Assembly: GCA_017609985.1 (NCBI GenBank)
Contig: JAFCCW010000005.1
Coordinates: 1-62,776, forward strand
Source of the DNA: Candidatus Iainarchaeum sp.
GTDB taxonomy: Archaea; Iainarchaeota; Iainarchaeia; Iainarchaeales; JAFCCW01
Reading direction: 5' to 3'
Length of the DNA stretch: 62,776 nt
Part shown: positions 1 through 62,776 of the stretch, piece after piece
Position numbering within the stretch: position 1 is the stretch's first letter
How the letters are laid out: the number at the start of each line of letters is the position of its first letter
Notes under the pieces: model-generated
Told to the model about the DNA's origin: nothing
The model's input: only the letters and a program-made list of their open reading frames with translations
Database searches by the model: none
Position numbers and translations under genes: made by a program

Positions 1-965
1 GTTACTGTGTCGCCAGCATCAACAGAAGCTGGAGAAATTTCAAGTGAAACATCAAAGACATCAGATACTGCCGAACAATTTGGTGCAGAAGCACAATCTA
101 AATCAGCACAATCAGTTAATCCATCTAAGTCATCGTCGAAGCCATTGTCACAAATTTCGGAAGGAGGGCTGACAGAACAATTGGTTCCTGCTTCACATCT
201 TGGATCATAATAACATTGAGCATCACAAGGAGGAACATCACATTGGAACGGACAAGAACAATCAGGGTCTATTGGACATGCAAGATTTGTTTCACAATCT
301 GTATTGCATTCGCCGTCTGAATCACAATCTAAATAACAGCAATCAGGATCGTCAGCGCATAAGGGGTCAGGTCTGCAATCAGCATTGCATGAATCATCAG
401 CAAAACATTCTCTTTCACAACCCTGCACTTGCCCCTCAGTGCTACAGCAAATACTATAAGAAAGTTCTGAATCACAATCGTCAACATGAGCATTGGATTG
501 AGAAGAAGCTTTTGCAAGACACTCCTGTCCAGAAGCACATTCTCCAGCAACAAAAGCACAACTTATTGTGCCCTCTGAAACTTTAATGCATCTTGGAGTA
601 TTAAAAACTCCGCTAATTGAAGAAGCAATGTGAGTATTGGTCAACTGGTCTTCAGGAACAGCAAAAACAAAGGCTTCGTCTGAGAGAGTATCAGATTTAG
701 TGCACTGGCTTCCAATGAAAAGAGTTTTGTCAGACTTGCAACAAACCTCATTAGGATATTCATCATGCGGATTCCAAGCAGCAACACTAATATGCTCTCC
801 GCCAATACCCACATTACTGTAGCTGAAAACAAGCTTTTCTCCAGCAACACATTCAGTAGTGTTTTCTGAAGTGGCATAACTTAGTTTGCAGTCAAGAGAA
901 GCAAAAGCAAATGGCACAATAAGGAATAAAAACAATATAACAAAAACATTCTTTTTCAGATTCAT
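1..965 (-). CDS. Secreted Cys-rich surface protein, 3' end outside window
   Basis: The reading frame opens with ATG at 965 and stays open to the window edge, so the C-terminus is missing. The first ~22 residues (MNLKKNVFVILFLFLIVPFA) are a clear signal peptide. After a ~120-residue globular part the chain becomes very rich in Cys-Asp motifs (DCDSDGECNTDC, DPDCSCPFQC), then has an ICDNGFDDDLDGLTDCADLDC segment. This segment is of the calcium- or disulfide-rich type often seen in secreted proteins of Woesearchaeota-like archaea and some bacteria. It is followed by a VSLEISPASVDAGDTV stretch that looks like the start of a CARDB/Ig-like beta domain. The likely location is the cell surface or outside the cell. 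I recognise no enzyme motif. Confidence 0.75.
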   Translation of the reverse strand, partial: MNLKKNVFVILFLFLIVPFAFASLDCKLSYATSENTTECVAGEKLVFSYSNVGIGGEHISVAAWNPHDEYPNEVCCKSDKTLFIGSQCTKSDTLSDEAFVFAVPEDQLTNTHIASSISGVFNTPRCIKVSEGTISCAFVAGECASGQECLAKASSQSNAHVDDCDSELSYSICCSTEGQVQGCERECFADDSCNADCRPDPLCADDPDCCYLDCDSDGECNTDCETNLACPIDPDCSCPFQCDVPPCDAQCYYDPRCEAGTNCSVSPPSEICDNGFDDDLDGLTDCADLDCASAPNCSAVSDVFDVSLEISPASVDAGDTV

Positions 966-1039
966 CTTATCACCATTGTTTGAATGATAGAAACTGGAAA
1001 CCAACAGGGTTATTTTCCCTGCTGAAAACCAATCAACCA

Positions 1040-2389
1040 TCACCTGCTGTCTTTCATGAATACATCAAACTGTATCCAACCATCTCCAGAGCTTGTGTCA
1101 TTACCCCATGCTTCAATACTATATCTTTGCCCACCACTGTACTCACCATAGGAAACTTCAGACATCTTGATTTTGAACCAGTTTGGTATTCCAGGAAAGA
1201 CATCTGGCTGGTTAGCTTCGCCATCGGAAACAAGGGAAGAACAAGGTATTGACCCAGACCCATACTTCCAGCAACACTCCCAAGTAGTGCTATTTTTCTT
1301 AACAAAATCAATCTTTCCTATTGGCCAGTCCTGATTTTCCCTGTTGTTTATCTTTATATAATTCGGCGCGTAATCAGGCAAACCTGTGGAAAAGTTTGAA
1401 CCATAGTTATGTTCAAAGTACATTTTTCCGCCTGCAACAAGGTTGTATGCTGCTGCTTTGTAGGCAGATCTGACTGAGGCTCCGGATGCATATCTATAGT
1501 AAATCTCGTAGTCCCAGTAGCCATAGTTTGGGCTGTGATCCATCTGATGGATTATAATCCGGTCAGGAGCATCATCCAAGAGATAAGAATAGATTGCCTG
1601 CTGCTGGTGAAGATACTTCATAGTTTCTGTGCCGTTAGGAACTTCATATTGCTTGTCGTCAGGCATAGAAAACTCAAGCCAGAACGCATCATTGTTTGAA
1701 ACCCTTATCTTACTACATGATGCTGGAGAATAATCATTTGGAATGCAGGAAACAGTATGACAAGTGATTGTTTCACCTACATTGTCACTAAAAGAAGCGT
1801 TTGGCACCTGCCCCAGACAAAAGTCATCAAGCCTGTTTCTAACTTTCACCATGACTTCAACACTTTTGCCACTTTCAGGCCATAGTTCCTGAATTGAAAC
1901 CTGATTATTAGGATAAGTTATATTGTACTGATCCGAACCCGCGTTTAGTTTCGACAGATATGTTTGAACACCCTGTTTCGGACTCAGCACTATTTCTGCT
2001 TCCTCAGTCATGCTTGTTCCAGCAACCAGTAAATTCCAGCCACTGCCACCAACAGCGACTTCAGGAGACGCCCAGTTAGAAATACAATCTTCTTGTGGTT
2101 CGCCTGAACTGTTCTCGCTTAACAGACAGATCTGACCAGTGTTAAGCTTTGTAAGGGTTGCTTCAGGAGTCATGCTAACAGTTACGTCTCCGGAACCGTC
2201 ATCTTCCGTGCTTGAAATAGCAATGTTTGAACCTGCTGTCACAGAACTGACTCCAACAACAGTTTCACCACCACCTGTTCCGCCTCCACTGCCAGTGCTA
2301 TCAGGACAGTTGGTTCCGTCGGAAAGGCAGACTTCCTTGCCATGAACCATAACACTGTCACCATCCAATTGAATAGTATCAGCAACCAT
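1040..2389 (-). CDS. Surface or fibre-like protein, C-terminal part of a frameshifted gene
   Basis: This 449-codon frame continues the protein that starts at 2907. The two frames overlap, and the sense of the protein changes frame near 2400. The first residues here (MVADTIQLDGDSVMV) are almost certainly internal, and no ribosome binding site was chosen. A Gly/Ser/Thr linker (about residues 31-40) is followed by a VTAGSNIAISSTEDDG segment like those of tail-fibre or trimeric surface proteins. Next comes a Cys-containing globular region of about 280 residues without a recognisable catalytic motif. It is probably an extracellular structural or adhesive protein. Function is inferred only from composition. 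Confidence 0.6.
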   Translation of the reverse strand: MVADTIQLDGDSVMVHGKEVCLSDGTNCPDSTGSGGGTGGGETVVGVSSVTAGSNIAISSTEDDGSGDVTVSMTPEATLTKLNTGQICLLSENSSGEPQEDCISNWASPEVAVGGSGWNLLVAGTSMTEEAEIVLSPKQGVQTYLSKLNAGSDQYNITYPNNQVSIQELWPESGKSVEVMVKVRNRLDDFCLGQVPNASFSDNVGETITCHTVSCIPNDYSPASCSKIRVSNNDAFWLEFSMPDDKQYEVPNGTETMKYLHQQQAIYSYLLDDAPDRIIIHQMDHSPNYGYWDYEIYYRYASGASVRSAYKAAAYNLVAGGKMYFEHNYGSNFSTGLPDYAPNYIKINNRENQDWPIGKIDFVKKNSTTWECCWKYGSGSIPCSSLVSDGEANQPDVFPGIPNWFKIKMSEVSYGEYSGGQRYSIEAWGNDTSSGDGWIQFDVFMKDSR

Positions 2390-2907
2390 CCTGATTGATG
2401 TCTGCCTATGTTCATGTAAGAATCGCCGTTCCAGACAAAGGAACTCAGGAATGCTATGGGAAAGTCAGAGGAATCCATCTTCTCGCTCCATTCAGCAATC
2501 CAGTTGTTAAAGTTGTAATTTGGGTCATCGCCAAAATCCTCAGAGCGTATGGCAACCATAGAGCCAGTCTTCGTCAAGCCGTCCACTGTCAGGTCGCCGT
2601 CCTGCATTTTTATCATCTTTGAGGTTCCGGGCGCAACGCTTGTGTCACCAACAGTCAAATAGTCTTTCGCAGTTATTCCCCCGTCAAAGTCAGCACTTTG
2701 GCCTTTCAGGACGCTGTTGAGAGTAGTTATTCCCTGAACAGTTAAACCTGTGTTGACAAGCACGTTCTCAAAACCGCCTTCAGTAAAAACATCAATCACA
2801 TCAGTGTAAAGCGTTTGATGGCCGACTTTTTCAGCTGCAAAGCCCTGCCCTGCCAAAAGGCAGAATACTGCGAAAAATAAAGAAAATTTCAAAAACCTTG
2901 AATTCAT
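2239..2907 (-). CDS. Surface or fibre-like protein, N-terminal part of a frameshifted gene
   Basis: ATG at 2907 is preceded by a good ribosome binding site (GGAGGG at about 2914-2919). A signal peptide covers residues 1-24 (ending GQGFAA). Repeated short beta-type segments follow (GLTVQGITTLNSVLKG, DYLTVGDTS, GDLTVDGLTKTG), as in fibre or pilus-associated proteins. The frame makes sense up to SYMNIGR, then becomes unlike protein (RHQSGWLLILFNWMVTV). One extra base at about 2401-2403 would join it as NIGR-TSIRMVADTIQ to the frame of 1040-2389. So the intact protein would be about 610 residues. The break may be an assembly error or a real mutation. Confidence 0.65.
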   Translation of the reverse strand: MNSRFLKFSLFFAVFCLLAGQGFAAEKVGHQTLYTDVIDVFTEGGFENVLVNTGLTVQGITTLNSVLKGQSADFDGGITAKDYLTVGDTSVAPGTSKMIKMQDGDLTVDGLTKTGSMVAIRSEDFGDDPNYNFNNWIAEWSEKMDSSDFPIAFLSSFVWNGDSYMNIGRHQSGWLLILFNWMVTVLWFMARKSAFPTEPTVLIALAVEAEQVVVKLLLESVL

Positions 2908-3011
2908 TTTGGACCCTCCGAAGCATATGCTTATGATTAATTGATAAATATATGATTTTGTTATTTTTATTTGTTTCGGTTAAAAATTGAGCAAATTAAT
3001 AAAGAAGATAT

Positions 3012-3049
3012 GTTTAAATATATTTAACTTTCATAATTTATTGAAAGTT
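3012..3049 (+). promoter_or_regulatory. TATA box and 8-8-8 inverted-repeat operator before the GbsR/MarR-like gene
   Basis: A TATA-like element (GTTTAAATATAT, from 3012) is followed by a perfect inverted repeat: AACTTTCA at 3026-3033 and TGAAAGTT at 3042-3049 with an 8-bp spacer. This puts a dyad over the expected transcription start of the regulator gene at 3076. The natural inference is that the encoded regulator binds here and controls its own ABC-transporter operon. The dyad is seen directly; the binding is inferred. Confidence 0.6.
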
Positions 3050-3075
3050 CAATATTTTGTGAAGGTGTTTTTGTT

Positions 3076-3582
3076 TTGGAAACAGCAAGAGAAGAATTTA
3101 TTGAAATGATTTCTGAAATAAACAGAATAAAGGGTTTAGACGCACTTTCATCAAAACTCATCGGCGTGCTATTTATCGAGCCAGAGGAGATTTCTTTGGA
3201 GAGGTTGACTGAGTTAACAGGATACAGTCTTTCAGCAATAAGCACTAGCATGAAATTCATTGAAAAAACAGGTTTTGTTAAGAGAATCAAAAAGCCAAAG
3301 TCAAGAAAGGTTTACTATTTCATGGAAAAAGGATTGATTGACAGTTTCCTGGATGTCATGGAAGGCAGGTTTATGACAGTAATGGAGACTGCGAGAGAGA
3401 AAACTCCTGAAATCCTTGAAAAATACAGAAAAGTGAAGAAAAAATCAGAAAAAGCAAAAAAAGAGCAGGAAATTGTTGAAATATATAATAAAGAAATAAA
3501 TATAGTTGAGTCCATATTTAAACAGCTTGTTGAAGATTTGAAAACTGAAAAGAAAAAACTAGTTGAAGGGAGAGCAAAATGA
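3076..3582 (+). CDS. GbsR/MarR-like winged-helix regulator
   Basis: The protein has 168 residues. A winged-helix fold is suggested by residues ~38-75 (ISLERLTELTGYSLSAISTSMKFIEKTGFVKRI), with a wing (KPKSRKVYYF). A long charged coiled-coil tail follows (residues ~105-165), probably for dimerisation. This layout resembles GbsR-type members of the MarR superfamily. The start is TTG at 3076 with GGTG about 10 bases upstream; no better ATG exists in frame. Its last codons overlap the ABC ATPase gene by 4 bases (ATGA), so it leads a five-gene operon to 7926. An inverted repeat at its promoter suggests autoregulation. The ligand is unknown. Confidence 0.75.
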   Translation: METAREEFIEMISEINRIKGLDALSSKLIGVLFIEPEEISLERLTELTGYSLSAISTSMKFIEKTGFVKRIKKPKSRKVYYFMEKGLIDSFLDVMEGRFMTVMETAREKTPEILEKYRKVKKKSEKAKKEQEIVEIYNKEINIVESIFKQLVEDLKTEKKKLVEGRAK

Positions 3583-4286
3583 AAGCAATTGTTAGAGCAG
3601 AGAACGTGTCCAAGGTCTTTGACATGGGAAAAGTGCAGGTTAAGGCACTGGACAACATAAATGTTGAAATTGATGAAGGAGAATTTGTTGCAATAATGGG
3701 CCCTTCCGGCTCAGGAAAGACAACCCTGCTTAATATGCTGAGCGCTTTGCTTAGGCCAAGCGCAGGAGAGGTTTTTGTTAACAACAAGCCGATTTCAAAA
3801 ATGGATGACGACGAGCTTGCGATTATAAGGGGAAAAACAATCGGTTTCATTTTTCAGACATTTAACCTTATTCCAAGAATGACTGCTTTAGAAAATGTGA
3901 TGTTGCCAATGTGGTTTGCTGGATTGTCAGTCAAACAAAGAGAAGAGCGAGCAAAAGAAGCTCTTGAAGATGTTGGATTAGGAGATAGGGTGGATCACAA
4001 ACCAAACGAGCTTTCAGGAGGACAAAGACAGCGCGTGGCAATAGCAAGAGCTTTGGGAAACAAGCCAGACATTATTGTTGCTGACGAGCCAACAGGAAAT
4101 CTAGACTCCAAGAGCGGAGAACAAATTCTTCAAATTATTGAAGAACTGAACAAAAATGGAAAAACTGTCCTCATGGTAACGCACGAGCGCGAGATTGGAT
4201 TAAGAGCGGAGAGGATTGTTCATATTAAAGACGGCAAAATAATTGAAAACGAAATAAGAAAGACAGGAAGGAGGTCTCCAAAATGA
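3579..4286 (+). CDS. ABC transporter ATP-binding protein, MacB/LolD type
   Basis: The 235-residue protein carries the full set of ABC ATPase motifs: Walker [10 protein letters not shown] (~residues 42-50), the Q-loop [12 protein letters not shown], the signature LSGGQ, Walker B IIVADEPT and the H-loop VTHE. The sequence is of the MacB/LolD/FtsE-like class that pairs with FtsX-type permeases rather than transport-channel permeases. It overlaps its neighbours on both sides by 4 bases and precedes two FtsX-like genes, which it should energise. It acts at the cytoplasmic face of the membrane. The substrate is unknown; in this family it is mechanical work on, or extrusion of, lipoproteins, peptides or drugs. 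Confidence 0.92.
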
Positions 4287-5506
4287 AGAAATTATTAATT
4301 GCAATAGCTGCTATTGCTTTGCTGTTACCAGCAGCAATGGCGGAAAATCTTGCCGTGGAATCATTTAGTTATTCCCCGACACCGGCAGTCCCGGGAAAAT
4401 ACATAGACTTGTGGGTTCATTTGAAGAATGACTCACCATATGTGCTGAAAGGAGTTACGTTCGAGCTTGACTTAAAAGCAAGCTTTGAAGGCGGATCTGA
4501 TTTTCCTTTTGAACTGGAAGACGGCGACAGTCTGAAAAAAGAGCTTGGAACTCTTTCAGCAAAAAAGACAGCATTAATCCATTACAAGATAATGGTTAAT
4601 GAAAACGCTTTTGACGGCGACTACAGCATTGGCTTGATTTATTCGTCAGATGGAGCTACTTCAAAAAAGGAAACTGTTACAGTAAAGATTCAGAACAGAA
4701 ACCCTGACCTTGAAATCGTGGGAATTGAACCCTCTGAAATCGGACCAGGGCAGAGCAAGGAAATAGAACTCCAGATAAAAAATGTTGGAATGGAGCAAGC
4801 AACAAATGTTCTTGTAGGAGTAAGCGAGGACAGAACTGTGACAAGCACAGGAATTGTTGTTGAAAGAGATATTCTGCCAGTTGGCGGAGTACACTATATT
4901 GAATCCATTGCGCCAGGAGAAATTTACAAAGCAAAAATTTCAATTGGAGCAAATCCGGAAGCAGAGCTGAAAATTCACACTGTCCCAGTAACTCTTGAGT
5001 ATAAGGACGGAAACAGCAATAACCTGTCTGAAACCGAGTATATTGGAATAAAGGTTTCACAGAATGCAGAACTTGAATCAGTTATCAACAGCCAGACACC
5101 TCTTGCAGTTGCAGGAGGAACATCGGAACTGAAAATTGACTTGTTCAATGCAGGGATTGGCTCAGCAAAATACATAGTTGCAGAGCTTTCAAGTGATGCA
5201 GGCGAGTTTGAAAACAGCAAGGTGTTTATTGGAACACTTGAAGCTGATGACTTTGACTCGTTCAAGACAGACATAAAAATTGACAGCGGAATAGAACCAG
5301 GAATACATACTCTGAACCTAAAACTCAGCTACAAAAACCAGTTTGGAATGGCTGAAGAAATGGAAATTCCACTGGCTCTAAAAATTTATTCCCCAAGCGA
5401 AGCTGGAGGCGACGCAGGAATTGATTTTTGGTTCCTAGTAGTAGTTGCAATCGTGCTCTACTTTGTTGGAAAAAGAGTATACAAAAAATACATAAAAAAA
5501 CAGTGA
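4283..5506 (+). CDS. Secreted, membrane-anchored CARDB/NEW3-like protein of the ABC operon
   Basis: A signal peptide (residues 1-20, ending AAMA) leads into three or four repeats of immunoglobulin-like beta domains. Their phrases are typical of CARDB/NEW3-type modules (LAVESFSYSPTPAVPGKYID, EPSEIGPGQSKEIELQIKNVG, SQTPLAVAGGTSELKIDLFNAG). A single C-terminal membrane helix (FWFLVVVAIVLYFVGKRVY) and a basic end follow. The 407-residue protein therefore projects outside the cell from a C-terminal anchor. The position between the ATPase and the two permeases, with a 4-base overlap upstream, suggests it is the extracellular partner of the FtsX/MacB complex, in the place where bacteria have a MacA- or LolA-like part. 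That role is inferred from context. Confidence 0.8.
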   Translation: MKKLLIAIAAIALLLPAAMAENLAVESFSYSPTPAVPGKYIDLWVHLKNDSPYVLKGVTFELDLKASFEGGSDFPFELEDGDSLKKELGTLSAKKTALIHYKIMVNENAFDGDYSIGLIYSSDGATSKKETVTVKIQNRNPDLEIVGIEPSEIGPGQSKEIELQIKNVGMEQATNVLVGVSEDRTVTSTGIVVERDILPVGGVHYIESIAPGEIYKAKISIGANPEAELKIHTVPVTLEYKDGNSNNLSETEYIGIKVSQNAELESVINSQTPLAVAGGTSELKIDLFNAGIGSAKYIVAELSSDAGEFENSKVFIGTLEADDFDSFKTDIKIDSGIEPGIHTLNLKLSYKNQFGMAEEMEIPLALKIYSPSEAGGDAGIDFWFLVVVAIVLYFVGKRVYKKYIKKQ

Positions 5507-5519
5507 CGGAGAGAATGGA

Positions 5520-6719
5520 ATGGCTATTGGAGAGACCTTTGCGGTTGCGCTGAAAAACCTAAGGCACCAGCGCATCCGTTCCTTCCTTACTCTCGCAGGA
5601 GTAATAATTGGAATAGCAGCCATAGTTGCACTTATCTCTCTTGGCAATGGATTGAATATTGCTGTGACACAGCAGTTTGAAAAGCTTGGAATGAACAGCA
5701 TTTATGTAGAGCCAGGCAACAGCATGGGGTTGGAAACAGCGATTGCGAGAACACTGACTGACAGAGACGTGGAATTACTTGAAGACATTCAAGGAGTGGA
5801 AGTTGTAATTCCTTTTTATGAAACAAGCGGAACCGCAGTTCATAGAAATGAAAGCGAGGGCGTGTTCATTCTTGGATTTAATCCAGAGCACAATGACAAC
5901 CTGAGAGAAATGGGTTTCATGGATGTGGAAATTGGAAGAGAACTTGACGTAAACGACAGATACTCTGTACTGGTTGGAAGAAGATTTGCAGAAAAAGCCT
6001 ATGAAAAAGAGCTTGGGCTAAGATCACACATTGAACTAGAGGGAAAAAAATTCAGAGTAATTGGGATTGTTTCAGATTCCGGAATGAGCATTGGAGGAAT
6101 AAGCGTTGGCAATGTTGTGTACATGCACAAGGACATCATAGGAGAATTATACGGAGAAGAAGACCCAGTGGAAATACAGGTGAATGCAACCACTCAAGAA
6201 GACGTGCCAGCAGTTGTTGAAAGAATAGAGTACGAGCTTGAAAAAGACCACGGAGAAAAAGACTTTTATGTAATGAGCACAGAACAGATTTTAACCGGGG
6301 CAAACATGGTTATTGGAATTATTCAACTTGTTCTTGTGGGAATTGCAGCAATCTCGCTTGCAGTCGGAGGAATAGGAATAATGAACACAATGTTCATGTC
6401 AGTAATGGAGCGAACAAGAGAAATCGGAATAATGAAAGCAATCGGAGCAACAAACAAAGTTGTCAGAAACATCTTTATTTTGGAAGCAGGATTGATTGGA
6501 GCAGTAGGGGGAGTAATCGGTTCAGCAATAGGTTTTGGTTTTTCAGTAATTGTTTCCATAGGAGCATCAGCCACTGGTTTTGACCTGCCAGTTGAATTCT
6601 CGTTGCTTCTTTTTGCAGAAGCAATGCTGTTTGCACTTGTAGTGGGAATGATCTCAGGATATATTCCTGCAAGACGGGCTTCGGAACTCGATCCAGTGGA
6701 GGCGCTGAGATATGAGTAA
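5520..6719 (+). CDS. FtsX/MacB-like ABC permease (first)
   Basis: The 399-residue protein has the MacB layout. An N-terminal membrane helix (~residues 20-45, FLTLAGVIIGIAAIVALISLG) is followed by a large extracellular MacB-PCD-like domain (~50-260). Three C-terminal helices include the conserved GGIGIMNTMFMSVMERTREIGIMKAIGA block, and the end is PARRASELDPVEALRYE, a typical FtsX tail. It starts 14 bases after the CARDB-like gene and overlaps the next permease by 8 bases. The pair should form a heterodimer driven by the ATPase at 3579. About 80 nucleotides around the conserved block are nearly identical to the second permease although the genes differ strongly elsewhere. Confidence 0.9.
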   Translation: MAIGETFAVALKNLRHQRIRSFLTLAGVIIGIAAIVALISLGNGLNIAVTQQFEKLGMNSIYVEPGNSMGLETAIARTLTDRDVELLEDIQGVEVVIPFYETSGTAVHRNESEGVFILGFNPEHNDNLREMGFMDVEIGRELDVNDRYSVLVGRRFAEKAYEKELGLRSHIELEGKKFRVIGIVSDSGMSIGGISVGNVVYMHKDIIGELYGEEDPVEIQVNATTQEDVPAVVERIEYELEKDHGEKDFYVMSTEQILTGANMVIGIIQLVLVGIAAISLAVGGIGIMNTMFMSVMERTREIGIMKAIGATNKVVRNIFILEAGLIGAVGGVIGSAIGFGFSVIVSIGASATGFDLPVEFSLLLFAEAMLFALVVGMISGYIPARRASELDPVEALRYE

Positions 6720-7926
6720 GCTCAGGGAATCAGGAATTGACTTAGAACTGTTTAAGAGATCAGCAACAAGTTTGAGAAAACAGGGAATGCGAACTTTTCT
6801 CACAACACTGGGGGTAGTAATAGGAATAGCTGCAATAGTTGCATTGATTGCCGTGGGGCAGGGGCTTAATACTTCAGTGCAGGAAGAGTTTGAAAAAATG
6901 GGTTCAAACACAATCATTGTGTTGCCTGGAGCAAATTTTACTCAGTCCACTTTTGCAAGTCTGGAAGAAAACGACCCGAAAAGAATTGAATCAATAAATG
7001 GAGTGGAAGATGTTTTTTCAATATATTTTAAATCAAAACAAGTTGAATTTGAGGGCGTGAAAAGAAGCTCGGTAATAATGGGATTAAATCCTGAAAAACA
7101 AGAGGGAATGAAAACTATTGGAATGCTTGGACTAAAAGAGGGAAGGGATCTTGCAGACAATGAAAAATTTGCTGTTCTTTTGGGCGAAAGATTTCAAGAA
7201 GAATCATTTGAAAACGATATTCAAATAAAACAAAGACTTTTAATTGAAGGAAAAAGCTACAAAGTAGTTGGAATAAATGAGTCTGGAGGAAGCTCGTTCG
7301 GTTCAATGTTTGACAACGCAATTGTAATGCCAAAAGAAGGACTTGATGAAATATCAGAAGAAACACTAACACCTTTCAGGATAATTGTTAAAGTTTACAA
7401 CAAAGAAGACATTCCAGATGTAAAAAAAAGAATAACCAAAGTTCTGGAAAAAGCACACGGAGAAGAAGACTTTCAGATAATGACAGCTTCACAGATACAA
7501 GAAAGCGCAGGAGCAATTCTCGGACTAGTGCAGGCAGTGCTTGTGGGAATAGCAGCAATCTCACTCGCAGTGGGAAGCATCGGAATAATGAACACAATGT
7601 TCATGTCAACAATGGAGCGAACAAGAGAAATCGGAATAATGAAAGCAATCGGAGCAACAAACAAGCACATAAGAAATCTTTTTCTTATTGAAGCAGGATT
7701 TATTGGAGCAGGAGGAGGCATAATTGGAGTTGGAATCGGATTTGTAATTGCATTGGTTGTGGGAGTCATTGCAGACGTGTCAGGATTTCCGCTAAGAATT
7801 AACCCAGACATTGTATTGTTTTTGGGAGCCGTGCTTTTTGCAATGAGTGTTGGAATGATTGCAGGATATATTCCTGCAAAGAGAGCATCAGAAATGGATC
7901 CAGTGGACGCACTAGGACATGACTGA
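6712..7926 (+). CDS. FtsX/MacB-like ABC permease (second)
   Basis: This 404-residue protein has the same four-helix MacB layout as its upstream neighbour: helix 1 near residues 25-50 (FLTTLGVVIGIAAIVALIAVG), a periplasm-like domain, then three helices with GSIGIMNTMFMSTMERTREIGIMKAIGA and a final PAKRASEMDPVDALGHD. The start codon overlaps the end of the first permease by 8 bases, so translation is probably coupled. It closes the operon. Downstream there is only a T/A-rich stretch and a tandem repeat before a convergent gene. It is a tandem paralogue, probably functioning as the other half of the permease. Confidence 0.9.
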   Translation: MSKLRESGIDLELFKRSATSLRKQGMRTFLTTLGVVIGIAAIVALIAVGQGLNTSVQEEFEKMGSNTIIVLPGANFTQSTFASLEENDPKRIESINGVEDVFSIYFKSKQVEFEGVKRSSVIMGLNPEKQEGMKTIGMLGLKEGRDLADNEKFAVLLGERFQEESFENDIQIKQRLLIEGKSYKVVGINESGGSSFGSMFDNAIVMPKEGLDEISEETLTPFRIIVKVYNKEDIPDVKKRITKVLEKAHGEEDFQIMTASQIQESAGAILGLVQAVLVGIAAISLAVGSIGIMNTMFMSTMERTREIGIMKAIGATNKHIRNLFLIEAGFIGAGGGIIGVGIGFVIALVVGVIADVSGFPLRINPDIVLFLGAVLFAMSVGMIAGYIPAKRASEMDPVDALGHD

Positions 7927-7990
7927 AAAAAAAGGAAAAAGAAATTGGTTTTTATATAATTGACTGTTTAGAAATTGATTAGTTAGAAAT

Positions 7991-8095
7991 TAACTATTTC
8001 AAAATTAACTATTTCAAAATTAACTATTTCAAAATTAACTATTTCAAAATTAACTATTTCAAAATTAACTATTTCAAAATTAACTATTTCAAAAT
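7991..8095. repeat. Seven perfect copies of a 15-bp tandem repeat
   Basis: The unit TAACTATTTCAAAAT is repeated seven times without change (105 bp). Two degenerate relatives (ending TTTAGAAAT and GTTAGAAAT) lie just before. The array fills the gap between two convergent genes. It covers the stop codon of the glycosyltransferase at 8084: read on the minus strand, each unit gives ATT TTG AAA TAG. The array therefore looks like amplification of the gene's own last codons plus stop. There are no spacers, so it is not a CRISPR. Confidence 0.95.
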
Positions 8096-9202
8096 TACAG
8101 AAAAAAGTTTGGCAGTGTAATTGGACTTGTACTTAGTGATATTGTTTTTTGAAATCTTTTCAAGAAGAGCAGGACTAGAGAGAAGAGAGATGATAGCAGA
8201 AGCAAGCTTGAAAGAATCCTTCCTTGAAACAATTAACCCATTTTTTTTGTGCTGAACAATCAGAGGGATTGCGCTTGTGTCAGTTGAAACAATGGGAAGA
8301 CCGAAAGCCATTGCTTCAAGTATTGTGACAGGCATTGCTTCCCTGCGATAAAAAGTTGGAAGAACAAAAACATCTGCTTTTCTCAAAAGCTCTTCTTTTC
8401 TCTTTCCGGAAATTGTGCCTAGAAAAGAAACATTGCCTCTAATTTTGTTTGAGTCAATAATTTGCTTTACTAAGACAGGATTAAAATCATCACCCTTTGC
8501 CCCTGCAAACACAAAGGAAGCAGATGGAAATTTTTTCAGAACAGCAGAAATTGCTTCAAGAAGAACAAGATATCCTTTTTCCTCAAAAAGATTTGAAAGA
8601 AAAAGAATAACTGGATTCTTTAGATTAAATTTCTTTTTTTCAGAATGAAAAGAACCTGTTCCGTTTTGAACAGAAAAAACTTTTTTAAGAGAAACTATAT
8701 TTGTGAATTGTTTTCTGTGGCTTTCGTGAGGAACAATTATTATTTGAGATGAATCAAGCAGGAAAGAAATAACTTTTTTCAATAGACTGCTTCTTGAATT
8801 AAAAAATTCTCCAAAATTAGAACAATGAATATGAAGAACAATTTTTTTGCGAGTTAAAAGTGCGGGGACAGAAAGAATAAAATCCCGGATAAAACCGTTT
8901 GTTGTAGAGGAAAGATTTTTATAAAAAATCTGAGAGCCTCCAAACAGGATTTTTTTTGAAATCTTAAAAAAAGCCCGGGCAGAATAATAAAATTTTGCAA
9001 GACTTATTTTTCCGTTAATCTCGCAAATTGTTTTCACAGGAGTTGTGTCAACAAAAGACAAATTAAATTCCTTTGCAAAATCAGACTCAACAGTGTTTTT
9101 GACCATGATGCTTTCGCCGTGAAAAGGCGGCGGAAAATCAGCAGCAAACAACACATTAGGCATGCAGAAAGGATTGTTCAAAAAGATTAAAACAAGAGGC
9201 AT
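8084..9202 (-). CDS. Glycosyltransferase family 4 (GT-B fold)
   Basis: The 372-residue protein has the C-terminal half of a GT4 enzyme: NPVILFLSNLFEEKGYLVLLEAI (donor-side start), then FLGTISGKRKEELLRKADVFVLPTFYRREAMPVTILEAMAFGLPIVST. The latter is the EX7E-type nucleotide-sugar site. The N-terminal Rossmann part begins NVLFAADFPPPFHGESIMV. The first in-frame ATG at 9202 overlaps the stop of the preceding gene (TAATG); the ATG 13 codons later, at 9163, would give a more usual N-terminus. It probably transfers a sugar from a nucleotide donor to a lipid, polysaccharide or protein acceptor. Its stop lies in a 15-bp tandem repeat. Confidence 0.85.
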   Translation of the reverse strand: MPLVLIFLNNPFCMPNVLFAADFPPPFHGESIMVKNTVESDFAKEFNLSFVDTTPVKTICEINGKISLAKFYYSARAFFKISKKILFGGSQIFYKNLSSTTNGFIRDFILSVPALLTRKKIVLHIHCSNFGEFFNSRSSLLKKVISFLLDSSQIIIVPHESHRKQFTNIVSLKKVFSVQNGTGSFHSEKKKFNLKNPVILFLSNLFEEKGYLVLLEAISAVLKKFPSASFVFAGAKGDDFNPVLVKQIIDSNKIRGNVSFLGTISGKRKEELLRKADVFVLPTFYRREAMPVTILEAMAFGLPIVSTDTSAIPLIVQHKKNGLIVSRKDSFKLASAIISLLSSPALLEKISKNNITKYKSNYTAKLFSVILK

Positions 9203-10422
9203 TATCTTGGTTCAAGTTTCAAAATTCTGCGGCACATTGTTGTGCTTCCCTTGACTGATTTTTCTTCAGGAACAAGATTGAAGAATTTAACATAAGAAGA
9301 AAGGCGTTCGTGCCTGAGAGTGTTCTCCATGCTTTTTCCCAGAAGAGATTTTGGAAAAGAAAGATTGAGAACATGAGAAAGAGTAATCAAGGCTTCTTCA
9401 AAGATTTTTGATTCCACAAGTTTTTTTTCAGGAAGAGGAACTGACAAATTATGAGACGAAAAGAAAGAAGAATGCATTGAAGGAAGAAATGCTCCGTTTT
9501 CAAAACCAATAAAGCGCATGAAAGCGCGAAAAGAAGGAAGAGACATAATTACCGGGGGAGTGCTGGGTGAAGACTTTGAAAGCAAGTCAAGAGCTGAAGA
9601 AAATTCATTGAAAGAAATATCTGATTCGGCAATAATGAAATATCTTCCTTGCGAATCAAAATAGGACGGAATAAAAACTTCTGAAAAACCAGGAAGAGAA
9701 AGAAGATTTTTTGAAAGAGGCTTGCGGGATAGCTGAACCTCTTTTTTTGCAGAACCAGCTTTGCTAAGCAGATGCTTTGAAAAAGAATCCAGTTGCTTGA
9801 AAGCGCTGAAACAAATTTGCTTTCTGAACAAACAAGAGTCTTTTGGAAAAAAGTTTTTTTCGCGCACTGCAGACAAGAGCGAGAGAGAAGATTCATCAGG
9901 GTCAAAACCATAAAGAGACATTGTCTCAAAAATTTTCTCCGCACTTCTTGCATCAAGCCTTACAAAGCGCTTGTTCTTGAAAGAAAAAAAATAGGAAAAT
10001 AAACGGGAATAAAAAATGTCAATAGATGAATGAAGAGGAAAAAGCAGATTTTTGCAAGATAAAGATTCCTTTGAATTAAACAAACGAAGAAAACTGGGAG
10101 AGCGAAGGTCGCGCTCTTCAAAAACAAAAGACTCTCCAATGAACGGAAAAATTGTTTTTGAAAAAGTAAAACCAAGAGAGAAATATTTGATAAATTTGGC
10201 ACGCTGTTCAGGGGCCATGTCTTTAATTATAGTAAAAGAATCAATGTCACTGCTCAACGCAAACCAAGAATCAGATGCAAAACTGTTTCTCACAAAAAAA
10301 TCTTTTCTCGCAGAATGGGATGTGGCAAGAGAAAGAAAACCAGCTGAAAAAGAATAATATGCACTTGCAATTCTCCGCAAAAAAGGAACTTCGTTGATTT
10401 TTGCTGCAACAGGCTCAAGCAT
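9202..10422 (-). CDS. Unknown 406-residue protein, possible nucleotidyltransferase fold
   Basis: I do not recognise a family with certainty. Residues ~52-64 (WFALSSDIDSFTII) resemble the GSDIDL motif of the nucleotidyltransferase fold, but with Ser in place of the second Gly. The rest is rich in Phe, Ser and Lys, and I saw no clear transmembrane helix. The gene ends on the first base of the downstream GT4 start codon (TAATG), so the two are translated together. That suggests a role in glycan or surface-polymer synthesis. The upstream region (10423-10470) contains TATA-like sequences shared with the divergent lipoprotein gene. Confidence 0.55.
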   Translation of the reverse strand: MLEPVAAKINEVPFLRRIASAYYSFSAGFLSLATSHSARKDFFVRNSFASDSWFALSSDIDSFTIIKDMAPEQRAKFIKYFSLGFTFSKTIFPFIGESFVFEERDLRSPSFLRLFNSKESLSCKNLLFPLHSSIDIFYSRLFSYFFSFKNKRFVRLDARSAEKIFETMSLYGFDPDESSLSLLSAVREKNFFPKDSCLFRKQICFSAFKQLDSFSKHLLSKAGSAKKEVQLSRKPLSKNLLSLPGFSEVFIPSYFDSQGRYFIIAESDISFNEFSSALDLLSKSSPSTPPVIMSLPSFRAFMRFIGFENGAFLPSMHSSFFSSHNLSVPLPEKKLVESKIFEEALITLSHVLNLSFPKSLLGKSMENTLRHERLSSYVKFFNLVPEEKSVKGSTTMCRRILKLEPR

Positions 10423-10473
10423 GCAATATACTACTAATAAAGTAATATATAATAGTTTGAACTAAACTAATTG

Positions 10474-11853
10474 ATGAAAAAATATGGTTCTCTGAAAAGA
10501 TGCTGGGCAGTATTTCTCCTGCTAGCAATAGCCCTAGTGTTAAGCGGTTGCGCAGTGGAAGAAGTAAAAGAACAACAAGGATTAAGTGCTGAAGCAAACC
10601 AGGTTAGCGGACCGCAGGAAACAACTGAGCAAAATGGAACCGCGGACGAAAACGGAACAGATTCAGAAGGGCAAATCACTGCAGAAGAAACAACAACTTT
10701 TGAAGAACAAATAGCAAACTGCAAAGCTAAAGAAAACATTATTGAGAGAGACAGTTGCATCAAGAGTGTTTCGATTTCAGAGCAAAGAGAAAACGGTTGC
10801 CTTGAATTAAATGTCCTTGGAAAAGAAGAATGCTTAAGCGAAATTGCGATTGGAAAGAGCGACGAAGACATCTGCACACTTATTGATCCTGAAAAAGAAA
10901 AATGGAACTGTCTTGAAGAGATTGCTGTTTCAAAAAAAGAATATGAAATTTGTGAAGAAATTGGAGCAGATGAAAATATCATGAGAAAAGATGAATGCCT
11001 GATTGCGGTTGCTGTTTCTGCAGGAGACTACGACATCTGCAAGCAGGTTTCAGTAAATGTCAGAGAAAACAGTTTTATGCGAGACCAGTGTTATGAAAAT
11101 TTTGAAATTGTGGACTCAAATTTAGATTTCTGTGAAAGATACATCAGCCAGACAAAAGAAGCAGACTGCATCAGAAATATTTCTTCAGACAGCAATAGTT
11201 CATCAGAACAGGCCTGTTTCGGATTGAGTGATGAGGAGTTGGATGAATGCATTTACCGCACAGCAACTGAAAACAGCATCTATCTAGACTGTTATTTGCT
11301 GAAAGATGATACAAATGTTCAAAATTGCATTGACTATATTGCAGAAAATTCCCCAGACATTAATGTGTGCAGTGTGGCAAGCAGGGGACTTATTCAACGA
11401 GAATGTTACAAAGAAGTTGGAATCGAAGATAACAATGCAGAGATTTGCGAAATTATCGCAACATCTGATGAAAGAGACGACTGTTTTTACAATATTGCAA
11501 TTGACTTGAACGACTCTTCTTTGTGCAAGAAAATATTTGAAACAAAATTTTTGAAAAAAGATGAATGCTTTGAAACAATAGCTCTTGAAAAAAAAGATGT
11601 GACTGTTTGCGAAGAACTATATTTTGAAGAAAACTATTTGAACTGCTATGTGGAAATTGCAAAGCTTGTGGAAGAAAGCAATATCTGCAGTCTGATGCAG
11701 TTAGGCCATTTTAGACAGTACAGCATTTATACTCCTGAAAGTCTTTGCTACAAAGAATACGCAATCGAAACAAATAATACAGATGTTTGTATTCAGATAA
11801 ACAACACGGAATTGAAGCAAGAATGCAATGACTTGAATGCAGTGTTTCACTGA
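10474..11853 (+). CDS. Lipoprotein with tandem paired-cysteine repeats
   Basis: A signal peptide with a lipobox (VLSGC) is followed by an acidic Ser/Thr/Gln-rich linker to about residue 85. Then come about ten degenerate repeats of ~30 residues, each with two or three Cys (for example DKCxxxIAIxxxDxSxCxxI; visible as ERDDCFYNIAIDLNDSSLCK and KKDECFETIALEKKDVTVCE). The spacing suggests a helical, disulfide-stapled solenoid outside the cell. ATG at 10474 is preferred over the TTG one codon earlier. A related protein lies at 16857-17957. I know of no assigned function. Its 3' end overlaps a convergent gene by 7 bases. Confidence 0.75.
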   Translation: MKKYGSLKRCWAVFLLLAIALVLSGCAVEEVKEQQGLSAEANQVSGPQETTEQNGTADENGTDSEGQITAEETTTFEEQIANCKAKENIIERDSCIKSVSISEQRENGCLELNVLGKEECLSEIAIGKSDEDICTLIDPEKEKWNCLEEIAVSKKEYEICEEIGADENIMRKDECLIAVAVSAGDYDICKQVSVNVRENSFMRDQCYENFEIVDSNLDFCERYISQTKEADCIRNISSDSNSSSEQACFGLSDEELDECIYRTATENSIYLDCYLLKDDTNVQNCIDYIAENSPDINVCSVASRGLIQRECYKEVGIEDNNAEICEIIATSDERDDCFYNIAIDLNDSSLCKKIFETKFLKKDECFETIALEKKDVTVCEELYFEENYLNCYVEIAKLVEESNICSLMQLGHFRQYSIYTPESLCYKEYAIETNNTDVCIQINNTELKQECNDLNAVFH

Positions 11854-12380
11854 GTAAGAGTAATCTGTGTTTCAGACAAAGCAATAGTTTTTCCATTGAC
11901 TTCTAATTCCGCAGTAATAGAGTACTGCCCTGCATGAACTCCGCCGCAACCAGAAGTACAATAAGGAGTTTTTTCTGAAAAAAGAAAACTATTGTCTCCC
12001 TGAACAAGAGAGAATGATTCTTCACTTGAAATTCGGTGCATTCCCCCAGCATAAATTCCCCTGACCTTAACAGTTGCTTCAGGAATTTCAGAGGAAGAGC
12101 TAACACCAACAGAAATCATGATATTTTCGCTGGAGCCATAAGAGCTCTTATCAGTTGAAACATAAATTTCAGCTTGCAAGGCATTGTCTTCTTGTCCGGA
12201 AACAAGAGGAGAAGAGTCAAAGTCAGAAGAGTCAGATAAAGAAGAACCTGAAGACAGATTATCCAAAGTTTGTTCCTTAGAAGAGCCAAGGGAATCAAAA
12301 GAGCCAGGACTTTCAGAAACACACCCTGCAAAAAGCAGAAGAAAAACTAATGCAAAAACTGGAAAAATAAAAAATCGCAT
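11847..12380 (-). CDS. Small secreted lipoprotein
   Basis: The 177-residue protein has a signal peptide with lipobox LFAGC (Cys at about residue 20). A Ser/Asp-rich linker follows (~22-65), then one beta-rich domain (~70-177) with an IYVSTDKSSYGSSENIMISVGVSS opening. That opening is typical of bacterial-type Ig-like domains that describe forces or carriers on cell surfaces. Two Cys pairs near residues 138-144 may form disulfides. The protein is expected to sit on the outer face of the membrane. It is transcribed towards the Cys-repeat lipoprotein and overlaps its end. No function is known. Confidence 0.65.
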   Translation of the reverse strand: MRFFIFPVFALVFLLLFAGCVSESPGSFDSLGSSKEQTLDNLSSGSSLSDSSDFDSSPLVSGQEDNALQAEIYVSTDKSSYGSSENIMISVGVSSSSEIPEATVKVRGIYAGGMHRISSEESFSLVQGDNSFLFSEKTPYCTSGCGGVHAGQYSITAELEVNGKTIALSETQITLTQ

Positions 12381-12489
12381 GAAAGATAAAACAAGTAACT
12401 GAAATAAAAAGCTAACTGTGAAGAGAAACTGGAAAAATCAAGAAACTAATCAGAAAACAAAAAAAAAAGAACAGGAAACAAAGAAAACC

Positions 12490-12527
12490 TTTAAATAATA
12501 ATCGTTATTAAATAGTAATGATAATCA
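12490..12527 (+). promoter_or_regulatory. TATA box and Fur/PerR-type palindrome
   Basis: A TATA-like TTTAAATA (12490-12497) runs into a perfect palindrome TAATAATCGTTATTA (12496-12510, arms of 6 around TCG). A second AT-rich half (TAATGATAAT) sits just before the ATG at 12528. The palindrome is of the AT-rich type bound by Fur/PerR proteins. It overlaps the promoter of a Fur-family gene, so autorepression is a natural inference. The 5' untranslated region must be very short. Confidence 0.65.
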
Positions 12528-12920
12528 ATGGTTTGTGAAAGAAATACTATTCAAAAAGAAAAAATTTTTAAATACTTGTCCAGCGTGGAAACACACCCTA
12601 CCGCAGAAACAGTGTTCAATGAAGTAAGAAAGGAAATTCCGTCAATTACGCTTGCCACAGTATACAGAAATTTGAATAAGCTTGCTGAGCAAGGCTGTGT
12701 GCACAGGCTGGAATTAAACGGAGAATACCATTTTGACGGAAGGCAGGGAATGCACCAGCACGGAGTTTGCAGAAAATGCGGAAAAATAATTGATTTCATT
12801 GATAGCGAAATTTCAAAAAATGCACTTAAAAAAATTAATAGTGCTGACTTTGAAGCAGAAGATGTTACAATTATCTATAGCGGAGTTTGCAAAGAATGTA
12901 AATACACAGGGAGGAATTAA
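12528..12920 (+). CDS. Fur/PerR-family metal-dependent regulator
   Basis: The 130-residue protein is a complete Fur-family member. It has an N-terminal winged helix (residues ~1-80, with THPTAETVFNEVRKEIPSITLATVYRNLNKLAEQG). The dimerisation domain carries the metal site HQHGVCRKCGKI and a second Cys pair, CKECK, near the C-terminus, giving the usual structural zinc. It lies two bases upstream of a rubrerythrin gene. This peroxide-defence context favours PerR over iron-uptake control. A palindrome overlaps its TATA box, so it probably controls its own operon. PerR and Fur cannot be told apart with certainty from the motif alone. Confidence 0.88.
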   Translation: MVCERNTIQKEKIFKYLSSVETHPTAETVFNEVRKEIPSITLATVYRNLNKLAEQGCVHRLELNGEYHFDGRQGMHQHGVCRKCGKIIDFIDSEISKNALKKINSADFEAEDVTIIYSGVCKECKYTGRN

Positions 12921-12922
12921 AA

Positions 12923-13507
12923 ATGAAGAAAACAATGGAAAATTTAGCAAAAGCATTTATTGGAGAAAGTCAGGCAAGAAACAGGTACACAATGTATGCA
13001 AAGACAGCTCAAAAAGAGGGCTTTGAGCAGATTGCAGAGTTGTTTCTCTTGACTGCTGATAATGAAAGAGAACATGCAAAATGGAACTATAGAATGCTCA
13101 CTGAAGTCAACCAGAAAAGCGGAGAAAATATGCCGGAAATAAAGGTTGAAGCAGAAGCCCACATAGGAATCGGAACAACTGCAGAAAACCTGAAAGCAGC
13201 AATCGCAGGAGAAAGTTATGAGACAGAAACAATGTATCCTGAATTTGCAAAGCAGGCAGAAGAAGACGGATTGTCAGACATAGCAGAAAGATTGAAAGCA
13301 ATAGGTGAAGCAGAAGACCACCACAGAGAAAGATATGAAAAACTGCTCAAAGAAGTTGAAGCAGGAAGCGTATTCAAAAAAGAAGAAAAAAAAGAATGGA
13401 TTTGCAGAAAGTGCGGATACAATCACGGCGGAAAAGAACCACCAGAAAAATGTCCTTCCTGCTCTCATCCACCAAACTACTTTGAATTGAAATGTGAAGA
13501 ATACTAG
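12923..13507 (+). CDS. rbr: Rubrerythrin
   Basis: The 194-residue protein has the two parts of rubrerythrin. A four-helix diiron domain (residues ~5-145) carries its metal ligands in GES (Glu ~15), NEREHAKW, GESYETE and GEAEDHH. A C-terminal rubredoxin-like module has CRKCGYNHGG and CPSCSHPPNYFEL. It reduces hydrogen peroxide to water in the cytoplasm using electrons from a rubredoxin or related donor. It follows the Fur/PerR gene by two bases and shares its promoter, which fits peroxide-responsive expression in an anaerobe or microaerophile. Confidence 0.93.
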   Translation: MKKTMENLAKAFIGESQARNRYTMYAKTAQKEGFEQIAELFLLTADNEREHAKWNYRMLTEVNQKSGENMPEIKVEAEAHIGIGTTAENLKAAIAGESYETETMYPEFAKQAEEDGLSDIAERLKAIGEAEDHHRERYEKLLKEVEAGSVFKKEEKKEWICRKCGYNHGGKEPPEKCPSCSHPPNYFELKCEEY

Positions 13508-13520
13508 GTGATAAAATGGT

Positions 13521-13805
13521 TCAGTTAATGATTTGCAGAATATTGAAATTACTTAAAGCAAAAACAGAGATTGGCAAAAAAAGCAATACAATGTAAAAGA
13601 GATTGAATTTTGCAATAGGAACAAAGTAAACAATCAAGGCAACCATTAGCAAAACAATAGCTGAAGACAACGCCTTGTGCGGAAGAAAGAGAGCAAAATT
13701 GGCAAGAGACAGAAAAACAATAAGACTGCAAATTCCAACAAGAATAAGAATGGAAACTGCGGAAAAAGAAACATAACTATTCTCTTCGTTTATTATGCTC
13801 TGCAA
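13521..13805 (-). CDS. Membrane part of a frameshifted DUF2207-like gene
   Basis: This 94-codon frame holds three or four hydrophobic helices (VSILILVGICSLIVFLSLA, ALSSAIVLLMVALIVYF, FYIVLLFLPISVFA). Its apparent start MQSIINEENSYVSF is not a true start: the same frame continues upstream as SEKYALQKSGAGLQSIINEEN. It belongs to the extracellular domain encoded at 13793-14266. Joining the two frames needs one extra base in the T4 run at 13895-13898. In DUF2207-type proteins a beta domain is followed by exactly such membrane helices. The fragment is probably not translated by itself unless the break is an assembly error. Confidence 0.6.
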   Translation of the reverse strand: MQSIINEENSYVSFSAVSILILVGICSLIVFLSLANFALFLPHKALSSAIVLLMVALIVYFVPIAKFNLFYIVLLFLPISVFALSNFNILQIIN

Positions 13806-14360
13806 GCCAGCACCGGATTTTTGAAGAGCATATTTTTCAGATGACAGGAGAGAAGAAGGAAAAGCTGTTCTGATTTCAACAAAGCTTTCGGCTGTTTTGG
13901 GTCTTCAACTTCCTTTGGCAACTCAATCCAACCATAAACCTCTTGTGCTCTCACACCCCAGCCCTCACCCCAAACCTTCCAATAGAGTTCTGGAACATCG
14001 TCATGGGAAGTCACGGCATTTTCAAGACGATATGAAATCTTGAAACTTCTTTTTTCATTTAAAGCAGAATAATTCCAGCGAATTCGCGTGCCGCCATTGT
14101 GAGGAAAAGCAGTAAATGGAACAGGCAAATTATTTTCAGTAACAGAAACATTGCTTAGATTCCATTGCCCTTCAGGAATATCACGGCAAGCATAAGAAAA
14201 AGAACCAGAAAAATTGAATGAAATGTTTTCTTCAGCTTCAATGCTGGCATCAGGATTTATTTTCATAAAAATTTCTGCCTCGGGAATGTAATAACTTTTT
14301 GCAAAACCAAGGGAGAGAAAAAGAATAATTACAAGAGCGAGGAGAAATTTCCTGTTCAGG
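13793..14360 (-). CDS. Extracellular part of a frameshifted DUF2207-like gene
   Basis: The first ATG in this frame is at 14266. But the frame is open upstream and encodes a convincing signal peptide (LNRKFLLALVIILFLSLGFA) before SYYIPEAEIFMKINPDASIEAEENISF, so the true start lies near 14350. No ATG, GTG or TTG is available there (CTG or ATT only), which suggests a second lesion. The domain has the DUF2207 look (FSGSFSYACRDIP, YWKVWGEGW). After VEDPK the frame goes wrong; adding one A restores VEDPKTAESFVEIRTAFPSS and leads into the helices at 13521-13805. It is likely a cell-surface, membrane-anchored protein of unknown role, or its pseudogene. Confidence 0.55.
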
Positions 14361-14419
14361 CAGATAATAGATTCAAACTGATATTAAATTATTATCATTC
14401 TGGTAACTGAAAATAAGAG

Positions 14420-14457
14420 TGTGAAAAAAAAGAAAAAGAAAAGGCGCTCGAGCGCCT
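14420..14457 (-). terminator. Hairpin terminator after the SIMPL gene
   Basis: Eight bases after the SIMPL stop, the minus strand reads AGGCGCTCGAGCGCCT, a perfect 16-base palindrome (14442-14457). It is followed by a long T-rich run (TTTTCTTTTTCTTTTTTTTT). This has the form of an intrinsic terminator and separates the SIMPL gene from the next leftward gene. Confidence 0.8.
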
Positions 14458-14464
14458 AGTGAAT

Positions 14465-15337
14465 TTACTGAATCTCAAACTGCACGCTGACTGTGGCAGA
14501 AAATTCAATGTCTCCAGGAGTTATTGGGGTTGGCGCCTGACTCATGCCCGCTTCTGAAACAGAATCCATTGCATAAGATCTTGCGTAATACGGTGTTGAA
14601 TAGTTTGAGCTTTCACTCGCACTATACACTTGTCCAACCGCGACTCCGAGACCGGAAGAAATGCTGTTTGCTTTTTCACGAGCGTTTTCTGCAGCTTCCT
14701 TCAATGCAAGTGTTTTTAGATCTGATTGGGCCTGCTTTGTTAACGCAAAGCTTACACTGCCAACCCTGTTTACTCCAGCCTGAACTGAAGCATCAATTAC
14801 AGCCCCAACACTGTCAAGGTTTCTGACTGTTACCTTGATTGTGTTGGTTGTCCTGTAGCCAATTGACTCAGACTTTCGCAAGACATCATTCCACTGAAAA
14901 TCCTCTCTTACTGTGTAAGAACTTGTTTCAATGTCTTCTGAAGCAACTCCAGCAGACTCTAGCGCATCCATTACCTTGCTTGCGAGAACAGCATTGTCTG
15001 CTTGACTCTTGCTTGCGCTCTTGTCAAGAGTTTCAATGCTTAGGGTTATGTAAGCAAGCTCTGGACTGGCAGTTTTTGTCACAGTCCCTGAAACAGAAAT
15101 CAATCTGAGCCTGTCTTCTGACTCGTCTTCAGCAAAGCTTAGAATTCCATCCTCATAACTTGGAATAGAACCCTCGGTTACATTACTTGAAGACTTTTCA
15201 AGATAACCTGGCAGGTCCACAAGCACTTGTTCTTGTCCAGTAACATCCTGCCCTGCTGAAAATAAAACAAAGCCGGATAAAACAATCAATGCAGCAGCAA
15301 TGATTGACGCTGGTAAAATTAAATTATTTTTATCCAT
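14465..15337 (-). CDS. SIMPL-domain (DUF541) exported protein
   Basis: The 290-residue protein begins with an N-terminal membrane helix (ILPASIIAAALIVLSGFVLFSAG). A short linker is followed by a SIMPL/DUF541 domain (~residues 78-290). The domain has the conserved phrases ISVSGTVTKTASPELAYITLSIET, SQADNAVLASKVMDAL, SSYTVREDF and EAAENAREKANSISSGLGVAVG. Bacterial relatives such as YggE are linked to oxidative-stress defence, but the molecular function is not known. It is expected to be anchored outside the membrane. A strong hairpin terminator follows it. Confidence 0.88.
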   Translation of the reverse strand: MDKNNLILPASIIAAALIVLSGFVLFSAGQDVTGQEQVLVDLPGYLEKSSSNVTEGSIPSYEDGILSFAEDESEDRLRLISVSGTVTKTASPELAYITLSIETLDKSASKSQADNAVLASKVMDALESAGVASEDIETSSYTVREDFQWNDVLRKSESIGYRTTNTIKVTVRNLDSVGAVIDASVQAGVNRVGSVSFALTKQAQSDLKTLALKEAAENAREKANSISSGLGVAVGQVYSASESSNYSTPYYARSYAMDSVSEAGMSQAPTPITPGDIEFSATVSVQFEIQ

Positions 15338-15437
15338 AATATTCTCACCTCTTGAAAAAAGAAATGCAATAACTTTCTTAATAATTCTTCGTTTTTATTA
15401 GGAAAAAGCCTACAAAAATATCCTTTAACAAGACAAT

Positions 15438-15484
15438 TTTAAGCATTATCTCCCATACCAGCCTATAGGCAATGGTGAAGTTAT
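15438..15484 (+). repeat. Hairpin repeat, copy 1
   Basis: This is the first of four dispersed copies with the pattern AAGCATTATCTC, ~20 variable bases, then GGCAATGRTGAAGTT. In this copy the centre holds the palindrome GCCTATAGGC. It lies in the 434-bp gap between the SIMPL gene and the first Fic gene. That gap also holds a small perfect hairpin (GTCCGA AAAG TCGGAC, near 15648) and the operator repeats, and no gene that I can support. Confidence 0.6.
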
Positions 15485-15697
15485 TGTCGGAGAAAGCGTA
15501 GGCAACGACACTAATTTTTGGAAAAATAAGGGAAATGGAAACTTGAAGTGAAATTATACGAACTAATTGCCAAAAGAAGGTAAAGCACATTAAGGTAATT
15601 AGGTGGCAAAATTGACACAAAAGGAGTCTGTCCGAGAATTGGGACAGCGTCCGAAAAGTCGGACAAGGCAAGTAGGCTGACAATCTTATTGCTTTTT

Positions 15698-15766
15698 GTT
15701 AGCCTAAAAGCCAAAAACAAGCAAAATTTTAGGCTAACTATTTAAAATAACTTTGTTAGCCTAAAT
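15698..15766 (+). promoter_or_regulatory. Operator repeats framing the TATA box of the first Fic gene
   Basis: GTTAGCCTAAAA (15698-15709), its exact inverse TTTTAGGCTAAC (15727-15738) and a third copy, GTTAGCCTAAAT (15755-15766), are spaced 28-29 bp apart. The TATA box (TTTAAAATA, about 15741-15749) sits between copies two and three. ATG follows 6 bases after the last copy. The pattern is an inverted repeat around the core promoter, as for an autorepressed gene. Binding by the Fic protein or a partner is inferred. Confidence 0.75.
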
Positions 15767-15771
15767 ATTAT

Positions 15772-16710
15772 ATGCAATTACGTACAAAGAAAGTGCACGG
15801 GAAAAAGTACTATTACCTTGACCTTAGTTACAGGATTTTATCCAAATTAAAAACCTTCAGCAAATACATTGGAGCAAAAAAGCCTTCGAAAAGAGAACTC
15901 AACAGGATTGAAGAAGAATTCAAAGTAGAGACCATTATAAAACTTGCAGGAAAAGAATACACAAACGATCTAATTTCCCAGGATGATTTGATAAAAGCAC
16001 TTCTTTTCAAGGAAGCGTTTAACAAAAAATTTGCATCCCTTTCAAAAGTGCAAAAGAGAAAATATGAGGTTGACAGCACAATTCTTTTTACTCTAACAAC
16101 GCTCACAACAGAGGACGTTGACGTAAGCTTGGATGACGTAGTAAATGCGTTTGAAAAAGACCGACAGTTGAGCATGCGAGAGCAAATAAGTAAAAACATG
16201 CTTAAGGCAGTTGAATCAATAAAAGAAAAACACAAATTGAATAAGCAATACTTGCTGGAATTGCATAAAACGATAATGTCAAGCTTTGAGGATAAAACAC
16301 CAGGCCAGACAAGAAGCAGGCAGGTTTATCTTCATAGGCAAGACCCAAAAAACCCCTTAGGAATTGAAATCGGCTACAGGCCACCACAGCATGGCAAAAT
16401 AGATACGCTACTTGATGATTTCGTTGAATGGTACAATTCAACAAAACTAAACCCCGTAGAAAAGGCGGCGATTGCCCATTACAAAATATACAAAATCCAC
16501 CCTTTTCTTGACGGCAACAAAAGAATTTGCAGGCTGATATTCAACAAAACCCTGTTGGATGAAGGATTTCCCCTGCTTAACATTTCACTGAAGAAAGAGC
16601 CGTACTTCCAAACCTTGATTGATTCTGTTGAAAAAGACACGCCAAAGAAGCTTGCGGAATTTACGCTCAAAGAATTCCTAAGGCAAACAAAAGCATTCCT
16701 GAAACAATAA
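15772..16710 (+). CDS. Fic-domain protein, Doc-like GNKR variant
   Basis: The 312-residue protein has an N-terminal ~50-residue module (KKVHGKKYYYLDLSYRILSK...YIGAKKPSKRE) also present in the second Fic protein. A helical Fic core carries the active-site motif HPFLDGNKRICR at about residue 243. Canonical AMP-transferring Fic proteins have HPFxDGNGRxxR. The GNKR form seen here is the one found in Doc kinases, so the chemistry may be phosphorylation, or the site may be altered. The usual inhibitory motif (S/T)xxxE(G/N) is replaced by DSTILFTLTT. No antitoxin gene is visible next to it. Its TATA box is framed by inverted repeats. Confidence 0.85.
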   Translation: MQLRTKKVHGKKYYYLDLSYRILSKLKTFSKYIGAKKPSKRELNRIEEEFKVETIIKLAGKEYTNDLISQDDLIKALLFKEAFNKKFASLSKVQKRKYEVDSTILFTLTTLTTEDVDVSLDDVVNAFEKDRQLSMREQISKNMLKAVESIKEKHKLNKQYLLELHKTIMSSFEDKTPGQTRSRQVYLHRQDPKNPLGIEIGYRPPQHGKIDTLLDDFVEWYNSTKLNPVEKAAIAHYKIYKIHPFLDGNKRICRLIFNKTLLDEGFPLLNISLKKEPYFQTLIDSVEKDTPKKLAEFTLKEFLRQTKAFLKQ

Positions 16711-16713
16711 ACA

Positions 16714-16760
16714 TTTAAGCAACCATCGCCATACGATACAATAGGCGATGATGAGGTGAA
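16714..16760 (+). repeat. Hairpin repeat, copy 2
   Basis: Copy 2 reads TTTAAGCAACCATCGCC, variable bases, then GGCGATGATGAGGTGAA. Its stem CATCGCC/GGCGATG (16724-16730 with 16744-16750) is a perfect 7 bp although the sequence differs from the other copies, so pairing rather than sequence is kept. It lies directly after the first Fic gene. Confidence 0.6.
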
Positions 16761-16856
16761 AACTGGGTTTGTCGGATGATGATGACAAAGCAAAAATTCG
16801 TGGAACTCTAAACAAATGATTGGATTGTGGCTGAAGGAAAGAAAAAGGTAAAAATC

Positions 16857-17957
16857 ATGAAAAATGAATTAAACAAGTTTTTTATTGTATTAACCATTTT
16901 TGTTATAATTTCTTTTTGTTTATTGAATGGTTGTTTGCAAGAAGCTTCAAAAGAAAAACCATTAATCGAATCTGAAAACAGTTTGAATAAAGAGGTTCCA
17001 GCCAAAGATTTAACCAATGAAGCAAACCAGCAAAAAGAACCAGAAGAAATTAAAGAAGAAGACATTGATTGCACAGATTTCGATGGCAACAAAGAAGAAT
17101 GCTTATTGCACCAAGGCTGTAAATGGAGTTCGGATAGAAACGAATGCGATTCAACCAGCCTAATGAAAGACGAGGATGAACAATTTGAAGAAGATGAAGA
17201 AGGGTTCATGCAAGAGTTAGAAGAGATTATTGTTCCCCAAAACCCATCCAATGAAATATGCAAAAAACTACCCTTGTTAAAGTCCTTAAGTTATGGCAAC
17301 AGGTATTACTGCCTGGCCATAGTAAACCACAATGCCGAATTTTGCAGGGGAATGGACGAAGAAAACGAGGAGAATATTTGTTTAGCAATAGTTAAGAAAG
17401 ACTCATCACACTGCAAAAAAATAAAGGATGTTTCTGCAAAACATGTTTGCTATTACCAACTTGCAGCAATAAGCAAAAACATTAATTTTTGTGACGACAT
17501 TGATTATGATGAAAATGAAAGATTACAGTGCTACTTCAATTTTGTAAGCAATTTATACTGGTTTGACAAATCTGAAGAAATAAAAACAGAATACTGCAAT
17601 AAGTTTCCTGCTGGCGAGTCTGACAAAAGCACTTGTTTAGCCTTCAAAGAAAGAAATGCTTCACTCTGCAAAAACAATGTTAATTGTTTAACTTTTTTTG
17701 AACAAGAAGCACCATTCTGTGAAAACAAAAGAATTATATTAAAAGATTGTGTAAGAGATAGAGCTATGACCAGCAAAGATGTTTCAATTTGTGAAAAACT
17801 CTCTGGAAAAAAAAGAGATGATTGCATTGGTGATTTTTGCACTCATATAGAGTTAGATGTTGCTATTTGTGATAAGATTACAAGCATTAAAGAAAAACAA
17901 TCTCGTTATATAGAACTTGCCATAAACCTTGCTAACAATGTGAGGGAGAGTAACTAA
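16857..17957 (+). CDS. Second lipoprotein with tandem paired-cysteine repeats
   Basis: ATG at 16857 gives a proper signal peptide and lipobox (ISFCLLNGC); an in-frame GTG at 16827 would add ten residues in front of the signal and is less likely. After an acidic linker the protein has an EEDIDCTDFDGNKEECLLHQGCKW segment. About eight Cys-paired repeats follow (YCLAIVNHNAEFCRGM, ICLAIVKKDSSHCKKI, VCYYQLAAISKNINFCDDI) of the same type as the protein at 10474. It is probably an extracellular, disulfide-stapled helical array. It is one base from the propeller gene that follows, so the two are likely co-expressed. Confidence 0.75.
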   Translation: MKNELNKFFIVLTIFVIISFCLLNGCLQEASKEKPLIESENSLNKEVPAKDLTNEANQQKEPEEIKEEDIDCTDFDGNKEECLLHQGCKWSSDRNECDSTSLMKDEDEQFEEDEEGFMQELEEIIVPQNPSNEICKKLPLLKSLSYGNRYYCLAIVNHNAEFCRGMDEENEENICLAIVKKDSSHCKKIKDVSAKHVCYYQLAAISKNINFCDDIDYDENERLQCYFNFVSNLYWFDKSEEIKTEYCNKFPAGESDKSTCLAFKERNASLCKNNVNCLTFFEQEAPFCENKRIILKDCVRDRAMTSKDVSICEKLSGKKRDDCIGDFCTHIELDVAICDKITSIKEKQSRYIELAINLANNVRESN

Positions 17958-17958
17958 A

Positions 17959-19851
17959 ATGAAAAAAACAATTAGTATCTTAGTTTTAATTTGTTTGATT
18001 GGAATTGTTTTTGCAGAAAACAAATTTTCAACAGAAACCACGCCTCAATTAACTGCAGAGGAAAAAAAAGATGCTCCAGACTTATATGCGGGAGATGTCT
18101 ATCCTGCATGGGGAGTTCCCTGCACAAATTTCACTTATTATGTTACATATAAAGACAAGGAGGGTAGAGCTCCAGAATACGTTAGGATAAATTTGAACGG
18201 AGAATGGCACGACATGGTAAAAAGCAAAGGCGATTACAAAACCGGAGCAACATACACCTATAACATTGTTCCAGATTCTGGTAAAGCACTTTTTTATTAT
18301 TATGAAGCCAGCAACGGAAAAGGAAAAGCAAGAACATCCATAATAGATACTCCTGATTTAGGACCACTGCTTTTATCAGAAAAATTCAACAACAACCAAA
18401 TAATTTTGCTGGACAAGCAAGGAAACCTTGTCTGGAATTATGATATTGGAAGGGATTGGGTTGAAGCAGTGGCAATTTCGCAAGACGGGAACTACATTGC
18501 TGTTGCAACACAAATTTATTTTCACCTCTTTTCAAAAGACAGCAACAAGCCCATATGGTCGTTCTGCAAAAAATGCAAACTGCCGCCAGTGGTTAATGAT
18601 GCTTCAAGAGGAATTGCAATTTCGGCAGATGGAAAATATGTTGCAGGAAGTTTTGACAAACTTTATTTTTTTGAAAGAGACAGTAACACACCTGTTTGGA
18701 TTGCGGATATAGGAGCAGCAGCTGTTGGAATTGACATGTCGGATGATGCTAGTGTGATTGCAGCAGGAACAGGCAACAGCGAAAATAACCGCGGACAAAA
18801 GATTTTATTATTTGACAGAGAAGGAAACAAATTAGGAGAATACAAGCCAAAGCATGAAGGTTATAGCCAAACCGGGGATTTTTACCAACCAGATGTTACT
18901 CCTAACGGCAAATACGTGGCAATTTCCACTGGCTGTCCCGATAGAAGAGCTTATTTGTTTTCAGGAAACGGGCAATTATTATTCAGAAGCAAACAATTAA
19001 CCGAAGATTCACCAGCACACAAGTCAGCAATTTCTGATGATGGCAAATTGATTGCGTACTCATTAGACCACTCAGTAGGAAAAGAAATACTGTTCTTATT
19101 TGACAACAAAGGAAACAAATTATGGAGTTTTTCTTCTCCAACTGACAGTACTGCAAGAGCTGTTTCCATATCCGGCAACGGAAACTATATTGCAATTGGC
19201 ACAACCACGGGCAACATTTACTTTTTTTCAAAAGACAGCAGCGAACCAAAATGGAGCTTTACTGATTATGGCTTCTTTTCCTGTTTTGGAGACATAAAAC
19301 TAAACCAAGATGGAAGCTTATTAGCAGCAGGCGGCACAACAAAAAAAATTTACCTTTTCTCAAAAAACAGCAACAAGCCACTGTGGGAATACAATACAAA
19401 CACTTGGGTAAACAAAATAGATTTCAGCGGTGAATACATTGTAGCAGGAACAGGCCCAAGAGAATACTTTGGCGAAGGAAGCAGCTTAACTGAAGACAAG
19501 ATTGAATGTAAAGAAATAATCCAGCCTCCTCCAATGGAAGAAACTCTTGGAAAATGCGGTGATGGAATATGCATAGAACCACAAGAAAACAAGGAAAACT
19601 GCCCACAAGACTGCACTCCTGCAATAAAACAAGAAGATAACAAAAAAGAATTTGATAACAGTGCTAAAGCTGTTTGCGGAGACGGAATTTGCGAACCCCC
19701 TGAAACCAAAGACTTCTGCTGTGAAGACTGTGGAAACTGCTACGAGGACAAGGAAATAAAAATTGAAAAAAACATTGCAGAAGAAAAAAGTTTTTTTGAA
19801 AAAATACTGGATTTCCTTTTCGCCTTGTTTGACATCTCAGCTAATAACTAA
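17959..19851 (+). CDS. Secreted beta-propeller protein with CGDG Cys motifs
   Basis: A signal peptide (ending IGIVFA, residues 1-19) precedes a ~100-residue N-terminal domain (APDLYAGDVYPAWGVPCTNFTYYVTY). Then come about seven WD40/PQQ-like propeller repeats with the recurring phrase ISxDGxYIAxGT...LFSKDSNKPLWSF (~residues 130-515). Two Cys modules, CGDGICIEPQENKENCPQDC and CGDGICEPPETKDFCCEDC, follow (~535-600). The end is short, hydrophobic and aromatic (FFEKILDFLFALFDI). CGDG modules are common in exported archaeal proteins of DPANN-like genomes. It sits one base after the Cys-repeat lipoprotein, and the pair probably works at the surface. No enzyme motif is visible. Confidence 0.78.
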   Translation: MKKTISILVLICLIGIVFAENKFSTETTPQLTAEEKKDAPDLYAGDVYPAWGVPCTNFTYYVTYKDKEGRAPEYVRINLNGEWHDMVKSKGDYKTGATYTYNIVPDSGKALFYYYEASNGKGKARTSIIDTPDLGPLLLSEKFNNNQIILLDKQGNLVWNYDIGRDWVEAVAISQDGNYIAVATQIYFHLFSKDSNKPIWSFCKKCKLPPVVNDASRGIAISADGKYVAGSFDKLYFFERDSNTPVWIADIGAAAVGIDMSDDASVIAAGTGNSENNRGQKILLFDREGNKLGEYKPKHEGYSQTGDFYQPDVTPNGKYVAISTGCPDRRAYLFSGNGQLLFRSKQLTEDSPAHKSAISDDGKLIAYSLDHSVGKEILFLFDNKGNKLWSFSSPTDSTARAVSISGNGNYIAIGTTTGNIYFFSKDSSEPKWSFTDYGFFSCFGDIKLNQDGSLLAAGGTTKKIYLFSKNSNKPLWEYNTNTWVNKIDFSGEYIVAGTGPREYFGEGSSLTEDKIECKEIIQPPPMEETLGKCGDGICIEPQENKENCPQDCTPAIKQEDNKKEFDNSAKAVCGDGICEPPETKDFCCEDCGNCYEDKEIKIEKNIAEEKSFFEKILDFLFALFDISANN

Positions 19852-19876
19852 AAAAAGCAATAAAGAAACAGAAAAT

Positions 19877-20022
19877 ATGTCAAGCAGAGAGAAGGAGTAA
19901 CAACTATTCAACTTGAAAAGAAAACAAGAGACAGGTTGATAGATTTGGAAAAGAATGGCGAAAGCTATGATAAAATAATTAATAACCTGGTTGATTTTTG
20001 GAAGAAGAGAAAAAAGAGATAG
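19877..20022 (+). CDS. Ribbon-helix-helix-like mini-protein before the second Fic gene, start region broken
   Basis: From 19897 a 41-codon frame reads VTTIQLEKKTRDRLIDLEKN then GESYDKIINNLVDFWKKRKKR. This strongly resembles the short VapB/RHH-type archaeal antitoxin-like family (TTIQLxxxTRxRLxxLxxxGETYDxIIxxLL). No start codon exists in that frame. ATG at 19877 (MSSREKE) runs into TAA at 19898, and one extra base before GTA would fuse the two as MSSREKE-VTTIQLEKK. So either a base is missing here, or the gene is dead. Its stop lies against the first operator repeat of the Fic gene, so it may encode the DNA-binding partner of that gene. Confidence 0.55.
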
Positions 20023-20111
20023 TTATCACTGGTTCTATGCACAATGTTGTTTTTTGTGATAACAACGAGTTATCACTGAGTTAAGTTTAAATACTGTTTT
20101 CAGTGATAACT
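20021..20111 (+). promoter_or_regulatory. Operator repeats framing the TATA box of the second Fic gene
   Basis: AGTTATCACTG occurs at 20021-20031 and 20068-20078, and its exact inverse CAGTGATAACT at 20101-20111. A core GTGATAAC is at 20056-20063. The TATA box (TTTAAATA, 20086-20093) lies between the last two. The sequences differ from those of the first Fic gene, but the arrangement is the same. Autorepression by the Fic protein or the mini-gene product upstream is inferred. Confidence 0.8.
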
Positions 20112-20115
20112 AAGT

Positions 20116-21129
20116 ATGAGTCGTATTATCTCTAGAACTGTAAAAGGCAAGAAATACTACTATTTAGAAGAGTCTTTCAAGCAGCGCCAAAAATGGGTTA
20201 AGGAAAGCGTTTACTTGGGGTCCGAAAAACCAGACAACACTCGGTTGTTGCCTGCTTTTGAAGAGTTAAAGAAAAAATGCAAGAAAAAAGAGCATGTTGT
20301 TCTTGTTCCGCCGCTAACAGAATTTATCTCAAACCAGAGAGCAGCCAAGCTGCAAAAAGCTGCAGAAAACAAGAAAGAATTTCTAAAAAAACTTACCAAA
20401 TCCCAAAGAGAGGAGTTTGTAAGAAGAGAGCGGATAACATTCATAACAGACTCCAATGCAATAGAGGGGAGCTCGCTCACATACTCTGAAACATCAAGAA
20501 TCTTAGAACAAGAAAAACAAATCAAGAAATATGAAAAAAGAAACATTATAATCACTGGCCTTGACAGAGAAGAACAAGAAGCATTAAACCTCAAAGCATG
20601 CCTTGACAGATACGATAAATACATGAAAATAAACCAAAAAATATCGCAAAAAATGATTCTGCAGCTGCATTACATTCTACTGGAAAAAATATCCGGCTAC
20701 GAACAATACCAAGGAATTTACCGGCCAGTTAAGGTTTACATTAGGGGGTCAACCCACGAGTTTCCACTACCACAAGAAGTACCTGGACTAATGAAAAAAC
20801 TAATTCAATGGCTGGCAGATAACGAGAAACTCATGCACCCTGTAGAGTTGGCTGCAAAATTCCACACAAAATTCACAGGAATCCACCCGTTCGCTGATGG
20901 AAATGGAAGAATGGCAAGGCTCCTAATGAATTACATCCTGCAACAAAAAGAATTCCCATTCACAAACATCCCACTAAAAAGAAGGCAAGCATACATGAGA
21001 ACACAGGCAGCAGGAAACAAAGAAAACTACAAACCATTCACCCAATTCCTCTCAGAAGAGCTAATAAAACAGCATTTAGGCGAACACAAGAAACCAAGCG
21101 AGCGCAGGTGGCCACAAACCACAAAATAG
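20116..21129 (+). CDS. Fic-domain AMP-transferase with class II inhibitory motif
   Basis: The 337-residue protein has the same N-terminal module as the first Fic protein (KGKKYYYLEESFKQRQKWVKESVYLGSEKP). An inhibitory motif SNAIEG (~residues 113-118, type II, N-terminal) matches (S/T)xxxE(G/N). The canonical active site HPFADGNGRMARLLMNY is at about residue 257. It should transfer AMP from ATP to a Ser, Thr or Tyr of an unknown target, with self-inhibition by Glu117. A flap region (YIRGSTHEFPLPQEVP) for target binding is visible. It is preceded by an RHH-like mini-gene and an operator array. Confidence 0.92.
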   Translation: MSRIISRTVKGKKYYYLEESFKQRQKWVKESVYLGSEKPDNTRLLPAFEELKKKCKKKEHVVLVPPLTEFISNQRAAKLQKAAENKKEFLKKLTKSQREEFVRRERITFITDSNAIEGSSLTYSETSRILEQEKQIKKYEKRNIIITGLDREEQEALNLKACLDRYDKYMKINQKISQKMILQLHYILLEKISGYEQYQGIYRPVKVYIRGSTHEFPLPQEVPGLMKKLIQWLADNEKLMHPVELAAKFHTKFTGIHPFADGNGRMARLLMNYILQQKEFPFTNIPLKRRQAYMRTQAAGNKENYKPFTQFLSEELIKQHLGEHKKPSERRWPQTTK

Positions 21130-21154
21130 GGTCACCCAGTAACAAAACAACCAA

Positions 21155-21221
21155 TTAAAGCATTATCTCCTATACATTTCTGTGGGCAATGATGAGGTTA
21201 ACACCTACCGAGCGCGCCACT
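21155..21221 (+). repeat. Hairpin repeat, copy 3
   Basis: Copy 3 (AAAGCATTATCTCC, variable bases, GGGCAATGATGAGGTTAAC) follows the second Fic gene. Its last 25 bases (21197-21221) are identical to those of copy 4 at 21899-21923. The stem CATTAT/ATGATG with an internal mismatch and a closing CC/GG is possible. Confidence 0.65.
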
Positions 21222-21290
21222 ATTTTAATATTATTGGCGGCAAACAGTTGATGCAAAGAAATTTATTATAGTTCCAAACTAATTATCTAA

Positions 21291-21512
21291 ATGAACAAAA
21301 CACAATTTTTCGGAGTCCTGCTTGTAATCATTGGGCTGGTTCTGCTGACAGTTTTTCCGATTTTTGGAATCGTTGCAGGAGAATGGCTTGTTAAATACTC
21401 TGTTGTCGGAGGCTGGGCTATTGCAATTGTGGGAGCAGGAATTCTAATTGTTTCATTAGTAATTGAAAGATTGGAAGACATCAAGAAAGAAAAATTCAAC
21501 AAAAATTTTTGA
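21291..21512 (+). CDS. Small two-helix membrane protein
   Basis: The 73-residue protein has two strong membrane helices (FFGVLLVIIGLVLLTVFPIFGIV and VGGWAIAIVGAGILIVSLVI) and a basic C-terminal tail (ERLEDIKKEKFNKNF) that should face the cytoplasm. ATG is preceded by an AT-rich promoter region without a visible leader. The YbjQ-like gene follows after 9 bases with a GAGGTG ribosome binding site, so the two probably form an operon. The family is unknown; similar small helical hairpin proteins often accompany UPF0145 genes. Confidence 0.6.
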   Translation: MNKTQFFGVLLVIIGLVLLTVFPIFGIVAGEWLVKYSVVGGWAIAIVGAGILIVSLVIERLEDIKKEKFNKNF

Positions 21513-21521
21513 GGTGAAAAA

Positions 21522-21836
21522 ATGATTATTGTAAACACAGACTTTATTCAGGGAAAACAGATAACTGAAACACTTGGGATAGCAAAAGGAAACACTATAA
21601 GAGCAAAATGGTTTGGAAAAGACATCGTGGCAGGATTAAGACAGGTTGTCGGCGGAGAGCTAAAAGAATACACTGAAATGCTGACAGAAGCAAGAAAAGA
21701 ATCCATGCAGAGAATGGTTGAAGAAGCAGAAGCAATGCGCGCAGATGCAATAGTCAATGTAAGGTTTACAACATCGCAGGTAATGGCTTCAGCAGCAGAA
21801 ATACTTGTTTATGGAACTGCAGTAAAGTTGAAGTGA
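21522..21836 (+). CDS. YbjQ/UPF0145-family protein
   Basis: The 104-residue protein is a full-length member of the UPF0145 (YbjQ, DUF74) family: MIIVNTDFIQGKQITETLGIAKGNTIRA, VVGGELKEYTEMLTEAR, then EEAEAMRADAIVNVRFTTSQVM. Family members form stable pentamers and have been called heavy-metal binding on weak grounds. No biochemical role is established. A GAGGTG ribosome binding site precedes the ATG, and a small membrane protein gene lies 9 bases upstream. Confidence 0.88.
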   Translation: MIIVNTDFIQGKQITETLGIAKGNTIRAKWFGKDIVAGLRQVVGGELKEYTEMLTEARKESMQRMVEEAEAMRADAIVNVRFTTSQVMASAAEILVYGTAVKLK

Positions 21837-21856
21837 AAAACAGGAAAGGCAAGAAT

Positions 21857-21923
21857 ATTAAGCATTACCTCTAATAAAATTTATTAGGCAATGACGAAGT
21901 TAACACCTACCGAGCGCGCCACT
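21857..21923 (+). repeat. Hairpin repeat, copy 4
   Basis: Copy 4 (TTAAGCATTACCT, CTAATAAA/TTTATTAG palindrome, GGCAATGACGAAGTTAAC) follows the YbjQ-like gene. Its last 25 bases are identical to those of copy 3. Confidence 0.65.
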
Positions 21924-22066
21924 CGTGCTGTGACGAAACAACTCAACACCGAGCCAAATATTTATGTTCTGCTGAAAGCGGAACGATGTATGCAGCATTG
22001 CCTGATGCAACAGGCGCTCAACACCGCGCCTATTAGTTTTTAAAAAAAACAACAGGCTAGCCAAGA
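21924..22066 (+). other. Gene-free stretch with short repeats and a hairpin
   Basis: The stretch after hairpin repeat 4 holds no supported gene. It contains CAACACCGAGCC and CAACACCGCGCC, which echo the tail of copies 3 and 4. It also contains the hairpin GCCTGATGCAACAGGC (near 22000). A similar hairpin, GCCTGATACAGCAGGC, lies just before tRNA-Trp at 33159. Part may be a decayed repeat or a small RNA. Confidence 0.4.
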
Positions 22067-22081
22067 TTGGAGAATAATAAA

Positions 22082-22576
22082 ATGAAACCTACTAATAAAA
22101 CAAGAAGAAGGAAACTCCGCAGGGAGCCTGATAAAGTGCATATTGCCAAAGGCTGGTGGCAGGGGCATTCCATATTCCTCAGCCCCGCGCTGTTAATCAG
22201 AAAGGGCAGGTCAGAGATTCGTGGCATAAAGTCAAGAGTTGATTTTCCTGGAAATTATGGGAGAAAATTTAAAAGAGGCGAGAAAGTGCTTCAGCTATAT
22301 CTTAATTCAACAAACCCAAGGGAAACAATTGAACTCATGAAAAAGTTTGAAGAAAGCAGGGAAGAACTGAGGAAAGCAGGATATGCAGGATTTTTTGCAG
22401 ACACCCCAAACCAGGTTGTTGCAAACGCTCTTGAAAGAAGAGGGATGGAAAAAGTGAGAACACACTGGGGCATAAGAGCAGTTAACAAGTATTTGTATGC
22501 AAACGATATAGTGCTCTCAGGATTTCCAGCAAGGCATATTTTGGGAAGAATGAGACGCCTTGTTTCAAAACTTTGA
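22082..22576 (+). CDS. Unknown basic protein, 164 residues
   Basis: I do not recognise this family. The start is set at the ATG at 22082; a TTG 15 bases upstream would add five residues. The N-terminus is very basic (NKTRRRKLRREPDK), which would suit nucleic-acid binding. Residues ~18-45 read AKGWWQGHSIFLSPALLIRKGRSEIRG. The C-terminal half is helical and ends in GFPARHILGRMRRLVSKL. No catalytic motif or membrane helix is visible. Its 3' end overlaps the convergent tgt gene by 12 bases. Confidence 0.55.
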   Translation: MKPTNKTRRRKLRREPDKVHIAKGWWQGHSIFLSPALLIRKGRSEIRGIKSRVDFPGNYGRKFKRGEKVLQLYLNSTNPRETIELMKKFEESREELRKAGYAGFFADTPNQVVANALERRGMEKVRTHWGIRAVNKYLYANDIVLSGFPARHILGRMRRLVSKL

Positions 22577-23659
22577 ACCTGAAAGAAACTTTTTTTCAGA
22601 GAACTTTCCTTCAATTATTGATTCCCTTATTTCATTCATCAGATTGTGAACAAAAAACAGGTTGTGGAGAGAAAGCCACTTGCGTGCATTCTCTTCCTTT
22701 GTTCGGAACAAGTGGTGGAGATAAGCGCGGGAATGAGTAGCACAAACAGGGCAATCGCATTTGCTATCAAGCGGCTTTAAGTCAAATCTGTAACGCGCAG
22801 CATCAATGTTAATGTTTCCCTTACTTGAAAAAGCCCGGCCATGCCTTGCTGTTCGCGTTGGAAACGCAGAGTCAAAACAGTCAACTCCAAGAGAAACAGC
22901 TTTCACTAGCTCGCGGATTGAACCAACACCCATTAGATAGCGCGGCTTGTTTTCGGGAAGCAGAGGAATAGTATGCTCTACTGTCTTAATCATCTTGGAG
23001 AGAGATTCTCCAATCGCAAGCCCGCCAATTGCATAACCGTCAAAGTCAAGGGAAGCAATCTGGTTAGTGCTTTTAGTGCGAAGCTTTTTGTCTGTTCCGC
23101 CTTGAGAGATTCCAAAGAGAAGCTGTTTCTTGTTCTTGTGAACTTTTTTGCAGCGCTCTGCCCACTGAAAGGTGCGCTCTGAAGATTCACGAAGGCGATT
23201 GAGAGAAGAACCTGCAGTCGGAACATCATCAAGGCACATTGCAACATCGCTTGAAAGCGTGTTCTGGATTTTGATAGATTGCTCTGGAGAAAAAATAGAT
23301 TTTGTTCCAGTGAATGGATTGCGAAAGAGAACACCGTCTTCCTCAAGCTTGAGACAAAAGTCTGGACTCAAAACCTGGAATCCGCCAGAGTCAGTAAACA
23401 GACTTTTTTTCCAGGACATGAACTTGTGTAAGCCGCCTGCTTTTTTGATTACTTCAAGACCAGGCTTCATTGAAAGAATGAAAGCATTCGAGATAATACA
23501 TTGGGTTCCTGCAGAAAAAACTTCTTCGTGAGAGAGAAGCTTGACGCTTCCCTTTGTTGCAACAGGCATGAAGAAAGGCGTTTGGATTTTTGAGTGAGCT
23601 GTTTCTAAAATTCCAGCCCTGGCTTTTCCAGATTTTGCCTGAATTTTAAAGGATTTCAT
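22565..23659 (-). CDS. tgt: tRNA-guanine transglycosylase, bacterial/queuine type
   Basis: The 364-residue protein is a full TGT without the C-terminal PUA part that archaeosine-type enzymes carry. Motifs are TPFFMPVATKGSVK, GGLHKFMSWKKSLFTDSGGFQV (base-binding Asp and FQ), GISQGG, GGLAIGE, and CFDSAFPTRTARHGRAF with the nucleophile Asp in FDS. The zinc site is CDCPVC with the final His in SLHNL. The line CDCPVCATHSRAYLHHLF is the bacterial pattern. It exchanges guanine in tRNA for a deazaguanine; the bacterial form acts at G34. It overlaps the end of the unknown gene at 22082 by 12 bases. Confidence 0.9.
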   Translation of the reverse strand: MKSFKIQAKSGKARAGILETAHSKIQTPFFMPVATKGSVKLLSHEEVFSAGTQCIISNAFILSMKPGLEVIKKAGGLHKFMSWKKSLFTDSGGFQVLSPDFCLKLEEDGVLFRNPFTGTKSIFSPEQSIKIQNTLSSDVAMCLDDVPTAGSSLNRLRESSERTFQWAERCKKVHKNKKQLLFGISQGGTDKKLRTKSTNQIASLDFDGYAIGGLAIGESLSKMIKTVEHTIPLLPENKPRYLMGVGSIRELVKAVSLGVDCFDSAFPTRTARHGRAFSSKGNINIDAARYRFDLKPLDSKCDCPVCATHSRAYLHHLFRTKEENARKWLSLHNLFFVHNLMNEIRESIIEGKFSEKKFLSGSKF

Positions 23660-23715
23660 GCAATAATTGAATGAAAAAATATTAATAAACTGAAAATACT
23701 AGTTTATTGGTTTGG

Positions 23716-23934
23716 ATGAATTTATGGAAAAGAACAAAAGCGCATTTGAGAAGATGGTGGGCCGGAGACCAGAATGTTAAAAGTCATCCAGACTATTTTG
23801 AAGTAATACAAAGAGTATCTGACAGAAATCAGAGTGAAGGTGGGCCAAAAATTGATGCAAAAAAAGCAAGAGAAATGCATGCTGTGATTGAAAGAAAAAG
23901 AGAAATGAGAAAAAGAAGAAGGAGACCAAGATGA
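23716..23934 (+). CDS. Small basic protein, unknown
   Basis: ATG at 23716 (MNLWKRTKAHLRRWWAGDQN) is preferred over a TTG three codons earlier. The 72-residue product is strongly basic at both ends (REMRKRRRRPR at the C-terminus), with no Cys and no membrane helix, so it may bind RNA or DNA. Its end overlaps the RNase H-like gene by 4 bases (ATGA), which shows that it is a real, co-translated gene. The family is not recognised. Confidence 0.6.
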   Translation: MNLWKRTKAHLRRWWAGDQNVKSHPDYFEVIQRVSDRNQSEGGPKIDAKKAREMHAVIERKREMRKRRRRPR

Positions 23935-24623
23935 GCATTACATTAAATTTTTCAGAACAGGAAAAGAAAAAAGTCAGTAAGCTTGTGGAAGAACTTGAGC
24001 CACTGCAGTTGACAAACGAGTATATGGAAGCAAGAGGAAAAGCAGGCGGTTGCGCAGTAACACTTTACAGTTCAGGAAAACTTCTTATTCAGGGAGGAGA
24101 AGAGAAAAGAGTAAGAGACCGAATATTGAAAGAAATGAATTTGGGAGAAGAGATTGTTCTGGGAATAGACGAGACCGGGAGAGGAGAAGACCATGGCCCT
24201 CTTGTTGTAACCGGAGTCCTTGCAGACAAAAACAAGGTAAGAGAAGCAAGAGATAGCAAGAAGATTGTAAGAGAAAAGATAGATGAAAAAGCAGAGCTTG
24301 TGAAAAAAAAAGCAATCGCTATCAAGACTGTTGTTGTAAAAGCAAAAGAGATTGATGAAAGAAGAAGAAAAGGAGAGACAATGAATTCAATTCAGGCAAA
24401 AGCCATTGACGGGATAGTTGAAGAAATGAGGGGGATTGGCCTTAAATTCAAAGTAAAGATTGATGGTGGCAGGCTACCGGTGAAAAGCAAGAATGTGCAG
24501 TTCATCAAAAAGGGAGACGACAAAGAGCCAGTAATTGGAGCAGCAAGCATTGTTGCAAAATGTGAAAGAAATAATTCAAAAGACAAGGAAACAAGAAAAA
24601 GCTGGAAGTCAGCGAAAAAATAA
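23931..24623 (+). CDS. RNase HII/HIII-like protein with an altered end
   Basis: The protein has an N-terminal TBP-like domain of the RNase HIII kind (ITLNFSEQEKKKVSKLVEELEP...GKLLIQGGEEKRVRDRIL, ~residues 2-70) and a type 2 RNase H domain. That domain has IDETGRGEDHGPLVVTG (first Asp and Glu), ARDSKKI, an Asp in KIDGGR, and IGAASIVAKCER. The usual last catalytic Asp of the AKVxRD motif appears as Asn here (CERNNSKD). The chain stops ~20 residues later, so the C-terminal helices are missing. It would cut RNA in RNA-DNA hybrids if active. It overlaps the convergent tatD gene by 15 bases. Confidence 0.75.
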   Translation: MSITLNFSEQEKKKVSKLVEELEPLQLTNEYMEARGKAGGCAVTLYSSGKLLIQGGEEKRVRDRILKEMNLGEEIVLGIDETGRGEDHGPLVVTGVLADKNKVREARDSKKIVREKIDEKAELVKKKAIAIKTVVVKAKEIDERRRKGETMNSIQAKAIDGIVEEMRGIGLKFKVKIDGGRLPVKSKNVQFIKKGDDKEPVIGAASIVAKCERNNSKDKETRKSWKSAKK

Positions 24624-25361
24624 AGAAGTGTTCTCAAAAGTTTTTTTTTCAATTTCTTCGAGACTCGTATTTTTTAGTTCAGCTGTTTTTTCTGCAAGAA
24701 GCGGAATCCATGAAGGAGCAGATTCTTTACCCCTGAACCGGGTTGGAGCATCAGTCTCAAGCATCAGGCTAGAGAGGGAAATTTCAGAAACAATTCTTTG
24801 AACTGGGGAGTTGTGAAGAAGAAGTGGAGAGACACTGATTGAATAGCCAAAAGAAACAGCTTTTTGAGAAAGTTCAAGAGAAGAAGTAAACCAGTGCATT
24901 AAGACTCGCGAACAGCCAGCTTGCTTCAAAATTTTAAGACATTTTTCTTCCGCTCCGCGAGAATGAACAACAATTGGAAGATCATTGGCAAGAGCAAGAG
25001 AAATAAATTTTGAAAAACTCTCAAGCTGACGACTGCGCTGAACAGGTGTCTTGGCGTGAGTAAAATCAAGCCCTGTTTCTCCAACAGCAGAACAGGAAGA
25101 AATGTTTTCTTCTATAAAAGAGAAAGAAGAAAGAAAATCTTTTTTTGAGAGGGATTGGGTTTCAGAGGGGTGGAGGGCAAGACAGCACTCTACTTGGGAC
25201 ATTTGTCCCAAAACAATATTTTTGGAAACCGACTCAGGAGAAGTAGCACAAGAAACTATAAGGCGAACATTCTTTTTTTCTGCATCTGCCAAAACTTTTT
25301 CCGGATTTTCAAACCAGTCAAGATGACAGTGCGCATCAGCGTAAGCCAAATCAGTCACCAA
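24609..25361 (-). CDS. tatD: TatD-family metal-dependent hydrolase
   Basis: The 250-residue protein matches the TatD family. It has AHCHLDWF (metal-binding HxH), a Glu in GETGLDF, IVVHSRGAEEKCLKIL (His), the second-half His in LMHWFTSS, and LETDAPTRFRGKESAPSWI (final Asp). Family members are nucleases or D-aminoacyl-tRNA deacylase-like enzymes acting in the cytoplasm. Its start overlaps the end of the ZPR1 gene by 11 bases, so they form an operon. The codons for GQMSQ contain a GGGACATTTGTCCC palindrome that recurs elsewhere in the window. Confidence 0.88.
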   Translation of the reverse strand: MVTDLAYADAHCHLDWFENPEKVLADAEKKNVRLIVSCATSPESVSKNIVLGQMSQVECCLALHPSETQSLSKKDFLSSFSFIEENISSCSAVGETGLDFTHAKTPVQRSRQLESFSKFISLALANDLPIVVHSRGAEEKCLKILKQAGCSRVLMHWFTSSLELSQKAVSFGYSISVSPLLLHNSPVQRIVSEISLSSLMLETDAPTRFRGKESAPSWIPLLAEKTAELKNTSLEEIEKKTFENTSLFFR

Positions 25362-25896
25362 AAATATTTATTCCTGTTTTAAGAGATTCAATTTCTTTTT
25401 CTGAAAGTTTTTTTTCTTTCACGTCTTTTCCAAGAAGAACAGAATTTCCAAAGGGATCAAGCAATTCAACAGTAAACTTTTTTTTACCGTTCTTTGCTGC
25501 AGAAATTTCTTCCCCAACAGTCTCAGCATTCTCAGATTCAGGCATCGCCTTTAGAACTGACTGAATTCTGTTAAGCAAACCCTCTAAATTAGATACATAA
25601 CCTTCTGAGAGCGGACCTGGTTCAATCTCAACACCTAATTCTTTTATTCTAATTGTAGAACTTGAAGATCGAATAATGCGGGTCCGCATTTTCTCAGGAG
25701 AATCTACAACCAAAGAATATTTTTTTGGTTCATGAAATTCAGAAGGCATCACATCGCTGAGTTTGAATCCACAGTGACTGCAAGAGAGAGTGGTAAAGAG
25801 AGTCTCCCCAAAATTGGGAACATCTCTTATAAGATTCAACATAACTGCTTTCTTTCCGCAATCGGGACAATCAATTGAGGTTTCTTTCGGTTCCAT
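25351..25896 (-). CDS. ZPR1-like zinc-finger protein
   Basis: The 181-residue protein is of the size of archaeal ZPR1 proteins (one zinc finger plus one A/B domain). It has CPDCGKKAVMLNLIRDVPNFGETLFTTLSCSHCGFKLSDV (two CxxC pairs). A beta-rich domain follows (SSSSTIRIKELGVEIEPGPLSEGYVSNLEGLLNRI), then a C-terminal LLDPFGNSVLL. Eukaryotic ZPR1 helps fold elongation factor 1A, and the archaeal role is probably similar. It overlaps the tatD gene downstream by 11 bases. Confidence 0.9.
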   Translation of the reverse strand: MEPKETSIDCPDCGKKAVMLNLIRDVPNFGETLFTTLSCSHCGFKLSDVMPSEFHEPKKYSLVVDSPEKMRTRIIRSSSSTIRIKELGVEIEPGPLSEGYVSNLEGLLNRIQSVLKAMPESENAETVGEEISAAKNGKKKFTVELLDPFGNSVLLGKDVKEKKLSEKEIESLKTGINIFGD

Positions 25897-25920
25897 GAAA
25901 AAAAAACTATTGCAAAGTTT

Positions 25921-26382
25921 TTAATGGGCTTTCCCTGCATGATAGACAAGATTATGGATTTTTTTCTGAAGCTGTTCGTCCTCTTTAGAAAAATCAGTTT
26001 CCTGAACAGGCTTTTTTTTAAGTGAAAGCCTTTCTTCAATAGATGCAAGTCTTTCATCAAGTGCAGCAACCTCAATCTTTATTTCCTGTCTAAAATCAGA
26101 CAACATTTGAACTTTTCCAAAAATATTTTCCTGCTCAAGCCGTTTTTCAATCAGTTCTGACCTGCCAACCACTGGTTTGAAGTCTTTTGAATTAGAAATT
26201 GAATGAGTCTGTTTGCTTGGAGCAGAAGCAATAAATTCATCTGCCCGGGCTCTAGCAGCAACAATATCTTCTTTTTTGCTCGGCTCAGAACCAGAAGCTA
26301 TGGAAAGCAGGATATTCCCGATTAAAAGGGCAATAATCAAAACTATAAGAAAAACTGTGGTTATAAGCAATACATCCCCCAA
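25921..26382 (-). CDS. Membrane-anchored coiled-coil protein
   Basis: The 153-residue protein has one N-terminal membrane helix (VLLITTVFLIVLIIALLIGNILLSI), a Ser/Ala linker and a charged heptad-rich region (~residues 100-145, IKIEVAALDERLASIEERLSLKKK) likely to form a coiled coil. It lies 24 bases upstream of the ZPR1 gene on the same strand. There is no known family; it may be a cytoplasmic-side scaffold. The start ATG at 26382 follows a short region shared with the divergent gene at 26445. Confidence 0.6.
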   Translation of the reverse strand: MGDVLLITTVFLIVLIIALLIGNILLSIASGSEPSKKEDIVAARARADEFIASAPSKQTHSISNSKDFKPVVGRSELIEKRLEQENIFGKVQMLSDFRQEIKIEVAALDERLASIEERLSLKKKPVQETDFSKEDEQLQKKIHNLVYHAGKAH

Positions 26383-26444
26383 AATACTAACTATTACGCA
26401 AGCATTTTAATCCTTTTTATAGATTGATTCATAAGGCTGATTTC

Positions 26445-27830
26445 ATGGCAGAAAAGAAAGCTGAAAAAGCAAAACCGAAAAAAACAGAAAATAACAGACC
26501 AGAGTCAGCAAAAAAGCAGGCTGTTGAAAACAAGCCCAAGCCAAAAGAAATTAATAAGAAAGAAAAAACAAAAATAGAAAAAGAAGAAAAAACAAAAAAA
26601 GAAGAAATAGAAACAAAAGAAAAAAAAGAAGAAGAAACAAAAAAGGAAAACTCGGTAAAAGAAGAGAAAGAAAAGAAATCAAAAAAACCTGTTTCTGAAC
26701 AAAAGTTTCCATTTGCACTAAAAATAATTGCAATAGTTTTTGTTGCAAGCATTATTATTTTCTCGTTTGCTTTGCTTAAACAACCAGACAAAATAAAAAA
26801 TGAAACACCAGAACCAGGAGAAAAACTTTCAGAAATCTATTTAATAAAACCAGACAATTGCGCTGTCTGCAACCAAGGCCACTCATTAATAGAACTCCTA
26901 AAACTTAATGGGCAAAGCTTTAAGATATTCAATGTGTCTGCAGATTCCAATGTCGGGAAAAATATTATTGAAGAAAAAAAAATTAAAGAGCTTCCAAGCA
27001 TAATAATTCACAGAGACCAGACAAGCAACCTGTGGATTAAAGATCCTGAAGGAAAAAATGTTATGCTTCAACCAATACTGGACAATCTTGTTTCAAAAGG
27101 AGAAATAGGAATGGAAAAGTGGAACTATATTATTCCTCCAGGCGTATTTGATGAAGCCACATACTTTATAGAACTTGTCGGAGAAGAATGCAATTCCCCA
27201 GAACCTGGAAAAAAAGCATTGGTTGACATCTTTGCAGACCCATACGACCCAAGCAGCATTAAAATGTGGAGAGATGAAAAAGAAATATTTGCATTTTTTA
27301 AAGATGAGGTTAAATTTAACTGGTATTTTATAACAAGTCAGTCAGCCATAATGTACAATGACTTCAACAAAGATGTGGTAAAGCTCGCGGGCGCATATAT
27401 GCAGTGCGCATCCAAGCTTGACAAATACACTCAATTCAAGTATGCATTCTACGACATATATTGTGACCAGGATAATGACGGAGAAGCAGAGCCCGCAGAA
27501 ATAGATTTGTGTGCAGAAAGTGGAAGCCCGCATTATGGAGTTCCACTGTCCATTGAAGAGTTGGATGCTACAGTAGAAAAAGCAAAACTTGACTCAGATT
27601 TTATGAAAGAATGTGTAGACTCTTTTGAAAACCAGTTTGCTCAAAACGAACTCCTCGCAATATCTCTTGTGATAAGGCAGACTCCGACAACAATTGTTAA
27701 CTGTAAGTATAAGTCCTCTGAAGAAAAGGTGGGTTCAGCACTCTGCTGGCTTGAGCCAGAATTAAAAGGCTGCAATTCAGACAACCTGCAAGTCAACACT
27801 GATTTAATAATTCCTGAAACTCAAGAGTAA
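26445..27830 (+). CDS. Membrane-anchored double thioredoxin-fold protein
   Basis: ATG at 26445 (MAEKKAEKAKPKK) fits the TATA box (TTTTTATAG) about 30 bases before it; a start seven codons earlier is less likely. About 75 residues of Lys/Glu-rich, low-complexity tail lead into a membrane helix (FALKIIAIVFVASIIIFSFALL). Outside it, one thioredoxin-like domain has the motif NCAVCNQG and a cis-Pro segment (IKELPSIII). A second thioredoxin/DsbA-like domain has DIFADPYDPSSIKMW where CxxC would be, so it lacks redox Cys there. Other Cys (YCDQDNDGE, DLCAE) may form structural disulfides. It probably works in extracytoplasmic disulfide chemistry. Confidence 0.65.
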   Translation: MAEKKAEKAKPKKTENNRPESAKKQAVENKPKPKEINKKEKTKIEKEEKTKKEEIETKEKKEEETKKENSVKEEKEKKSKKPVSEQKFPFALKIIAIVFVASIIIFSFALLKQPDKIKNETPEPGEKLSEIYLIKPDNCAVCNQGHSLIELLKLNGQSFKIFNVSADSNVGKNIIEEKKIKELPSIIIHRDQTSNLWIKDPEGKNVMLQPILDNLVSKGEIGMEKWNYIIPPGVFDEATYFIELVGEECNSPEPGKKALVDIFADPYDPSSIKMWRDEKEIFAFFKDEVKFNWYFITSQSAIMYNDFNKDVVKLAGAYMQCASKLDKYTQFKYAFYDIYCDQDNDGEAEPAEIDLCAESGSPHYGVPLSIEELDATVEKAKLDSDFMKECVDSFENQFAQNELLAISLVIRQTPTTIVNCKYKSSEEKVGSALCWLEPELKGCNSDNLQVNTDLIIPETQE

Positions 27831-28299
27831 ACTCTTTTGCTGTTTTCTTGGATTCAATCACCAAAAAAAATTCATCGTTTTTTGTGTCGGCTGCAGAAGT
27901 GTAATTAAAAGAACCAGCAATTACTTTTTTTCCGTCAATAACTGCAAACTTGTTGTGCATCAAACCGGAAGACTTTTTTGCACAGGCTGAGATTCCAATC
28001 TCCTGTACTGCAGAAAAAAGAGAGTACTGAGAACGTGACTGAGAATAGTCACAAACAAGCCTCACCCTGACACCTCGCGCAGAAGCCCGTGCAAGAGCAT
28101 TGGCTAATTTATCAGAAGTAAAAGAATAAACTGCAACATCGATTGATTCCTGTGCTAAATCAAATTCTGAAACAATAACCTCAGAACAATTGTCTTCAGG
28201 ACAAAAAAAAGTTTTTATGCCTTGTTCACAGGAAGGGCACTCAAGACAGCCTGAAAAGATGGCTAACACAAGCAAAGCTAAACCAACTCTCCCAAGCAT
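27793..28299 (-). CDS. Phospholipase D-like (Nuc-type) lipoprotein
   Basis: The 168-residue protein has a lipobox signal (LVLAIFSGC) and then a single PLD domain. An AQESIDVAVYSFTSDKLANALARASARGVRVRLVCD region leads to the catalytic HNKFAVIDGKKVIAGSFNYT (HxKxxxxD). This is the short, one-motif type that dimerises, as in the Nuc endonuclease of bacteria. It is expected to cut DNA or phosphodiesters outside the membrane. Its 3' end overlaps the convergent thioredoxin-fold gene by 38 bases. Confidence 0.88.
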   Translation of the reverse strand: MLGRVGLALLVLAIFSGCLECPSCEQGIKTFFCPEDNCSEVIVSEFDLAQESIDVAVYSFTSDKLANALARASARGVRVRLVCDYSQSRSQYSLFSAVQEIGISACAKKSSGLMHNKFAVIDGKKVIAGSFNYTSAADTKNDEFFLVIESKKTAKEFTLEFQELLNQC

Positions 28300-28351
28300 A
28301 AAAGTACTTTGTTGGGAAAAACTTTTAACAGTTAGGACTACAGCAATATTT

Positions 28352-28933
28352 ATGAAAAAATTTTATTTAAATGAAAAAGAATTTGAAGTTCTTGAAGGAG
28401 TATATGAACCAGCAGAAGACTCGTTTCTTCTTGCAGAAGCGGTTAAGGCAGAGGCTGGCTGGAAATGTCTTGACCTGGGAACAGGCTCTGGAATTCAGGC
28501 AGTAAATATGGCTGAGCAGGGAGCAGAAGTTGTTGCATCAGATGTTAATGAAAATGCTCTGGACAATGCAGAACTAAACATGAAAAAGATTGGCTTGGAA
28601 AAAAAGATTGAAACAAGGAAGTCCAATCTTTTTGAGAAAATACCGGAAAAATTTGACTGCATTGTATTCAACCCACCCTATGTTCCGGGAAACAGAGAAG
28701 AGTGGAAAGACACAGACGGCGGAGAGCGCGGGAGGCAAGTACTGGACAGATTTATTGAAGAGACAGGAAAACATCTAAAAGAAAAAGGAGTCTGTTATTT
28801 TTTGCAGAGTTCGTTAAATAAATTTGAAGAAACCAAAGAAATGTTAATGAAAAAAAAGATGTGGTTTGAAGAAGTTGCTCGCAGAAAACTTTTTTTTGAA
28901 GAGCTTATTGTGTTCAAGTGTTGGAATAAATAA
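28352..28933 (+). CDS. HemK/PrmC-related methyltransferase
   Basis: ATG at 28352 (MKKFYLNEKEFEVLEGVYEPAEDSFLLAEAV) gives the usual 193-residue size. A longer frame from 28190 only reads through the neighbouring gene's antisense. Motifs are the SAM site CLDLGTGSGIQAVNM, ASDVNENAL, and NPPYVPG, the NPPY motif for Gln or nucleobase amino methylation. It resembles the archaeal/eukaryotic Mtq2 class (VYEPAEDSFLL), which methylates the GGQ glutamine of release factor aRF1. That substrate is inferred from family. Confidence 0.88.
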   Translation: MKKFYLNEKEFEVLEGVYEPAEDSFLLAEAVKAEAGWKCLDLGTGSGIQAVNMAEQGAEVVASDVNENALDNAELNMKKIGLEKKIETRKSNLFEKIPEKFDCIVFNPPYVPGNREEWKDTDGGERGRQVLDRFIEETGKHLKEKGVCYFLQSSLNKFEETKEMLMKKKMWFEEVARRKLFFEELIVFKCWNK

Positions 28934-28965
28934 AGCTTTTAAACTCGTTCAAACCAATTGTTTTT

Positions 28966-30117
28966 ATGCCAGCAAATGTTTCATTCGAATTTGAAAGAGC
29001 AAAAGATAAATATGAAAAAGCAGTGACTTCTGCTGAAAAGCTCGCTGGACTTCAAGAAATGCAAAGGGAAGCTCCAAAGCACAAAGGTGGAGAAAAACTC
29101 AGAGCAGAGATAAGCGGAAAAATAGCTAAAATAAAAAAAGGAATGGAACGCGACAAAGAACAGCAGAAAAAAACAGCTGCAAGAGACACTATTCACGTCA
29201 AAAAAGACGGACCCCAAATTGCAATAGCAGGAATGCCAAATTCAGGAAAAACAACTTTACTCAAGAATATGACAAATGCTGATGTGACACCGGAAAGATA
29301 CCCATTCTCTACAAAAAAGCCGGAAGTCGGAATGATGAACTACAACGGAGGAAATATTCAGCTTGTTGAAATTCCTGCATTAATTAAAGGTTCTGCAGAC
29401 GGAAAAGCATCAGGCCAGCAGTTTCTTTCAGTTGCAAGAAATGCTGATGCAATTGCGCTTGCATTGAACTCATCAAACGCACTCGCAGAATTCAGGATTC
29501 TTACAGAAGAATTCAAAAAAGCAAACATCCTATTGAACAAAAAAAAGCCAAACATTAGGATTGAACAGAATGCAGAATTCAAAGAGCTCTCTATTACAGG
29601 CGGAGAAAAATTAAAAGAAAACAAGGAAGAACTTAGAAATTTTTTGAAAAGCATGGGAATCCACAGAGCAAGCATTGTCTTCGGTGAAAAAAGCTGTTTA
29701 GAAGATGTTGCACTAGTGCTTGACAATAGAATTGTGTACAAGCCAGCAATCGCAATAGTTAATGAATTTTATGGAAAAGTAAATGAAAAAGAATCAAAAG
29801 AAATTTCAAAAAATATGCAATTGATGATAGTAAACAAGTTTGATGAAAAAGAAAAAAAAATTATTTCAGAAAAGCTTTTTGAAATATTAAAAAAAATTAT
29901 TGTATTTACAAAAAAGCATGGGGAAGAAGCTGATTTAAGCCAGCCACTGATTCTTGATTTAGGTGCAACAGTGTGGGATGTCGCAAAACATCTTCACAAA
30001 GATTTTATAAAAAAATTCAAGTATGCTAAAGTCTGGGGTTCAACAAAATTTGACGGGCAGAGAGTCTCAAAAGACTATAAAGTGCAGAACAATGATGTTG
30101 TTGAAATTTATTCTTGA
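28966..30117 (+). CDS. DRG-family (OBG-type) GTPase with TGS domain
   Basis: The 383-residue protein has the DRG layout. A helical N-terminal part is followed by a G domain with G1 GMPNSGKTT, the YPFSTKKPEVGMM switch region, G3-like VEIPALIKG (DxPG is replaced by EIPA) and VNKFD (G4). A C-terminal TGS domain (AKVWGSTKFDGQRVSKDYKVQNNDVVEIYS) ends it. DRG proteins associate with translating ribosomes. A TATA element (GCTTTTAAAC) lies shortly before the ATG. Its end overlaps a convergent gene by 10 bases. Confidence 0.9.
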   Translation: MPANVSFEFERAKDKYEKAVTSAEKLAGLQEMQREAPKHKGGEKLRAEISGKIAKIKKGMERDKEQQKKTAARDTIHVKKDGPQIAIAGMPNSGKTTLLKNMTNADVTPERYPFSTKKPEVGMMNYNGGNIQLVEIPALIKGSADGKASGQQFLSVARNADAIALALNSSNALAEFRILTEEFKKANILLNKKKPNIRIEQNAEFKELSITGGEKLKENKEELRNFLKSMGIHRASIVFGEKSCLEDVALVLDNRIVYKPAIAIVNEFYGKVNEKESKEISKNMQLMIVNKFDEKEKKIISEKLFEILKKIIVFTKKHGEEADLSQPLILDLGATVWDVAKHLHKDFIKKFKYAKVWGSTKFDGQRVSKDYKVQNNDVVEIYS

Positions 30118-30998
30118 GATTCCTGACCTGTGCCTTCATCAGGCAAAGATTTTTCTTCGCTTTTGGATTTTCCCGATTTCCTCATTAACAAAATAGAAAC
30201 TACTACAAGAAACAAGACTGCTCCTGAAATTATGATAAGGCCCTGATTTTCTTCAGCTATCTGAAAAGTAAAATCTTTTTCAATTACGTGCTGGCCTGAA
30301 GCATCAGCAAATTCCAGAACCAAAATTGCGTGTTGTTCTCCGGAAAGAGAATTTGAAAGAAAGTCAAGTTTCATTTTTTCGGTTTCTTCGCCTGAAGACA
30401 GCCCGTGAAAAGAAACAGGCACATTCATTGGTTCAACTAGCGGAGTTTTCTGAACAAAAACAACTGCTAGAGGGATAATTTGTTCACTAAAATTTTTCAA
30501 AGAAAATTTGAATGAATTTTTTTGAGAAAAATAAATTGATTCATTGAGGAGAGACGCGTTTATTTCAAGAGGAGACTCTGCAAAAGAAACTCGTGTGGCT
30601 GAAAGATTATTTAGTTCATCAAAACCGTATTGAACAGCAAGGTTATAGTTTTCAGCACCTGCTTCCACAAGCTTTGTTTTAACAAAAAAAACCTTTTTTT
30701 CCATTGGTTCCAGGATACCAAAATCTTTTACAATAACTTTTGTTTCAGAACCATCATCAATAAAAGAAAGTGATTTATCACATACAATTTTCAGATTAAG
30801 ATTCTGAGTCTGGTCAATAGAATCATTGAAAGCAGTAACTGAAAAGAAAGCAGTTTCATCAAGATAAAGAGGTCTTACTCCACCTTCAAAATCTTTTGGA
30901 GAAATACTTACAAAGATTTCTGCAAAGCAAGGTTGAATAAAAATAAAAAAGATTGCCAGAAAAATACTAAATTTTTGAAAATGCGTCAATTTCAACAT
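30108..30998 (-). CDS. Secreted protein with C-terminal membrane anchor
   Basis: ATG at 30998 (MLKLTHFQKFSIFLAIFFIF) gives a proper signal peptide (ending PCFA). The longer frame from 31055 would put 19 basic residues in front of it. About 230 residues of beta-rich, Ig-like sequence follow (IFVSISPKDFEGGVRPLYLDETAFFSVTAFN), then a C-terminal helix (GLIIISGAVLFLVVVSILLM) with an acidic cytoplasmic tail. It overlaps the end of the upstream gene (30967-32289) by 32 bases, so the two exported proteins are co-transcribed. It has no recognised family beyond CARDB/NEW3-like folds. Confidence 0.68.
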   Translation of the reverse strand: MLKLTHFQKFSIFLAIFFIFIQPCFAEIFVSISPKDFEGGVRPLYLDETAFFSVTAFNDSIDQTQNLNLKIVCDKSLSFIDDGSETKVIVKDFGILEPMEKKVFFVKTKLVEAGAENYNLAVQYGFDELNNLSATRVSFAESPLEINASLLNESIYFSQKNSFKFSLKNFSEQIIPLAVVFVQKTPLVEPMNVPVSFHGLSSGEETEKMKLDFLSNSLSGEQHAILVLEFADASGQHVIEKDFTFQIAEENQGLIIISGAVLFLVVVSILLMRKSGKSKSEEKSLPDEGTGQESQE

Positions 30999-32289
30999 CC
31001 TCGTCCCCCCCTGGATTTGAAAGCGAAAAAATCTTTTCCCTGTTTTTAATACCATAAATTATTATCAGCAAAACAATAAGAATTGCAAGACCAGTTATGA
31101 GCAGTTCTTCGTTCACAATATCTGTGTCGGGCTGAGCATAACCTGCTTGGAAAACAGACAATGAATTTTTTTCAGCTTTTTTTCCATAATCAATTGCGAT
31201 ATCATATTTTGCCTCAGCATAGAACTTGGTTGCTTTTCTCCAATTGTCATCAAGCTCAGCAAAAGCTTCCTGGTCTTCAAAGAAACCAGAGTTTGGGTCT
31301 CCAAGAAGCGCTGAAGCAAGCCCTGCAAGAGATTCATAAGAGTTCTCTGTTTTTTCAGAAATAGATTCTTTTGGAGAATACAAAAAATGAGCTGCCTCGT
31401 TCTTTTTTTCCCTAATTGACAAAACCTGAAGGAAAGTGTCAGAGTCCTTGGATGCCTTTGATTCAATCTGCGCAAGAGAAGAACTTATCTGAAGAGCAGA
31501 CTGATTCCAGGACGAAACATAGCCAAAATTGTCTGAAACAGAAATTGTTTCATTCATCTGAAATTTAGTAGCAGAGTCAAGATCGCTTCTTGCAATACTG
31601 TTTGAAATATCGCTTATTTCATTTGAAAGCTCTGAAAAAACCTGGTTAAGCTCAAACACTAGTTCAAGACCAGAGTCATAAGAATCAATAAGAGCAGAAA
31701 CACTGTTGACGTCTGGTTCAGCAAAAACAGTTGCCTCAGTATTAACTGTTTCAGAAAGGGAAACAGAAAGTTGCTGAGAAAGAGCAGACAAAGAGTCTAG
31801 TTTTGAATCAGCTGAAGGAAACAATTCCTGAATTTCAGGAAAACTGGAAAGATCTCCTCTGACAATTTCAAGCTTTCCTTTTTTTTCCTTAAAATAAAGA
31901 GAAAGATTATTGAAAAAAGAAGAATTTCCCTGAGAAAAAACCCATTTTCCCTGATTTAAAAAAAGGCTTTTAACCTTTTGGAGAAGCTGAAGAGAATAAG
32001 CTGTTTCAACAAGTTTTCTTCTCGTAATTTCTCCATTTGCAAGTTCAAGCTCTTTGTCATCTTCAAGGGGAACAAAAAAAGTAACAGCATCACCTAAAAA
32101 AACAGAAACAACCCAAAAATCCTTTTCATTGTAAGAAATTTTAGTATTTGGATTAAGCTCGTGCTGTTCTCCATCCTCCAAGAAATAATTCTGCCTTCCA
32201 ACAAAGTCCAATGCATCAGTAGAAGTTGCGGCAAAGCAAGAGCTAACAAAAAACAATACAAAGAGCAAAGACAGAGCTTTTTTAATCAT
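30967..32289 (-). CDS. Secreted helical protein with C-terminal membrane anchor
   Basis: A signal peptide (residues 1-21, ending SSCFA; no clear lipobox) is followed by a ~110-residue N-terminal domain (YFLEDGEQHELNPNTKISYNEKDFWVVSVFLGDAVTFFV) that looks like a peptidase-propeptide or PepSY-like beta-alpha fold. A long helical, Ser/Asp-rich region follows (~150-370). Then come one membrane helix (ELLITGLAILIVLLIIIYGI) and a short cytoplasmic tail. It is upstream of, and overlaps, another C-terminally anchored exported protein. The function is unknown. Confidence 0.65.
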   Translation of the reverse strand: MIKKALSLLFVLFFVSSCFAATSTDALDFVGRQNYFLEDGEQHELNPNTKISYNEKDFWVVSVFLGDAVTFFVPLEDDKELELANGEITRRKLVETAYSLQLLQKVKSLFLNQGKWVFSQGNSSFFNNLSLYFKEKKGKLEIVRGDLSSFPEIQELFPSADSKLDSLSALSQQLSVSLSETVNTEATVFAEPDVNSVSALIDSYDSGLELVFELNQVFSELSNEISDISNSIARSDLDSATKFQMNETISVSDNFGYVSSWNQSALQISSSLAQIESKASKDSDTFLQVLSIREKKNEAAHFLYSPKESISEKTENSYESLAGLASALLGDPNSGFFEDQEAFAELDDNWRKATKFYAEAKYDIAIDYGKKAEKNSLSVFQAGYAQPDTDIVNEELLITGLAILIVLLIIIYGIKNREKIFSLSNPGGDEDVEIDAFSKI

Positions 32290-32344
32290 TTCAAATCCCT
32301 AACTACATAAGATATTTACATTAATATAAGTATATGCGATTTAA

Positions 32345-33055
32345 ATGAAGACAAGAATACTGCTTGTGGAGCCAGAAGGAGAAGAAAACATTGGAATGAT
32401 AGCACGAGCCATGGCAAACTTTGGAGTAAAAGAGCTCGTACTCGTAAACCCTAACTGCAATCATCAGTCAGGAAAAGCAAAAAGCAGAGCAATGCACGCC
32501 CAAGAAATACTGAAAAAAGCAAAGATTGCAAAAAACATTGAAGAGGGGTTAAATGGAGCAAGCCTGTCGATTGGGACAACAGGGCAGAGACCAAAAGGGG
32601 ATTCTCTTAGAAAAGTTGTTGTGCCAGTGGAAGAGATTATGGGACAAATGTCCCAAACAGGCTCTTGCCTTGCCATAGTGTTTGGAAGAGAAAGCACTGG
32701 TCTCTCAAACAAGGAATTAGAAAAATGCGACGCCATTGCAAGCATTCCCTCGTCTCCAGATTACCCAGTTTTAAATCTTGCAAACTCTGCGTCAATAATA
32801 TTGTACGAACTTTGGAAAGCGAGACAAAAATCAAGCTTTGTTTCTGCAAAAAAACAAGAGAGAGACCGCCTGACCAGCTATTTTGAAAAACTTGCTGGCT
32901 GGTCCGGAGTGCGAAACAAGACCTCAACAGTTAATGCTTTCAAAGCACTTGTTTCACGGTCTCCAATCACAAAAAAAGAAGCTGATGCTGTTTCAGCTGT
33001 TTTTTCAAGAGTAGCAAAAACCAATACAGTTAAAAAAGCTTCAAAGGAAAAATAG
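32345..33055 (+). CDS. trmJ: TrmJ-type SPOUT tRNA 2'-O-methyltransferase
   Basis: The 236-residue protein is a SPOUT methyltransferase of the TrmJ/TrmH class. Motif 1 is VEPEGEENIGMIARAMANFGV, motif 2 LAIVFGRESTGLSNKEL, and motif 3 IPSSPDYPVLNLANSASIILYELWKARQ; a helical C-terminal extension follows. Archaeal TrmJ methylates the ribose of C32 in tRNAs. It is followed by the tRNA-Trp gene, whose residue 32 is C. The codons for GQMSQ hold the palindrome GGGACAAATGTCCC. Confidence 0.85.
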   Translation: MKTRILLVEPEGEENIGMIARAMANFGVKELVLVNPNCNHQSGKAKSRAMHAQEILKKAKIAKNIEEGLNGASLSIGTTGQRPKGDSLRKVVVPVEEIMGQMSQTGSCLAIVFGRESTGLSNKELEKCDAIASIPSSPDYPVLNLANSASIILYELWKARQKSSFVSAKKQERDRLTSYFEKLAGWSGVRNKTSTVNAFKALVSRSPITKKEADAVSAVFSRVAKTNTVKKASKEK

Positions 33056-33071
33056 ATAAGAGCTGATTGAA

Positions 33072-33161
33072 GGCAGCAAGTCCGAGCGAAGCAAGGTCTT
33101 GCGGCTGAGCAAAGCAAAGTCTCAGAGAGACTGAGCAAAGCAATGCCGCAGTAGTGCTGCC
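33072..33161 (+). ncRNA. Possible structured RNA with three nested stems upstream of tRNA-Trp
   Basis: Three perfect stems nest inside each other: GGCAGCA (33072-33078) with TGCTGCC (33155-33161), TGCGGC (33100-33105) with GCCGCA (33145-33150), and AGTCTC (33118-33123) with GAGACT (33127-33132). The arms between them carry three copies of GAGCRAAGCAA, two of them placed symmetrically. No reading frame explains it. It ends 14 bases before tRNA-Trp and may be a small RNA co-transcribed with it. The family is unknown. Confidence 0.5.
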
Positions 33162-33174
33162 TGATACAGCAGGC

Positions 33175-33352
33175 GGGGTCGTAGGGTAATCTGGCATCCC
33201 AACAGGCTCCAGTTGTTATTGAATTGGAGCGCCGAGTCCCTTTGTTGGGGGCAATGATGAAAAACAGGTTGAATGAGTTCTTTCCTCTCACGAGGTTAGG
33301 GCAATGAAACAGGAGCAACCTGTTAATGCGGGTTCAAATCCCGTCGACCCCA
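33175..33352 (+). tRNA. tRNA-Trp (CCA) with a 105-nt intron
   Basis: Exon 1 is 33175-33212 and exon 2 is 33318-33352. The acceptor stem GGGGTCG/CGACCCC, D stem GGG/CCC, anticodon stem ACAGG/CCTGT and T arm GCGGG TTCAAAT CCCGT give a 73-nt mature tRNA with anticodon CCA (33209-33211) and discriminator A. The intron (33213-33317) follows position 37. That is the canonical archaeal intron site, and archaeal tRNA-Trp introns often carry a box C/D guide. Here the intron has an ATGATGA C-box match (33254-33260), but I see no clear CTGA D box. Intron bases TGGAG (33225-33229) can pair with CTCCA of the anticodon loop. Confidence 0.9.
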
Positions 33353-33395
33353 ATTCTACTTTTTTCAGACGGCTTAACAAAACAATTTCCCTTGT

Positions 33396-33453
33396 GAAAA
33401 GAGAGCCGGAGCGCCCGTACGGAATCGGGCGTTCAAATCCCGTCGACCCCAAT
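33396..33453 (+). repeat. tRNA-Trp 3'-end duplication (tRNA remnant)
   Basis: Bases 33431-33453 repeat exactly the last 23 bases of the tRNA-Trp region (33332-33354, T loop to just past the discriminator). No matching 5' half (GGGGTCG) exists upstream. The T stem is broken by two extra bases before TTCAAAT, so it is not a working tRNA. A hairpin, GCCCG TACGGAAT CGGGC, lies just before. A T-rich terminator follows, as after the true gene. The form is that of a tRNA-gene integration scar (att site) or a decayed tRNA. Confidence 0.7.
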
Positions 33454-33522
33454 CTTTTTATTTTTTTAACAAACTAGCACACCCAATTATTTTTATACAT
33501 CTTACCACTATTATTCTGCACA

Positions 33523-34074
33523 ATGTCTGATATTGCCAAAGCACTTGATGAAATAAAACAAGGTTTTGTTTCCAGAAACTCGATGAGGCTAAGGGAACTC
33601 GGAGGAGAATTTATTTCAACAGCAGTTACAGAAAATGATTCTGTTTTTGCAGAGCTTTCAGTGATGTCTTATTCTCTTCACAAGATGCTAAGCAAACAAC
33701 ACATTGTGAAGAGCCACAACTGGCCAAGCATTAGCAAGTCTGTTCTTGAATCAATTGAAGAGTCAATAAAGCTTGCTAAAACAGGAAATGATAAAAGCAT
33801 TGTTGCGGGTGTAAAAAAAATTGTAATGCGTTTAGAAAAAGTTGACAGAAAACTCGGAAACTATGTTCAAAGCATTTATGGAAAGTCAAGAGTAAAACAG
33901 GCAAGCAGTGCCTATGCTCTTGGACTCTCCCTCAAACAAGCTGCTAATTTAACCGGTGCTCAAATCAAGAATGTTCAAATGTATATTGGAAGCACAAAAA
34001 TCCATGATGAAGAAAATCCAGGAGACTCAATCAGCCAAAGGCTTGAAAAACTAAAACAGGAACTTGGTGATTAA
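33523..34074 (+). CDS. Unknown helical protein, first gene of a PIN/GNAT operon
   Basis: I do not recognise the family of this 183-residue, all-helical protein. Its only suggestive part is residues ~135-165 (YALGLSLKQAANLTGAQIKNVQMYIG), which resembles a helix-turn-helix. The start lies after a promoter with TATA-like TTTTTATACA. The stop codon is followed at once by the ATG of the PIN-domain gene (TAAATG), so the two are tightly coupled. Such pairing resembles a regulator or antitoxin with a PIN nuclease, but archaeal PIN proteins of this kind can also be ribosome-related. The role is inferred. Confidence 0.6.
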   Translation: MSDIAKALDEIKQGFVSRNSMRLRELGGEFISTAVTENDSVFAELSVMSYSLHKMLSKQHIVKSHNWPSISKSVLESIEESIKLAKTGNDKSIVAGVKKIVMRLEKVDRKLGNYVQSIYGKSRVKQASSAYALGLSLKQAANLTGAQIKNVQMYIGSTKIHDEENPGDSISQRLEKLKQELGD

Positions 34075-34746
34075 ATGAAAATAATCTTTGACAGTTCCAC
34101 TCTAATTTCTCTTTCGTCAAGCTGCCTCATAAATGTCTTAAAGGAAATTAAAGAAAACACTGGTGTTGAATTAATCATACCAAAAAGTGTTGAATTTGAA
34201 TGTGTTACTCACCCTCTTGGAATAAACAGATTTGAATTGAATGCTGTTAGAATAAGAAAAGCAGTCCAGGACGGAGCAATTCAGATTGCAGAAAAGACTA
34301 ATCAACGAGACACGGAAACAGGAAGGCTTTCCCGCCTAGCAAACAGCATATTTTATGCAAACGGAAGAAAGATTGAAATACTGCAAAGAGGAGAACTTGA
34401 AATGCTCGCAATCGCAAAAGAAATCGGTGCAAAAATTCTAGCAGTGGATGAACGAACCGCAAGAATGATTATTGAAAATCCATCAGCACTTCAAGCACTC
34501 ATAAGCAGAAGAAGACACAAAAAAGTCAACGTAAACAAAAATGCATTAAATGAATTCAGAGACTTGTTTCCAGGACTTTCTTTTGTAAGGTCTTCCGAAC
34601 TAATAGCTTATGCCTTTGAAAAAGGAATTCTTGAAAAAGAGCTTGGCAAAGGAAAAGAATCTGTTGAAGCAGCATTGTATGCAGTGAAGTTCAGCGGCTG
34701 TGGTATTTCTCTGGAAGAGATAAGGAACTATCTGAGGGAAATCTAA
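34075..34746 (+). CDS. PIN-domain-like protein
   Basis: The 223-residue protein begins MKIIFDSSTLISLSSS (first acidic residue of a PIN fold). It has IPKSVEFECVTHP with a conserved Glu, then LQRGELEMLAIAKEIGAKILAVDERTARMI, the central Glu and Asp pair typical of PIN nucleases. A C-terminal ~80-residue helical extension follows. It would be a Mg-dependent ribonuclease in the cytoplasm. It starts directly after the helical protein gene and its stop overlaps the GNAT gene's ATG (TAATG). It is longer than typical VapC toxins (~130 residues). Confidence 0.75.
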   Translation: MKIIFDSSTLISLSSSCLINVLKEIKENTGVELIIPKSVEFECVTHPLGINRFELNAVRIRKAVQDGAIQIAEKTNQRDTETGRLSRLANSIFYANGRKIEILQRGELEMLAIAKEIGAKILAVDERTARMIIENPSALQALISRRRHKKVNVNKNALNEFRDLFPGLSFVRSSELIAYAFEKGILEKELGKGKESVEAALYAVKFSGCGISLEEIRNYLREI

Positions 34747-35282
34747 TGAAAATTCAGAAAGCCTGTTTGGAAGACGAGAAAGAACTTCTAGAAATTGCTT
34801 CCAAGGAATTTCCATACATCTCCGAAGAACAAAAGAGATTTGAACACAAGCTTGAAAACGGGCAATACTTAATATTCAAAGCAGTTGTTTCAAAAAAAAT
34901 AATTGGATTTATTGAAATAGAAATTATTGAAGACAACGAAATTAGTGAAAACAAGACTGCGAGAGTAAACGGGCTTGCAGTAAAAAAAGAATTTGAAGGA
35001 AAAGGAATCGGACAAAAACTTTTAGAAATCGGAATTCAAGAATCAATAAAAATTGAAATAAAAAAAATTACTCTGTTAGTGCTTGAACAAAACAAAAAAG
35101 CACAGCAAATTTATTCAAAAGCAGGTTTTGAATTCCTCGAAACATACCCTAAACAAATTGATGAAAACAAAGTTGAAGAAATGCAGCTTGTTTTGGAACC
35201 TGAAAAATTTGAAGAAGAAAAAGAAGAATCAGTCCAAGAAAAACATGAACTGAAAAGCATTGAAGTGCACGGCGTGTCCTAA
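34746..35282 (+). CDS. GNAT-family N-acetyltransferase
   Basis: The 178-residue protein has the GNAT core: TARVNGLAVKKEFEGKGIGQKLLEIGI (acetyl-CoA loop, Q/RxxGxG/A-type) and LLVLEQNKKAQQIYSKAGFEFLETYPKQID. The latter matches RimI-like enzymes that acetylate protein N-termini. A Glu-rich C-terminal tail (EEEKEESVQEKHELKSIEV) is unusual. It is the third gene of the operon with the PIN protein, with its ATG overlapping the PIN stop. Its end overlaps proS on the other strand by 4 bases. Confidence 0.85.
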   Translation: MKIQKACLEDEKELLEIASKEFPYISEEQKRFEHKLENGQYLIFKAVVSKKIIGFIEIEIIEDNEISENKTARVNGLAVKKEFEGKGIGQKLLEIGIQESIKIEIKKITLLVLEQNKKAQQIYSKAGFEFLETYPKQIDENKVEEMQLVLEPEKFEEEKEESVQEKHELKSIEVHGVS

Positions 35283-36871
35283 TAGGCTTTTGCAAAAAAT
35301 GTTTTGTGTTTTGCTGGTCTGCCGCACTTAATGCATTTCATTTCTGAGTCTTTTTGATTAAATGGAATGCATCTGCTTGTAGCAGTTGTTTCAGTTTTTA
35401 TTTCCTCTTCACAATCTTCCAAATCACAAAAAGGAACAAGAACCATTTTCTTTTCATTAATTGCTTTCTTGAATTCGTCCCAACTACCTGCTTCAACTGT
35501 GTTCTTTTTCAAAAAGTTTTCAGCTTTGTTGAACATGTCTGACTGCATTTTCTTCAACATAGAAGAAATCTCTTTTGAAATATTTTTCTCTTTCACAAAC
35601 TTTTTTTCCCCAGTATCGCGCCTTACAACAACAACCTGGTGTTTCTTTATGTCTCTTGGACCGATTTCTATCCTTATTGGGATTCCCTTCAATTCCCATT
35701 CATTAAATTTCCAGCCAGGAGAATAAGAGTCTCTGTCATCAACAAATGCATTGAATTTTGAAAGACTTTTTGCAACAGCTCTCGCATTTCTAAGAACCTC
35801 TTTCTTAGAGTCCTCAAAAGTAATTGGAACAACAACTGCTTTTCTTCGCGCAATATTTGGAGGCAGAACAAGACCCTTGTCGTCTCCGTGCACCATTACA
35901 ATTGCTCCAAGCAAGCGTGTGGAAAAACCCCAAGAATTCTGCCAAGCAAAATGCTTTTTCTCATCTTTTCCAACAAAGGACACATCAAATGTTTTTGCAA
36001 AGTTCTGACCAAGATTGTGTGAAGTTCCCATCTGCAAAGCCTTTCCGTCAGGCATTAAAGATTCCAGAGTAAAGGTTCTCTTTGCTCCCGCAAATCTTTC
36101 ATAAGCTGTTTTTTCCCCCACAACAACTGGGATAGCAAGCTCTCCCTCTACGAGTTTTCTGTAATCGTCAAGAAATCCGAGAGCTTCTTTCTCACACTCG
36201 CTCTCGGTTTCATAAACACAGTGACCTTCCTGCCACAAAAATTCACGTGTTCTCAAAAAAATCTTTGTCTGTTTTACCTCCCATCTCAAAACAGAACACC
36301 ATTGATTAATTCTCAAAGGAAGTTCTCTCCATGAACGAATCCACTTGCTGTAAGAATCATACATTATTGTCTCGCTTGTCGGTCTAATAGCAACACGCTC
36401 TTCAGATCTATCACCTTCAATCCAAGCAAGCTCTGGAGCAAAACCCTCTGCATGCTCTGCTTCCTTTTTGAAAAAACTTTCAGGAATCAAAAGAGGAAAG
36501 TAAGCATTTTCAACACCCTTCTTTCGGATTGTTGAATTGAATTTGTCCTGAATTTCTTCCCAGATAGAATAAGCATTTGGTCTGACAATCATAAACCCGC
36601 TAATAGGAGCATAGTCTGCAAGCTCTGACTTTAACACAACCTGATTATACCATTCACTAAAATCATTATTCTTTGTAACCGTGATTCCAAGCTCTTGTTC
36701 CTGTTTTTTGTTCTTTGATTTGTTTCCTGATTTGCTATTGTCTCTATTTTTGTTTATGTTTTTGTTTATGTTTTTTTCCCTGTTCCTAGCCTGACTTTTG
36801 TCTTTGTGTCTAGCCTTGTTCTTGAATTTGTTTCCTGTTTTCCTTTTGCGCATGTTTTCATTCCCTGTCAT
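35279..36871 (-). CDS. proS: Prolyl-tRNA synthetase, archaeal/eukaryotic type, with a Lys/Asn-rich N-terminal tail
   Basis: The 530-residue enzyme has class II motifs: motif 2 around VAIRPTSETIMYDSYSKWIRSWRELPLRINQWCSVLRWE, the ETESECEKEAL insert, and motif 3 in GAIVMVHGDDKGLVLPP. An anticodon-binding domain follows, then the C-terminal zinc-like domain of the archaeal type (CDLEDCEEEI...CIKCGRP) ending in Tyr. The first ~62 residues are a Lys/Asn/Arg-rich tail with the repeat NINKNINKN, not part of the usual enzyme. It lies 8 bases after proB and downstream of two tRNA-Pro genes. It charges proline to tRNA. Confidence 0.93.
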   Translation of the reverse strand: MTGNENMRKRKTGNKFKNKARHKDKSQARNREKNINKNINKNRDNSKSGNKSKNKKQEQELGITVTKNNDFSEWYNQVVLKSELADYAPISGFMIVRPNAYSIWEEIQDKFNSTIRKKGVENAYFPLLIPESFFKKEAEHAEGFAPELAWIEGDRSEERVAIRPTSETIMYDSYSKWIRSWRELPLRINQWCSVLRWEVKQTKIFLRTREFLWQEGHCVYETESECEKEALGFLDDYRKLVEGELAIPVVVGEKTAYERFAGAKRTFTLESLMPDGKALQMGTSHNLGQNFAKTFDVSFVGKDEKKHFAWQNSWGFSTRLLGAIVMVHGDDKGLVLPPNIARRKAVVVPITFEDSKKEVLRNARAVAKSLSKFNAFVDDRDSYSPGWKFNEWELKGIPIRIEIGPRDIKKHQVVVVRRDTGEKKFVKEKNISKEISSMLKKMQSDMFNKAENFLKKNTVEAGSWDEFKKAINEKKMVLVPFCDLEDCEEEIKTETTATSRCIPFNQKDSEMKCIKCGRPAKHKTFFAKAY

Positions 36872-36879
36872 TAAATCAC

Positions 36880-37677
36880 CTAAACATAAAATATGGTTCC
36901 TGTTTCTTCTCCACGCATTATTTTTGGAATGTTTCCCTTTTCTCCCTTCGCAATAATTATGGGAACCTGTCCTTTTAAAGCAATTTCCACAGCCGCAAGT
37001 TTTGTTCTAAAACCACCTCGGCCCCCAGAATTGCTTGAGCCAGCTTCAATTCCAAAATCCTTTAGACTCTTTATTTCCCTAACAAGAACTGCATCGGAAT
37101 TCTCGCTTGGATTCTTGTCAAAAACTCCATCAACATCAGTTAAAATTACTAAAAGACCTGCATTGAGATGAGAAGCAACAAGTGCTGACAAAACATCATT
37201 ATCAGAAAAGTGTGTTTCGGAAGCAAGCTCTTCAACTGAAACAGCATCGTTCTCGTTCACGATTGGAACCACATTCATTTCAAGAAGCTTTTCTATTGTT
37301 CTGGAAAGGCAAGAACAAGCAGCATCATTTTTGAAATTGTCCTGTGTTAACAAAACCTGTGCAACAGGCTGATAGTATTTTGAAAAGCAATGAGTAAACT
37401 CCTGCATTAACAGATGCTGTCCAACGGATGCGAGAGCCTGCTGTTCCACAAGAGAAGAATTCTTTTTAGAAAAACCAAGAACCTGTTTTCCAAAACCAAT
37501 TGCTCCACTGCTGACAATAATAAATTTTTTTCCGTTAACAGACTTTTTTGCGATTTCGGAAGCAATGGCTTCAACAAGAACTGCGTTGAAAGAACCATCT
37601 TTCATGATAGTGTTTGTTCCAAGCTTGATTACTGTTAACTGGGATTGTTCAACAATTTTTTGTCTCAGGAAGAACAC
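36880..37677 (-). CDS. proB: Glutamate 5-kinase (amino-acid kinase fold, no PUA domain)
   Basis: The 265-residue protein has the amino-acid kinase motifs of ProB: VIKLGTNTI, IVSSGAIGFG, PIVNENDAVSVEE, FSDNDVLSALVASHLNAGLLVILTDVDGVFDKNP and GRGGFRTKLAAVEIALKGQVPIIIAKG. It lacks the C-terminal PUA domain of bacterial ProB. It phosphorylates glutamate as the first step to proline. The start is GTG at 37677, the only one upstream of the KLGTNT motif, with a G-rich ribosome binding site. It begins 7 bases after the tRNA-Pro(GGG) 3' end. No proA or proC is in the window. Confidence 0.88.
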   Translation of the reverse strand: MFFLRQKIVEQSQLTVIKLGTNTIMKDGSFNAVLVEAIASEIAKKSVNGKKFIIVSSGAIGFGKQVLGFSKKNSSLVEQQALASVGQHLLMQEFTHCFSKYYQPVAQVLLTQDNFKNDAACSCLSRTIEKLLEMNVVPIVNENDAVSVEELASETHFSDNDVLSALVASHLNAGLLVILTDVDGVFDKNPSENSDAVLVREIKSLKDFGIEAGSSNSGGRGGFRTKLAAVEIALKGQVPIIIAKGEKGNIPKIMRGEETGTIFYV

Positions 37678-37684
37678 CCCCTAA

Positions 37685-37759
37685 TGGGAGCGCCGTGATT
37701 CGAACACGGGTTACCAGCTCCCCGAGCTGGAGTGATGGACCAGACTACACTACGCCCCC
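37685..37759 (-). tRNA. tRNA-Pro (GGG)
   Basis: The 75-nt sequence folds with acceptor GGGGGCG/CGCTCCC (one G-T), D stem GTG/CAC, anticodon stem CCAGC/GCTGG with loop TCGGGGA (anticodon GGG) and T arm CCGTG TTCGAAT CACGG. Position 33 reads C rather than T. Only 7 bases separate its 3' end from the proB start. Confidence 0.9.
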
Positions 37760-37783
37760 GGTCAAAAATAAAAAATGAAAAAA

Positions 37784-37858
37784 TGGGACATCCCGGATTT
37801 GAACCGGGGTCAATGACTCCCAAAGCCACAATGCTAGACCAGGCTACACCAATGTCCC
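37784..37858 (-). tRNA. tRNA-Pro (TGG)
   Basis: The 75-nt sequence has acceptor GGGACAT/ATGTCCC, anticodon stem GTGGC/GTCAT (with G-T pairs) and loop TTTGGGA (anticodon TGG), and T arm CCCGG TTCAAAT CCGGG. It lies 24 bases upstream of the tRNA-Pro(GGG) gene on the same strand, so the two are probably one transcript. Confidence 0.92.
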
Positions 37859-37859
37859 G

Positions 37860-38029
37860 CCTTTTTCGTAAGGTCAATTTCGAGCAAGCTCGAAAGGGCG
37901 CATCCAAGCCCTGCTCGGATAGCGCGGCTCCGAGATACGTTCTCCCCGTTCTGATGGAACGAGGCATAAATACAGAATACGCTCTCAGCGCCTCTAAAAT
38001 TTCGGAAGAAAAAGCATTTAAATGAATAG
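37860..38029 (-). other. GC-rich leader region of the proline cluster
   Basis: On the minus strand a TATA-like CATTTAAATG (about 38014-38023) precedes ~150 bases that are far richer in G+C than the surroundings. The stretch contains the perfect palindrome TTTCGAGC AA GCTCGAAA (37878-37895), and runs to the tRNA-Pro(TGG) start. No convincing frame is present. It may be a 5' leader or a small RNA ahead of the tRNA pair. Confidence 0.4.
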
Positions 38030-38132
38030 AATCAGTGCTTGAACAGCACGACTGGAAGTAAATCCCTTCTTTCTGTCATAAAACAATATAAAGTGAGAAA
38101 ACAATAAAAAGCTTGCCTGACTGAGCTTTAAT

Positions 38133-38624
38133 ATGCCTGCAAAAATAGAAAATAAAACCTTTATTCATGATTCAGCTGTCCTGCTTGGAAATGTAGAGAT
38201 TGGAGACAACTCCAGCATCTGGCCGAACGCGGTTCTGCGAGCTGATAAAGGAAGCATTAGGATTGGTGAAAGGACAAGCATTCAGGACTGCTGTGTTCTC
38301 CACGCAGACTGGGAGCAGGGAATTGAAATCGGTTCAAACGTGACTGTGGGACATGGCACTGTTGTGCATGCCTGCTCTATTGGAGACAACTGCCTGATTG
38401 GAATGAACTCAACCGTGATGACTGGAGTGAAACTAAAGGGAAAGTGCATCGTGGGAGCCGGCGCAGTGGTCACCAAGGGCATTGAAGCAGAGAACGCGCT
38501 GATTCTCGGAGTGCCTGGAAAAATAATCAGAGAGTTGAAGGAAAGCGAGCTAAAAGACATTGAAAGAAAAGCACAAGAATATGTTGATTTGAAAGAGAAA
38601 TATCTTGCAAGACAAAATGTTTAA
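38133..38624 (+). CDS. Gamma-carbonic-anhydrase-like hexapeptide protein
   Basis: The 163-residue protein is a left-handed beta-helix of the gamma-carbonic anhydrase/YrdA/PaaY family: IHDSAVLLGNVEIGDNSSIWPNAVLRAD, then GERTSIQDCCVLHAD, SNVTVGHGTVVHACSIGDN and GMNSTVMTGVKLKGKCIVGAGAVVTKG. The three metal-binding His (HAD, GHG, HAC) are all present. A C-terminal helix packs against the helix prism. It forms a trimer that binds zinc or iron; activity as a carbonic anhydrase varies in this family. Confidence 0.9.
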   Translation: MPAKIENKTFIHDSAVLLGNVEIGDNSSIWPNAVLRADKGSIRIGERTSIQDCCVLHADWEQGIEIGSNVTVGHGTVVHACSIGDNCLIGMNSTVMTGVKLKGKCIVGAGAVVTKGIEAENALILGVPGKIIRELKESELKDIERKAQEYVDLKEKYLARQNV

Positions 38625-38647
38625 AGCAGTTTGAACCTAATTCTTTT

Positions 38648-40474
38648 ATGAAATTCTTGGAAGTAGCTGAGTTCTGGAGCCGGGTGGAGAGTGCTTCCTC
38701 CCGACTCACGATGACAGACATCATTGCAGAAGCACTTGAGAAAGCAGAAAAAAAAGATGTGCGCCCTCTTGTCTATCTATCACAAGGAAAGCTTGGGCCA
38801 GATTTTCTAGAAGAAGACCTTGGTCTGGGAGAAAAGCTCGTAATAGAAGCAATTGCGAAAGCCTCAGGCAATGCAAAAGACGAAGTGCAAAAGCAGTACA
38901 AGAAAATCGGAGACATTGGAGAGCTTGCAGAAAAGTTGTCAGATGGAAGAAAACAACAGTCTCTTGGAAAGCAGGAACTCTCTTTTGAAAAAGTTTTCAA
39001 AAATATGGAAAAGATTACAAAAGCAGAGGGAAAGGGAAGCCAGCTGTCAAAGATAAGACTGTTAGCAGAACTGTTGAATTCTGCTTCAGGAACCGAGGCA
39101 AAATATATTGTGCGAATTCCAATAGGAGCAATGAGGCTCGGAATTGGAGAACCAACAATAATGGACGCATTGGCAATAAACTATCTCGAAGAATTCAGGC
39201 AACAGGAAAAAATTCTTGAAAAAAAACTCGGGAAAAAATACAAAAAAAAAGAAGACCTTGAAAGACAGCTCAAGTTTAAGTTAAGAGAAAAAATTGAAGC
39301 AAAATACAATATTCATCCCGATCTTGGAGAGATTGCGGAAATAATTAAAGAAAAAGGTTTGAAGGGAATTCAAAGTATTTCGATTGAAACTGGAATCCCG
39401 ATTCGCCCGACTCTTGCTGAAAGGCTTCCAAGTGCAAAAGAAATTGTTGAAAAGATTGGAACATGCGCAGTTGAAGCAAAATATGATGGTTTCAGATTTC
39501 AGGTTCACAAAAATGGAGACAAAGTAATTATTTTTTCGAGGAAAATGGAAAACATGACAAACATGTTTCCAGAAATAGTTGAAGGCGTCAAGAAACAGGT
39601 AAAGGCAGACAAGGCAATAATAGAGGGAGAAGCACTTGCATTCGAAGAAGAGACCGGAGAATACTATCCGTTCCAGGTAACAATCCAGAGAAAGAGAAAA
39701 TATGATATTGAAGAAAAAGCAAAAGAACTTCCCTTGAAACTGTTCGTATTTGACTTAATGATGTTTAATGGAAAAGACATGATGAAGGAAACATTTAGGA
39801 AAAGAAGAGAAAAACTTGAAGAAATCATTGAAGAAGGAGAAATTGTTGCACCAACAAACACCATCACCACAAACAAGCCAGAAGAAATCGAAAAGTTTTT
39901 TGAAGAAAGCATTGAAAAGGGATTGGAGGGAATTATTGCCAAAGATCTTGAAGCAAAATATATTGCTGGAGCAAGAAAGTATGCTTGGATAAAACTTAAG
40001 AGAAGCTACAAGGGAGAAATGCAGGATTCAACAGACCTTGTAATAATTGGATACTACAAAGGAAAAGGAAAAAGAGCAAGATTTGGGTTGGGTGGCTTGC
40101 TAACCGCGTGCTATAACAAAAAAGAAGACATGTTTGACTCTGTTGCAAGAATTGGAACTGGTTTAAGCGAACAACAGCTTGAAGAAATGGAGAAAAGATT
40201 AAGCAAAATTTCAGTAAAGAAAAAGCCGATTCGGGTGAACTCTGAAATAACACCGGATGTCTGGACAGAACCAAAGTATGTGATTGAAGTAGTGGCAGAC
40301 GAAATAACTGAGAGCCCAATGCATGTTTGTGAAAAGAAAGGAAAAGAAAAAGGACTTGCTCTTCGATTTCCAAGACTGATTTCTTTCAGACAGGATAAAA
40401 AACCAGAGCAAGCCACAACAGGAAAAGAAATAAAACAAATGTTCAAGAAACAAAAGCACGTGCAAAAAGATTAA
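38648..40474 (+). CDS. lig: ATP-dependent DNA ligase
   Basis: The 608-residue protein is a full archaeal replicative ligase. It has an N-terminal DNA-binding domain (~1-240) and the nucleotidyltransferase motif I AEAKYDGFR, where the adenylated Lys is residue 278. Motif III (KLFVFDLMMFNGKDM), motif IV (LEGIIAKDL), motif V (AWIKLKRSYK) and an OB-fold domain follow. It seals nicks in replication and repair. Possible alternative starts lie a few codons further in. Its stop overlaps the end of the convergent M20 peptidase gene by 4 bases. Confidence 0.95.
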   Translation: MKFLEVAEFWSRVESASSRLTMTDIIAEALEKAEKKDVRPLVYLSQGKLGPDFLEEDLGLGEKLVIEAIAKASGNAKDEVQKQYKKIGDIGELAEKLSDGRKQQSLGKQELSFEKVFKNMEKITKAEGKGSQLSKIRLLAELLNSASGTEAKYIVRIPIGAMRLGIGEPTIMDALAINYLEEFRQQEKILEKKLGKKYKKKEDLERQLKFKLREKIEAKYNIHPDLGEIAEIIKEKGLKGIQSISIETGIPIRPTLAERLPSAKEIVEKIGTCAVEAKYDGFRFQVHKNGDKVIIFSRKMENMTNMFPEIVEGVKKQVKADKAIIEGEALAFEEETGEYYPFQVTIQRKRKYDIEEKAKELPLKLFVFDLMMFNGKDMMKETFRKRREKLEEIIEEGEIVAPTNTITTNKPEEIEKFFEESIEKGLEGIIAKDLEAKYIAGARKYAWIKLKRSYKGEMQDSTDLVIIGYYKGKGKRARFGLGGLLTACYNKKEDMFDSVARIGTGLSEQQLEEMEKRLSKISVKKKPIRVNSEITPDVWTEPKYVIEVVADEITESPMHVCEKKGKEKGLALRFPRLISFRQDKKPEQATTGKEIKQMFKKQKHVQKD

Positions 40475-41535
40475 GCATTCTCTAATACAAACTTTTTGAA
40501 AACAGTTTCTAGTTCTTTTATTGAAGAAATACTAACCCACTCATCAACAGAATGAGGTTCCCCTCCCTTTGGGCCAATAATTCCAAAAGGAACTCCTTGC
40601 TTTGAAAACCATTTAGTGTCTCTTGAACCGTTTGCGAAATATTTTTCAGGTTTTTCAGAAAACTCTGTCAAAACTGCTTTCTCGAATTTTTTGAATATCT
40701 CACTTTCAGTATCAACAGTAACTGAGGGAGTAAATTCAATTCTTTCAACAGAAATTTTGTCCGAAACAGAAGAAATTTTCTGAAGGAGTTCATCAGGATT
40801 ATCATGTTCAGTATATCTTATGTCAAGAACAAGTTCTGCATTGTCAGGAATCTTGTTTGGAGCTTCCCCCCCATTAATCAGACCAAGATTATAAGTTGCC
40901 TTCCAATTGTCTTTTTCAGACACATCAGAAAATTGTTTCCTGATTTTTAGAAATGCTTCTATGAGATTTTCAATTGCATTTTCTCCCTGCCAAGGATAAG
41001 CTCCATGCGCAGCTTTTCCGCTTGCAGTGACCCTCAGCCTCATTACTCCTTTTTCTTTCACGACTAAGCTATAGCGTGCATCAGGGCAGATAATAAAAGA
41101 GGGTTTAACTAGTTCAGAAAGAGGCTCTGCTCCAAGCATGCCTCCCTGCTCTTCGTCAAATGTAAAAGCAACTGCAACACTCTTGTCCTTTGGAACAGTC
41201 TTAAGAATAGTCATACAAAAAGCAGCTTGTGCTTTCATGTCACAAGAGCCTCTGCCATAAAGCCTGTCCCCCTCTTCTCGTGCAGTGAATTGCTTTTCTT
41301 CGCCTTCCACAACATCCAAGTGAACAAGAAACATTATTTTTGGTTCCTTTGTTTCCTGAGTGCTGACATAAAGAGTTGGCTTTCCCTGTTTTTCAAAACC
41401 AAATTTGTAAAATTCTTTTGAAGGAAAGAAAGCATCAACAAATTCAAGGCAGGACTTCATCTCTTCAAGATTGTCCTTTGTTGTCTTGAAAGAAATTAGT
41501 TTTTTAGAGAGTTCAATCGTATCCATACTGCCCAC
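40471..41535 (-). CDS. M20-family metallopeptidase/deacylase
   Basis: The 354-residue protein is of the ArgE/DapE/CPG2 class. It has FLVHLDVVEG (first metal His and Asp), LYGRGSCDMKAQAAF (bridging Asp), FTFDEEQGGMLGAEPL (catalytic Glu pair) and a dimerisation domain (KAAHGAYPWQGENAIENLIEAF). It ends in KGGEPHSVDEWVSI with the last metal-binding His. It removes an acyl or amino-acid group from a small peptide-like substrate. It lies 3 bases downstream of the aldolase gene on the same strand. Confidence 0.9.
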   Translation of the reverse strand: MGSMDTIELSKKLISFKTTKDNLEEMKSCLEFVDAFFPSKEFYKFGFEKQGKPTLYVSTQETKEPKIMFLVHLDVVEGEEKQFTAREEGDRLYGRGSCDMKAQAAFCMTILKTVPKDKSVAVAFTFDEEQGGMLGAEPLSELVKPSFIICPDARYSLVVKEKGVMRLRVTASGKAAHGAYPWQGENAIENLIEAFLKIRKQFSDVSEKDNWKATYNLGLINGGEAPNKIPDNAELVLDIRYTEHDNPDELLQKISSVSDKISVERIEFTPSVTVDTESEIFKKFEKAVLTEFSEKPEKYFANGSRDTKWFSKQGVPFGIIGPKGGEPHSVDEWVSISSIKELETVFKKFVLENA

Positions 41536-41538
41536 ACA

Positions 41539-42426
41539 CTATTTAAGCAGGTTAATTTTTTTTAATGCCTCGCGCTTTACTTCCTCTCTTCCCGCGAAAA
41601 GATAAGAGCGCGGATCAAAGTCAGATGGATTTTTTTTAAGAAAAGCGCGGACGCCGGCAGTGAACGCAAGCCTTAAGTCAGTGTCAATGTTTACTTTTGA
41701 AACACCAAACTTTATGGCTTTTTTTATCTGAGAATCCGGAACACCTTTTGCCCCGTGAATTTTTGCACCATATGCATTGGCTTTGCTCACCAGAACCGGT
41801 TCTGAAGCAGAAGCTCCATGAAGAACAAGAGGAACAGAAACTATCTCGCGAATTTCCTTCAAGCGTGCAAAGTCAAGCTCTGCTTTTTCCTTAAACTTGT
41901 AGGCTCCGTGAGAAGTTCCAATTGCAACAGCAAGAGAATCACACCCTGTTTTATTGACAAAATCTTTTGCCTGAAGAGGGTCAGTGAATTTTTCAGAATC
42001 GCTTCCGATTGCGCCTAATTCTGCTTCAACGCTTGCTCCTTTTTTGTGGGCATAAGCAGAGCATTTTTTTGTAAGCGCAATATTTTTACTGTACGATAGC
42101 TTGCTCCCGTCAATCATGACGCTTTTGTAACCAAGATCAACACATTTTTTTACTGTTGCAAAGTCTTTTCCATGGTCAAGATGAATGCAAGTTTTTACCT
42201 TGCGACAAGAAGACATGTGAGAAACAAGCGCAGTGAGATTGTTCAATCCAGCGTAAGCTATTGCAGAAGGGGTTGTTTGAATCCACAAAGGAGACCGTGC
42301 TTGTTTTGCTGCTTCAAAAAGAGCCTGTGTTATTTCAAGATTGGTTGTATTAAAGGCTGGAACTGCATAATTATTTTTTTGAGCTTCTCCAAGCAAGGTG
42401 GTTCCTTTAACAAACATTGGCATCAA
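41539..42426 (-). CDS. fba: Class II fructose-bisphosphate aldolase
   Basis: The 295-residue protein is a bacterial-type, zinc-dependent class II aldolase. It has YAVPAFNTTNLE, the zinc and catalytic residues in CIHLDHGKDF, SVMIDGSKL, SVEAELGAIGSD, and GTSHGAYKF, then LVLHGASASEP and SKVNIDTDLRLAF. It splits or joins fructose-1,6-bisphosphate. Many archaea use class I aldolase or FBPA/P instead, so a class II enzyme suggests an acquired gene. It is co-directional with the M20 peptidase, 3 bases away, and divergent from gatD. Confidence 0.92.
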   Translation of the reverse strand: MMPMFVKGTTLLGEAQKNNYAVPAFNTTNLEITQALFEAAKQARSPLWIQTTPSAIAYAGLNNLTALVSHMSSCRKVKTCIHLDHGKDFATVKKCVDLGYKSVMIDGSKLSYSKNIALTKKCSAYAHKKGASVEAELGAIGSDSEKFTDPLQAKDFVNKTGCDSLAVAIGTSHGAYKFKEKAELDFARLKEIREIVSVPLVLHGASASEPVLVSKANAYGAKIHGAKGVPDSQIKKAIKFGVSKVNIDTDLRLAFTAGVRAFLKKNPSDFDPRSYLFAGREEVKREALKKINLLK

Positions 42427-42462
42427 CCAAAAGCAATAAAAGTAAGATGCAACTTTAAATAA

Positions 42463-43803
42463 ATGTTTGCAATGAATCTGAAAAAATTTCTAAAAAAGCA
42501 CAAGCTCTCAGAAGGAGATATTGTTGAAATAGTGCAAGAGGGCGGAGAATTCAAGGGAACAATAATTCCCAGCAAAAAAGAAAACCTGCTTGTTCTAAAA
42601 CTCAACTCAGGTTACAATGCAGGATTTTTAAACGAAGAAATTGAAAGCATTAAGAAAACAGGAAAAGGAAAAAAAGTTGGAAAAGGAAAAAAAGAAAAAA
42701 TCAGAAAAAAACCAGGCCTGCCCAACATAGCAATCCTTCACACTGGGGGAACTATTGCGAGCAGAGCAGACTACAGAACAGGAGCAGTAATAACAAGCTT
42801 TGATGCGGAAGACTTGCTTTCCATGTTCCCAGAACTCAATGATATTGCAAATTTTAAGTCAGACCTCATAAGCCAGATGTGGAGTGATGATTTTAGGTTC
42901 AAGCACTTTGAAACAATTGCAAAAGAAATCAAAAAACAGGCAGACAAAGGCGTTGACGGAATAATCCTGAGCATGGGAACAGACAATATGTGTCCGGGAA
43001 CCGCAGCAATATCTTTTGCAATAGAAAAATGCCCTATCCCGATTCTGGTCGTCGGTGCCCAAAGGTCAAGTGACCGTGGTTCGAGCGATGCAGCAATGAA
43101 CTTAATCTGCGCAGCAGAATTTATTGCAAAAACAGACTTTGCAGGAATAGCAATCTGTATGCATAATTCAACTGAAGACAACAAGTGCGCAATTCTTCCT
43201 GCGACAAAAACAAGGAAACTTCACACTTCAAGAAGAGATGCATTCAAACCAGTTAATGATTCAGCAATTGCGCTGGTTGACTATGGCTCGCACTCGATTG
43301 AATTCTTAAAAAAAGATTACTCTAGAAAGAGCAAGGAAAAAATGATTGTAAAACCAAAATTTGAAGAAAAAACCGGTTTCCTGAAAGTACACGTTAACAT
43401 GTTTCCAGAAGAATTTGAATTCTTTAGCAAACAAAAATACAAAGGATATATAATAGAGGGAACTGGCTTGGGACACACTCCTGGCCACGTGCCGAACAAG
43501 GACTGCAAGATTCATGAAAAGATTATTCCAGCAATTAAAAAATTCATCGACAAGGGCGGAGTGGTTGCAATGACTTCTCAGTGCATTTTCGGAAGAGTCC
43601 ACCTGCATGTTTATGACAAAGGAATTGACTTAACAGAAGCAGGAGTTGTTCCGGGAGAAGACATGCTTTCAGAAACAGCTTTTGTAAAACTGGCGTGGCT
43701 GCTCGGAAACTATAAACCAGCAGAGGCAAAAGAGTTAATGGGAAGAAATTTACGCGGAGAAATAACCAAGAGAACGCTTGAAAAAGAGTTTGAATTGGAG
43801 TAG
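42463..43803 (+). CDS. gatD: Glutamyl-tRNA(Gln) amidotransferase subunit D
   Basis: The 446-residue protein has a ~75-residue N-terminal SH3-like domain (KKHKLSEGDIVEIVQEGGEFKGTIIPSK) and a Lys-rich linker. An L-asparaginase-type domain follows, with nucleophile Thr in ILHTGGTIASR (~residue 93), then ILSMGTDNMCPGTAAISFA and RSSDRGSSDAA. With GatE it generates ammonia and converts Glu-tRNA(Gln) to Gln-tRNA(Gln). This route is specific to archaea. A TATA-like CTTTAAATA lies just before the ATG at 42463; an ATG at 42472 is an alternative. GatE and a tRNA-Gln are also in the window. Confidence 0.95.
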   Translation: MFAMNLKKFLKKHKLSEGDIVEIVQEGGEFKGTIIPSKKENLLVLKLNSGYNAGFLNEEIESIKKTGKGKKVGKGKKEKIRKKPGLPNIAILHTGGTIASRADYRTGAVITSFDAEDLLSMFPELNDIANFKSDLISQMWSDDFRFKHFETIAKEIKKQADKGVDGIILSMGTDNMCPGTAAISFAIEKCPIPILVVGAQRSSDRGSSDAAMNLICAAEFIAKTDFAGIAICMHNSTEDNKCAILPATKTRKLHTSRRDAFKPVNDSAIALVDYGSHSIEFLKKDYSRKSKEKMIVKPKFEEKTGFLKVHVNMFPEEFEFFSKQKYKGYIIEGTGLGHTPGHVPNKDCKIHEKIIPAIKKFIDKGGVVAMTSQCIFGRVHLHVYDKGIDLTEAGVVPGEDMLSETAFVKLAWLLGNYKPAEAKELMGRNLRGEITKRTLEKEFELE

Positions 43804-43808
43804 ATTGA

Positions 43809-44129
43809 ATGAGCATTTTGTGGGATTTATTTGGAGCAATCGGGCTTGCAATGATTCTTGCAGCATTCTATTTAGAACATAAAAAAGAATTTCAGAAACA
43901 GTCTCTTGCATACAATGGATTGAATCTCATGGGCTCTCTTATCCTGCTAGTGTATGCAGTCCATTTAGGCTCGGTAATTTTCATTGCACTTAATTTAGTT
44001 TGGGTATTGATTGCAGGCTACTTTATTCTAAAAAGAGTGAATAAAGAAGGTTTCAAAAAAGATTATTCTCACACTCTGAAGGAATTAAACAATAATGGGG
44101 AAGCAAAAAGCCTGAGGGACCTGCAATGA
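43809..44129 (+). CDS. CBU_0592-like small membrane protein
   Basis: The 106-residue protein has three predicted membrane helices (LFGAIGLAMILAAFYL, LNLMGSLILLVYAV, VIFIALNLVWVLIAGYFIL). The pattern QSLAYNGLNLMGSLILLVYAVHLGSVIFIALNLVW is that of the CBU_0592-type domain of unknown function. The C-terminal tail is basic and cytoplasmic. It starts 5 bases after gatD and overlaps the flavin reductase gene by 4 bases (ATGA), so all three may share a transcript. Confidence 0.75.
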   Translation: MSILWDLFGAIGLAMILAAFYLEHKKEFQKQSLAYNGLNLMGSLILLVYAVHLGSVIFIALNLVWVLIAGYFILKRVNKEGFKKDYSHTLKELNNNGEAKSLRDLQ

Positions 44130-44665
44130 ACCTGCTCGGAATCGGCGGATCCCCTAGAAAAGGAAATTCACAAACAATGCTGGAAGAAACTCTCAGGGGC
44201 GCAGAGCAAGCAGGAGTTGAAACAGAAATTGTTCTATTAAGAGAGCTTAATATTGCACACTGCGATGGAAATGACTATTGTCTTGAAGCAAAAGAATGCA
44301 GGCAGAAGGATGACTTTCAAGCAGTCGCGGAAAAAATGGAGCAGGCAGACTCAATAGTGCTTGCAACACCAACCTATTTTGACAACATGAGCGGATTAAT
44401 GAAGGACATTGTTGACAGAAGCAATTATCTTTACGCAAAAAAAAGCCTGAAAGGAAAAAAAGGTTATGCTGTTATTTCAGGAGGCGGAAAACGAGAGTCG
44501 CTTGAAAAATGTCTGGAAACAATTAAGAGTTTTTACAAGCACGAGCTAATGGAATTTAGCGGAGCTGTTTTGGGAGAAAAATTAGAAAAACAAAATGCAG
44601 TTTCCAAGAATGACTGTTTGCTGAAAAAATGCTTTGAACTTGGAAAAAAAATCGCAGAAGAATAA
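44126..44665 (+). CDS. NADPH-dependent FMN reductase-like flavoprotein
   Basis: The 179-residue protein has the flavodoxin-like fold of iron-sulfur flavoproteins and NAD(P)H:FMN reductases. It has GIGGSPRKGNSQTMLEETLRGAEQAG (FMN phosphate loop), HCDGNDYCLEAKECRQKDDF (a Cys motif of the iron-sulfur flavoprotein type) and VLATPTYFDNMSGLMKDIVDRS. It uses FMN for electron transfer in the cytoplasm. Its start overlaps the small membrane protein gene by 4 bases. A true Fe-S cluster is uncertain, as only two Cys (DYCLEAKEC) are close together. Confidence 0.85.
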   Translation: MNLLGIGGSPRKGNSQTMLEETLRGAEQAGVETEIVLLRELNIAHCDGNDYCLEAKECRQKDDFQAVAEKMEQADSIVLATPTYFDNMSGLMKDIVDRSNYLYAKKSLKGKKGYAVISGGGKRESLEKCLETIKSFYKHELMEFSGAVLGEKLEKQNAVSKNDCLLKKCFELGKKIAEE

Positions 44666-44690
44666 ATTATATTATTCAAAACAAGCCATA

Positions 44691-45326
44691 CTATTCAAAA
44701 GAAGGGCTTGAAAGAAAATCAAAGCACCATTCTGAAATCAATTTGTTGGAATTTTTTGAATCAGAAACCATTTGTTCTAATTCAATCAAATTAGGTTCAA
44801 TAAATTTTAGTTCATAATTTTTCCACAACACAGGATAATCTGATTTAAAATCAGACATTGCAGAATTAGCATCTTTTGCTTTTTCAAGAACAGATTCATA
44901 TACTGGAATCATAGAAGAAAGTTCATCAATTGAAGAGCACAAGTCAACAGGGTTGTGTGAATTAAAATCAATGCTTTCAGCAAGAGACCTTGCTTCAATC
45001 ACCCTGCTTACAAAATCAAGAAAACTTATGTGAACTTTTGTAACTAATTTAATCTGACGAGATGCAGAAGAAGAAAATTCTCCAGAACGGTCGTTCAGCG
45101 AAGAAATTTTACTTTTTAGAAAAGAAATATCATCCTGAGACAAATCAGAAATTGCATCGCTTATGGTTAGTTTGCTTTTCAAAGAAAGATTGTTTTCTGA
45201 ATAAAAAGATTCAATTTCAGAATAACCAAGATGAAATGATTTGCTTGGTTGCATAAAAAAGAATGCAATCACGGCTAACAAAATCAGGCCAACAACCAAA
45301 ACTATTTTTTTATCCATCTTTTTCAC
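44691..45326 (-). CDS. Exported protein with N-terminal anchor, unknown
   Basis: The 211-residue protein has a lysine-flanked N-terminal helix (KIVLVVGLILLAVIAFFFMQ) that may act as a signal anchor. Helical, Ser/Asp-rich sequence with few Cys (one near residue 130, one near 203) follows. No motif is recognised. It starts next to the stop of the upstream exported protein (45327-45941), and the two form a leftward pair. The exterior of the cell is its likely location. Confidence 0.6.
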   Translation of the reverse strand: MKKMDKKIVLVVGLILLAVIAFFFMQPSKSFHLGYSEIESFYSENNLSLKSKLTISDAISDLSQDDISFLKSKISSLNDRSGEFSSSASRQIKLVTKVHISFLDFVSRVIEARSLAESIDFNSHNPVDLCSSIDELSSMIPVYESVLEKAKDANSAMSDFKSDYPVLWKNYELKFIEPNLIELEQMVSDSKNSNKLISEWCFDFLSSPSFE

Positions 45327-45941
45327 CTAACAAGAACAACCCACATCTATTCCGGTTCCAGGATTATAGCCCCCTGTTGAAACAGGAATTCCATTACTGC
45401 CTGAATCAGGAAATCCTCCAAATGGAAATATGTCTGGAATATGCGAAGCTATTGAAGAAGGAACAAGAGGAGGAAAACCAGAGCTTGTGGAATGAGGCAC
45501 AGAAGACTGGGTGAATTCAAGCTCGCCTTCTTCTTCATCAGAAACCGGCTCTTCATACAACCCTTCAAGATAATACTCTGTTTTAGTTTTTGCGATTATC
45601 TTCACAAGATATTTTCCAGGAGAAAGAACTGCGCTAAGCGGAAAAACAACTGTTCTTTGTTCAACTTGTTCAATTTCATCCCTTACAATTGTTTTCTCGG
45701 CTTCTTCAAGCAAATTTCCTGATTGGATAAGTTCCATTTTCACATCATATTTCCCGACATCTTTCAGGGGGTCAAGAAGACGAACCGCAGTCAGAATTTT
45801 TGGCTCAGACAAGACATTATTTTCAGAATCATATTTATAAAAAATCTTGCTGTTGGTTGTTGAAACAGTGAACGGAACAGCAAAGCATAAACTGAAGAAA
45901 AGCAATATAGCCAAAAAAGTAAAAACTAAACCAGAACGCAT
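45327..45941 (-). CDS. Secreted protein with Gly/Ser-rich C-terminal tail
   Basis: The 204-residue protein has a signal peptide (LVFTFLAILLFFSLCFA). An Ig-like beta domain follows (~25-130, TVSTTNSKIFYKYDSENNVLSEPKILTAVRLL). After a Glu-rich stretch the tail is rich in Pro, Ser and Gly and ends in DVGCSC. The final Cys pair could be a lipid- or metal-binding site. It is the first gene of a leftward pair with the anchored protein. No function is known. Confidence 0.6.
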   Translation of the reverse strand: MRSGLVFTFLAILLFFSLCFAVPFTVSTTNSKIFYKYDSENNVLSEPKILTAVRLLDPLKDVGKYDVKMELIQSGNLLEEAEKTIVRDEIEQVEQRTVVFPLSAVLSPGKYLVKIIAKTKTEYYLEGLYEEPVSDEEEGELEFTQSSVPHSTSSGFPPLVPSSIASHIPDIFPFGGFPDSGSNGIPVSTGGYNPGTGIDVGCSC

Positions 45942-46004
45942 GGAAACTATATTAAATTTGAATTATAAAAAGCTTTCTAGGGCTTGGCAGAGGGATAAAA
46001 ACTA

Positions 46005-46024
46005 TTTTATAGGACAAATGTCCT
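46005..46024 (+). promoter_or_regulatory. TATA box overlapping a GGACA-AA-TGTCC palindrome
   Basis: TTTTAT (46005-46010) runs into AGGACAAATGTCCT (46011-46024), a palindrome with 6-bp arms. ATG of the HTH gene is 11 bases further. The dyad covers the expected start of transcription, so autorepression by the HTH protein is likely. Two near-identical palindromes lie in the trmJ and tatD genes. Confidence 0.65.
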
Positions 46025-46034
46025 AAACACATTG

Positions 46035-46262
46035 ATGCCAAAGAAAGGTGCTGACGACAAAAAAACAAGAGAAATAATATCCCTTCTTGAAGACAATCCA
46101 CAGGGCATGTGGGCGCGTGAGATTGCAAGAAAAACAGGCATTAGCAAGAGCACTGTTTCCAGATACCTCAATAGCTATCTTGCAGAACAAGTTGAGGAAG
46201 AGTGGATGGGCAGGAACCGGATTTTTAGAAAGAAAAAAGAAGAAGAGGCGCAAGAAAAATGA
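46035..46262 (+). CDS. Small helix-turn-helix protein
   Basis: ATG at 46035 is chosen over a TTG one codon earlier. The 75-residue product is mostly one HTH, with helix 2-3 REIARKTGISKSTVSRYLNSYLAEQVEEEW and a short wing (MGRNRIFRKK) followed by a charged tail. It should bind DNA as a dimer, probably to the palindrome at 46011-46024 in front of it. An unusually short product, it is preceded by no leader, as is common here. Its target beyond its own promoter is unknown. Confidence 0.75.
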   Translation: MPKKGADDKKTREIISLLEDNPQGMWAREIARKTGISKSTVSRYLNSYLAEQVEEEWMGRNRIFRKKKEEEAQEK

Positions 46263-46393
46263 AGCAAAGACAAGAAAGACAAATTGAAATTATCAAAGAA
46301 GAGCTTGAATCAAAAACTTAATTAAGATAGCGCAATAAAATTTTAATGCAAAAAATACAAGAAAATCTTGCTTAAAACAAAAGAGAGCACGTG

Positions 46394-48286
46394 ATGAAAA
46401 TGGAACTTGACTATAAAAAATTAGGATTAAAATGCGGAATAGAAGTGCACCAGCAGTTGGATACTGGAAAACTATTCTGCAGATGTCCTTCTCTTCTTAA
46501 AGAAACAGGAGGAGAAAATTCCCGCATTGTTAGGAGACTTAGGCCAGTTGCTTCTGAACTCGGAGAATTTGATGCAGCTGCACTTGAAGCTTTCAAAAAA
46601 GGAAACTATTTTGAATATCTTGCATTCGATGACTGCTGTTGCTTGGTGGAACTTGATGAAGAGCCCCCAATGAACGCAGACAGAGAAGCTCTTGAAACAG
46701 GTCTCAAGATTGCGTTGATGACAAAAGCAAGCATTGTGAATGAAGCAATTGTAATGAGAAAAGCAGTTATTGACGGGAGCAACACATCAGGATTTCAAAA
46801 AACAATGTTGTTAAGCCACGGCGGTTCAATAGATATAGGCAACAAAGAGATTGGCTTGCAGTCACTTGCATTGGAAGAAGATGCTGCCAGACCAATAGAG
46901 CAAAAGGGAAAAAAAATTGTTTACAGTCTTGACCGTCTTGGAATTCCCTTGCTTGAGCTTGCGACTGACCCTGACATGAATACACCTGAAGAAATCAAAA
47001 AAGGAGCAAAAAAGATAGGAGAACTGTTTAGAAGAACCTGCAAAGCAAGACGCGGTCTTGGATCAATCAGACAAGACCTTAATATTTCAATTAAAGAAGG
47101 CGCAAGAGTTGAAATAAAGGGAGTGCAAAACCTGTCAATAATTGAGGAAGCAGTGAAAAGGGAAGTACAGAGACAAATTTCACTCATTAAAATCAGAGAA
47201 GAACTTAGTAATCGGAAAATAGAAAAAAACCAGTTGAAAAACAATTTTGTTGAAATAACTGACGTGTTTTCTAAAAGCGATTCAAAAATGATAAAAGCAA
47301 CAATCGGCAATGGGCAAAAATCATTTGGAGTAAAGCTTTCAGGATTTGACGGATTGCTTGGGACAGAAATTCAGAAAGATAGAAGATTTGGAACAGAACT
47401 TGCAGACAATGTAAAAGCAAAAACTGGCTTGAAAGGAATTCTTCATAAAGATGAATTGCCAGGTTATGGTATTTCAGAAAAAGAAGTTGAGAAAGTAAAA
47501 GAAAAACTTGGGATTGAAGAACAAGACGGATTTGCTTTAGTGATTGGAAACAAAGAAGATTGCATTACTGGACTGGAAGCGGTTGTCAGCAGATGCAAAC
47601 AGGCTTTCAGCGGAGTGCCAGAGGAAACAAGAAATATTCTTGAAAACGGCAACACTGCTTACTCAAGACCTTTGCCCGGAGCTGCAAGAATGTATCCTGA
47701 AACAGACATTGAACCGGAAGAAATTTTAAAAAAAGAACTGAAAAGAATTAAAAAAAGTCTTCCCCTTACAGTTGAAGAACGAGAAAAACTTTACAAGACA
47801 AAGGGACTAAGTGAAAATCTTTCAGGAAAAATGAAGCTCAGCAACCAAGCCTGTTTCTTTGAAAAACTTTTGAAGAAAGGATTCAATGCAACAACCTCTG
47901 CAGTGCTTTTGCTTGAAACTGCTCGACAGATAGAGCGAGAAACAGGAAAAGAAATCCAAAAAACAGACATCGAAAAAATTCTTTTAATGGAGAAAACAGG
48001 AAAATTAACAAAGGATATTTTTGCTGAAGTTTTAAGAAAGATTTCAGAAGGCAACAGTGTTGAAGAGTCACTCAAAAAAGCAGGAACTGGAAACACTAGC
48101 TCAAAAGAAGTTGAAAAAATAATTGAAGAAATTGTTAAAAGAAATTCAAAAACAATTCAAGAAAAAGGAGACTTTGCCGTCAAAGCGTTAATGGGGGAGG
48201 CAATGAAGGAATTAAGAGGAAAAGCATCTGGCGAAGAGATTATGAAGCTTATTTCAAAAAAAATAGGAGAATCTAAAAATGCTTAA
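46394..48286 (+). CDS. gatE: Glutamyl-tRNA(Gln) amidotransferase subunit E
   Basis: ATG at 46394 (MKMELDYKKLGLKCGIEVHQQLDTG) is preferred to a GTG one codon earlier. The 630-residue protein has a GatB-like cradle domain: CGIEVHQQLDTGKLFCRCPS and HGGSIDIGNKEIGLQSLALEEDAARPIEQ. Next come SIRQDLNISIKEGARVEIKGVQNL, an AspRS-like GAD insert (~270-400) and a helical YqeY/tail domain for tRNA binding. GatE phosphorylates and amidates Glu on tRNA(Gln) with ammonia from GatD. It overlaps the next gene by 8 bases. Confidence 0.96.
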   Translation: MKMELDYKKLGLKCGIEVHQQLDTGKLFCRCPSLLKETGGENSRIVRRLRPVASELGEFDAAALEAFKKGNYFEYLAFDDCCCLVELDEEPPMNADREALETGLKIALMTKASIVNEAIVMRKAVIDGSNTSGFQKTMLLSHGGSIDIGNKEIGLQSLALEEDAARPIEQKGKKIVYSLDRLGIPLLELATDPDMNTPEEIKKGAKKIGELFRRTCKARRGLGSIRQDLNISIKEGARVEIKGVQNLSIIEEAVKREVQRQISLIKIREELSNRKIEKNQLKNNFVEITDVFSKSDSKMIKATIGNGQKSFGVKLSGFDGLLGTEIQKDRRFGTELADNVKAKTGLKGILHKDELPGYGISEKEVEKVKEKLGIEEQDGFALVIGNKEDCITGLEAVVSRCKQAFSGVPEETRNILENGNTAYSRPLPGAARMYPETDIEPEEILKKELKRIKKSLPLTVEEREKLYKTKGLSENLSGKMKLSNQACFFEKLLKKGFNATTSAVLLLETARQIERETGKEIQKTDIEKILLMEKTGKLTKDIFAEVLRKISEGNSVEESLKKAGTGNTSSKEVEKIIEEIVKRNSKTIQEKGDFAVKALMGEAMKELRGKASGEEIMKLISKKIGESKNA

Positions 48287-48797
48287 ATTAAATCTTGGGT
48301 GTGGATTAGATTACAAAAAAGGCTGGGTAAACATAGATATTGACAAACAAACAAATCCTGACAAAATAGTAAATCTGAATAAGGTTCCCTATCCTTTTGA
48401 AAAAAACTCAGTTGATGAAATAAATGCAAGTCACGTTATTGAACATTTAACTCTCTCCCCAATTGAGTTTTTACTGGAATGCAGAAGAATATTAAAGTAT
48501 GAGGGCAAACTGCACCTGCGTTATCCTAATTTTTATTTTTGGCGAAACAGGCTAAAGTTTTTGAAAGGCAAATTGCATGAAAAAAATGCTTTTCATCCGG
48601 AACATTTTCAAACAGTAACTCTGAAACCGTCATTGATACTTGAAATGGCAAGAATGATTGGCTACGACATAAGGGAAGGAAAACCAGCGTGCGGTGGTTT
48701 AAGCAGATTACTATTCAAGAATAACATTAATCTTAGAGAATATGAAATATATTTCATTATGCGCAAGCGCGGAGAAAAAACAAACAATAAAAAATGA
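48279..48797 (+). CDS. Class I SAM methyltransferase-like protein
   Basis: The 172-residue protein has the SAM motif LKLNLGCGLDYKKGWVNIDID, and then NSVDEINASHVIEHLTLSPIEFLLECRRILKYEGKLHLRYPN. These are motifs I and the post-I/IV region of small class I methyltransferases that modify lipids or glycans. The C-terminal half is short and may lack a complete substrate-binding cap. It overlaps the end of gatE by 8 bases and has no gene of the same pathway next to it. The substrate is unknown. Confidence 0.82.
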   Translation: MLKLNLGCGLDYKKGWVNIDIDKQTNPDKIVNLNKVPYPFEKNSVDEINASHVIEHLTLSPIEFLLECRRILKYEGKLHLRYPNFYFWRNRLKFLKGKLHEKNAFHPEHFQTVTLKPSLILEMARMIGYDIREGKPACGGLSRLLFKNNINLREYEIYFIMRKRGEKTNNKK

Positions 48798-48827
48798 ATC
48801 TGAAAAACAGAGTAAGGAGGAATTAAA

Positions 48828-49616
48828 ATGATTGAACTTTTTGAAAATTCAAAGCTCCCAATAAAATTGGATGAAGAGGCAATGAAAATTGTTATTGGAG
48901 AAGGACTAAGCGGGGGAGAATTAAGCATTCGAACAATTGAAGACATGCAACCTGTTCTTTCCGATGACAATGTTACTGAACCAAAAGAAAGCTACTTTAT
49001 GTACCGGGATATTTTTGAAGTAGAAAAAAGGCAGGTCATGAAAGAAAACTTTGCAAGATATGACATTACACTTATTCCAAACGGATTCATGGGAGACGAA
49101 CTAATAAAGACGTTTGGTCACTACCACCCGCTTGTTCCAAAAACAGAAGTAAGCTATCCAGAAGTATACGAAGTGATAAGCGGACAGGCTCTTTACCTGC
49201 TTCAAAAAGTTGATCCTGCAAATCCAGAAAAGGTTCTTGACTTTGCAGTAATGGAAGCAAAGCAGGGAGACAAGGCAGTTATGCCACCAAACTATGGGCA
49301 TGTTACAATAAACAATGGCTCCACCCCACTTGTGATGAGCAACTGGGTTGATTCAAGATTTGAATCAGAGTATGGAAAAATTAGAGAACTAAAGGGTTTT
49401 GCATGGTACTTCAAAAAAGACAGAGTAGTTGAAAAAAATAAATTATATCAAGAAGCTCCGGAACCAAGATACATTAAAGCAGAATCTGTTCCAAAATTTG
49501 GACTAAAAACTGGAGAGCCAATGTACCAAAGCTTTTTCGAAGAACCAAGCAAATTTGAATTCCTCGGAAAACCTCAAGAGCATATGGAAACATTTAATAA
49601 AGTCTTAAAGATATAG
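48828..49616 (+). CDS. pgi: Cupin-type glucose-6-phosphate isomerase
   Basis: The 262-residue protein belongs to the archaeal cupin PGI family. It has the metal site GHYHPLVPKTEVSYPEVYEVISGQALYLLQKVD (two His, Glu) and the final metal His in MPPNYGHVTINNG, with the usual TPLVMSNWV end of the barrel. It interconverts glucose-6-phosphate and fructose-6-phosphate with a bound iron or similar metal. The gene has a strong GGAGGAATT site before its ATG. The ROK-kinase gene follows by 8 bases, so the sugar phosphorylation and isomerisation steps are linked. Confidence 0.93.
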   Translation: MIELFENSKLPIKLDEEAMKIVIGEGLSGGELSIRTIEDMQPVLSDDNVTEPKESYFMYRDIFEVEKRQVMKENFARYDITLIPNGFMGDELIKTFGHYHPLVPKTEVSYPEVYEVISGQALYLLQKVDPANPEKVLDFAVMEAKQGDKAVMPPNYGHVTINNGSTPLVMSNWVDSRFESEYGKIRELKGFAWYFKKDRVVEKNKLYQEAPEPRYIKAESVPKFGLKTGEPMYQSFFEEPSKFEFLGKPQEHMETFNKVLKI

Positions 49617-49624
49617 ATAATTCC

Positions 49625-50488
49625 ATGGCCTCAATAGGAATTGACGTTGGCGGCTCAAAGATTCTAGGAATAGTTGCAGACTCAAAAGGACGAGTACACA
49701 AGAGCATTAAAGTTCCAACTCCAGCAATAGGAAGTAGAAAAGTTTTGCAAAGCATTAAAGATATTGTTCATGCTCTCTCCAATCACACAAAACCAAAAAA
49801 GATAGGAATTGGTTTTCCAGGATTTATTGAAGAAAACAGTAAAATAAAAAATCTCACAAACATAAAAGGTTTCAATAATTTTAATCTCAAAAAAAATCTT
49901 TGTTTTCCTGGCACAAAACTTGCAATAGACAATGATGTCAACTGCATGGCTCTCGCTGAAAAAAAATGGGGTGCGCTAAAAGACATAGAAAATGGACTAT
50001 GCATTACAATAGGAACAGGTGTGGGCGGCTCCCTTATTCTCAACGGAAAACTGTTCCGCGGTAGCAATGGATTTGCAGGAGAAATAGGACATATCATTGT
50101 TAAACAAGACGGATGGAAGTGTGGCTGTGGAAAAAAAGGATGCCTTGAATCAATGATAAACAAAAAAGCAGTTCGAAAACGAGCCATAAAAAAAGGTCTT
50201 GGAAATATTTCACCGCAAAAAGTAGAAGAATTATCTGAAAAAGGAAACAAGAAAGCAATAAAAGTATATGAAGAAACCGCACAATATCTCGCGATAGGGC
50301 TTGACAACGCAATACAACTATTTGACCCGGAAAAAATCGTGCTTGCCGGGGGAATATCAAACAGCAAAGTTCTCCTTAAAGAAACAATAAAACAAGTCAA
50401 GAAACTTTCAGTTTCAGGAAAAAAAGTTTTTATTCAAAAAAGCCCGCTTGGAAAAGAATCAGTTGCACTTGGCGCATCAATCTTATGA
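49625..50488 (+). CDS. ROK-family sugar kinase (glucokinase-like)
   Basis: The 287-residue protein is an ROK sugar kinase. It has SIGIDVGGSKILGIVAD (phosphate 1), LAIDNDVNCMALAEKKWG (catalytic Asp), ITIGTGVGGSLILNG, GFAGEIGHIIVKQDGWKCGCGKKGCLESMIN (zinc-binding CGC..GCLE) and IVLAGGISNSKVLL (adenosine). It should phosphorylate glucose or another hexose with ATP. It follows pgi closely on the same strand. Confidence 0.9.
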   Translation: MASIGIDVGGSKILGIVADSKGRVHKSIKVPTPAIGSRKVLQSIKDIVHALSNHTKPKKIGIGFPGFIEENSKIKNLTNIKGFNNFNLKKNLCFPGTKLAIDNDVNCMALAEKKWGALKDIENGLCITIGTGVGGSLILNGKLFRGSNGFAGEIGHIIVKQDGWKCGCGKKGCLESMINKKAVRKRAIKKGLGNISPQKVEELSEKGNKKAIKVYEETAQYLAIGLDNAIQLFDPEKIVLAGGISNSKVLLKETIKQVKKLSVSGKKVFIQKSPLGKESVALGASIL

Positions 50489-50494
50489 AAAAAG

Positions 50495-50665
50495 CTATTT
50501 CAAACCAATATATTTGTCTTTGCAGGATTGCGAACAAAATTTCTGATAATAAAGATGAGAACCTGTGTTTTCAACCTCTTTTCCGCATTCAAGACATTTT
50601 CTCTCAACCCCATAACCAGACTTTCCCAGCTTGGATTGTTTTTTAAGATAGTGACTAAAATCCAT
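50495..50665 (-). CDS. 56-residue zinc-finger mini-protein
   Basis: A short minus-strand frame reads MDFSHYLKKQSKLGKSGYGV then ERKCLECGKEVENTGSHLYY then QKFCSQSCKDKYIGLK. Two Cys pairs (CLECGKEV and CSQSC) form a likely zinc finger of the treble-clef or FYVE-like kind. A TATA-like ATACAGTATCG region lies upstream on that strand. The end lies 6 bases from the convergent ROK kinase stop. It is too short for length-based gene calls but looks conserved in design. The function is unknown, perhaps RNA or ribosome binding. Confidence 0.6.
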   Translation of the reverse strand: MDFSHYLKKQSKLGKSGYGVERKCLECGKEVENTGSHLYYQKFCSQSCKDKYIGLK

Positions 50666-50829
50666 TCAAACCAATAACATATTCTTCGATACTGTATAAA
50701 AATATATTCAAAAAAGCAGAATTGTTCGGAATTTAAACCAATAAAGTTTTTATACTAGTTAATGTCTATAGTCACTCGCGGGTAATCTATCACCCCCGAA
50801 TTCTGTAAAGAAGGCAAAAAAAGGCAAAG
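50666..50829 (+). other. Gene-free stretch with a hairpin
   Basis: Between the zinc mini-gene and the phosphatase promoter there is no supported gene. The sequence has a TATA-like GTTTTTATAC (50747-50756) followed about 30 bases later by CGCGGGTAATCTATCACCCCCG, which can fold as a weak hairpin. It could be a small RNA, but nothing decisive is visible. Confidence 0.35.
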
Positions 50830-50876
50830 GAGGAAAGTAAAAAAATCTGATTTATATATCTCTTTTTACTTTCCTC
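50830..50876 (+). promoter_or_regulatory. 14-bp inverted repeat around the TATA box before the MPGP-type gene
   Basis: GAGGAAAGTAAAAA (50830-50843) and its exact inverse TTTTTACTTTCCTC (50863-50876) flank a TATA box (TTTATATA, 50851-50858). The phosphatase/GH15 operon starts at 50972, which leaves a leader of about 90 bases containing several GAATGAAAA repeats. A sugar-responsive repressor is the natural inference. Confidence 0.7.
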
Positions 50877-50971
50877 TTATTTTTATCCAAAAATCTTCAA
50901 TCTTCAAAAATGAAAAGAATGAAAAGAATAAAAAGAATGAAAAATGAGAAAAACAAAACAAAGCTTTAATT

Positions 50972-51799
50972 ATGAGTTTGAAGATAATGCTAAAGATGAC
51001 AAAAAAAAGAATCGCAGTGTTCACTGACCTTGACGGAACACTTCTTGATCATTCAACTTATTCTTTTGATGCTGCAAAACCAGCAATAAAAATGTTGAAA
51101 AAGAACAAGATTCCACTTATTTTTTGTACTTCAAAAACAAGAGCAGAACAAGAACCGCTCAGAAAAAAAGTTGGAACAAAAGACCCTTTTATTGTAGAGG
51201 ACGGCTCTGCAATCTATATTCCAAAAGGATATTTTAAAACAAAAATCAGGTTTAGCAGAAAAACCAAAGACTATAACATAATTGAGTTCGGAACTCCATT
51301 TTCAAAAATAAAGAAAATAATGAAAGAACTCAAAAAAACAGTAGAGCTTGAAGCATTTCATGACATGAGTATTCCGGAAGTAATGAAAGACACAGGGCTT
51401 AACAGAAATATGGCAAAAAGAGCTCTTACCAGAGAATACTCAACAGGTTTTAAACTCAAAAACGAGAAAGACGAAAAAAAAGTCAGAGCATTCATGAAGA
51501 AAAAGAAACTTAACATAACTGTTGGTGGAAGATATTATCATGTATATGGGGGCGGCAGTGACAAGGGAAAAGCAGTTCTCAAGACAACAAAATTATTTGA
51601 AAAAGAATGGAAAGAAAAAGTTGAAAGCATTGCTTTAGGAGACAGCGAAAATGATTTTGCAATGCTGAAAGCAGCAGATAAAAGTACTCTTGTTGAAAGA
51701 CACAACAAGACTTTTTCTTCCGACAAATTTTGTCAAACAAAAGGAATTGGACCAATTGGATGGAATAAATTTGTAATGGAGGTGGTAAAAAATGATTAA
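50972..51799 (+). CDS. Mannosyl/glucosyl-3-phosphoglycerate phosphatase (HAD-IIB)
   Basis: The 275-residue protein is an HAD-superfamily phosphatase of the MPGP type. It has AVFTDLDGTLLDHSTYSFDAA (nucleophile Asp), PLIFCTSKTRAEQEPLRKKVG, PFIVEDGSAIYIP (the EDG motif of this family), KGKAVLKTTKLF, and ALGDSENDFAMLKAADKS (motif IV). It should remove phosphate from mannosyl- or glucosyl-3-phosphoglycerate to form a compatible solute. Alternative in-frame ATGs lie a few codons in. It overlaps the GH15-like gene by 8 bases, and a GpgS-like synthase gene follows on the other strand. Confidence 0.88.
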   Translation: MSLKIMLKMTKKRIAVFTDLDGTLLDHSTYSFDAAKPAIKMLKKNKIPLIFCTSKTRAEQEPLRKKVGTKDPFIVEDGSAIYIPKGYFKTKIRFSRKTKDYNIIEFGTPFSKIKKIMKELKKTVELEAFHDMSIPEVMKDTGLNRNMAKRALTREYSTGFKLKNEKDEKKVRAFMKKKKLNITVGGRYYHVYGGGSDKGKAVLKTTKLFEKEWKEKVESIALGDSENDFAMLKAADKSTLVERHNKTFSSDKFCQTKGIGPIGWNKFVMEVVKND

Positions 51800-52979
51800 C
51801 GCTAAAAAAGCAGAAGAAATATATCAAAAAAGCATTGAAGTTCTCAAAAGCGTTCAGCTTGACAATGGAGGCTGTCTTGCAACTCCAAAAGGAAAAAGAT
51901 ATCCCTTTGTTTACCCAAGAGACAACGCAATATGCATTCTTGGATTTATTGATGCTGGAATGCTTGAAGAAGCAAAAAGAGGACTTGAATTTATAATGAA
52001 AACACAGCGTAGAGAAGGCGCATTTCCTCAAAGAGTTGACACAAAGGGAAAAGACGCAAGCTACAAACCTATTCAGATTGACAGCACAGCACTTACAATT
52101 TATGCGTTCTCAAAATATTTTGAAAAAAGCGGAGACAAAGCATTTCTTGAAAAAAATTTTCCAAAATTAATCAAATCAGGAGAATACATTGTTAAAAATT
52201 TCCAAAAAGATAAAAATCTTGTTTTTACGCCAAACTCAATATTTGAATTTCCTCCTTTAGAAAAAGGACTTGAAATATGGGCTAATTCAACCTGTTGTGC
52301 AGCCATGAAAGAGCTTGGCAAAATGTCAAAAGCTCTTGGAAAAAACGGAAAAAAATGGACAGAATACAATACATTAATCAAAAAAGGAATCAAAAAATAT
52401 CTCTGGAGCAACAGGCTCAATGCATTCATAAAAAATGTAAGACTTAAGGAATCAAGTTCAGTGGACTCAAATCCGGAAGCTTCAGTTGCAGGACTTCCTG
52501 ATTTCGGAGTATTAAGTGATAAAGACAAAAAAGTAAAATCAACAATGAAAAGAATAGACCAAGAACTATGGGACAAAAAACTCGGCGGAATATGCAGATA
52601 CAAAAAATATATTGGACGAAACAACGGAGGCTATGGAGCTTGGCCCATGTTTTCATTAATGCTGTGCAGGCATTATATCAGAATAAATGACAGAAAAAAT
52701 GCTGACAGACATCTTAACTGGGTTATAAAAATTTCATACAAAAACCTGTTGCCGGAACATATTTCCACAACAAAAGAGTTCGAAGAATATGTGCAAGATT
52801 ACACTGACGGCGGAGTCCTAAGACCAGACAGACTTGTTCTGATAAAAAATGCAAGAAAACATCCTTTATTCAAAAAAGGGATTGCATATAGTACAACTCC
52901 TTTAATGTGGAGTCATGCAGAATTTATTAGAACCTGGGTTTTGTACAAGAAAGTCTTTAAGAAAAATAAGAAAAGCTAA
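51792..52979 (+). CDS. GH15-like glycoside hydrolase
   Basis: The 395-residue protein resembles the (alpha/alpha)6 barrel of GH15: SVQLDNGGCLATPKGKRYPFVYPRDNAICILGFIDAG. Then it has TQRREGAFPQRVDTKGKDASYKPIQIDSTALTIYAFSKYF, and NNGGYGAWPMFSLMLCRHYIR towards the end. The catalytic Glu residues cannot be assigned with confidence. The gene overlaps the MPGP-type phosphatase by 8 bases, so it may act on a glucosylglycerate- or trehalose-like solute. It lacks a signal peptide, so it acts in the cytoplasm. Confidence 0.75.
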   Translation: MINAKKAEEIYQKSIEVLKSVQLDNGGCLATPKGKRYPFVYPRDNAICILGFIDAGMLEEAKRGLEFIMKTQRREGAFPQRVDTKGKDASYKPIQIDSTALTIYAFSKYFEKSGDKAFLEKNFPKLIKSGEYIVKNFQKDKNLVFTPNSIFEFPPLEKGLEIWANSTCCAAMKELGKMSKALGKNGKKWTEYNTLIKKGIKKYLWSNRLNAFIKNVRLKESSSVDSNPEASVAGLPDFGVLSDKDKKVKSTMKRIDQELWDKKLGGICRYKKYIGRNNGGYGAWPMFSLMLCRHYIRINDRKNADRHLNWVIKISYKNLLPEHISTTKEFEEYVQDYTDGGVLRPDRLVLIKNARKHPLFKKGIAYSTTPLMWSHAEFIRTWVLYKKVFKKNKKS

Positions 52980-54031
52980 AATTCTTCAATTTCTTTCTTG
53001 AACTTTCTTCTATACTCATTCAAAGTAATAATTGGAGGTCTCTGAGTCTCAACTATCTCCTTTTTTCTGAGATGATAGTTTACTTTTCTCTTTTCTTTTT
53101 CGCTCTGCACAAGAGTATATGTTTTCTTTATTTTTTTTACAAGAATAAGCTTTCCGAGAGTATTAGCTCTCTTAGAAAAAACCTGAAGAATTCCAAAAGA
53201 CATTTCACTCAATTGTGAAAGATCGCTTGGCTTGTGCTTTAAACTAACAAGATCAACCTGACCCATAGACTTTAATCCAAACTTTTTGTCGACGTCAATA
53301 AGCATTCCTGTTTCAACACCATATCCTGTAAAAAAAGGAATTCTTTCAAACACGCCCCTATATCCAGCACACTGCCCGCTCAAAGGTTGAATAAATCCGC
53401 TGAGTGAAGGAAAATACATATTGAAAAGAGGCCTGACAAGAAGTTCAGTGACTCTGCCACCCCCAAGAGGTTCCTTGTAACGCCTTGCTTTTGCAGGGCG
53501 CTGAAAGAAAGCTTTTGTAAACTTTATTTTATTGTTTGTTAACAATGGTCCAACAAGACCGTAAACATATCTGGGGTGAATATTTTCAATATCCGCATCA
53601 ATCCAGATAATAATGTCTCCTTTTGCAAGATAAAGAGACTTCCAAAGATTCTCTCCCTTCCCTCTTGCTTTTCCGCGTCTCTTCAAAATCTTTTTTGCCT
53701 TATAAAAAGGAATTCCAAGACCTTCAACAATCTCCTTTGTTCCGTCCGTACTTCCGCTGTCAATAACAATAATTTCATCAATAAGTTTTCTGTGATCCAT
53801 CAAAGCTGATTTTAGAACAGAGATAACTTTGCCGACAGATTTTTCCTCGTTAAGCGTGGGAATACAGAGGCTTATCGAATGCTTGCCTTTGCGCTTGAGC
53901 TTTATAAGACGCTTTACGTCAGAATAACTCTGACTCTTAAAAGTGTTTTTTTCAAACCAGTCACAGACTCTCAAATCAGAGCACCAACTTTTGAATAAAA
54001 CTCCAAAATGTTTAAAAAGCACTCTAAACAA
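52976..54031 (-). CDS. Glucosyl-3-phosphoglycerate synthase-like GT-A glycosyltransferase
   Basis: The 351-residue protein has ISLCIPTLNEEKSVGKVISVLKSAL (nucleotide binding), IIVIDSGSTDGTKEI, IIIWIDADIENIHPRYVYGLVGPLL (metal-binding DAD-like motif) and FIQPLSGQCAGYRGVFERIPFFTGYGVETGMLIDV. The last is the hallmark of GpgS (GT81). It should transfer glucose from NDP-glucose to 3-phosphoglycerate. With the MPGP-type phosphatase nearby this makes a glucosylglycerate-type solute. It overlaps the GH15-like gene (4 bases) and the YdjC gene (8 bases). Confidence 0.88.
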   Translation of the reverse strand: MFRVLFKHFGVLFKSWCSDLRVCDWFEKNTFKSQSYSDVKRLIKLKRKGKHSISLCIPTLNEEKSVGKVISVLKSALMDHRKLIDEIIVIDSGSTDGTKEIVEGLGIPFYKAKKILKRRGKARGKGENLWKSLYLAKGDIIIWIDADIENIHPRYVYGLVGPLLTNNKIKFTKAFFQRPAKARRYKEPLGGGRVTELLVRPLFNMYFPSLSGFIQPLSGQCAGYRGVFERIPFFTGYGVETGMLIDVDKKFGLKSMGQVDLVSLKHKPSDLSQLSEMSFGILQVFSKRANTLGKLILVKKIKKTYTLVQSEKEKRKVNYHLRKKEIVETQRPPIITLNEYRRKFKKEIEEF

Positions 54032-54671
54032 GACAGGAAAAATCAGAAAGAACTATTTCAGAATCGTTAACAGCTTCCTTAAACTCGGAACTCAAAAGCA
54101 TTTTAAGGTCTTTTTCTTCTCTTTCCCGATTAAGAGAACTCTTACTTTCCGCTCCAAAATAACCTGGGTGAACCATTAGTTCAGTTACTCCGTTATCAAG
54201 AGACCCAAGGCTAAGAATTATTTCCTCAACCGAAAGGTTAAGAGAATTAATAAATGCGTCAGGAGTCTGCACTCCTTTCTTTTTCAACAAGTCCCTTGTT
54301 TTGAAATCCTTTGAACGAACTGGAAGAGATTTTTCCAGAGCAAAATCTGAAACATAGTCAATCACTTCTTTTCTTTCATCAGAAAATTTGTGAAAATCAA
54401 TATGTGTGGGAAGCCTGCTGAAAACTTTTTCAAAAACATAAAACTGTTCTTCAACAGCTGAACCCAACTCCTGTTTTCCAATATTTTTTAAATCCAAATG
54501 AAGTCCAATTCCAACATCAAGCTTGTCAATAAGACGAGGATTAAGGTTTTTGTTTTTAACCAACGCAGTAGTGCTGGTTACTGAACCAGCATTTATGCAT
54601 TCAATTATTCCTTTATCAAAAGAAGGAAAATATCCATAGTCGTCTGCATTCACAATAAGAAGTTTTTTCAC
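54024..54671 (-). CDS. YdjC/ChbG-family carbohydrate deacetylase
   Basis: The 215-residue protein fits YdjC/ChbG: LLIVNADDYGYFPSFDKGI (metal-binding Asp pair), GIGLHLDL, LPTHIDFHK (metal-binding His) and GVTELMVHPGYFG (active His). It is a metal-dependent deacetylase of N-acetylated sugars. It is co-directional with the GpgS-like gene (8-base overlap) and starts 4 bases inside the small zinc-protein gene, so all three form one leftward operon. The substrate is unknown, but the sugar context fits. Confidence 0.87.
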   Translation of the reverse strand: MKKLLIVNADDYGYFPSFDKGIIECINAGSVTSTTALVKNKNLNPRLIDKLDVGIGLHLDLKNIGKQELGSAVEEQFYVFEKVFSRLPTHIDFHKFSDERKEVIDYVSDFALEKSLPVRSKDFKTRDLLKKKGVQTPDAFINSLNLSVEEIILSLGSLDNGVTELMVHPGYFGAESKSSLNREREEKDLKMLLSSEFKEAVNDSEIVLSDFSCLV

Positions 54672-54898
54672 AACATCCCCTTGCCTGCTTTTCTCATTTT
54701 TCTATAACATTTCTTGTGCCAGAACTGACCAGCCCATTTTTTGTCACACTCTGTGCCACCGCACAAAGCACAAGTGCTTTCAGCATATTTTGCTTCATTA
54801 GAATCTTCCCGAACATCCTGATTTTCTTCGTCCTCTTCTATTTCCCGAGATTCGGAAGCACCATCTTTTTTTCCCTTTAACTTGTCAAGCAAACCCAT
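54668..54898 (-). CDS. Small zinc-binding protein
   Basis: ATG at 54898 (MGLLDKLKGKKDGASES) is preferred over the upstream in-frame ATG at 54928, which would add ten residues overlapping the promoter. The 76-residue protein has an acidic linker and the zinc-like module CALCGGTECDKKWAGQFWHKKCYRKMRK. It overlaps the ydjC-like gene by 4 bases (ATGA type). Such CxxC..HxxC mini-proteins are common but uncharacterised in DPANN archaea. Confidence 0.65.
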   Translation of the reverse strand: MGLLDKLKGKKDGASESREIEEDEENQDVREDSNEAKYAESTCALCGGTECDKKWAGQFWHKKCYRKMRKAGKGML

Positions 54899-54958
54899 TA
54901 AACCACCAATAATATAACTGGAATACAACTTAAAAGACTTTTTAACAAGATAATAAGT

Positions 54959-56083
54959 ATGTCCAGAAAACTTACTTTTGTTATACCCACATATTCAGGA
55001 GTATTGCTCGGAACAAACAAGCTTGAACAACTGCTTGATTCACTGGCAAACTGCAACAGCAAAAATTTCCGCACAATACTGTTAAACACCTGCAGTGCAG
55101 AAAACAAAGAAGCAGAAATAAAAATTTCAGAGCTTGTTAAAAAATACAATAAAAGATTTCCCACAATATCCTCTTCAGAAAAAGAAGTCAAACTTGTGAA
55201 AAATTTATTTGAGAGAGAAGGTTTTTCAAGACTTGCGAAAGAAACAAATCTTAATCCTTTTTCAAATTTCAGAAACTTCGGTTTAATAACTGCAATAGCA
55301 ACAGACTCTGAAATCATTGCCTTAATTGATGATGACCAAGTAATCCAAAACCAAAAATTCCCAGAGCTTGCGACAGACGGAATTGGAGAAAAGTTTAATG
55401 GAAAAAAAATACTCGGAAAAACAGGATACTATCTTTACGAAGACTGCTTTGAACTCCCACCCCAGAAAAAAAATATTGAAGAAAACTTTCCAGTTGCAAC
55501 CATGATGAACAAAACATTCAAACAAATGATTGAAAGTAAAGGCAGATACTGTGAAACAAGAATTGCCTTGGGAGGAGCAATGATTTTAGAGCAAGAACTT
55601 TTTTCAGAGATTCCCTTTGACCCTCATTGTCTAAGAGGAGAAGACTGCAGTTATACAGTAAGCTGTAAAAACTACGATAAAAAATTTGTTTTCGATAGTG
55701 AACTCGCAATTATTCACAACCCAATCAGAGAAACAGAAGAATTTGAAAGAGCATTCCTAAGAAACATCTACAGATTTATGTATGAAAGAAACAGAATAAA
55801 ACACTTCGGCATAAAAAGCCATGACCTTGACCCATACCCAGGATTCTTTCTCAAAGAAAATTTTGAAGAACTAGCACAAAAAACTTCTGAAGAACTCAAA
55901 AAACAGTTCCCTAACTTTCTTGAAAAACATGGCGGCTTTGAAAAAGTTATTAACAAAGCAAGAGAATTTGCTATTCAAAAAACAGGGCATTATCCTGAAT
56001 TCAAAAAAGAATGGAAAAAAGCAATGACTGCAATAAAAGAAGATGAAGAACTTTGCTTAACCATAAATAAATTTCAGGAATAA
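54959..56083 (+). CDS. GT2-like glycosyltransferase
   Basis: The 374-residue protein has a GT-A fold. It has LTFVIPTYSGV, ATDSEIIALIDDDQVIQN (metal-binding DDD), ILGKTGYYLYEDCF, RIALGGAMILEQELFSEIPFDPHCLRGEDCSYTVSCKNYDKKFVF with the ED catalytic motif, and a ~90-residue helical tail. It is cytoplasmic and has no membrane helix. The protein at 56074-57282, encoded on the other strand, is a clear relative with the same motifs. Both probably build one glycan or solute. Its end overlaps that gene by 10 bases. Confidence 0.8.
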   Translation: MSRKLTFVIPTYSGVLLGTNKLEQLLDSLANCNSKNFRTILLNTCSAENKEAEIKISELVKKYNKRFPTISSSEKEVKLVKNLFEREGFSRLAKETNLNPFSNFRNFGLITAIATDSEIIALIDDDQVIQNQKFPELATDGIGEKFNGKKILGKTGYYLYEDCFELPPQKKNIEENFPVATMMNKTFKQMIESKGRYCETRIALGGAMILEQELFSEIPFDPHCLRGEDCSYTVSCKNYDKKFVFDSELAIIHNPIRETEEFERAFLRNIYRFMYERNRIKHFGIKSHDLDPYPGFFLKENFEELAQKTSEELKKQFPNFLEKHGGFEKVINKAREFAIQKTGHYPEFKKEWKKAMTAIKEDEELCLTINKFQE

Positions 56084-57282
56084 ACAATTTTCTTGAACTT
56101 TTTTCTGATATTTTTGTCTTTATCAAACAAGCCCATCATTTCCTTCCATTTTCTCTGAAATTCCACATACTCCAAAAAATGATTTGATTTATCCTTGTCA
56201 ATTTTGTTGATTGATTCCAGTGTCTTGTTAACATTTTTAATGGAAGAAAAATCATCATAAATTTGATAATAGTCTTTGAGTGCAAGATTCGCCTGCTTAA
56301 ATAAATCAATGCAATCATCATTAAGAAAGCTTCCAGGATATGGTTCCATATACTCGGGCAAAATTCTGTGAACTCCTTCAACTGGCTCTTGCAAAACAAG
56401 CTTTTTGTACTCATAAATAAAACGTTCAGTATCACTTCTGAGAAGACGCCATAGAGGCTGAGTAAAAATCGGAGGCCAATGTTCTATTGAAAACTGATTA
56501 TGAAAATAAAACGGCTTGTTAAACATTCTTGCATTGATTGCATAATCCATATCTTCTCCACGCACTACTTTTGGATCAAAAGGAACCTCCATAAAAAGCT
56601 TTTTTGAAACAGCCATGTTTCCACCTAAAACAAAAAATGTTGGCTCAAGCCTTGGCTTTATAGAATCCCCAATCAGAGACTTCAATGTTTCATTCATTGC
56701 AAGCTCTCTGTTGAACTGTTTCCCCCAAGGATAAATTCTTTCATTCTTCCACTCTCCGTTTCGAGTATAAAAACCTGAAAGCCCAAGAACTTCTCTGCCA
56801 AAAACAACTTTTCCAAGAGATTCTCGAACAAGACTTAAGTGATTAGGATTACAAAAAAGTTCATCATCATCAACAAGAACAACAGAACTTTTTCCAAGAA
56901 GATGAGGAATAGCAAGACACATGTTTCTAATATTTGAATAACCATACAAACTGAGAATATTCTTGTGGTCATCCGAATCAAGAAATTCCCTAAATTCGTC
57001 AAAATGAGAGTGCTTGAAGAGAGTAATGTTCACACCGCAGTTAACATCTTCCAAAACCTGTTCAACACGCTCTTCCACTTCTTGAACAATATCTGAAGAC
57101 GTAGCACAGGCAAGAATTACTAACTCAAAATTTTTATCTTTAAGAGAAGAAATGCTTTCAACAGCACGCCTTATTGTTCCAGGCATATCCAACGGAGTTG
57201 GATGATCATAAGGCTGATCATTTTCCCTTAGCTCATGGCCTTCCCGGCCCCAATAAGTTGGAATAACCACTGCAATACTCAT
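56074..57282 (-). CDS. GT2-like glycosyltransferase, relative of the one at 54959
   Basis: ATG at 57282 (MSIAVVIPTYWGREGHEL) is chosen because it gives the usual GT2 start; an upstream ATG at 57315 adds only hydrophobic residues. The 402-residue protein has SSVVLVDDDELFCNPNHL (DDD), GREVLGLSGFYTRNGEW, FVLGGNMAVSKKLFMEVPFDPKVVRGEDMDYAINARMFNKPFYF (ED motif) and a helical C-terminus. It shares all key blocks with the 54959 protein, so the two are paralogues in convergent orientation. The sugar and acceptor are unknown. Confidence 0.8.
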   Translation of the reverse strand: MSIAVVIPTYWGREGHELRENDQPYDHPTPLDMPGTIRRAVESISSLKDKNFELVILACATSSDIVQEVEERVEQVLEDVNCGVNITLFKHSHFDEFREFLDSDDHKNILSLYGYSNIRNMCLAIPHLLGKSSVVLVDDDELFCNPNHLSLVRESLGKVVFGREVLGLSGFYTRNGEWKNERIYPWGKQFNRELAMNETLKSLIGDSIKPRLEPTFFVLGGNMAVSKKLFMEVPFDPKVVRGEDMDYAINARMFNKPFYFHNQFSIEHWPPIFTQPLWRLLRSDTERFIYEYKKLVLQEPVEGVHRILPEYMEPYPGSFLNDDCIDLFKQANLALKDYYQIYDDFSSIKNVNKTLESINKIDKDKSNHFLEYVEFQRKWKEMMGLFDKDKNIRKKFKKIVYS

Positions 57283-57318
57283 TCTTAAAATAAAAGCACT
57301 AAACTTTAAAAACATGGG

Positions 57319-58989
57319 TTAAAATTTGCGAGCAATCTTTTGGATTAGTTCATTAATTGAAGAAATTCTCTGTTTCTGCCAATGAATTCTTTCCTCAAGC
57401 CTGTCCAGAAATTCTTTTTCAAAAATTGTTCGCTTTTTATTATCCCTCATATTCCCAATTTTTTTCTCAAGATATCTAAACGTGTTCAGCTCAAAATCAA
57501 TCCTGTGCTTTAGGGCTGAAAGTGTTTTTCTATCCTGTAACGAAAGCCCTGTTTTAAATAAAAGTGTTTCAATTGCTAAATCAAGGTTTTTGATTCTTGC
57601 ACGCTCGTCTCTAAATACTCTTGAAATAGGATCAAGTATTTTTTGCGCAGTAGTTTTGCTTTTCAAAACAACAACAGAAGAAGTTTGTTGAACAGTACTT
57701 GGAATTTCATTCAAAATAATGTTTCTAAAAACAAAATATGAAGAAAATCTTTCAGTTCTGGGCTCTTCAAGTTGTACAAGAAAGACAAGTGAAACAAGCC
57801 TTATGATTCCACTTGCTAAAAAAACCATTTTCAAATCATCAAGAAACATAAAAGAAAAACCAGAAAACCAGCCTGCAAACACACCCCCTAACAAAGGACC
57901 GATAAAAGTAGGAATGCCAACAATTGAAGCAATGACTGCAATGTACATTGGTCTTTTTGTTTTTGGAGTAATGTCGAGCAAGTAGTTAAAGATAGAGAGA
58001 TTAAAACCACCCCACACAATTCCTGCAAAAAAGTTTGCCAAAACAGCTTGCTCTGGAGAAAAAACAAAAAGCCAAACAAAAGGAACCAAAGCAATTCCCA
58101 AAGTGCTGATTATTGTCGAAGCACGATTGCCAAATTTGTTGCTCACCCGCCCCCAAACCCCCATGGAAATAAGCGTTCCAAGAGCTAGAGAAAAGGTAAT
58201 TGCTGAAACCCACATAGGATGAGCATTAAGATTATTCAAAACATAAGCATGCCAAAAAGGACTTGCGATCCCAATCCCAAGATTTAAGATAAGATAAAAA
58301 ATAACAAAGATTTTGAAATTTGGTTGTCGCACTAGGTTTTTAATTGACTGAGAAATATCAGGAATAATTTCTTCTTTTTCAAAACCAGGGTCGTCCAGCT
58401 TTTTAATAAAAATGAAACAAAGCAATCCAAAAAATCCGGCAATCCCGAAGAACATCCAGTAACCAACAAAGCTATCTTTTGAAAAACAGGAAAGAACAAG
58501 AACAGAAAAAATAAGAACAAGAATAGTCGCAATAGCCATAAGCCTGTTTCTTGAGCCAAAGTAAGAGCTTCTCAGTTCAACAGGAACAATATCACCCATT
58601 ATTGAGACCCAAGCAGGAGAATAAATACTTGCAAGAAAAGCAGACAAAGAAACAAGAATCATCAGAGCAATCAATGCAGTCCCAGGAAAAAAAACAGGAA
58701 GCAAAGCAATCGGAATCCAAACAACTCTTGAAAAAAGCGAAGCAAAAGCAGCGATTTTTTTTCGGTCACTTCCCAGTTGAACAAGCCTTGCAGACGGAAT
58801 CTGACCAATCAATCCAAAAAAAGCATTAATCGCAACTAACAACCCAAGCTCAAAATTATTTGCACCAAGCAAAACAGCAAAAACAACAAGAAAAGGAGTT
58901 GTAAGATAAGTATAAGCAGTTGAAAAAACTCCCTCTAACTTAACCATTCGAAGATTTTTATTAAATCCACTAGATTCAATATTTTCCAT
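57319..58989 (-). CDS. MFS transporter with long C-terminal coiled-coil tail
   Basis: The 556-residue protein has about twelve hydrophobic helices (residues ~15-420) with MFS signatures (GQIPSARLVQLGSDRKKIAAFASL between helices 2 and 3). Cytoplasmic loops are basic. After helix 12 a tail of ~130 residues, rich in Lys/Arg/Glu/Leu (LDLAIETLLFKTGLSLQDRKTLSALKHRIDFEL), is likely to form a cytoplasmic coiled coil. Such a tail is unusual for MFS proteins. The substrate is unknown. It sits in a sugar-related neighbourhood, upstream of the GT2-like gene on the same strand. Confidence 0.85.
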   Translation of the reverse strand: MENIESSGFNKNLRMVKLEGVFSTAYTYLTTPFLVVFAVLLGANNFELGLLVAINAFFGLIGQIPSARLVQLGSDRKKIAAFASLFSRVVWIPIALLPVFFPGTALIALMILVSLSAFLASIYSPAWVSIMGDIVPVELRSSYFGSRNRLMAIATILVLIFSVLVLSCFSKDSFVGYWMFFGIAGFFGLLCFIFIKKLDDPGFEKEEIIPDISQSIKNLVRQPNFKIFVIFYLILNLGIGIASPFWHAYVLNNLNAHPMWVSAITFSLALGTLISMGVWGRVSNKFGNRASTIISTLGIALVPFVWLFVFSPEQAVLANFFAGIVWGGFNLSIFNYLLDITPKTKRPMYIAVIASIVGIPTFIGPLLGGVFAGWFSGFSFMFLDDLKMVFLASGIIRLVSLVFLVQLEEPRTERFSSYFVFRNIILNEIPSTVQQTSSVVVLKSKTTAQKILDPISRVFRDERARIKNLDLAIETLLFKTGLSLQDRKTLSALKHRIDFELNTFRYLEKKIGNMRDNKKRTIFEKEFLDRLEERIHWQKQRISSINELIQKIARKF

Positions 58990-59027
58990 ACAAGCATAAA
59001 AAGAGAAATTGATTTAAAAGACTTGAA

Positions 59028-59100
59028 TAGCCCGGGGGTGATTCGAACACCCGTCACAGGGTTCAAAGCCCTGCATACTTGGCCACTATACTACCGGGCT
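59028..59100 (-). tRNA. tRNA-Gln (TTG)
   Basis: The 73-nt sequence has acceptor AGCCCGG/CCGGGCT, anticodon stem CAGGG/CCCTG with loop CTTTGAA (anticodon TTG), and T arm GGGTG TTCGAAT CACCC, with discriminator A. The A1-U72 pair at the acceptor end is the identity feature expected for archaeal tRNA-Gln handled by GatDE. Both gatD and gatE are in this window. Confidence 0.92.
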
Positions 59101-59234
59101 ATTAATAAAATCTTATAACCAAATCTTTATTATTCTGCCCCTGCAAGGCTATTCTTCGTAAGGCAATAAATTACGAAAAAATCATCAGAAACGGTTTAAA
59201 AACTTTTAGTTATGCAATCTTTATTACTTATTTT

Positions 59235-59309
59235 GGGCGCGTGGCTTAGCCTGGTTAGAGCACACGACTGATAATCGTGGGGTCGGCGGTTCAAATCCGC
59301 CCGTGCCCA
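59235..59309 (+). tRNA. tRNA-Ile (GAT)
   Basis: The 75-nt sequence has acceptor GGGCGCG/CGTGCCC, anticodon stem CACGA/TCGTG with loop CTGATAA (anticodon GAT), and T arm GGCGG TTCAAAT CCGCC. A TATA-like GGTTTAAAAAC lies about 45 bases upstream. The last 19 bases overlap the C-terminal codons of the rhomboid gene on the other strand. Confidence 0.93.
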
Positions 59310-60094
59310 TTTTTCTTTTTTAAAAAACCAGATAAAAAACGTTCAAATAATTTAACTTCAGCTATTGCTTTGTGCATCTTTTCCCTTCTAAAAATAAGAA
59401 CATAGAGGCATCCAAAAACTGCGCCATAGCCGTGAATCCAGAAATCAGTTTTTGTTTCAATCTCAAAATTTCTTGAAACTGCAAATTCCTGTTCTTGTTT
59501 CTGAATTTTATGAATTTTTTCTTCAGCAAGCTTTGCATTGTTCAAGTTTCCTTCAGCCAAAGCAGCAGACTGCTCCTGCAAAGCAACAGACATAGAAGAA
59601 TCGATTGATGCACCTGCTGTTTCAACTCCTTGAAATGAGACAGGAGCAATAACCAAAGAAGCCGCAGCAAGAGACAAGACAATTCCCCAGATTGCTTTTT
59701 TTGGATCCAGAAAAAAAGAAGCCCCAAGCAATCCGCTTACTCCAGCACTTGCTCCAATCAATGCAGTATTGGGATTGATTACAGTGAATGCAACAGCAGT
59801 TAAAACACCAGAAACAACAAATATCGCGATTGTGTCTGCAAATCCAAGAACTGATTCAACAACAATTGCAAAAGCTGCTCCTGACACAATGTTTACTGCC
59901 AAATGAGAAAAACCAGTGTGAACAAGCAAGTAAGAAAAAATATTGTGAATTCTTTCAACAGAAAAAGAGAATGCTAATAAAACCTCTTGTTTAATGTACA
60001 CGCTGAAATTAGACAAAAAAGCATATGCTCCGGACAAAACAAGAGCGATTAAAGCCGCTCCTGCAAATTTAAGTCCTTTTAAAGAAAGCTCCAT
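59291..60094 (-). CDS. Rhomboid intramembrane protease with an insertion
   Basis: ATG at 60094 lies just behind a TATA-like TTTAAAT (about 60116-60122) and gives a leaderless start; a TTG at 60112 is an alternative. The 267-residue protein has the rhomboid HxxxN (HTGFSHLAVN), the catalytic Ser in GASAGVSGLLGA (~residue 133) and the catalytic His in WIHGYGAVFG. Between the Ser and His helices sits an unusual ~60-residue soluble insert (SMSVALQEQSAALAEGNLNNAKLAEEKIHKIQKQEQEF). It should cleave membrane helices. Its last six codons lie inside the tRNA-Ile gene on the other strand. Confidence 0.85.
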   Translation of the reverse strand: MELSLKGLKFAGAALIALVLSGAYAFLSNFSVYIKQEVLLAFSFSVERIHNIFSYLLVHTGFSHLAVNIVSGAAFAIVVESVLGFADTIAIFVVSGVLTAVAFTVINPNTALIGASAGVSGLLGASFFLDPKKAIWGIVLSLAAASLVIAPVSFQGVETAGASIDSSMSVALQEQSAALAEGNLNNAKLAEEKIHKIQKQEQEFAVSRNFEIETKTDFWIHGYGAVFGCLYVLIFRREKMHKAIAEVKLFERFLSGFLKKKNGHGRI

Positions 60095-60145
60095 TGAAAT
60101 AAAAATATTCAAAACATTTAAAAAAGCAAGAACCGTAATTTTTGC

Positions 60146-60760
60146 ATGCTACAAAAAGTGTTTCTTGCACTCGCAGTCATTCTGTCTTTTTCCCTCGTTT
60201 TTGGAGCAGGAGTTTCGCTTGTTGAATCATCTTCAGAAATAGAAAATGAAACACTAGTAATAGAATTGCTTTTTGTGAACAGCAGTAGCTTTACAAAAAA
60301 TGTTTCAATAAGTATTAACTATTTTGGACAAGAAGACTTTGCAAACGAAGCAATTCCTGCAGAAACAACAAAAAAAGTAGACTATGCAATATCAAATTTC
60401 TCAGAAGGAAAAGTAAAAATTCATGCACTAACAGACGAAGAATATTTTCTTGTGATAAACGTTCCTGCAGACTGGGAAAATGGAATAGAACTTGAAGTAA
60501 GCAGACTAAACTCTTTTGAAGAATTTGAATCAGTGCCCGCAAAGAAAAACATTATACAGGACGCTGATTCTTTTCTGAAAAGAAGCTTTGGAAGAGAATA
60601 TGGATTAATCGCAGCAGTATTGTTTGCACTAGTTCTCTTTGCATATCTGGGAATAAAAACACTCTTTAAGAAAAAAACTCCCGCAGAAGAAACACGAGAA
60701 TTGACTTCAGAAATGCTTTCAGAAATTGAAGCAATTGAAAATCTAAGAAAAAAGAAATAA
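60146..60760 (+). CDS. Secreted protein with C-terminal membrane anchor
   Basis: The 204-residue protein has a signal peptide (FLALAVILSFSLVFG). An Ig-like beta domain follows (~25-135; LVESSSEIENETLVIELLFVNSSSFTKNVSISINYFG), then one C-terminal helix (YGLIAAVLFALVLFAYLGI) with a short acidic cytoplasmic tail. It is divergent from the rhomboid gene with only ~50 bases between. It may be a surface protein and even a rhomboid substrate, but that is a guess from proximity. It has no recognised family. Confidence 0.65.
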   Translation: MLQKVFLALAVILSFSLVFGAGVSLVESSSEIENETLVIELLFVNSSSFTKNVSISINYFGQEDFANEAIPAETTKKVDYAISNFSEGKVKIHALTDEEYFLVINVPADWENGIELEVSRLNSFEEFESVPAKKNIIQDADSFLKRSFGREYGLIAAVLFALVLFAYLGIKTLFKKKTPAEETRELTSEMLSEIEAIENLRKKK

Positions 60761-60788
60761 ATTCTATTTCATAAAAAAAACGACAAGA

Positions 60789-61328
60789 CTATATTTCTTC
60801 CCAGATATCAACAAAGCCTTCAACCAAGTCGTCCAAAAAACTTGTCTTGAAAGATGCAAGCAAGGATACTGCTCGCTCTGGCTCTTTAAGATAAAAAAAT
60901 GACTTTCTTCCGCGATGTCTTTTTTCAACAAGACCTGTTTCAACAAGCTTTTTAAGATGCCAGGAAACAGTGCTTGGAGCAAGCTCAACAGCTTTTGCAA
61001 TTCGCTCATTGTTTGCCCTGCTTCCAGTCAACAGAAAAAGAATTATTCTTCTCATGCTTTCCTTTCGAAGCAAGGACATGAGCTCTTCATTCTCAGCCCC
61101 CAACTGCTCTCCGCGAGTAGAATAATAGCGAACATACTTTCCGTCCTTTTCCTGTCTAATAATATTCTTTTTCTTCAAATAGTCAACATGATACTGAAGC
61201 GAGCCAGTGGCAATTTCTGTTCGTCTCTGAATTTCACGAAAGTGAAGACCAGGGTTTCTGTTGATTGTGCGAAAAATCTTTTCTCGCGTATCAAGTTCTA
61301 TTGCTTCCCGCAAAGGATCTTCAATCAT
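60789..61328 (-). CDS. Regulator with two winged-helix domains
   Basis: ATG at 61328 (MIEDPLREAIELDTREKIF) is chosen over an upstream start within the neighbouring gene. The ~179-residue protein has two winged-helix domains in a row: residues ~10-72 (HFREIQRRTEIATGSLQYHVDYLKKKNIIRQ) and ~85-150 (ERIAKAVELAPSTVSWHLKKLVETGLVEKRHRGRKSFFYL). This double-HTH layout is typical of archaeal ArsR-like regulators next to small membrane proteins. It follows the membrane gene at 61339-61677 by 10 bases, so they are co-transcribed. It may sense a membrane or metal signal. Confidence 0.85.
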   Translation of the reverse strand: MIEDPLREAIELDTREKIFRTINRNPGLHFREIQRRTEIATGSLQYHVDYLKKKNIIRQEKDGKYVRYYSTRGEQLGAENEELMSLLRKESMRRIILFLLTGSRANNERIAKAVELAPSTVSWHLKKLVETGLVEKRHRGRKSFFYLKEPERAVSLLASFKTSFLDDLVEGFVDIWEEI

Positions 61329-61338
61329 TAAAAACACC

Positions 61339-61677
61339 TTACTTTTTCCTGAAGATAGCCAGAAACAACAAAAGCAATGCAAAGAACTCTACCACATTCT
61401 GACTCGGGTCTCCAAAAAACCAGCCAGGACTAATGTATAGGTCTGCAACGCTTAACAACCACTTGAACGCAAACAAGGCAAAAGCTGCAAGAACAAACAA
61501 GAGCTTCTTGCTCCTAGCTCGCCTGTATGCAAGAAAAGCAATTCCCGCAATGAAAAGAGAGAGAAGGAGAACAATCCACCTGGTCACTGCATCCGAGTTC
61601 AGCGCAATGTCTGTTAAAGGCCTGAGAAAATCCCAAGGCATTGCTTCAAGAAAAACCTGTTGAATTAATCCAGTCAT
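61339..61677 (-). CDS. Three-helix membrane protein of the regulator operon
   Basis: ATG at 61677 follows a strong GGAGG site (about 61684-61689). The 112-residue product has three predicted helices (IVLLLSLFIAGIAFLAY, LLFVLAAFALFAFKWLL, VVEFFALLLLFLAIF) and charged loops. It lies directly upstream of the double winged-helix regulator. This pairing is common in archaea and suggests a membrane sensor or partner. The family is not named with confidence. Confidence 0.65.
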   Translation of the reverse strand: MTGLIQQVFLEAMPWDFLRPLTDIALNSDAVTRWIVLLLSLFIAGIAFLAYRRARSKKLLFVLAAFALFAFKWLLSVADLYISPGWFFGDPSQNVVEFFALLLLFLAIFRKK

Positions 61678-61764
61678 GGCAAAACCTCCATTGTATAGTA
61701 TTATTATCAAAAGATTTAAAAAACAGAAAAAACACGAAAACAGAAAAAAATGAGGTGAAACAAC

Positions 61765-61786
61765 AGCAAGGGCTTTTGCCCTTGCT
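61765..61786 (+). other. Perfect 9-bp hairpin before the integrase gene
   Basis: AGCAAGGGC TTTT GCCCTTGCT forms a perfect stem between the divergent membrane-protein and integrase genes. It is not followed by a T-run. A TGATACAG motif (reverse strand, just beside it) also occurs before tRNA-Trp at 33163. It may be a recombination or regulatory site of the neighbouring recombinase, or a small RNA. Confidence 0.45.
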
Positions 61787-61929
61787 ACTGTATCAGGGGG
61801 AATTTGTGAAACACTTTCATACACATAACTGTTTGCGATTTATAAAGGCGTTTTGGTGCAGTAGCCAATTAGTGCAAGTGTTCTCCTGCGAGAATTTAAA
61901 TGCTTTTCGGTTGAGGAAAAGTGAAACAC

Positions 61930-62776
61930 ATGAGAAAGAAACTGCACGACTATGAAAGGATTCTAGAGCGCGAATTCGAGCTATTGAAAGAGACTCCTAT
62001 CTCCAAGGAAAACAAGGAGAAAATAAAGAAATACAACTTCTGGAGCATTTCCCGCGAACTCAGCGACGCAAGAGTGATCCGAAATTCCAACACGCTGAGA
62101 AAGATAGCAAAGATTTTGAAGAAAGACTTTGAAGAAGCCACAGAAGAAGACATGCAAAAACTATTGATACGCATCAAAAAACAAGGCTATGCAGAGGCAA
62201 CAATTGACGGCGACAAAGCAGTCCTCAAGCACTTCTATAAATGGCTGAACGGCGGAGAAAAATACCCTGACTGCGTGAAATGGATAAAACGCAAAGGACT
62301 GAAAAACAACAAGCTGCCGGACGAAATGCTGGAACCCGAAGAAGTCCAGAAAATAATCAAAGCAGCAAACAACAAAAGAGACAAAGCAATAGTTTCGCTC
62401 GTCTGGGAGTCCGGTGCACATATCGGGGAAATAGGCGGAATGCAAGTAAAAAACGTTGCCTTTGACAAAACAGGCTGCAGGGTAATGCTGGATGGAAAAA
62501 CAGGAATGCGAAGAATAATGCTGATAAACTCAGCGCCCTACCTGGTTCAATGGATGAACGAACACCCAAAATCGGAAGACCCACAGGAACCGCTCTGGAT
62601 AACCCTGAAAAACCCGAAGAAAAAACAGCTCAGCTACAGATATTTCACGAAGATGCTCAAAGCCACTGCAAAAAGAGCAGGAATAAAAAAGCCAGCCAAC
62701 CCCCCCACTTCAGGCACTCAAGAGCAACCTGCCTCGCAAACAAGCTCACAGAAGCCCAAATGAAAGAATACTTCGG
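61930..62776 (+). CDS. Tyrosine recombinase (XerA/XerC-like), frameshifted and cut by window edge
   Basis: The N-terminal half is a core-binding SAM-like domain (~residues 1-120). The catalytic half follows, with RDKAIVSLVWESGAHIGEIGGMQVKNV and DGKTGMRRIMLI (Lys in KTG). The usual Arg of the first box (GARIGE) reads His. After KKPANPP the frame turns to TSGTQEQPASQ and ends at 62763, while the next frame reads PHFRHSRATCLANKLTEAQMKEYF, the proper HxxR box. One extra C in the C7 run at 62700-62706 restores it. ATG at 61930 or GTG at 61921 may be the start. It would catalyse site-specific recombination if intact. Confidence 0.8.

Follow-up and report, generated by a model that had tools for sequence, protein, structure and literature searches.

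Short repeats of a Candidatus Iainarchaeum contig as likely junctions of a gene-cassette array anchored at a C/D box sRNA gene

Introduction

What are the short repeats that separate gene modules around two Fic genes in Candidatus Iainarchaeum sp.? The whole stretch analyzed here (the window) is 62,776 nucleotides of contig JAFCCW010000005.1, i.e., contig C35 of the draft genome that we call G000 (1.16 Mb). A preliminary description proposed that the repeats are a recombination site, or a MITE-like border, in a cassette-like array, and that they keep a stem while varying in sequence. Our analysis supports the array and its borders; the stem did not survive it. We consider it likely that each repeat marks a junction in an array of mobile gene cassettes, and that the 5' end of a C/D box sRNA gene anchors this array.

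Results

The repeats share a near invariant core

The four copies are found on the plus strand, in gaps between genes, as originally described. They start at 15437, 16713, 21154, and 21856 (spans 15433-15483, 16709-16759, 21150-21200, and 21852-21902), with 65-76% identity to copy 1, and copies 3 and 4 are 83% identical across 64 bp. The copies are far above chance, since their tail GGCAATGATGAGGTTAACACC had no match in 100 shuffles of the window and the profile search of the copies gave E-values of 1e-6 to 2e-11. The way in which the copies had been said to bracket genes also proved correct, and the Fic, YbjQ, and SIMPL assignments were confirmed with Pfam.

An ungapped alignment of 43 copies and column statistics on 116 copies reveal a common block of ~52 nt, made of a left half (~31 nt), a 14-nt core, and the beginning of a right half. 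The left half (positions -31 to -1) is variable, with a TATA-like TTTTAA ~30 nt upstream. The core GGCRATGATGAGGT (0 to +13; 14 bp) is near invariant in the column statistics of the 116 copies, and the right half is again variable. The features of the window are the following:

14465 to 15337, minus strand: left chromosomal flank with a SIMPL-domain gene, shared by G023 and G047
15437 to 15467, plus strand: copy 1, left half, with TATA-like TTTTAAGCATTA
15468 to 15481, plus strand: copy 1, putative recombination core GGCAATGGTGAAGT
15482 to 15520, plus strand: copy 1, right half of type alpha (TATTGTCGGAGAAAGCGTAGGCAACGACACTAATTTT), common to G000:C28, G023, and G001
15772 to 16710, plus strand: cargo of cassette 1, Fic-1 (PF02661, 1.1e-20)
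16713 to 16743, plus strand: copy 2, left half, immediately 3' of the Fic-1 stop
16744 to 16757, plus strand: copy 2, core GGCGATGATGAGGT
16758 to 16795, plus strand: copy 2, right half of type beta, common to G001 and AR10
16857 to 21129, plus strand: cassette 2 region, with a Cys-rich lipoprotein, a beta-propeller, an RHH mini-gene, and Fic-2
21154 to 21184, plus strand: copy 3, left half
21185 to 21198, plus strand: copy 3, core GGCAATGATGAGGT
21199 to 21221, plus strand: copy 3, right half, an sRNA 5' fragment (D' guide and D' box), with divergence beyond
21291 to 21836, plus strand: cargo of cassette 3, a small membrane protein and YbjQ, a pair also carried by arrays of G017, G032, and G048
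21856 to 21886, plus strand: copy 4, left half, the predicted sRNA promoter
21887 to 21955, plus strand: copy 4, complete C/D box sRNA, with core 21887-21900 and stem GGC/GCC
Boxes of this sRNA, plus strand: C 21891-21897, D' 21910-21913, C' 21930-21936, D 21949-21952
22085 to 22576, plus strand: right chromosomal flank, a 163-aa gene without Pfam match
22565 to 23659, minus strand: tgt, beyond the 163-aa gene

The stem CATCGCC/GGCGATG is real in copy 2, where it is a single instance of an inverted GGCRATG motif present in some left halves. Across the 43 copies, pairing reaches 59.1% of cells versus 58.5% in shuffled data, and RNAalifold predicts no conserved pairs in the element. A conserved hairpin is therefore rejected.

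Copy 4 is a predicted C/D box sRNA gene

In many relatives the core runs into a canonical sRNA, arranged as GGC-RATGATGA-GGTTAACACCTN-CTGA-spacer-TGATGA-NNNAACTCAACTC-TGAGCC. Copy 4 has the C, D', C', and D boxes in this order together with the terminal stem, as archaeal C/D box sRNAs do, and it scores 52.9 bits with the full model. Its four boxes all have a C in place of a T (U), including CCGA versus the canonical CTGA of most relatives. Rfam did not recognize the sRNA in the window, where its matches were tRNAs, apart from a single weak chance hit that also fell on a tRNA.

The guides point to the ribosome. In G013 and G001, the D' guide pairs with the 23S A-loop at AGGUGUUAACU (11-nt match) and the D guide pairs with the 23S at AGUUGGGUUGAG (9-11-nt match). 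These matches are 29 nt apart, in the A-loop/PTC, and provide the guide-rRNA complementarity expected of such sRNAs. The same 23S target is present in G000, for which the pairing was read by hand from two sequences. Applying the N+5 rule gives U2552 and G2581 as predicted targets (E. coli numbering, obtained by counting along the aligned 23S region). The A-loop U2552/G2553 is a widely conserved modification site (PMC7994747), and the sRNA may guide 2'-O-methylation. Judged by its sequence, copy 4 is a C/D box sRNA gene not previously described. TIGR arrays are reported to be C/D RNA-like as well (PMC12045711); we set them aside because the copies studied here are separated by whole genes.

The element forms same-orientation arrays in one archaeal order

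The element was found in 38 of the 87 genomes of the phylum; these 38 are all members of one order, and 0 of 12 genomes outside that order have it. Relatives with the element are Candidatus Diapherotrites MAGs and archaeon GW2011_AR10 (AR10), whose complete genome has seven sites, several of them degenerate. Four further copies occur in G000 outside the window, on contigs C25, C28, and C30. Most genomes are draft MAGs, several from one sampling project, with ORFs from a simple caller; misbinning cannot create the key comparisons presented below because each of them lies within single contigs.

The orientation of a copy matches that of its own locus in 117 of 118 cases (63 loci), and multi-copy loci consist of copies placed end to end. 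Most copies (60/83) lie 3' of a same-strand gene, usually less than 100 nt from its stop, and 4/83 fall within ORFs of 90 aa or longer. The modules span 0.4-5 kb, mostly with 1-4 genes and usually without a recombinase. Their cargo includes Fic, YbjQ, AbiEii, the ParE and YoeB toxins, HNH, and DNA methylases, as well as AAA_14-DUF4143 ATPases, a Na/H exchanger, glycosyltransferases, a GH15 enzyme, and a TATA-binding protein. When an array has a full sRNA, this is usually its most downstream copy (the window, L038, L045, L046, L049, L053, L054, L056, L156, L163, and L175). The exceptions are L039, with the full sRNA at the upstream end, and L037 and L044, which end without one.

Such same-orientation arrays of interchangeable cassettes are typical of integrons and CALINs. 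The elements could thus be canonical integron cassettes without an integrase, with which they share short same-strand cassettes, a site 3' of the gene, and toxin-antitoxin cargo. However, the attC motif RYYYAAC...GTTRRRY is absent from all 113 sites on either strand (shuffled mean of 0.7), conservation is central and not in the outer R boxes, and the junctions have no conserved fold (mean fold z of -0.7, no consensus fold). The absence of attC boxes refutes canonical attC sites and makes the CALIN explanation barely tenable, in agreement with the preliminary description, which had seen no integron-type motif.

Identical cassettes occupy different loci

The preliminary description called for a comparison of gene content between copies in related genomes, and this content indeed differs at shared loci. 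The SIMPL...sRNA...RNase HII locus has differing content in G000, G023, G046, G032, G007, and G017; so do the GGGPS (PcrB)...RPA-like locus in G023 and G032, which belong to one genus, and the bud32 locus in G000, G023, G048, and G047. Conversely, one cassette can be found in several places. G023 and G046, which belong to the same genus and have their cassettes in permuted order, share the k65-k66 cassette at 99% identity along 1291 bp, and in both it starts at core position 0 and stops at +21. The glycosyltransferase/GH15 cassette follows bud32 in G000 and is in the GGGPS locus in G023; its two versions share 96% identity along 2579 bp and both start at core position -2, while the bud32 flanks of these two genomes are 78% identical. 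This 2.6-kb cassette is also at the SIMPL locus of G047 (92-98%), which makes three chromosomal loci in three genomes. The same-orientation arrays, the identical cassettes at different loci, and the permuted order are what supports the copies as cassette borders, and they show that these units are mobile.

These data also bear on the idea of a duplicated C/D sRNA gene family, or of a common promoter or regulon element, standing between genes by chance. The left halves are promoter-like, and complete or partial sRNAs are found among the copies, as this idea predicts. Yet it leaves unexplained the identical cassettes at different loci, their borders at the core, the permuted order, and the independently swapping halves and inverted ends described below; it is contradicted by the core-to-core 99% cassette of G023 and G046. 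We regard it as most improbable.

The expectation that relatives should not carry the same genes without repeats at their borders held only in part, since close homologues of Fic-2 (50-78% identity) occur without the element in other genomes. This means that array genes are not all always cassette-borne, and the second module of the window (4.4 kb) is possibly a composite of more than one original insertion.

Exchange within the core and inverted cassette ends

Where do the cassettes begin and end? Among copies with a common right half, identity begins at -3 to 0; among those with a common left half, it ends at +10 to +19. This places the crossover inside GGCRATGATGAGGT. The two halves are exchanged at the core, each independently of the other. 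Moreover, many types of right half match left halves in reverse complement: 532 of the 666 12-mer matches between them fall in one register, with a dyad centered on +10, versus a total of 74 matches, and at most 8 at any register, when left halves are shuffled. Pairing of the two ends of the same cassette was reached by 4/2000 shuffles, that of the two halves across the same junction by 1339/2000. The symmetry that does exist relates the ends of one cassette to each other rather than the two sides of a junction, and the earlier reading missed it. Matched ends are retained in a minority of cassettes only. When cassettes with inverted ends are circularized in silico, a long hairpin forms at the site (z of -3.5 in AR10 L091, -3.4 in L052, and -2.6 in L037). 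In the genomes themselves, mostly drafts, we observed neither circles nor excision events.

The median left-half score is 1.5 in the first copies of arrays, 18.2 in later ones (first versus later, p = 0.026), and 0.4 in solitary copies. Weak left halves in first copies are expected if the left half is cassette-borne and the chromosomal target provides the core only.

Search for the recombinase

The sites have a fixed dyad, a conserved +7 to +13, and borders at the core. An integration site for a tyrosine recombinase would have a common overlap between inverted arms, with conservative exchange. We think that the cassettes move, most simply, by conservative site-specific recombination, with a putative trans-acting enzyme that is probably of this type. 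We found no recombinase linked to the arrays. The genome-wide list of PF00589 proteins includes, within the fetched arrays, only that of G030:C49, a cassette encoding a tyrosine recombinase directly 3' of its site, and this integrase has no counterpart beside other sites. A second integrase family was rejected as the enzyme: among ~20 members compared, G030:C49 alone is beside a site and there is no array-tied clade. Nearly all genomes have a XerA-like gene, and in AR10, whose genome is complete, a XerA-like enzyme is all that was found. Serine recombinases (resolvase/integrase PF00239) were found in 0 of 31 genomes. The dif pattern (P. abyssi-like), whose consensus may not be that of the host, is absent from the main array genomes. 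Cas1 is present in 4 of the 31 genomes and absent from AR10, G023, G007, G017, G030, G015, and G000; G001 is the only searched array genome to have it.

The lack of a linked recombinase would be natural if neighboring genes were shuffled through homologous recombination, or through transformation, wherever copies of the 5' region of the sRNA are scattered, without a dedicated enzyme; the core is repeated and conserved through the function of the sRNA. But the exchange identity of ~14-17 bp is very short for this, and the fixed-register inverted ends and constant orientation are left unexplained, which makes it quite improbable.

Another possibility is that the cassettes are non-autonomous transposons, either casposon-like or DDE, that carry terminal inverted repeats and are directed to one fixed target, and that the core is a 14-15 bp target-site duplication. 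A 14 bp length is within the size range of casposon target duplications, and it is that of the common core. The cassettes do bear terminal inverted repeats. They also resemble casposons in having a site-specific target and a short target repeated at both ends (PMC4046053, PMC10359463). However, duplications should match at both insertion ends, yet the copies diverge from +14, and a dyad centered on +10 needs a symmetric stretch to near +17. This geometry is unlike that of a 14-15 bp duplication and, with Cas1 missing from most array genomes, the complete AR10 among them, we reject the Cas1/casposon route. Homing to one sequence, at several loci and in one orientation, fits conservative recombination better, and we consider transposition in general unlikely.

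Discussion

Our results suggest a model in which a cassette is a DNA segment of ~0.4-5 kb with the left half of the repeat on its 3' side (TATA-like box, GGC, and start of the C box) and the right half on its 5' side, the two being inverted repeats in many cassettes, with the dyad fixed at core +10. A putative recombinase provided in trans would recombine a circular cassette with a core, either that of the chromosomal sRNA gene or that of a cassette already inserted. The strands would be exchanged within GGCRATGATGAGGT, most simply in ATGAGGT (overlap at about +7 to +13), flanked by the imperfect arms TAGGCRATG and TAACACCTA, to which the cassette would bring extra inverted arms. Insertion would split the sRNA gene between the C box and the D' guide. 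The guides, D boxes, and 3' end would stay with the sRNA, and the new cassette would provide the promoter, 5' stem, and C box. The sRNA gene could be rebuilt in this way because the left end of the cassette brings a promoter-like sequence together with the GGC and the beginning of the C box. Repeated insertion, excision, and shuffling would produce same-orientation arrays with an intact sRNA downstream.

This could be a distinct cassette platform, in which recombinase-free cassettes insert serially at an rRNA-methylation guide gene and each one renews the promoter and C box. A host enzyme, either XerA or an unrecognized recombinase, would act on them in trans, and the essential guide RNA would serve as anchor for what is, in effect, an archaeal integron counterpart. 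We put this broader proposal forward as a tentative, if serious, possibility. In the open-access literature that was searched, we found neither a report of integration at C/D box sRNA genes nor a description of an integron-like platform at an sRNA gene, and a review of archaeal tyrosine recombinases makes no mention of sRNA or snoRNA (PMC8371274). The novelty is provisional since the search covered open-access sources only. If confirmed, a C/D box guide-RNA gene would join the known landing sites of mobile DNA. The signature is searchable (GGCRATGATGAGGT with a shuffling left half), and the content and order of cassettes are directly testable in metagenomes.

Several known systems resemble this arrangement. 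The archaeal A-loop C/D box sRNAs (PMC7994747) have the same C, D', C', and D boxes and a guide for the U2552-equivalent position of the 23S; copy 4 differs from them in being unmatched by Rfam, in its U-to-C changes in four boxes, and in that the sRNA here doubles as a cassette insertion site. The pTN3-like integrases target the 5' half of a tRNA gene and bring its promoter (PMC8371274). There too the attachment site is in a conserved small-RNA gene, whose 5' part is replaced and which is restored with a supplied promoter, but here the target is a C/D box sRNA gene and the cassettes lack integrases and form tandem arrays.

Other parallels are gene-capture systems. Archaeal integrons carry standard attC sites, and CALINs were reported in other archaea (PMC9668308). 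Like them, the arrays described here have small cassettes in one-way tandem, with the site at the cassette 3' end, shared cassettes in variable order, and toxin-antitoxin cargo. Unlike them, they have a central 14-bp core instead of the attC motif, a C/D sRNA gene as anchor, and cassettes with a promoter-like left half, and no IntI came up in the arrays in the list of PF00589 proteins. The dif (pdif) modules of Acinetobacter, moved via XerCD (PMC6449649), are also recombinase-free, include toxin-antitoxin pairs, are bounded by the site of a chromosome-encoded recombinase, and occur with one module in different places; here no dif-like site was recognized with the P. abyssi-like pattern, and the arrays have a single orientation and are chromosomal, in archaea. 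The array would work like an integron or a dif-module array, yet it is probably neither. Gene-cassette capture, already known from these two systems, may thus have a third, unrelated-looking design in DPANN archaea, which would explain how toxin-antitoxin pairs, Fic proteins, transporters, and sugar enzymes are exchanged among very small genomes.

Assembly and labelling of the arrays

The tyrosine recombinase gene at window positions 61915-62760 is truncated by the contig end, and a related gene on contig C37 (locus L116) is broken off close to the contig end. Integrase genes at such breaks hint at mobile elements left unassembled. In genome G030, the same site sequence lies at both the end of contig C78 (L096) and the start of contig C49 (L051), so the assembly probably breaks at the element's site. 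MAGs may under-represent the arrays.

These archaeal arrays are also present in public records named Falkowbacteria and Chloroflexota, JAFCBY (L071, L081 and L082) and DAOWAC (L077). These records belong with Diapherotrites and are probably mislabelled MAGs.

Cargo and associated sequences

Cys-rich repeat lipoproteins are recurrent array cargo in several genomes, as in the window and three other element-bearing loci:

Window 16857-17957, Cys-rich repeat lipoprotein cargo
L037 2083-6967, Cys-rich repeat lipoprotein cargo
L044 3861-4562, Cys-rich repeat lipoprotein cargo
L052 3723-4361, Cys-rich repeat lipoprotein cargo

A TATA-binding protein gene lies within a cassette at L038 (7796-8386) and also occurs at L156; its place differs between these two genomes of one genus.

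Each Fic gene has its own upstream repeat set: GTCCGA hairpins together with inverted repeats of the TTAGCCTAAA type 5' of Fic-1 (window 15630-15763), and three GTGATAAC/GTTATCAC repeats 5' of Fic-2 (20045-20112). Both sets resemble autoregulatory operator sites.

In the C/D box sRNA copies at window 21887-21955 (+) and L062 6951-7018, the paired boxes carry T-to-C changes (ATGACGA with CCGA), as if the kink-turn U-U pair had been replaced in both.

The RHH mini-gene region (window 19897-20021) has matches on other array contigs, at 73% in G000:C30 (603-721) of the source genome and at 77% in L045 (1314-1420) of genome G032, suggesting a small antitoxin-like gene that may move on its own.

Follow-up and report, generated by a model that had tools for sequence, protein, structure and literature searches.

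The most probable description of the 312-residue Fic protein analyzed here, to which we give a probability of roughly 60%, is a self-contained, FICD-like class II enzyme with an altered active site that most likely represses its own gene. Judged from the sequences compared, what is new is a conserved archaeal clade that joins the lysine of Doc to the inhibitory glutamate of class II Fic proteins, with promoter operators that point to self-regulation. Positions are those of the window, the whole stretch of 62,776 nucleotides that was analyzed, and the features are listed in Table 1.

Gene, genomic setting, and predicted fold

A profile search places the protein in the Fic family (PF02661, E = 1e-20, 74.7 bits against a cut-off of 24), and its FIC motif reads HPFLDGNKRICR, in agreement with the first-pass annotation of a Fic gene with a Doc-like GNKR site. 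The same start codon is used in a 79% identical relative (L006) and in others. The dN/dS ratio against the 79% identical relative is 0.05–0.09, and by this measure the gene is under strong purifying selection. The 1.16 Mb genome, in 37 contigs, carries four genes of the Fic fold. Two are the GNKR Fic and the canonical Fic-2 of the same window; the others encode a further class II Fic, on a separate contig (TNSIEG, HPFQDGNGRTAR), and a short Doc-like protein with the site HTFMDGNKRGAS. Those close relatives that bear names are Candidatus Diapherotrites archaea. Across 15 relative loci and the window, we found neither a conserved neighbor gene of the GNKR fic gene nor a Phd-like antitoxin gene beside it. 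Elsewhere in the window, positions 10471–11853 encode a Cys-rich repeat protein with a lipoprotein-like start that clusters with a sequence in another locus (L044, genome G036), and the stretch at 16827–17957 resembles it by eye.

Table 1. Features of the GNKR fic locus and of the comparison gene Fic-2
Feature	Positions	Strand	Remarks
Operator O2, left half-site GTAGGCTGAC	15672–15681		Degenerate inverse copy, 26 bp before O2 right half-site
Operator O2, right half-site GTTAGCCTAA	15698–15707	+ copy	Exact match
Operator O1, left half-site TTAGGCTAAC	15729–15738	− copy	Exact match, inverse of GTTAGCCTAA
TATA-box-like TATTTAAAATAA	15739–15750	+	Between O1 half-sites; relatives conserve TTTAAATA; putative promoter element
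Operator O1, right half-site GTTAGCCTAA	15755–15764	+ copy	Exact match; ends 7 bp before ATG
GNKR Fic gene	15772–16710	+	312 aa, GNKRxxR variant, ATG start
N-terminal module	15772–15951	+	Residues 1–60, beta-beta-beta-alpha; proposed DNA-binding part
STILFT	16075–16092	+	Residues 102–107; inhibitory position supposed by the first-pass annotation; placed by alignment
Inhibitory-helix motif TLTTED	16099–16116	+	Residues 110–115, with E114; aligned with SNAIEG/TNAIEG
Flap hairpin	16330–16377	+	Residues 187–202; model strands 187–191 and 194–202
FIC motif HPFLDGNKRICR	16498–16533	+	Residues 243–254; Lys250 at the second-glycine position
Second Fic-2 operator copy	20021–20064		Half-sites 20021–20031 and 20054–20064; 33-bp spacing
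Fic-2 proximal operator AGTTATCACTG...CAGTGATAACT	20068–20111		Half-sites 20068–20078 and 20101–20111; flanks Fic-2 TATA box
Fic-2, comparison gene	20116–21129	+	Canonical class II Fic, SNAIEG, HPFADGNGRMAR

The AlphaFold2 model of the GNKR Fic has a mean pLDDT of 95.3. A Foldseek search gave human FICD as the best solved structure (E = 5.6e-10), with a Z score of 27–28 (about 27.6) and 2.1 Å over 229 residues on superposition. The active-site pocket is predicted to be well folded (pLDDT 95), not collapsed, the latter being an outcome that had been raised beforehand. Human FICD (HYPE), a bifunctional AMPylase/deAMPylase, thus has the closest solved fold and shares the N-terminal inhibitory helix with its Glu and the His, Asp, Asn, and Arg of the motif. 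However, FICD has the second Gly and TPR repeats, whereas the GNKR Fic has a Lys and a small N-terminal module, is archaeal, and carries operators at its own promoter. The class II core is also that of Shewanella SoFic (PADLOC SoFic model, E = 6e-29), but the protein falls far below the NCBIfam SoFic cut-off, at 35.7 against 550 bits. As had been proposed, the N-terminal module is common to the GNKR Fic and Fic-2.

Inhibitory glutamate and active-site lysine

It is virtually certain that the GNKR Fic retains the inhibitory Glu motif. The first-pass annotation had aligned STILFT with the SNAIEG of Fic-2 and concluded that no inhibitory motif was left. Alignments that include the relatives rule this out: the SNAIEG/TNAIEG columns fall on TLTTED, eight residues downstream of STILFT, with Glu114 in the position of the inhibitory glutamate. 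The aligned frames read F-TYN-TNAIEG in canonical Fics, F-VYT-TLRTEG in GNKR relatives at ~40% identity, and F-TLT-TLTTED in the GNKR Fic itself, and its close relatives read TLTTEN, TLTTEG, or TLTTEE. The motif lies N-terminal to the Fic core, as in the class II pattern (S/T)xxxE(G/N), and keeps its Thr and Glu; the last position, G or N in the consensus, is D here, a departure from the strict pattern, and close relatives have D, E, G, or N there. The E114 column is invariant in a 41-sequence alignment of Fics from the window and from public contigs, canonical ones included. Furthermore, the inhibitory Glu is kept in all 53 GNKR Fics that cover the position and in 80 of 81 GNGR Fics of the sampled genomes, and the predicted helix 92–113 ends at E114, as expected of an inhibitory helix. 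Because this motif is present, the idea of a constitutively active enzyme is unsupported. A C-terminal or trans-acting inhibitory motif had also been considered; an inhibitory motif does exist, but it is N-terminal and in cis.

The canonical pattern HxFx(D/E)GNGRxxR does not describe the GNKR Fic, as Lys takes the place of the second Gly in all 56 members of its clade. His243, Asp247, Asn249, Lys250, and Arg254 are each kept in 56/56 and Arg251 in 55/56. In the motif alignment, E114, H243, D247, K250, and R254 correspond to E234, H363, D367, G370, and R374 of FICD. The Glu, His, and acidic motif residue of Glu-dependent deAMPylases are therefore all present (E114, H243, and D247, invariant where covered). 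Additionally, the GNKR clade shows little or no variation at positions 109, 111, 113, 259, 272, and 287, where canonical Fics differ or vary. Since 56 homologues have GNKR and dN/dS is 0.05–0.09, the site is neither a chance variant nor a sequencing error. The retention of Arg254 says little, because a clade without the His and the Glu has likewise preserved the last Arg. None of the five groups of Fic/Doc motifs described by Khater and Mohanty equals GNKR with the last Arg kept (PMC4454073). BepC was considered as a GNKR example and rejected, as it reads KGNGR, with the acidic residue replaced by Lys. Judged by sequence, the pairing of GNKRxxR with a cis inhibitory Glu is that of neither a canonical Fic nor Doc.

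Homologues were sought in 87 genomes of the same phylum, 301 of a second, and 156 of a third; the 56 distinct GNKRxxR homologues come from three archaeal phyla. The genome sizes of the second and third phyla point to DPANN archaea. A pattern search found GNKRxxR in 19 of 389 archaeal genomes: the source genome, others of its order, and three from the other two phyla. The GNKR sequences form a single clade (SH-aLRT 99), within which members from the source order are intermixed with members of another phylum, so that the genes have likely passed between phyla.

Several relatives depart from these patterns. The only GNKRxxR Fic in IMG/VR (L211:4097–4873, HPFADGNKRHSR with SGQLEG) has Lys and Glu together in a distant sequence. 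In L024, L025, L053, and L058, the catalytic His is replaced by Gln, the site reads GNSR (QPFVDGNSRVSR), and the inhibitory Glu is lost (SSKLAG or SSKLSG); this clade is likely a natural pseudo-enzyme. L069 is an otherwise canonical HPFQDGNGRIGR Fic with SNSIAG, in which Glu has become Ala, and is a candidate naturally de-inhibited AMPylase. L379, L380, L382–L388, and L391 are Fics of ~400–430 aa with a winged-helix-like N-terminal start, HPFIDGNSRTSR-type sites, and a SLSLEG-type motif; their second glycine is Ser, and the Glu is kept. Possible decay within the GNKR clade is seen in L231, with GNKQ for GNKR, and in L223, with one in-frame stop counted.

One locus (L040; G044 contig 41, bases 143–3129) holds a GNKR Fic, a Doc-like protein (HPFEDGNKRTAF), and a canonical class II Fic in tandem. 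A GNKR fic gene lies near another gene of the Fic fold on the source contig and in G044, G070, G451, and G511, which is suggestive only. An obligate writer/eraser pairing with a canonical Fic is unsupported, because, at the threshold applied, 2 of 42 GNKR-bearing draft genomes lack any further gene of the Fic fold.

Predicted chemistry

With a Doc-like Lys inside a complete class II Fic frame, the enzyme probably has altered chemistry, in line with the earlier suggestion of a differently acting enzyme. The default activity of FICD is deAMPylation, which depends on Glu234 (PMC6826200); this residue orients the water for attack, Mg is bound by Asp367, and His363 probably acts as the acid (PMC8373988). 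EfFIC likewise depends on its Glu, its His, and the acidic residue of the motif for deAMPylation (PMC6408439). It has been argued that the canonical triphosphate pose is blocked when a side chain takes the place of the second glycine, and deAMPylation has been proposed for Beps with Glu at this position (PMC8401265). By analogy with these enzymes, our tentative first choice is a deAMPylase-like, Glu-dependent hydrolase. Glu114 would act in cis to prevent canonical AMP transfer, and Lys250 would add a further block to the normal ATP triphosphate pose. The remaining chemistry would then be carried by the His, the Asp-bound metal, and Glu114, with hydrolysis of a nucleotidylated target as the most likely reaction and Doc-like phosphotransfer as the main alternative. 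The Bep8-type Beps of Bartonella resemble the GNKR Fic in having a side chain at the second glycine. However, theirs is Glu, whereas the GNKR Fic has Lys, a complete catalytic motif, and its own inhibitory Glu.

The alternative is a Doc-like kinase in a class II frame, in which Lys250 would invert ATP, an EF-Tu/EF1A-like target would be phosphorylated, and Glu114 would serve as a built-in antitoxin. In Doc, the Lys at the second-glycine position forces an inverted ATP and phosphotransfer (PMC4177925, PMC8401265). Lys250 is invariant in the clade, Glu and Lys also occur together in the viral-contig Fic L211, and the invariant residues would suit a kinase with cis inhibition and a hydrolase about equally. 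Nonetheless, the whole sequence and fold are FICD-like, and the protein scores 18.2 bits with the DOC_P1 model (TIGR01550), below the cut-off of 38.65. The Doc toxin of Phd-Doc is a small single domain without the last motif Arg (PMC4454073); the GNKR Fic, in contrast, has 312 residues, keeps this Arg (56/56), carries a cis inhibitory Glu, and has no Phd-like neighbor. For these reasons the kinase is possible, but we hold to it less readily than to the hydrolase. We know of no cis inhibitory Glu in Doc.

Canonical AMP transfer appears the least likely of the three chemistries, because the Glu, Asp, and His are kept while the glycine that admits the phosphates has become Lys. An enzyme of the canonical FICD kind would have to tolerate Lys250, for example turned outward or touching phosphate. 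Every other motif residue is kept and the predicted fold is that of FICD, but bulky residues at the second glycine have been judged incompatible with the ATP triphosphate (PMC8401265), GNKRxxR is rare (one instance against at least 120 of GNGRxxR in IMG/VR), and the clade contains no reversion of the Lys. We regard such an enzyme as improbable. A catalytically dead binder or regulator, with DNA binding as its main role, has a precedent in the related clade that lost both His and Glu (QPFVDGNSR with SSKLAG). It is very unlikely here, as the GNKR clade shows no substitution of the His, Asp, Asn, Glu, or last Arg and purifying selection is strong.

Paired operators and probable self-regulation

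Upstream of the gene are two inverted pairs, O1 and O2, with half-site starts 26 bp apart in each, and O1 flanks the TATA-like box. Both inverted pairs and their 26-bp spacing recur in most close relatives, and a few show the proximal pair together with part of the distal one. In one GNKR branch, no repeats flank the TATA box, though by eye copies seem to lie further upstream. The half-site sequence varies between loci (GTTAGCCTAA, ATCAGCCTAA, ATCTGCCTAA, GTCTACCTAA, GTATACCTAA) and largely matches within a locus. When 17 promoters of close relatives were aligned, 97.9% of half-site positions paired, against 25–43% when slid by 1–3 columns. Their covariation score was 0.388 (0.175 when shuffled), and cells with changes on both sides numbered 26 (8.5 when shuffled). 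Of 109 promoters of module-bearing fic genes, 69 had repeats scoring at least 9; the same was true of 5 of 110 control ORFs and of none of 11 fic genes with a wHTH-like domain at the start. The O1 pair occurs in only one place in the whole genome. The operators of Fic-2 differ from those of the GNKR Fic in sequence and have a 33-bp spacing, and its proximal pair is likewise confined to a single genomic location. An RNA hairpin is a less likely cause of the inverted repeats, as the left arm precedes the TATA box and, given archaeal promoter layout, would be outside the expected transcript.

The gene thus has a paired, gene-specific operator at its own promoter. Three observations make it likely that the GNKR Fic itself represses its own gene: half-sites differ between loci and largely match within them, the genome has no second copy of the O1 pair, and no neighbor is conserved. 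That each Fic binds its own putative operator is the simplest reading. In this model, a dimer of the GNKR Fic would attach to the operators, probably by its N-terminal module, and would block the TATA box, so that little protein is made. The earlier remark that the enzyme might be held in check by something else may hold in this sense, because the operators suggest transcriptional control.

The module is predicted to consist of strands 2–8, 11–22, and 25–34 and helix 40–59, with a pLDDT of 88 alone and ~97 within the full model. It has no clear match among PDB sequences, Pfam, or known folds. Its layout is like that of integrase arm-binding domains, but the fold matches to these domains are weak (Z ~4; 3jtz, Z 4.1) and tied with unrelated folds. 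In a partial correlation test, similarity between operators followed the Fic core no less than the N-terminal module.

With no recognized DNA-binding fold in the module, a separate regulator could be the one to bind the operators. We consider this unlikely: the half-sites differ between fic subfamilies yet agree inside a given locus, the source genome has the pair in one place, no other gene is conserved beside these fic genes, and Fic-2 has an operator of its own with another sequence and spacing. A known Fic to compare with is Coxiella CbFic2, a bifunctional class II Fic with a DNA-binding part whose activity is affected by DNA (PMC10628234). In CbFic2 this part is a C-terminal HTH, which was assayed with random DNA, whereas in the GNKR Fic it would be the N-terminal beta-beta-beta-alpha module, with the specific operators of the promoter as predicted binding sites.

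The broadest reading is that tiny-genome archaea hold a large family of solitary Fics, each a sequence-specific self-repressor with a private operator and a DNA-binding fold undescribed for Fics, and that the GNKR clade carries out a Glu-dependent reaction distinct from both canonical AMPylation and phosphorylation by Doc. Taken as a whole, this is doubtful. The second-glycine position is thought to decide between AMP and phosphate transfer by the Fic fold, and the GNKR clade, with Lys and the class II inhibitory Glu together, is a natural experiment in which these two determinants are uncoupled. Private operators would be a one-protein alternative to toxin-antitoxin control, and they offer a handle for finding such fic genes in uncultured archaea.

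Follow-up and report, generated by a model that had tools for sequence, protein, structure and literature searches.

The window, a 62,776-nucleotide stretch of archaeal DNA, is contig 35 of a genome (G000) of 1.16 Mb in 37 contigs that is 86.6% complete. Four genes for the use and synthesis of proline lie on its minus strand in the order tRNA-Pro(UGG), tRNA-Pro(GGG), proB and proS, with gaps of 24, 7 and 8 nt. The tRNA-Pro genes with the anticodons UGG (37784..37858) and GGG (37685..37759) were both found by ARAGORN and by Rfam RF00005 (54 bits each), and neither encodes the CCA end; a third tRNA-Pro (CGG) is located elsewhere in the genome, on contig C15. The 24-nt spacer between the two tRNA genes, TTTTTTCATTTTTTATTTTTGACC (37760..37783), contains T-runs that may partly end transcription and is too short for a promoter. 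A 7-nt spacer, TTAGGGG (37678..37684), separates the 3' end of tRNA-Pro(GGG) from the GTG of proB (36880..37677), which encodes a glutamate 5-kinase of 265 amino acids without a PUA domain (TIGR01027, PF00696, PDB 2j5t/2w21 and a residue check). After the 8-nt spacer GTGATTTA follows proS (35279..36871), which encodes an archaeal-type prolyl-tRNA synthetase (ProRS) of 530 amino acids (TIGR00408; PF09180, PF00587 and PF03129) and whose Shine-Dalgarno sequence, AGGTGAT (36875..36881), overlaps the proB stop. The four genes and their positions had been named in an earlier note on this DNA, and all were confirmed by ARAGORN, Rfam, TIGR01027 and TIGR00408.

Upstream of the first tRNA, on the same strand, are a GC-rich, strongly folding stretch (37859..37995) that may form a leader, and TTTAAA (38017..38022), by consensus match only the nearest TATA-like box 5' of the proline unit. 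The calculated fold of the former has an energy of −55.6 kcal/mol (z −3.57), one of 200 shuffled sequences was as stable, and the stretch had no match in Rfam. Beyond it, on the plus strand and divergent, are a gamma-carbonic-anhydrase-like gene with hexapeptide repeats (38133..38624; profile matches) and a gene for an ATP-dependent DNA ligase (38648..40474; TIGR00574), which is a recurrent neighbour of the locus in relatives. At the other end, also on the plus strand, a convergent GNAT acetyltransferase gene (34746..35282; PF00583, also present in relatives) overlaps the proS stop with its own stop, and next to it is a gene for a PIN-like protein (34075..34746), assigned by eye without a Pfam match, which is a recurrent neighbour conserved by tblastn.

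The window ProB scores 244.8 bits against TIGR01027 over residues 15–263, above the curated cut-off of 186 over the kinase domain. It keeps K10, S50, N134, D137, N149, D150 and K217 (E. coli numbering; reference PDB 2j5t), which we take to be the catalytic and glutamate-binding residues of E. coli glutamate 5-kinase, and is probably a still-active glutamate kinase. The GTG at 37677 is the sole ATG, GTG or TTG start of proB and is immediately preceded by a TAG in the same frame. Translation could also begin at a CTG of this frame nine bases farther on; the sequence GGGGGTG before proB looks like a Shine-Dalgarno sequence suited to the CTG, which lies four bases after GGTGTT. The 7-base gap between tRNA and proB given in the earlier note therefore holds for the GTG start at 37677, since a CTG start is also possible. 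The ProRS scores 583 bits against TIGR00408 (cut-off 437), has the ProRS C-terminal domain PF09180 and carries a Lys/Asn-rich N-terminal extension of about 60 amino acids. A search for related loci with ProB alone as the query gave no matches.

The order consists of DPANN-type archaea whose members have been named Diapherotrites. Genomes of the order (75 in all) were searched for proA, proB, proC and proS, and the surroundings of these genes were then compared. A recurrent locus was found, in which a divergent DNA ligase gene is followed by tRNA-Pro(UGG), tRNA-Pro(GGG), an optional proC-proA-proB set, proS, a convergent GNAT gene and the PIN-like gene. With strict tRNA calls, 27 of the 61 usable proS loci (those with at least 1 kb of upstream sequence) had a tRNA-Pro on the same strand at a distance of no more than 6 kb upstream. 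These loci belong to 13 of the 18 families. A rough estimate, based on two or three tRNA-Pro genes in 1.1 Mb, puts the number expected by chance below one. No strict tRNA-Pro was present within 6 kb at the remaining 34 loci, some of which are explained by contig ends, introns that hide the tRNA, or moved genes (G002, G006). The arrangement of tRNA-Pro, proB and proS is not unique to this contig, as the earlier note had allowed that it might be, and is not due to chance, since it recurs in the order. In addition, a scan of public genomes covered 80 related proS loci, the majority from organisms that do not belong to the order. Beyond members of the order, tRNA-Pro was upstream only in L177, L178 and probably L204, so the trait is mostly one of this clade.

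The full form of the locus, tRNA-Pro(UGG), tRNA-Pro(GGG), proC, proA, proB and proS, is present in G012, and G015 and G039 similarly hold a complete proCAB set between tRNA-Pro and proS. From this form a graded series leads to loci with proC and proB (G055, G061), with proB alone (G000, G007, G050) and with none of these genes (G018, G011); many genomes of the order keep tRNA-Pro and proS without any pro genes. The window locus is a shortened form of the recurrent locus, in which proC and proA have been lost and the remaining proB directly follows the tRNA. The direct contact between tRNA and proB over 7 nt was found only in the window genome, and the next closest pair, in G059, is about 79 nt apart. 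The gap between tRNA and proB holds a glycosyltransferase-like gene in G007 and a LAGLIDADG-like ORF in G050, both recognized by eye.

Proline is not the only amino acid for which a tRNA gene precedes the gene of its own synthetase. The genes beside the 41 tRNA matches of the window genome were surveyed, which covered a subset of the synthetases. In this genome hisS follows tRNA-His after 10 nt, and ileS follows tRNA-Ile(UAU) after about 100 nt. For each of these two synthetases, 30 loci across the order were examined, and most have the tRNA gene in front. With hisS this is tRNA-His on the same strand, often 10 to 120 nt away, and in many cases tRNA-Thr(GGU) comes right after hisS; with ileS it is tRNA-Ile(UAU). 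The chance of a tRNA being directly followed by its own synthetase gene is roughly estimated as 0.02 per genome. There are at least three cognate units in the window genome, for Pro, His and Ile, and the observation is larger than first described, being a recurrent pairing of cognate tRNA and synthetase genes that extends to three amino acids. Non-cognate neighbours exist too, and tRNA-Met before asd, tRNA-Ser after an aspartokinase gene, tRNA-Thr near glyS and tRNA-Lys beside serS were set aside as adjoining yet not cognate synthetase pairs; serS and glyS indicate that chance neighbours also occur. A tRNA gene and the gene of its charging enzyme are usually scattered. The earlier note remarked that a tRNA, its ligase and the first enzyme of the amino acid's synthesis are rarely clustered; clusters of tRNA and synthetase are not rare in this lineage, where tRNA-His/hisS and tRNA-Ile/ileS are arranged likewise and proB is the optional part. 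A literature search of incomplete coverage found no account of order-wide tRNA-synthetase pairing in Diapherotrites.

The promoters of archaea have a TATA element near −26. The gaps of 24, 7 and 8 nt in the window have no room for an archaeal TATA/BRE promoter, and one transcript of tRNA-Pro(GGG), proB and proS is therefore inferred as the simplest reading of the locus. In relatives, by a consensus test only, 60% of cases have a TATA-like box at 18 to 48 nt upstream of tRNA-Pro(UGG), vs 25% in shuffled sequences, and 50% have one upstream of tRNA-Pro(GGG), vs 14%; a T-run follows tRNA-Pro(UGG) in 56% and tRNA-Pro(GGG) in 25% by the same kind of test. The position profile of 'TTTATATA' had no clear peak, whereas the broader TATA-like test did show one. 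In relatives with wider gene spacing, tRNA-Pro(GGG) often has a TATA-like box of its own. The signals would fit independent starts in such looser loci, and also transcription that continues past tRNA-Pro(GGG) into the protein genes. Judged from the boxes before tRNA-Pro(GGG) and the T-runs after tRNA-Pro(UGG) in relatives, a single shared transcript is not the general rule across the order.

Overall, the locus is best explained as a conserved cognate tRNA-synthetase unit, of which tRNA-Pro(GGG), proB and proS would form one transcript in the window, with a kinase that has been retained and whose product has no known route to proline (probability about 0.65). The genes for tRNA-Pro(UGG) and tRNA-Pro(GGG) stand upstream of proS, and genes of proline synthesis may or may not be inserted in between. 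From the gene content, the conservation and the gaps, we infer the following course of co-transcription, processing and regulation and its physiological purpose. The tRNA-Pro(GGG), proB and proS would be made as one transcript, from which RNase P and tRNase Z would excise the tRNA, and the remaining mRNA would begin with a very short leader. The cognate tRNA and its synthetase would thereby be produced together. The T-runs and TATA-like boxes argue against one transcript for all parts of the unit.

Gene-order inertia is a possible, if somewhat doubtful, alternative. The locus would then be an old neighbourhood kept in a small genome with few rearrangements, with a separate promoter and terminator for every part and no regulatory coupling of tRNA and protein genes. 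The DNA ligase, GNAT and PIN neighbours have been kept as well, and conservation alone is no proof of functional coupling, since the whole neighbourhood tends to be kept. The signals of relatives, with a TATA-like box ahead of each tRNA and T-runs behind tRNA-Pro(UGG), also agree with inertia, as do the unrelated genes, such as glycosyltransferases (by eye), that G050 and G007 hold inside the locus. However, three separate cognate pairs (Pro, His and Ile) that are co-directional, with the tRNA first, are unexpected from inertia alone, and spacers of 7 to 29 nt are too short to hold a promoter.

The conserved-unit reading includes a kinase that lacks its usual partners. Searches of the window genome, at 86.6% completeness, gave no match for proA (TIGR00407, for which controls gave matches), proC (TIGR00112) or ornithine cyclodeaminase, so that a look for proA and proC elsewhere in the genome, as proposed in the earlier note, found neither. 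At this completeness proA and proC could be missing from the window genome by chance, the probability for proA being about 13% for this genome alone. Of the 22 proB-bearing genomes of the order, 13 lack proA, and in the other nine proA is near proB. For eleven orphans the sequence upstream of proB is available, and it is very unlikely that incompleteness explains the missing proA in every one of them. Because proA, proC and ornithine cyclodeaminase were not detected, the ProB product has, as far as the gene content of the window genome indicates, no known route to proline.

The ProB could also be a relic that is being lost after proA and proC went, which is an unlikely explanation. The graded series from G012 to G018 and G011 can be read as stepwise loss. 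In addition, the ProB of family f10 evolves fast, with about 50% identity as compared with 78 to 86% for ProRS, and scores below the family cut-off. On the other hand, orphan ProBs keep all seven of the residues listed above wherever these are covered (the G051 fragment covers only part). The dN/dS ratio is 0.09 for the G060/G061 pair of family f8 (dS 0.70) and 0.12 to 0.17 for further orphan pairs of f8, at dS of 1.7 or more. At least in f8, the orphan kinases look active and under purifying selection. On the ProB tree there are at least two changes of the orphan state, and four at best fit, so proB has been retained more than once. It is likeliest, from these sequence comparisons, that ProB is kept for some use other than the known proline route.

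The earlier note had proposed that tRNA, synthetase and first biosynthetic enzyme are regulated together, so that proline supply is coupled to charging and synthesis matches use. Part of this proposal stands, as the gene order is real and recurrent and the tight gaps favour shared transcription. The complete proCAB sets between tRNA-Pro and proS in G012, G015 and G039 also agree with it, and it could hold ancestrally. For the window genome, however, it is improbable, as neither proA, proC nor ornithine cyclodeaminase was found there; the 13 proB genomes without proA and the many genomes with tRNA-Pro and proS and no pro genes also count against it.

Replacement of ProA by another reductase, for example ArgC acting on glutamyl-5-phosphate so that proline is still made, is improbable. 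In its favour, G000 has an ArgC in its arginine operon (TIGR01850, 392 bits). Against it, G000 has no detected proC, and searches of seven orphan genomes (G050, G059, G009, G069, G070, G051 and G061) gave no protein of the ArgC/Asd fold, which rules out ArgC as a general replacement. Passages of a paper on the proline bypass of B. subtilis via arginine metabolism gave no evidence on the use of glutamyl phosphate by ArgC (PMC9245794). Two further candidates were rejected. Relatives share no novel reductase in the gap between tRNA and proB, the gap genes of G007 and G050 being different, and the route through ornithine cyclodeaminase lacks its enzyme in G000.

Several known systems resemble the locus in part. 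In the tufB operon of E. coli, four tRNA genes are followed by tufB. There too, tRNA genes lie directly 5' of the gene of a translation protein and are separated from the mRNA by tRNA processing; however, those tRNAs are not cognate to the protein, whereas the proline locus is a cognate pair of a kind that recurs for three amino acids. In the pylT-pylS cluster of methanogens, a code-expansion cassette for pyrrolysine, a tRNA gene likewise adjoins its own synthetase and amino-acid biosynthesis genes, whereas the proline locus holds a standard proline set at a conserved chromosomal locus. The proBA and proBAC operons of bacteria and archaea contain the same enzymes as G012, G015, G039 and G056, but the window locus is down to proB alone, joined to tRNA-Pro and proS. 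In the autoregulated tRNA-like leader of E. coli thrS and in T-box leaders, an RNA that binds the synthetase or a tRNA precedes the synthetase ORF. In the window locus, too, an RNA precedes the synthetase ORF, but it is a real tRNA gene and not a mimic or a sensor.

A more speculative extension, to which only a small probability is given, is that the Pro, His and Ile synthetases of the order would be regulated by binding their own uncut cognate tRNA in the 5' leader, at the level of processing or translation, with the orphan kinase in the same circuit. If true, this would be an autoregulation in cis that relies on the genuine tRNA and not on a mimic of it. An order with three recurrent side-by-side pairs offers a direct test case for whether the levels of tRNA and synthetase are set together by shared transcription. 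In addition, the repeated retention of a catalytically intact glutamate kinase after the loss of ProA raises the question of whether a new reductase or another use of glutamyl phosphate exists in these reduced archaea.

The proline–tRNA ligase (ProRS) encoded in the window carries a Lys/Asn-rich N-terminal extension of about 60 residues (36700-36871, minus strand) that is absent from the relatives read in this analysis. A Shine-Dalgarno sequence precedes its ATG, which suggests that the extension is translated, and it may serve as a tRNA-binding tail. Ahead of the first tRNA of the unit, tRNA-Pro(UGG), lies a GC-rich stretch (37859-37995, minus strand) whose folding is far stronger than that of shuffled sequences (z -3.57) and which had no match in Rfam. 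In relatives, a small hairpin motif, YCRAG(N6-18)GAAGATRG, with a CCATC/GATGG outer stem and an asymmetric internal loop, was found at seven loci (L334, L336, L344, L345, L349, L152, and L165), in several cases with a tRNA gene shortly downstream.

In the public-genome scan, tRNA-Arg(UCG) was located upstream of proS, at a distance of 0.1 to 2.6 kb, at loci L175, L179, L182, L185, L200, L219, and L230, all labeled Woesearchaeota, Pacearchaeota or Nanoarchaeota. At many loci of the order (L292-L321), hisS is followed by tRNA-Thr(GGU) about 30 to 120 nt downstream.

Within the window's own genome, a tyrosine recombinase gene lies 67 nt downstream of tRNA-Asn (contig C37, locus L256, 1501-2742), an arrangement that usually marks integrated elements. 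On contig C1 (locus L251, 906-12733), argS is directly followed by an arginine operon consisting of argG, a gene for a 397-aa protein that matched no NCBIfam family, argC, argD, N-acetylornithine carbamoyltransferase (NF003384, 475 bits vs 288), argB, an argE-like gene, and argH. The operon represents an acetylated carbamoyltransferase route, here in an archaeon of DPANN type, and no acetyltransferase gene was seen within it.
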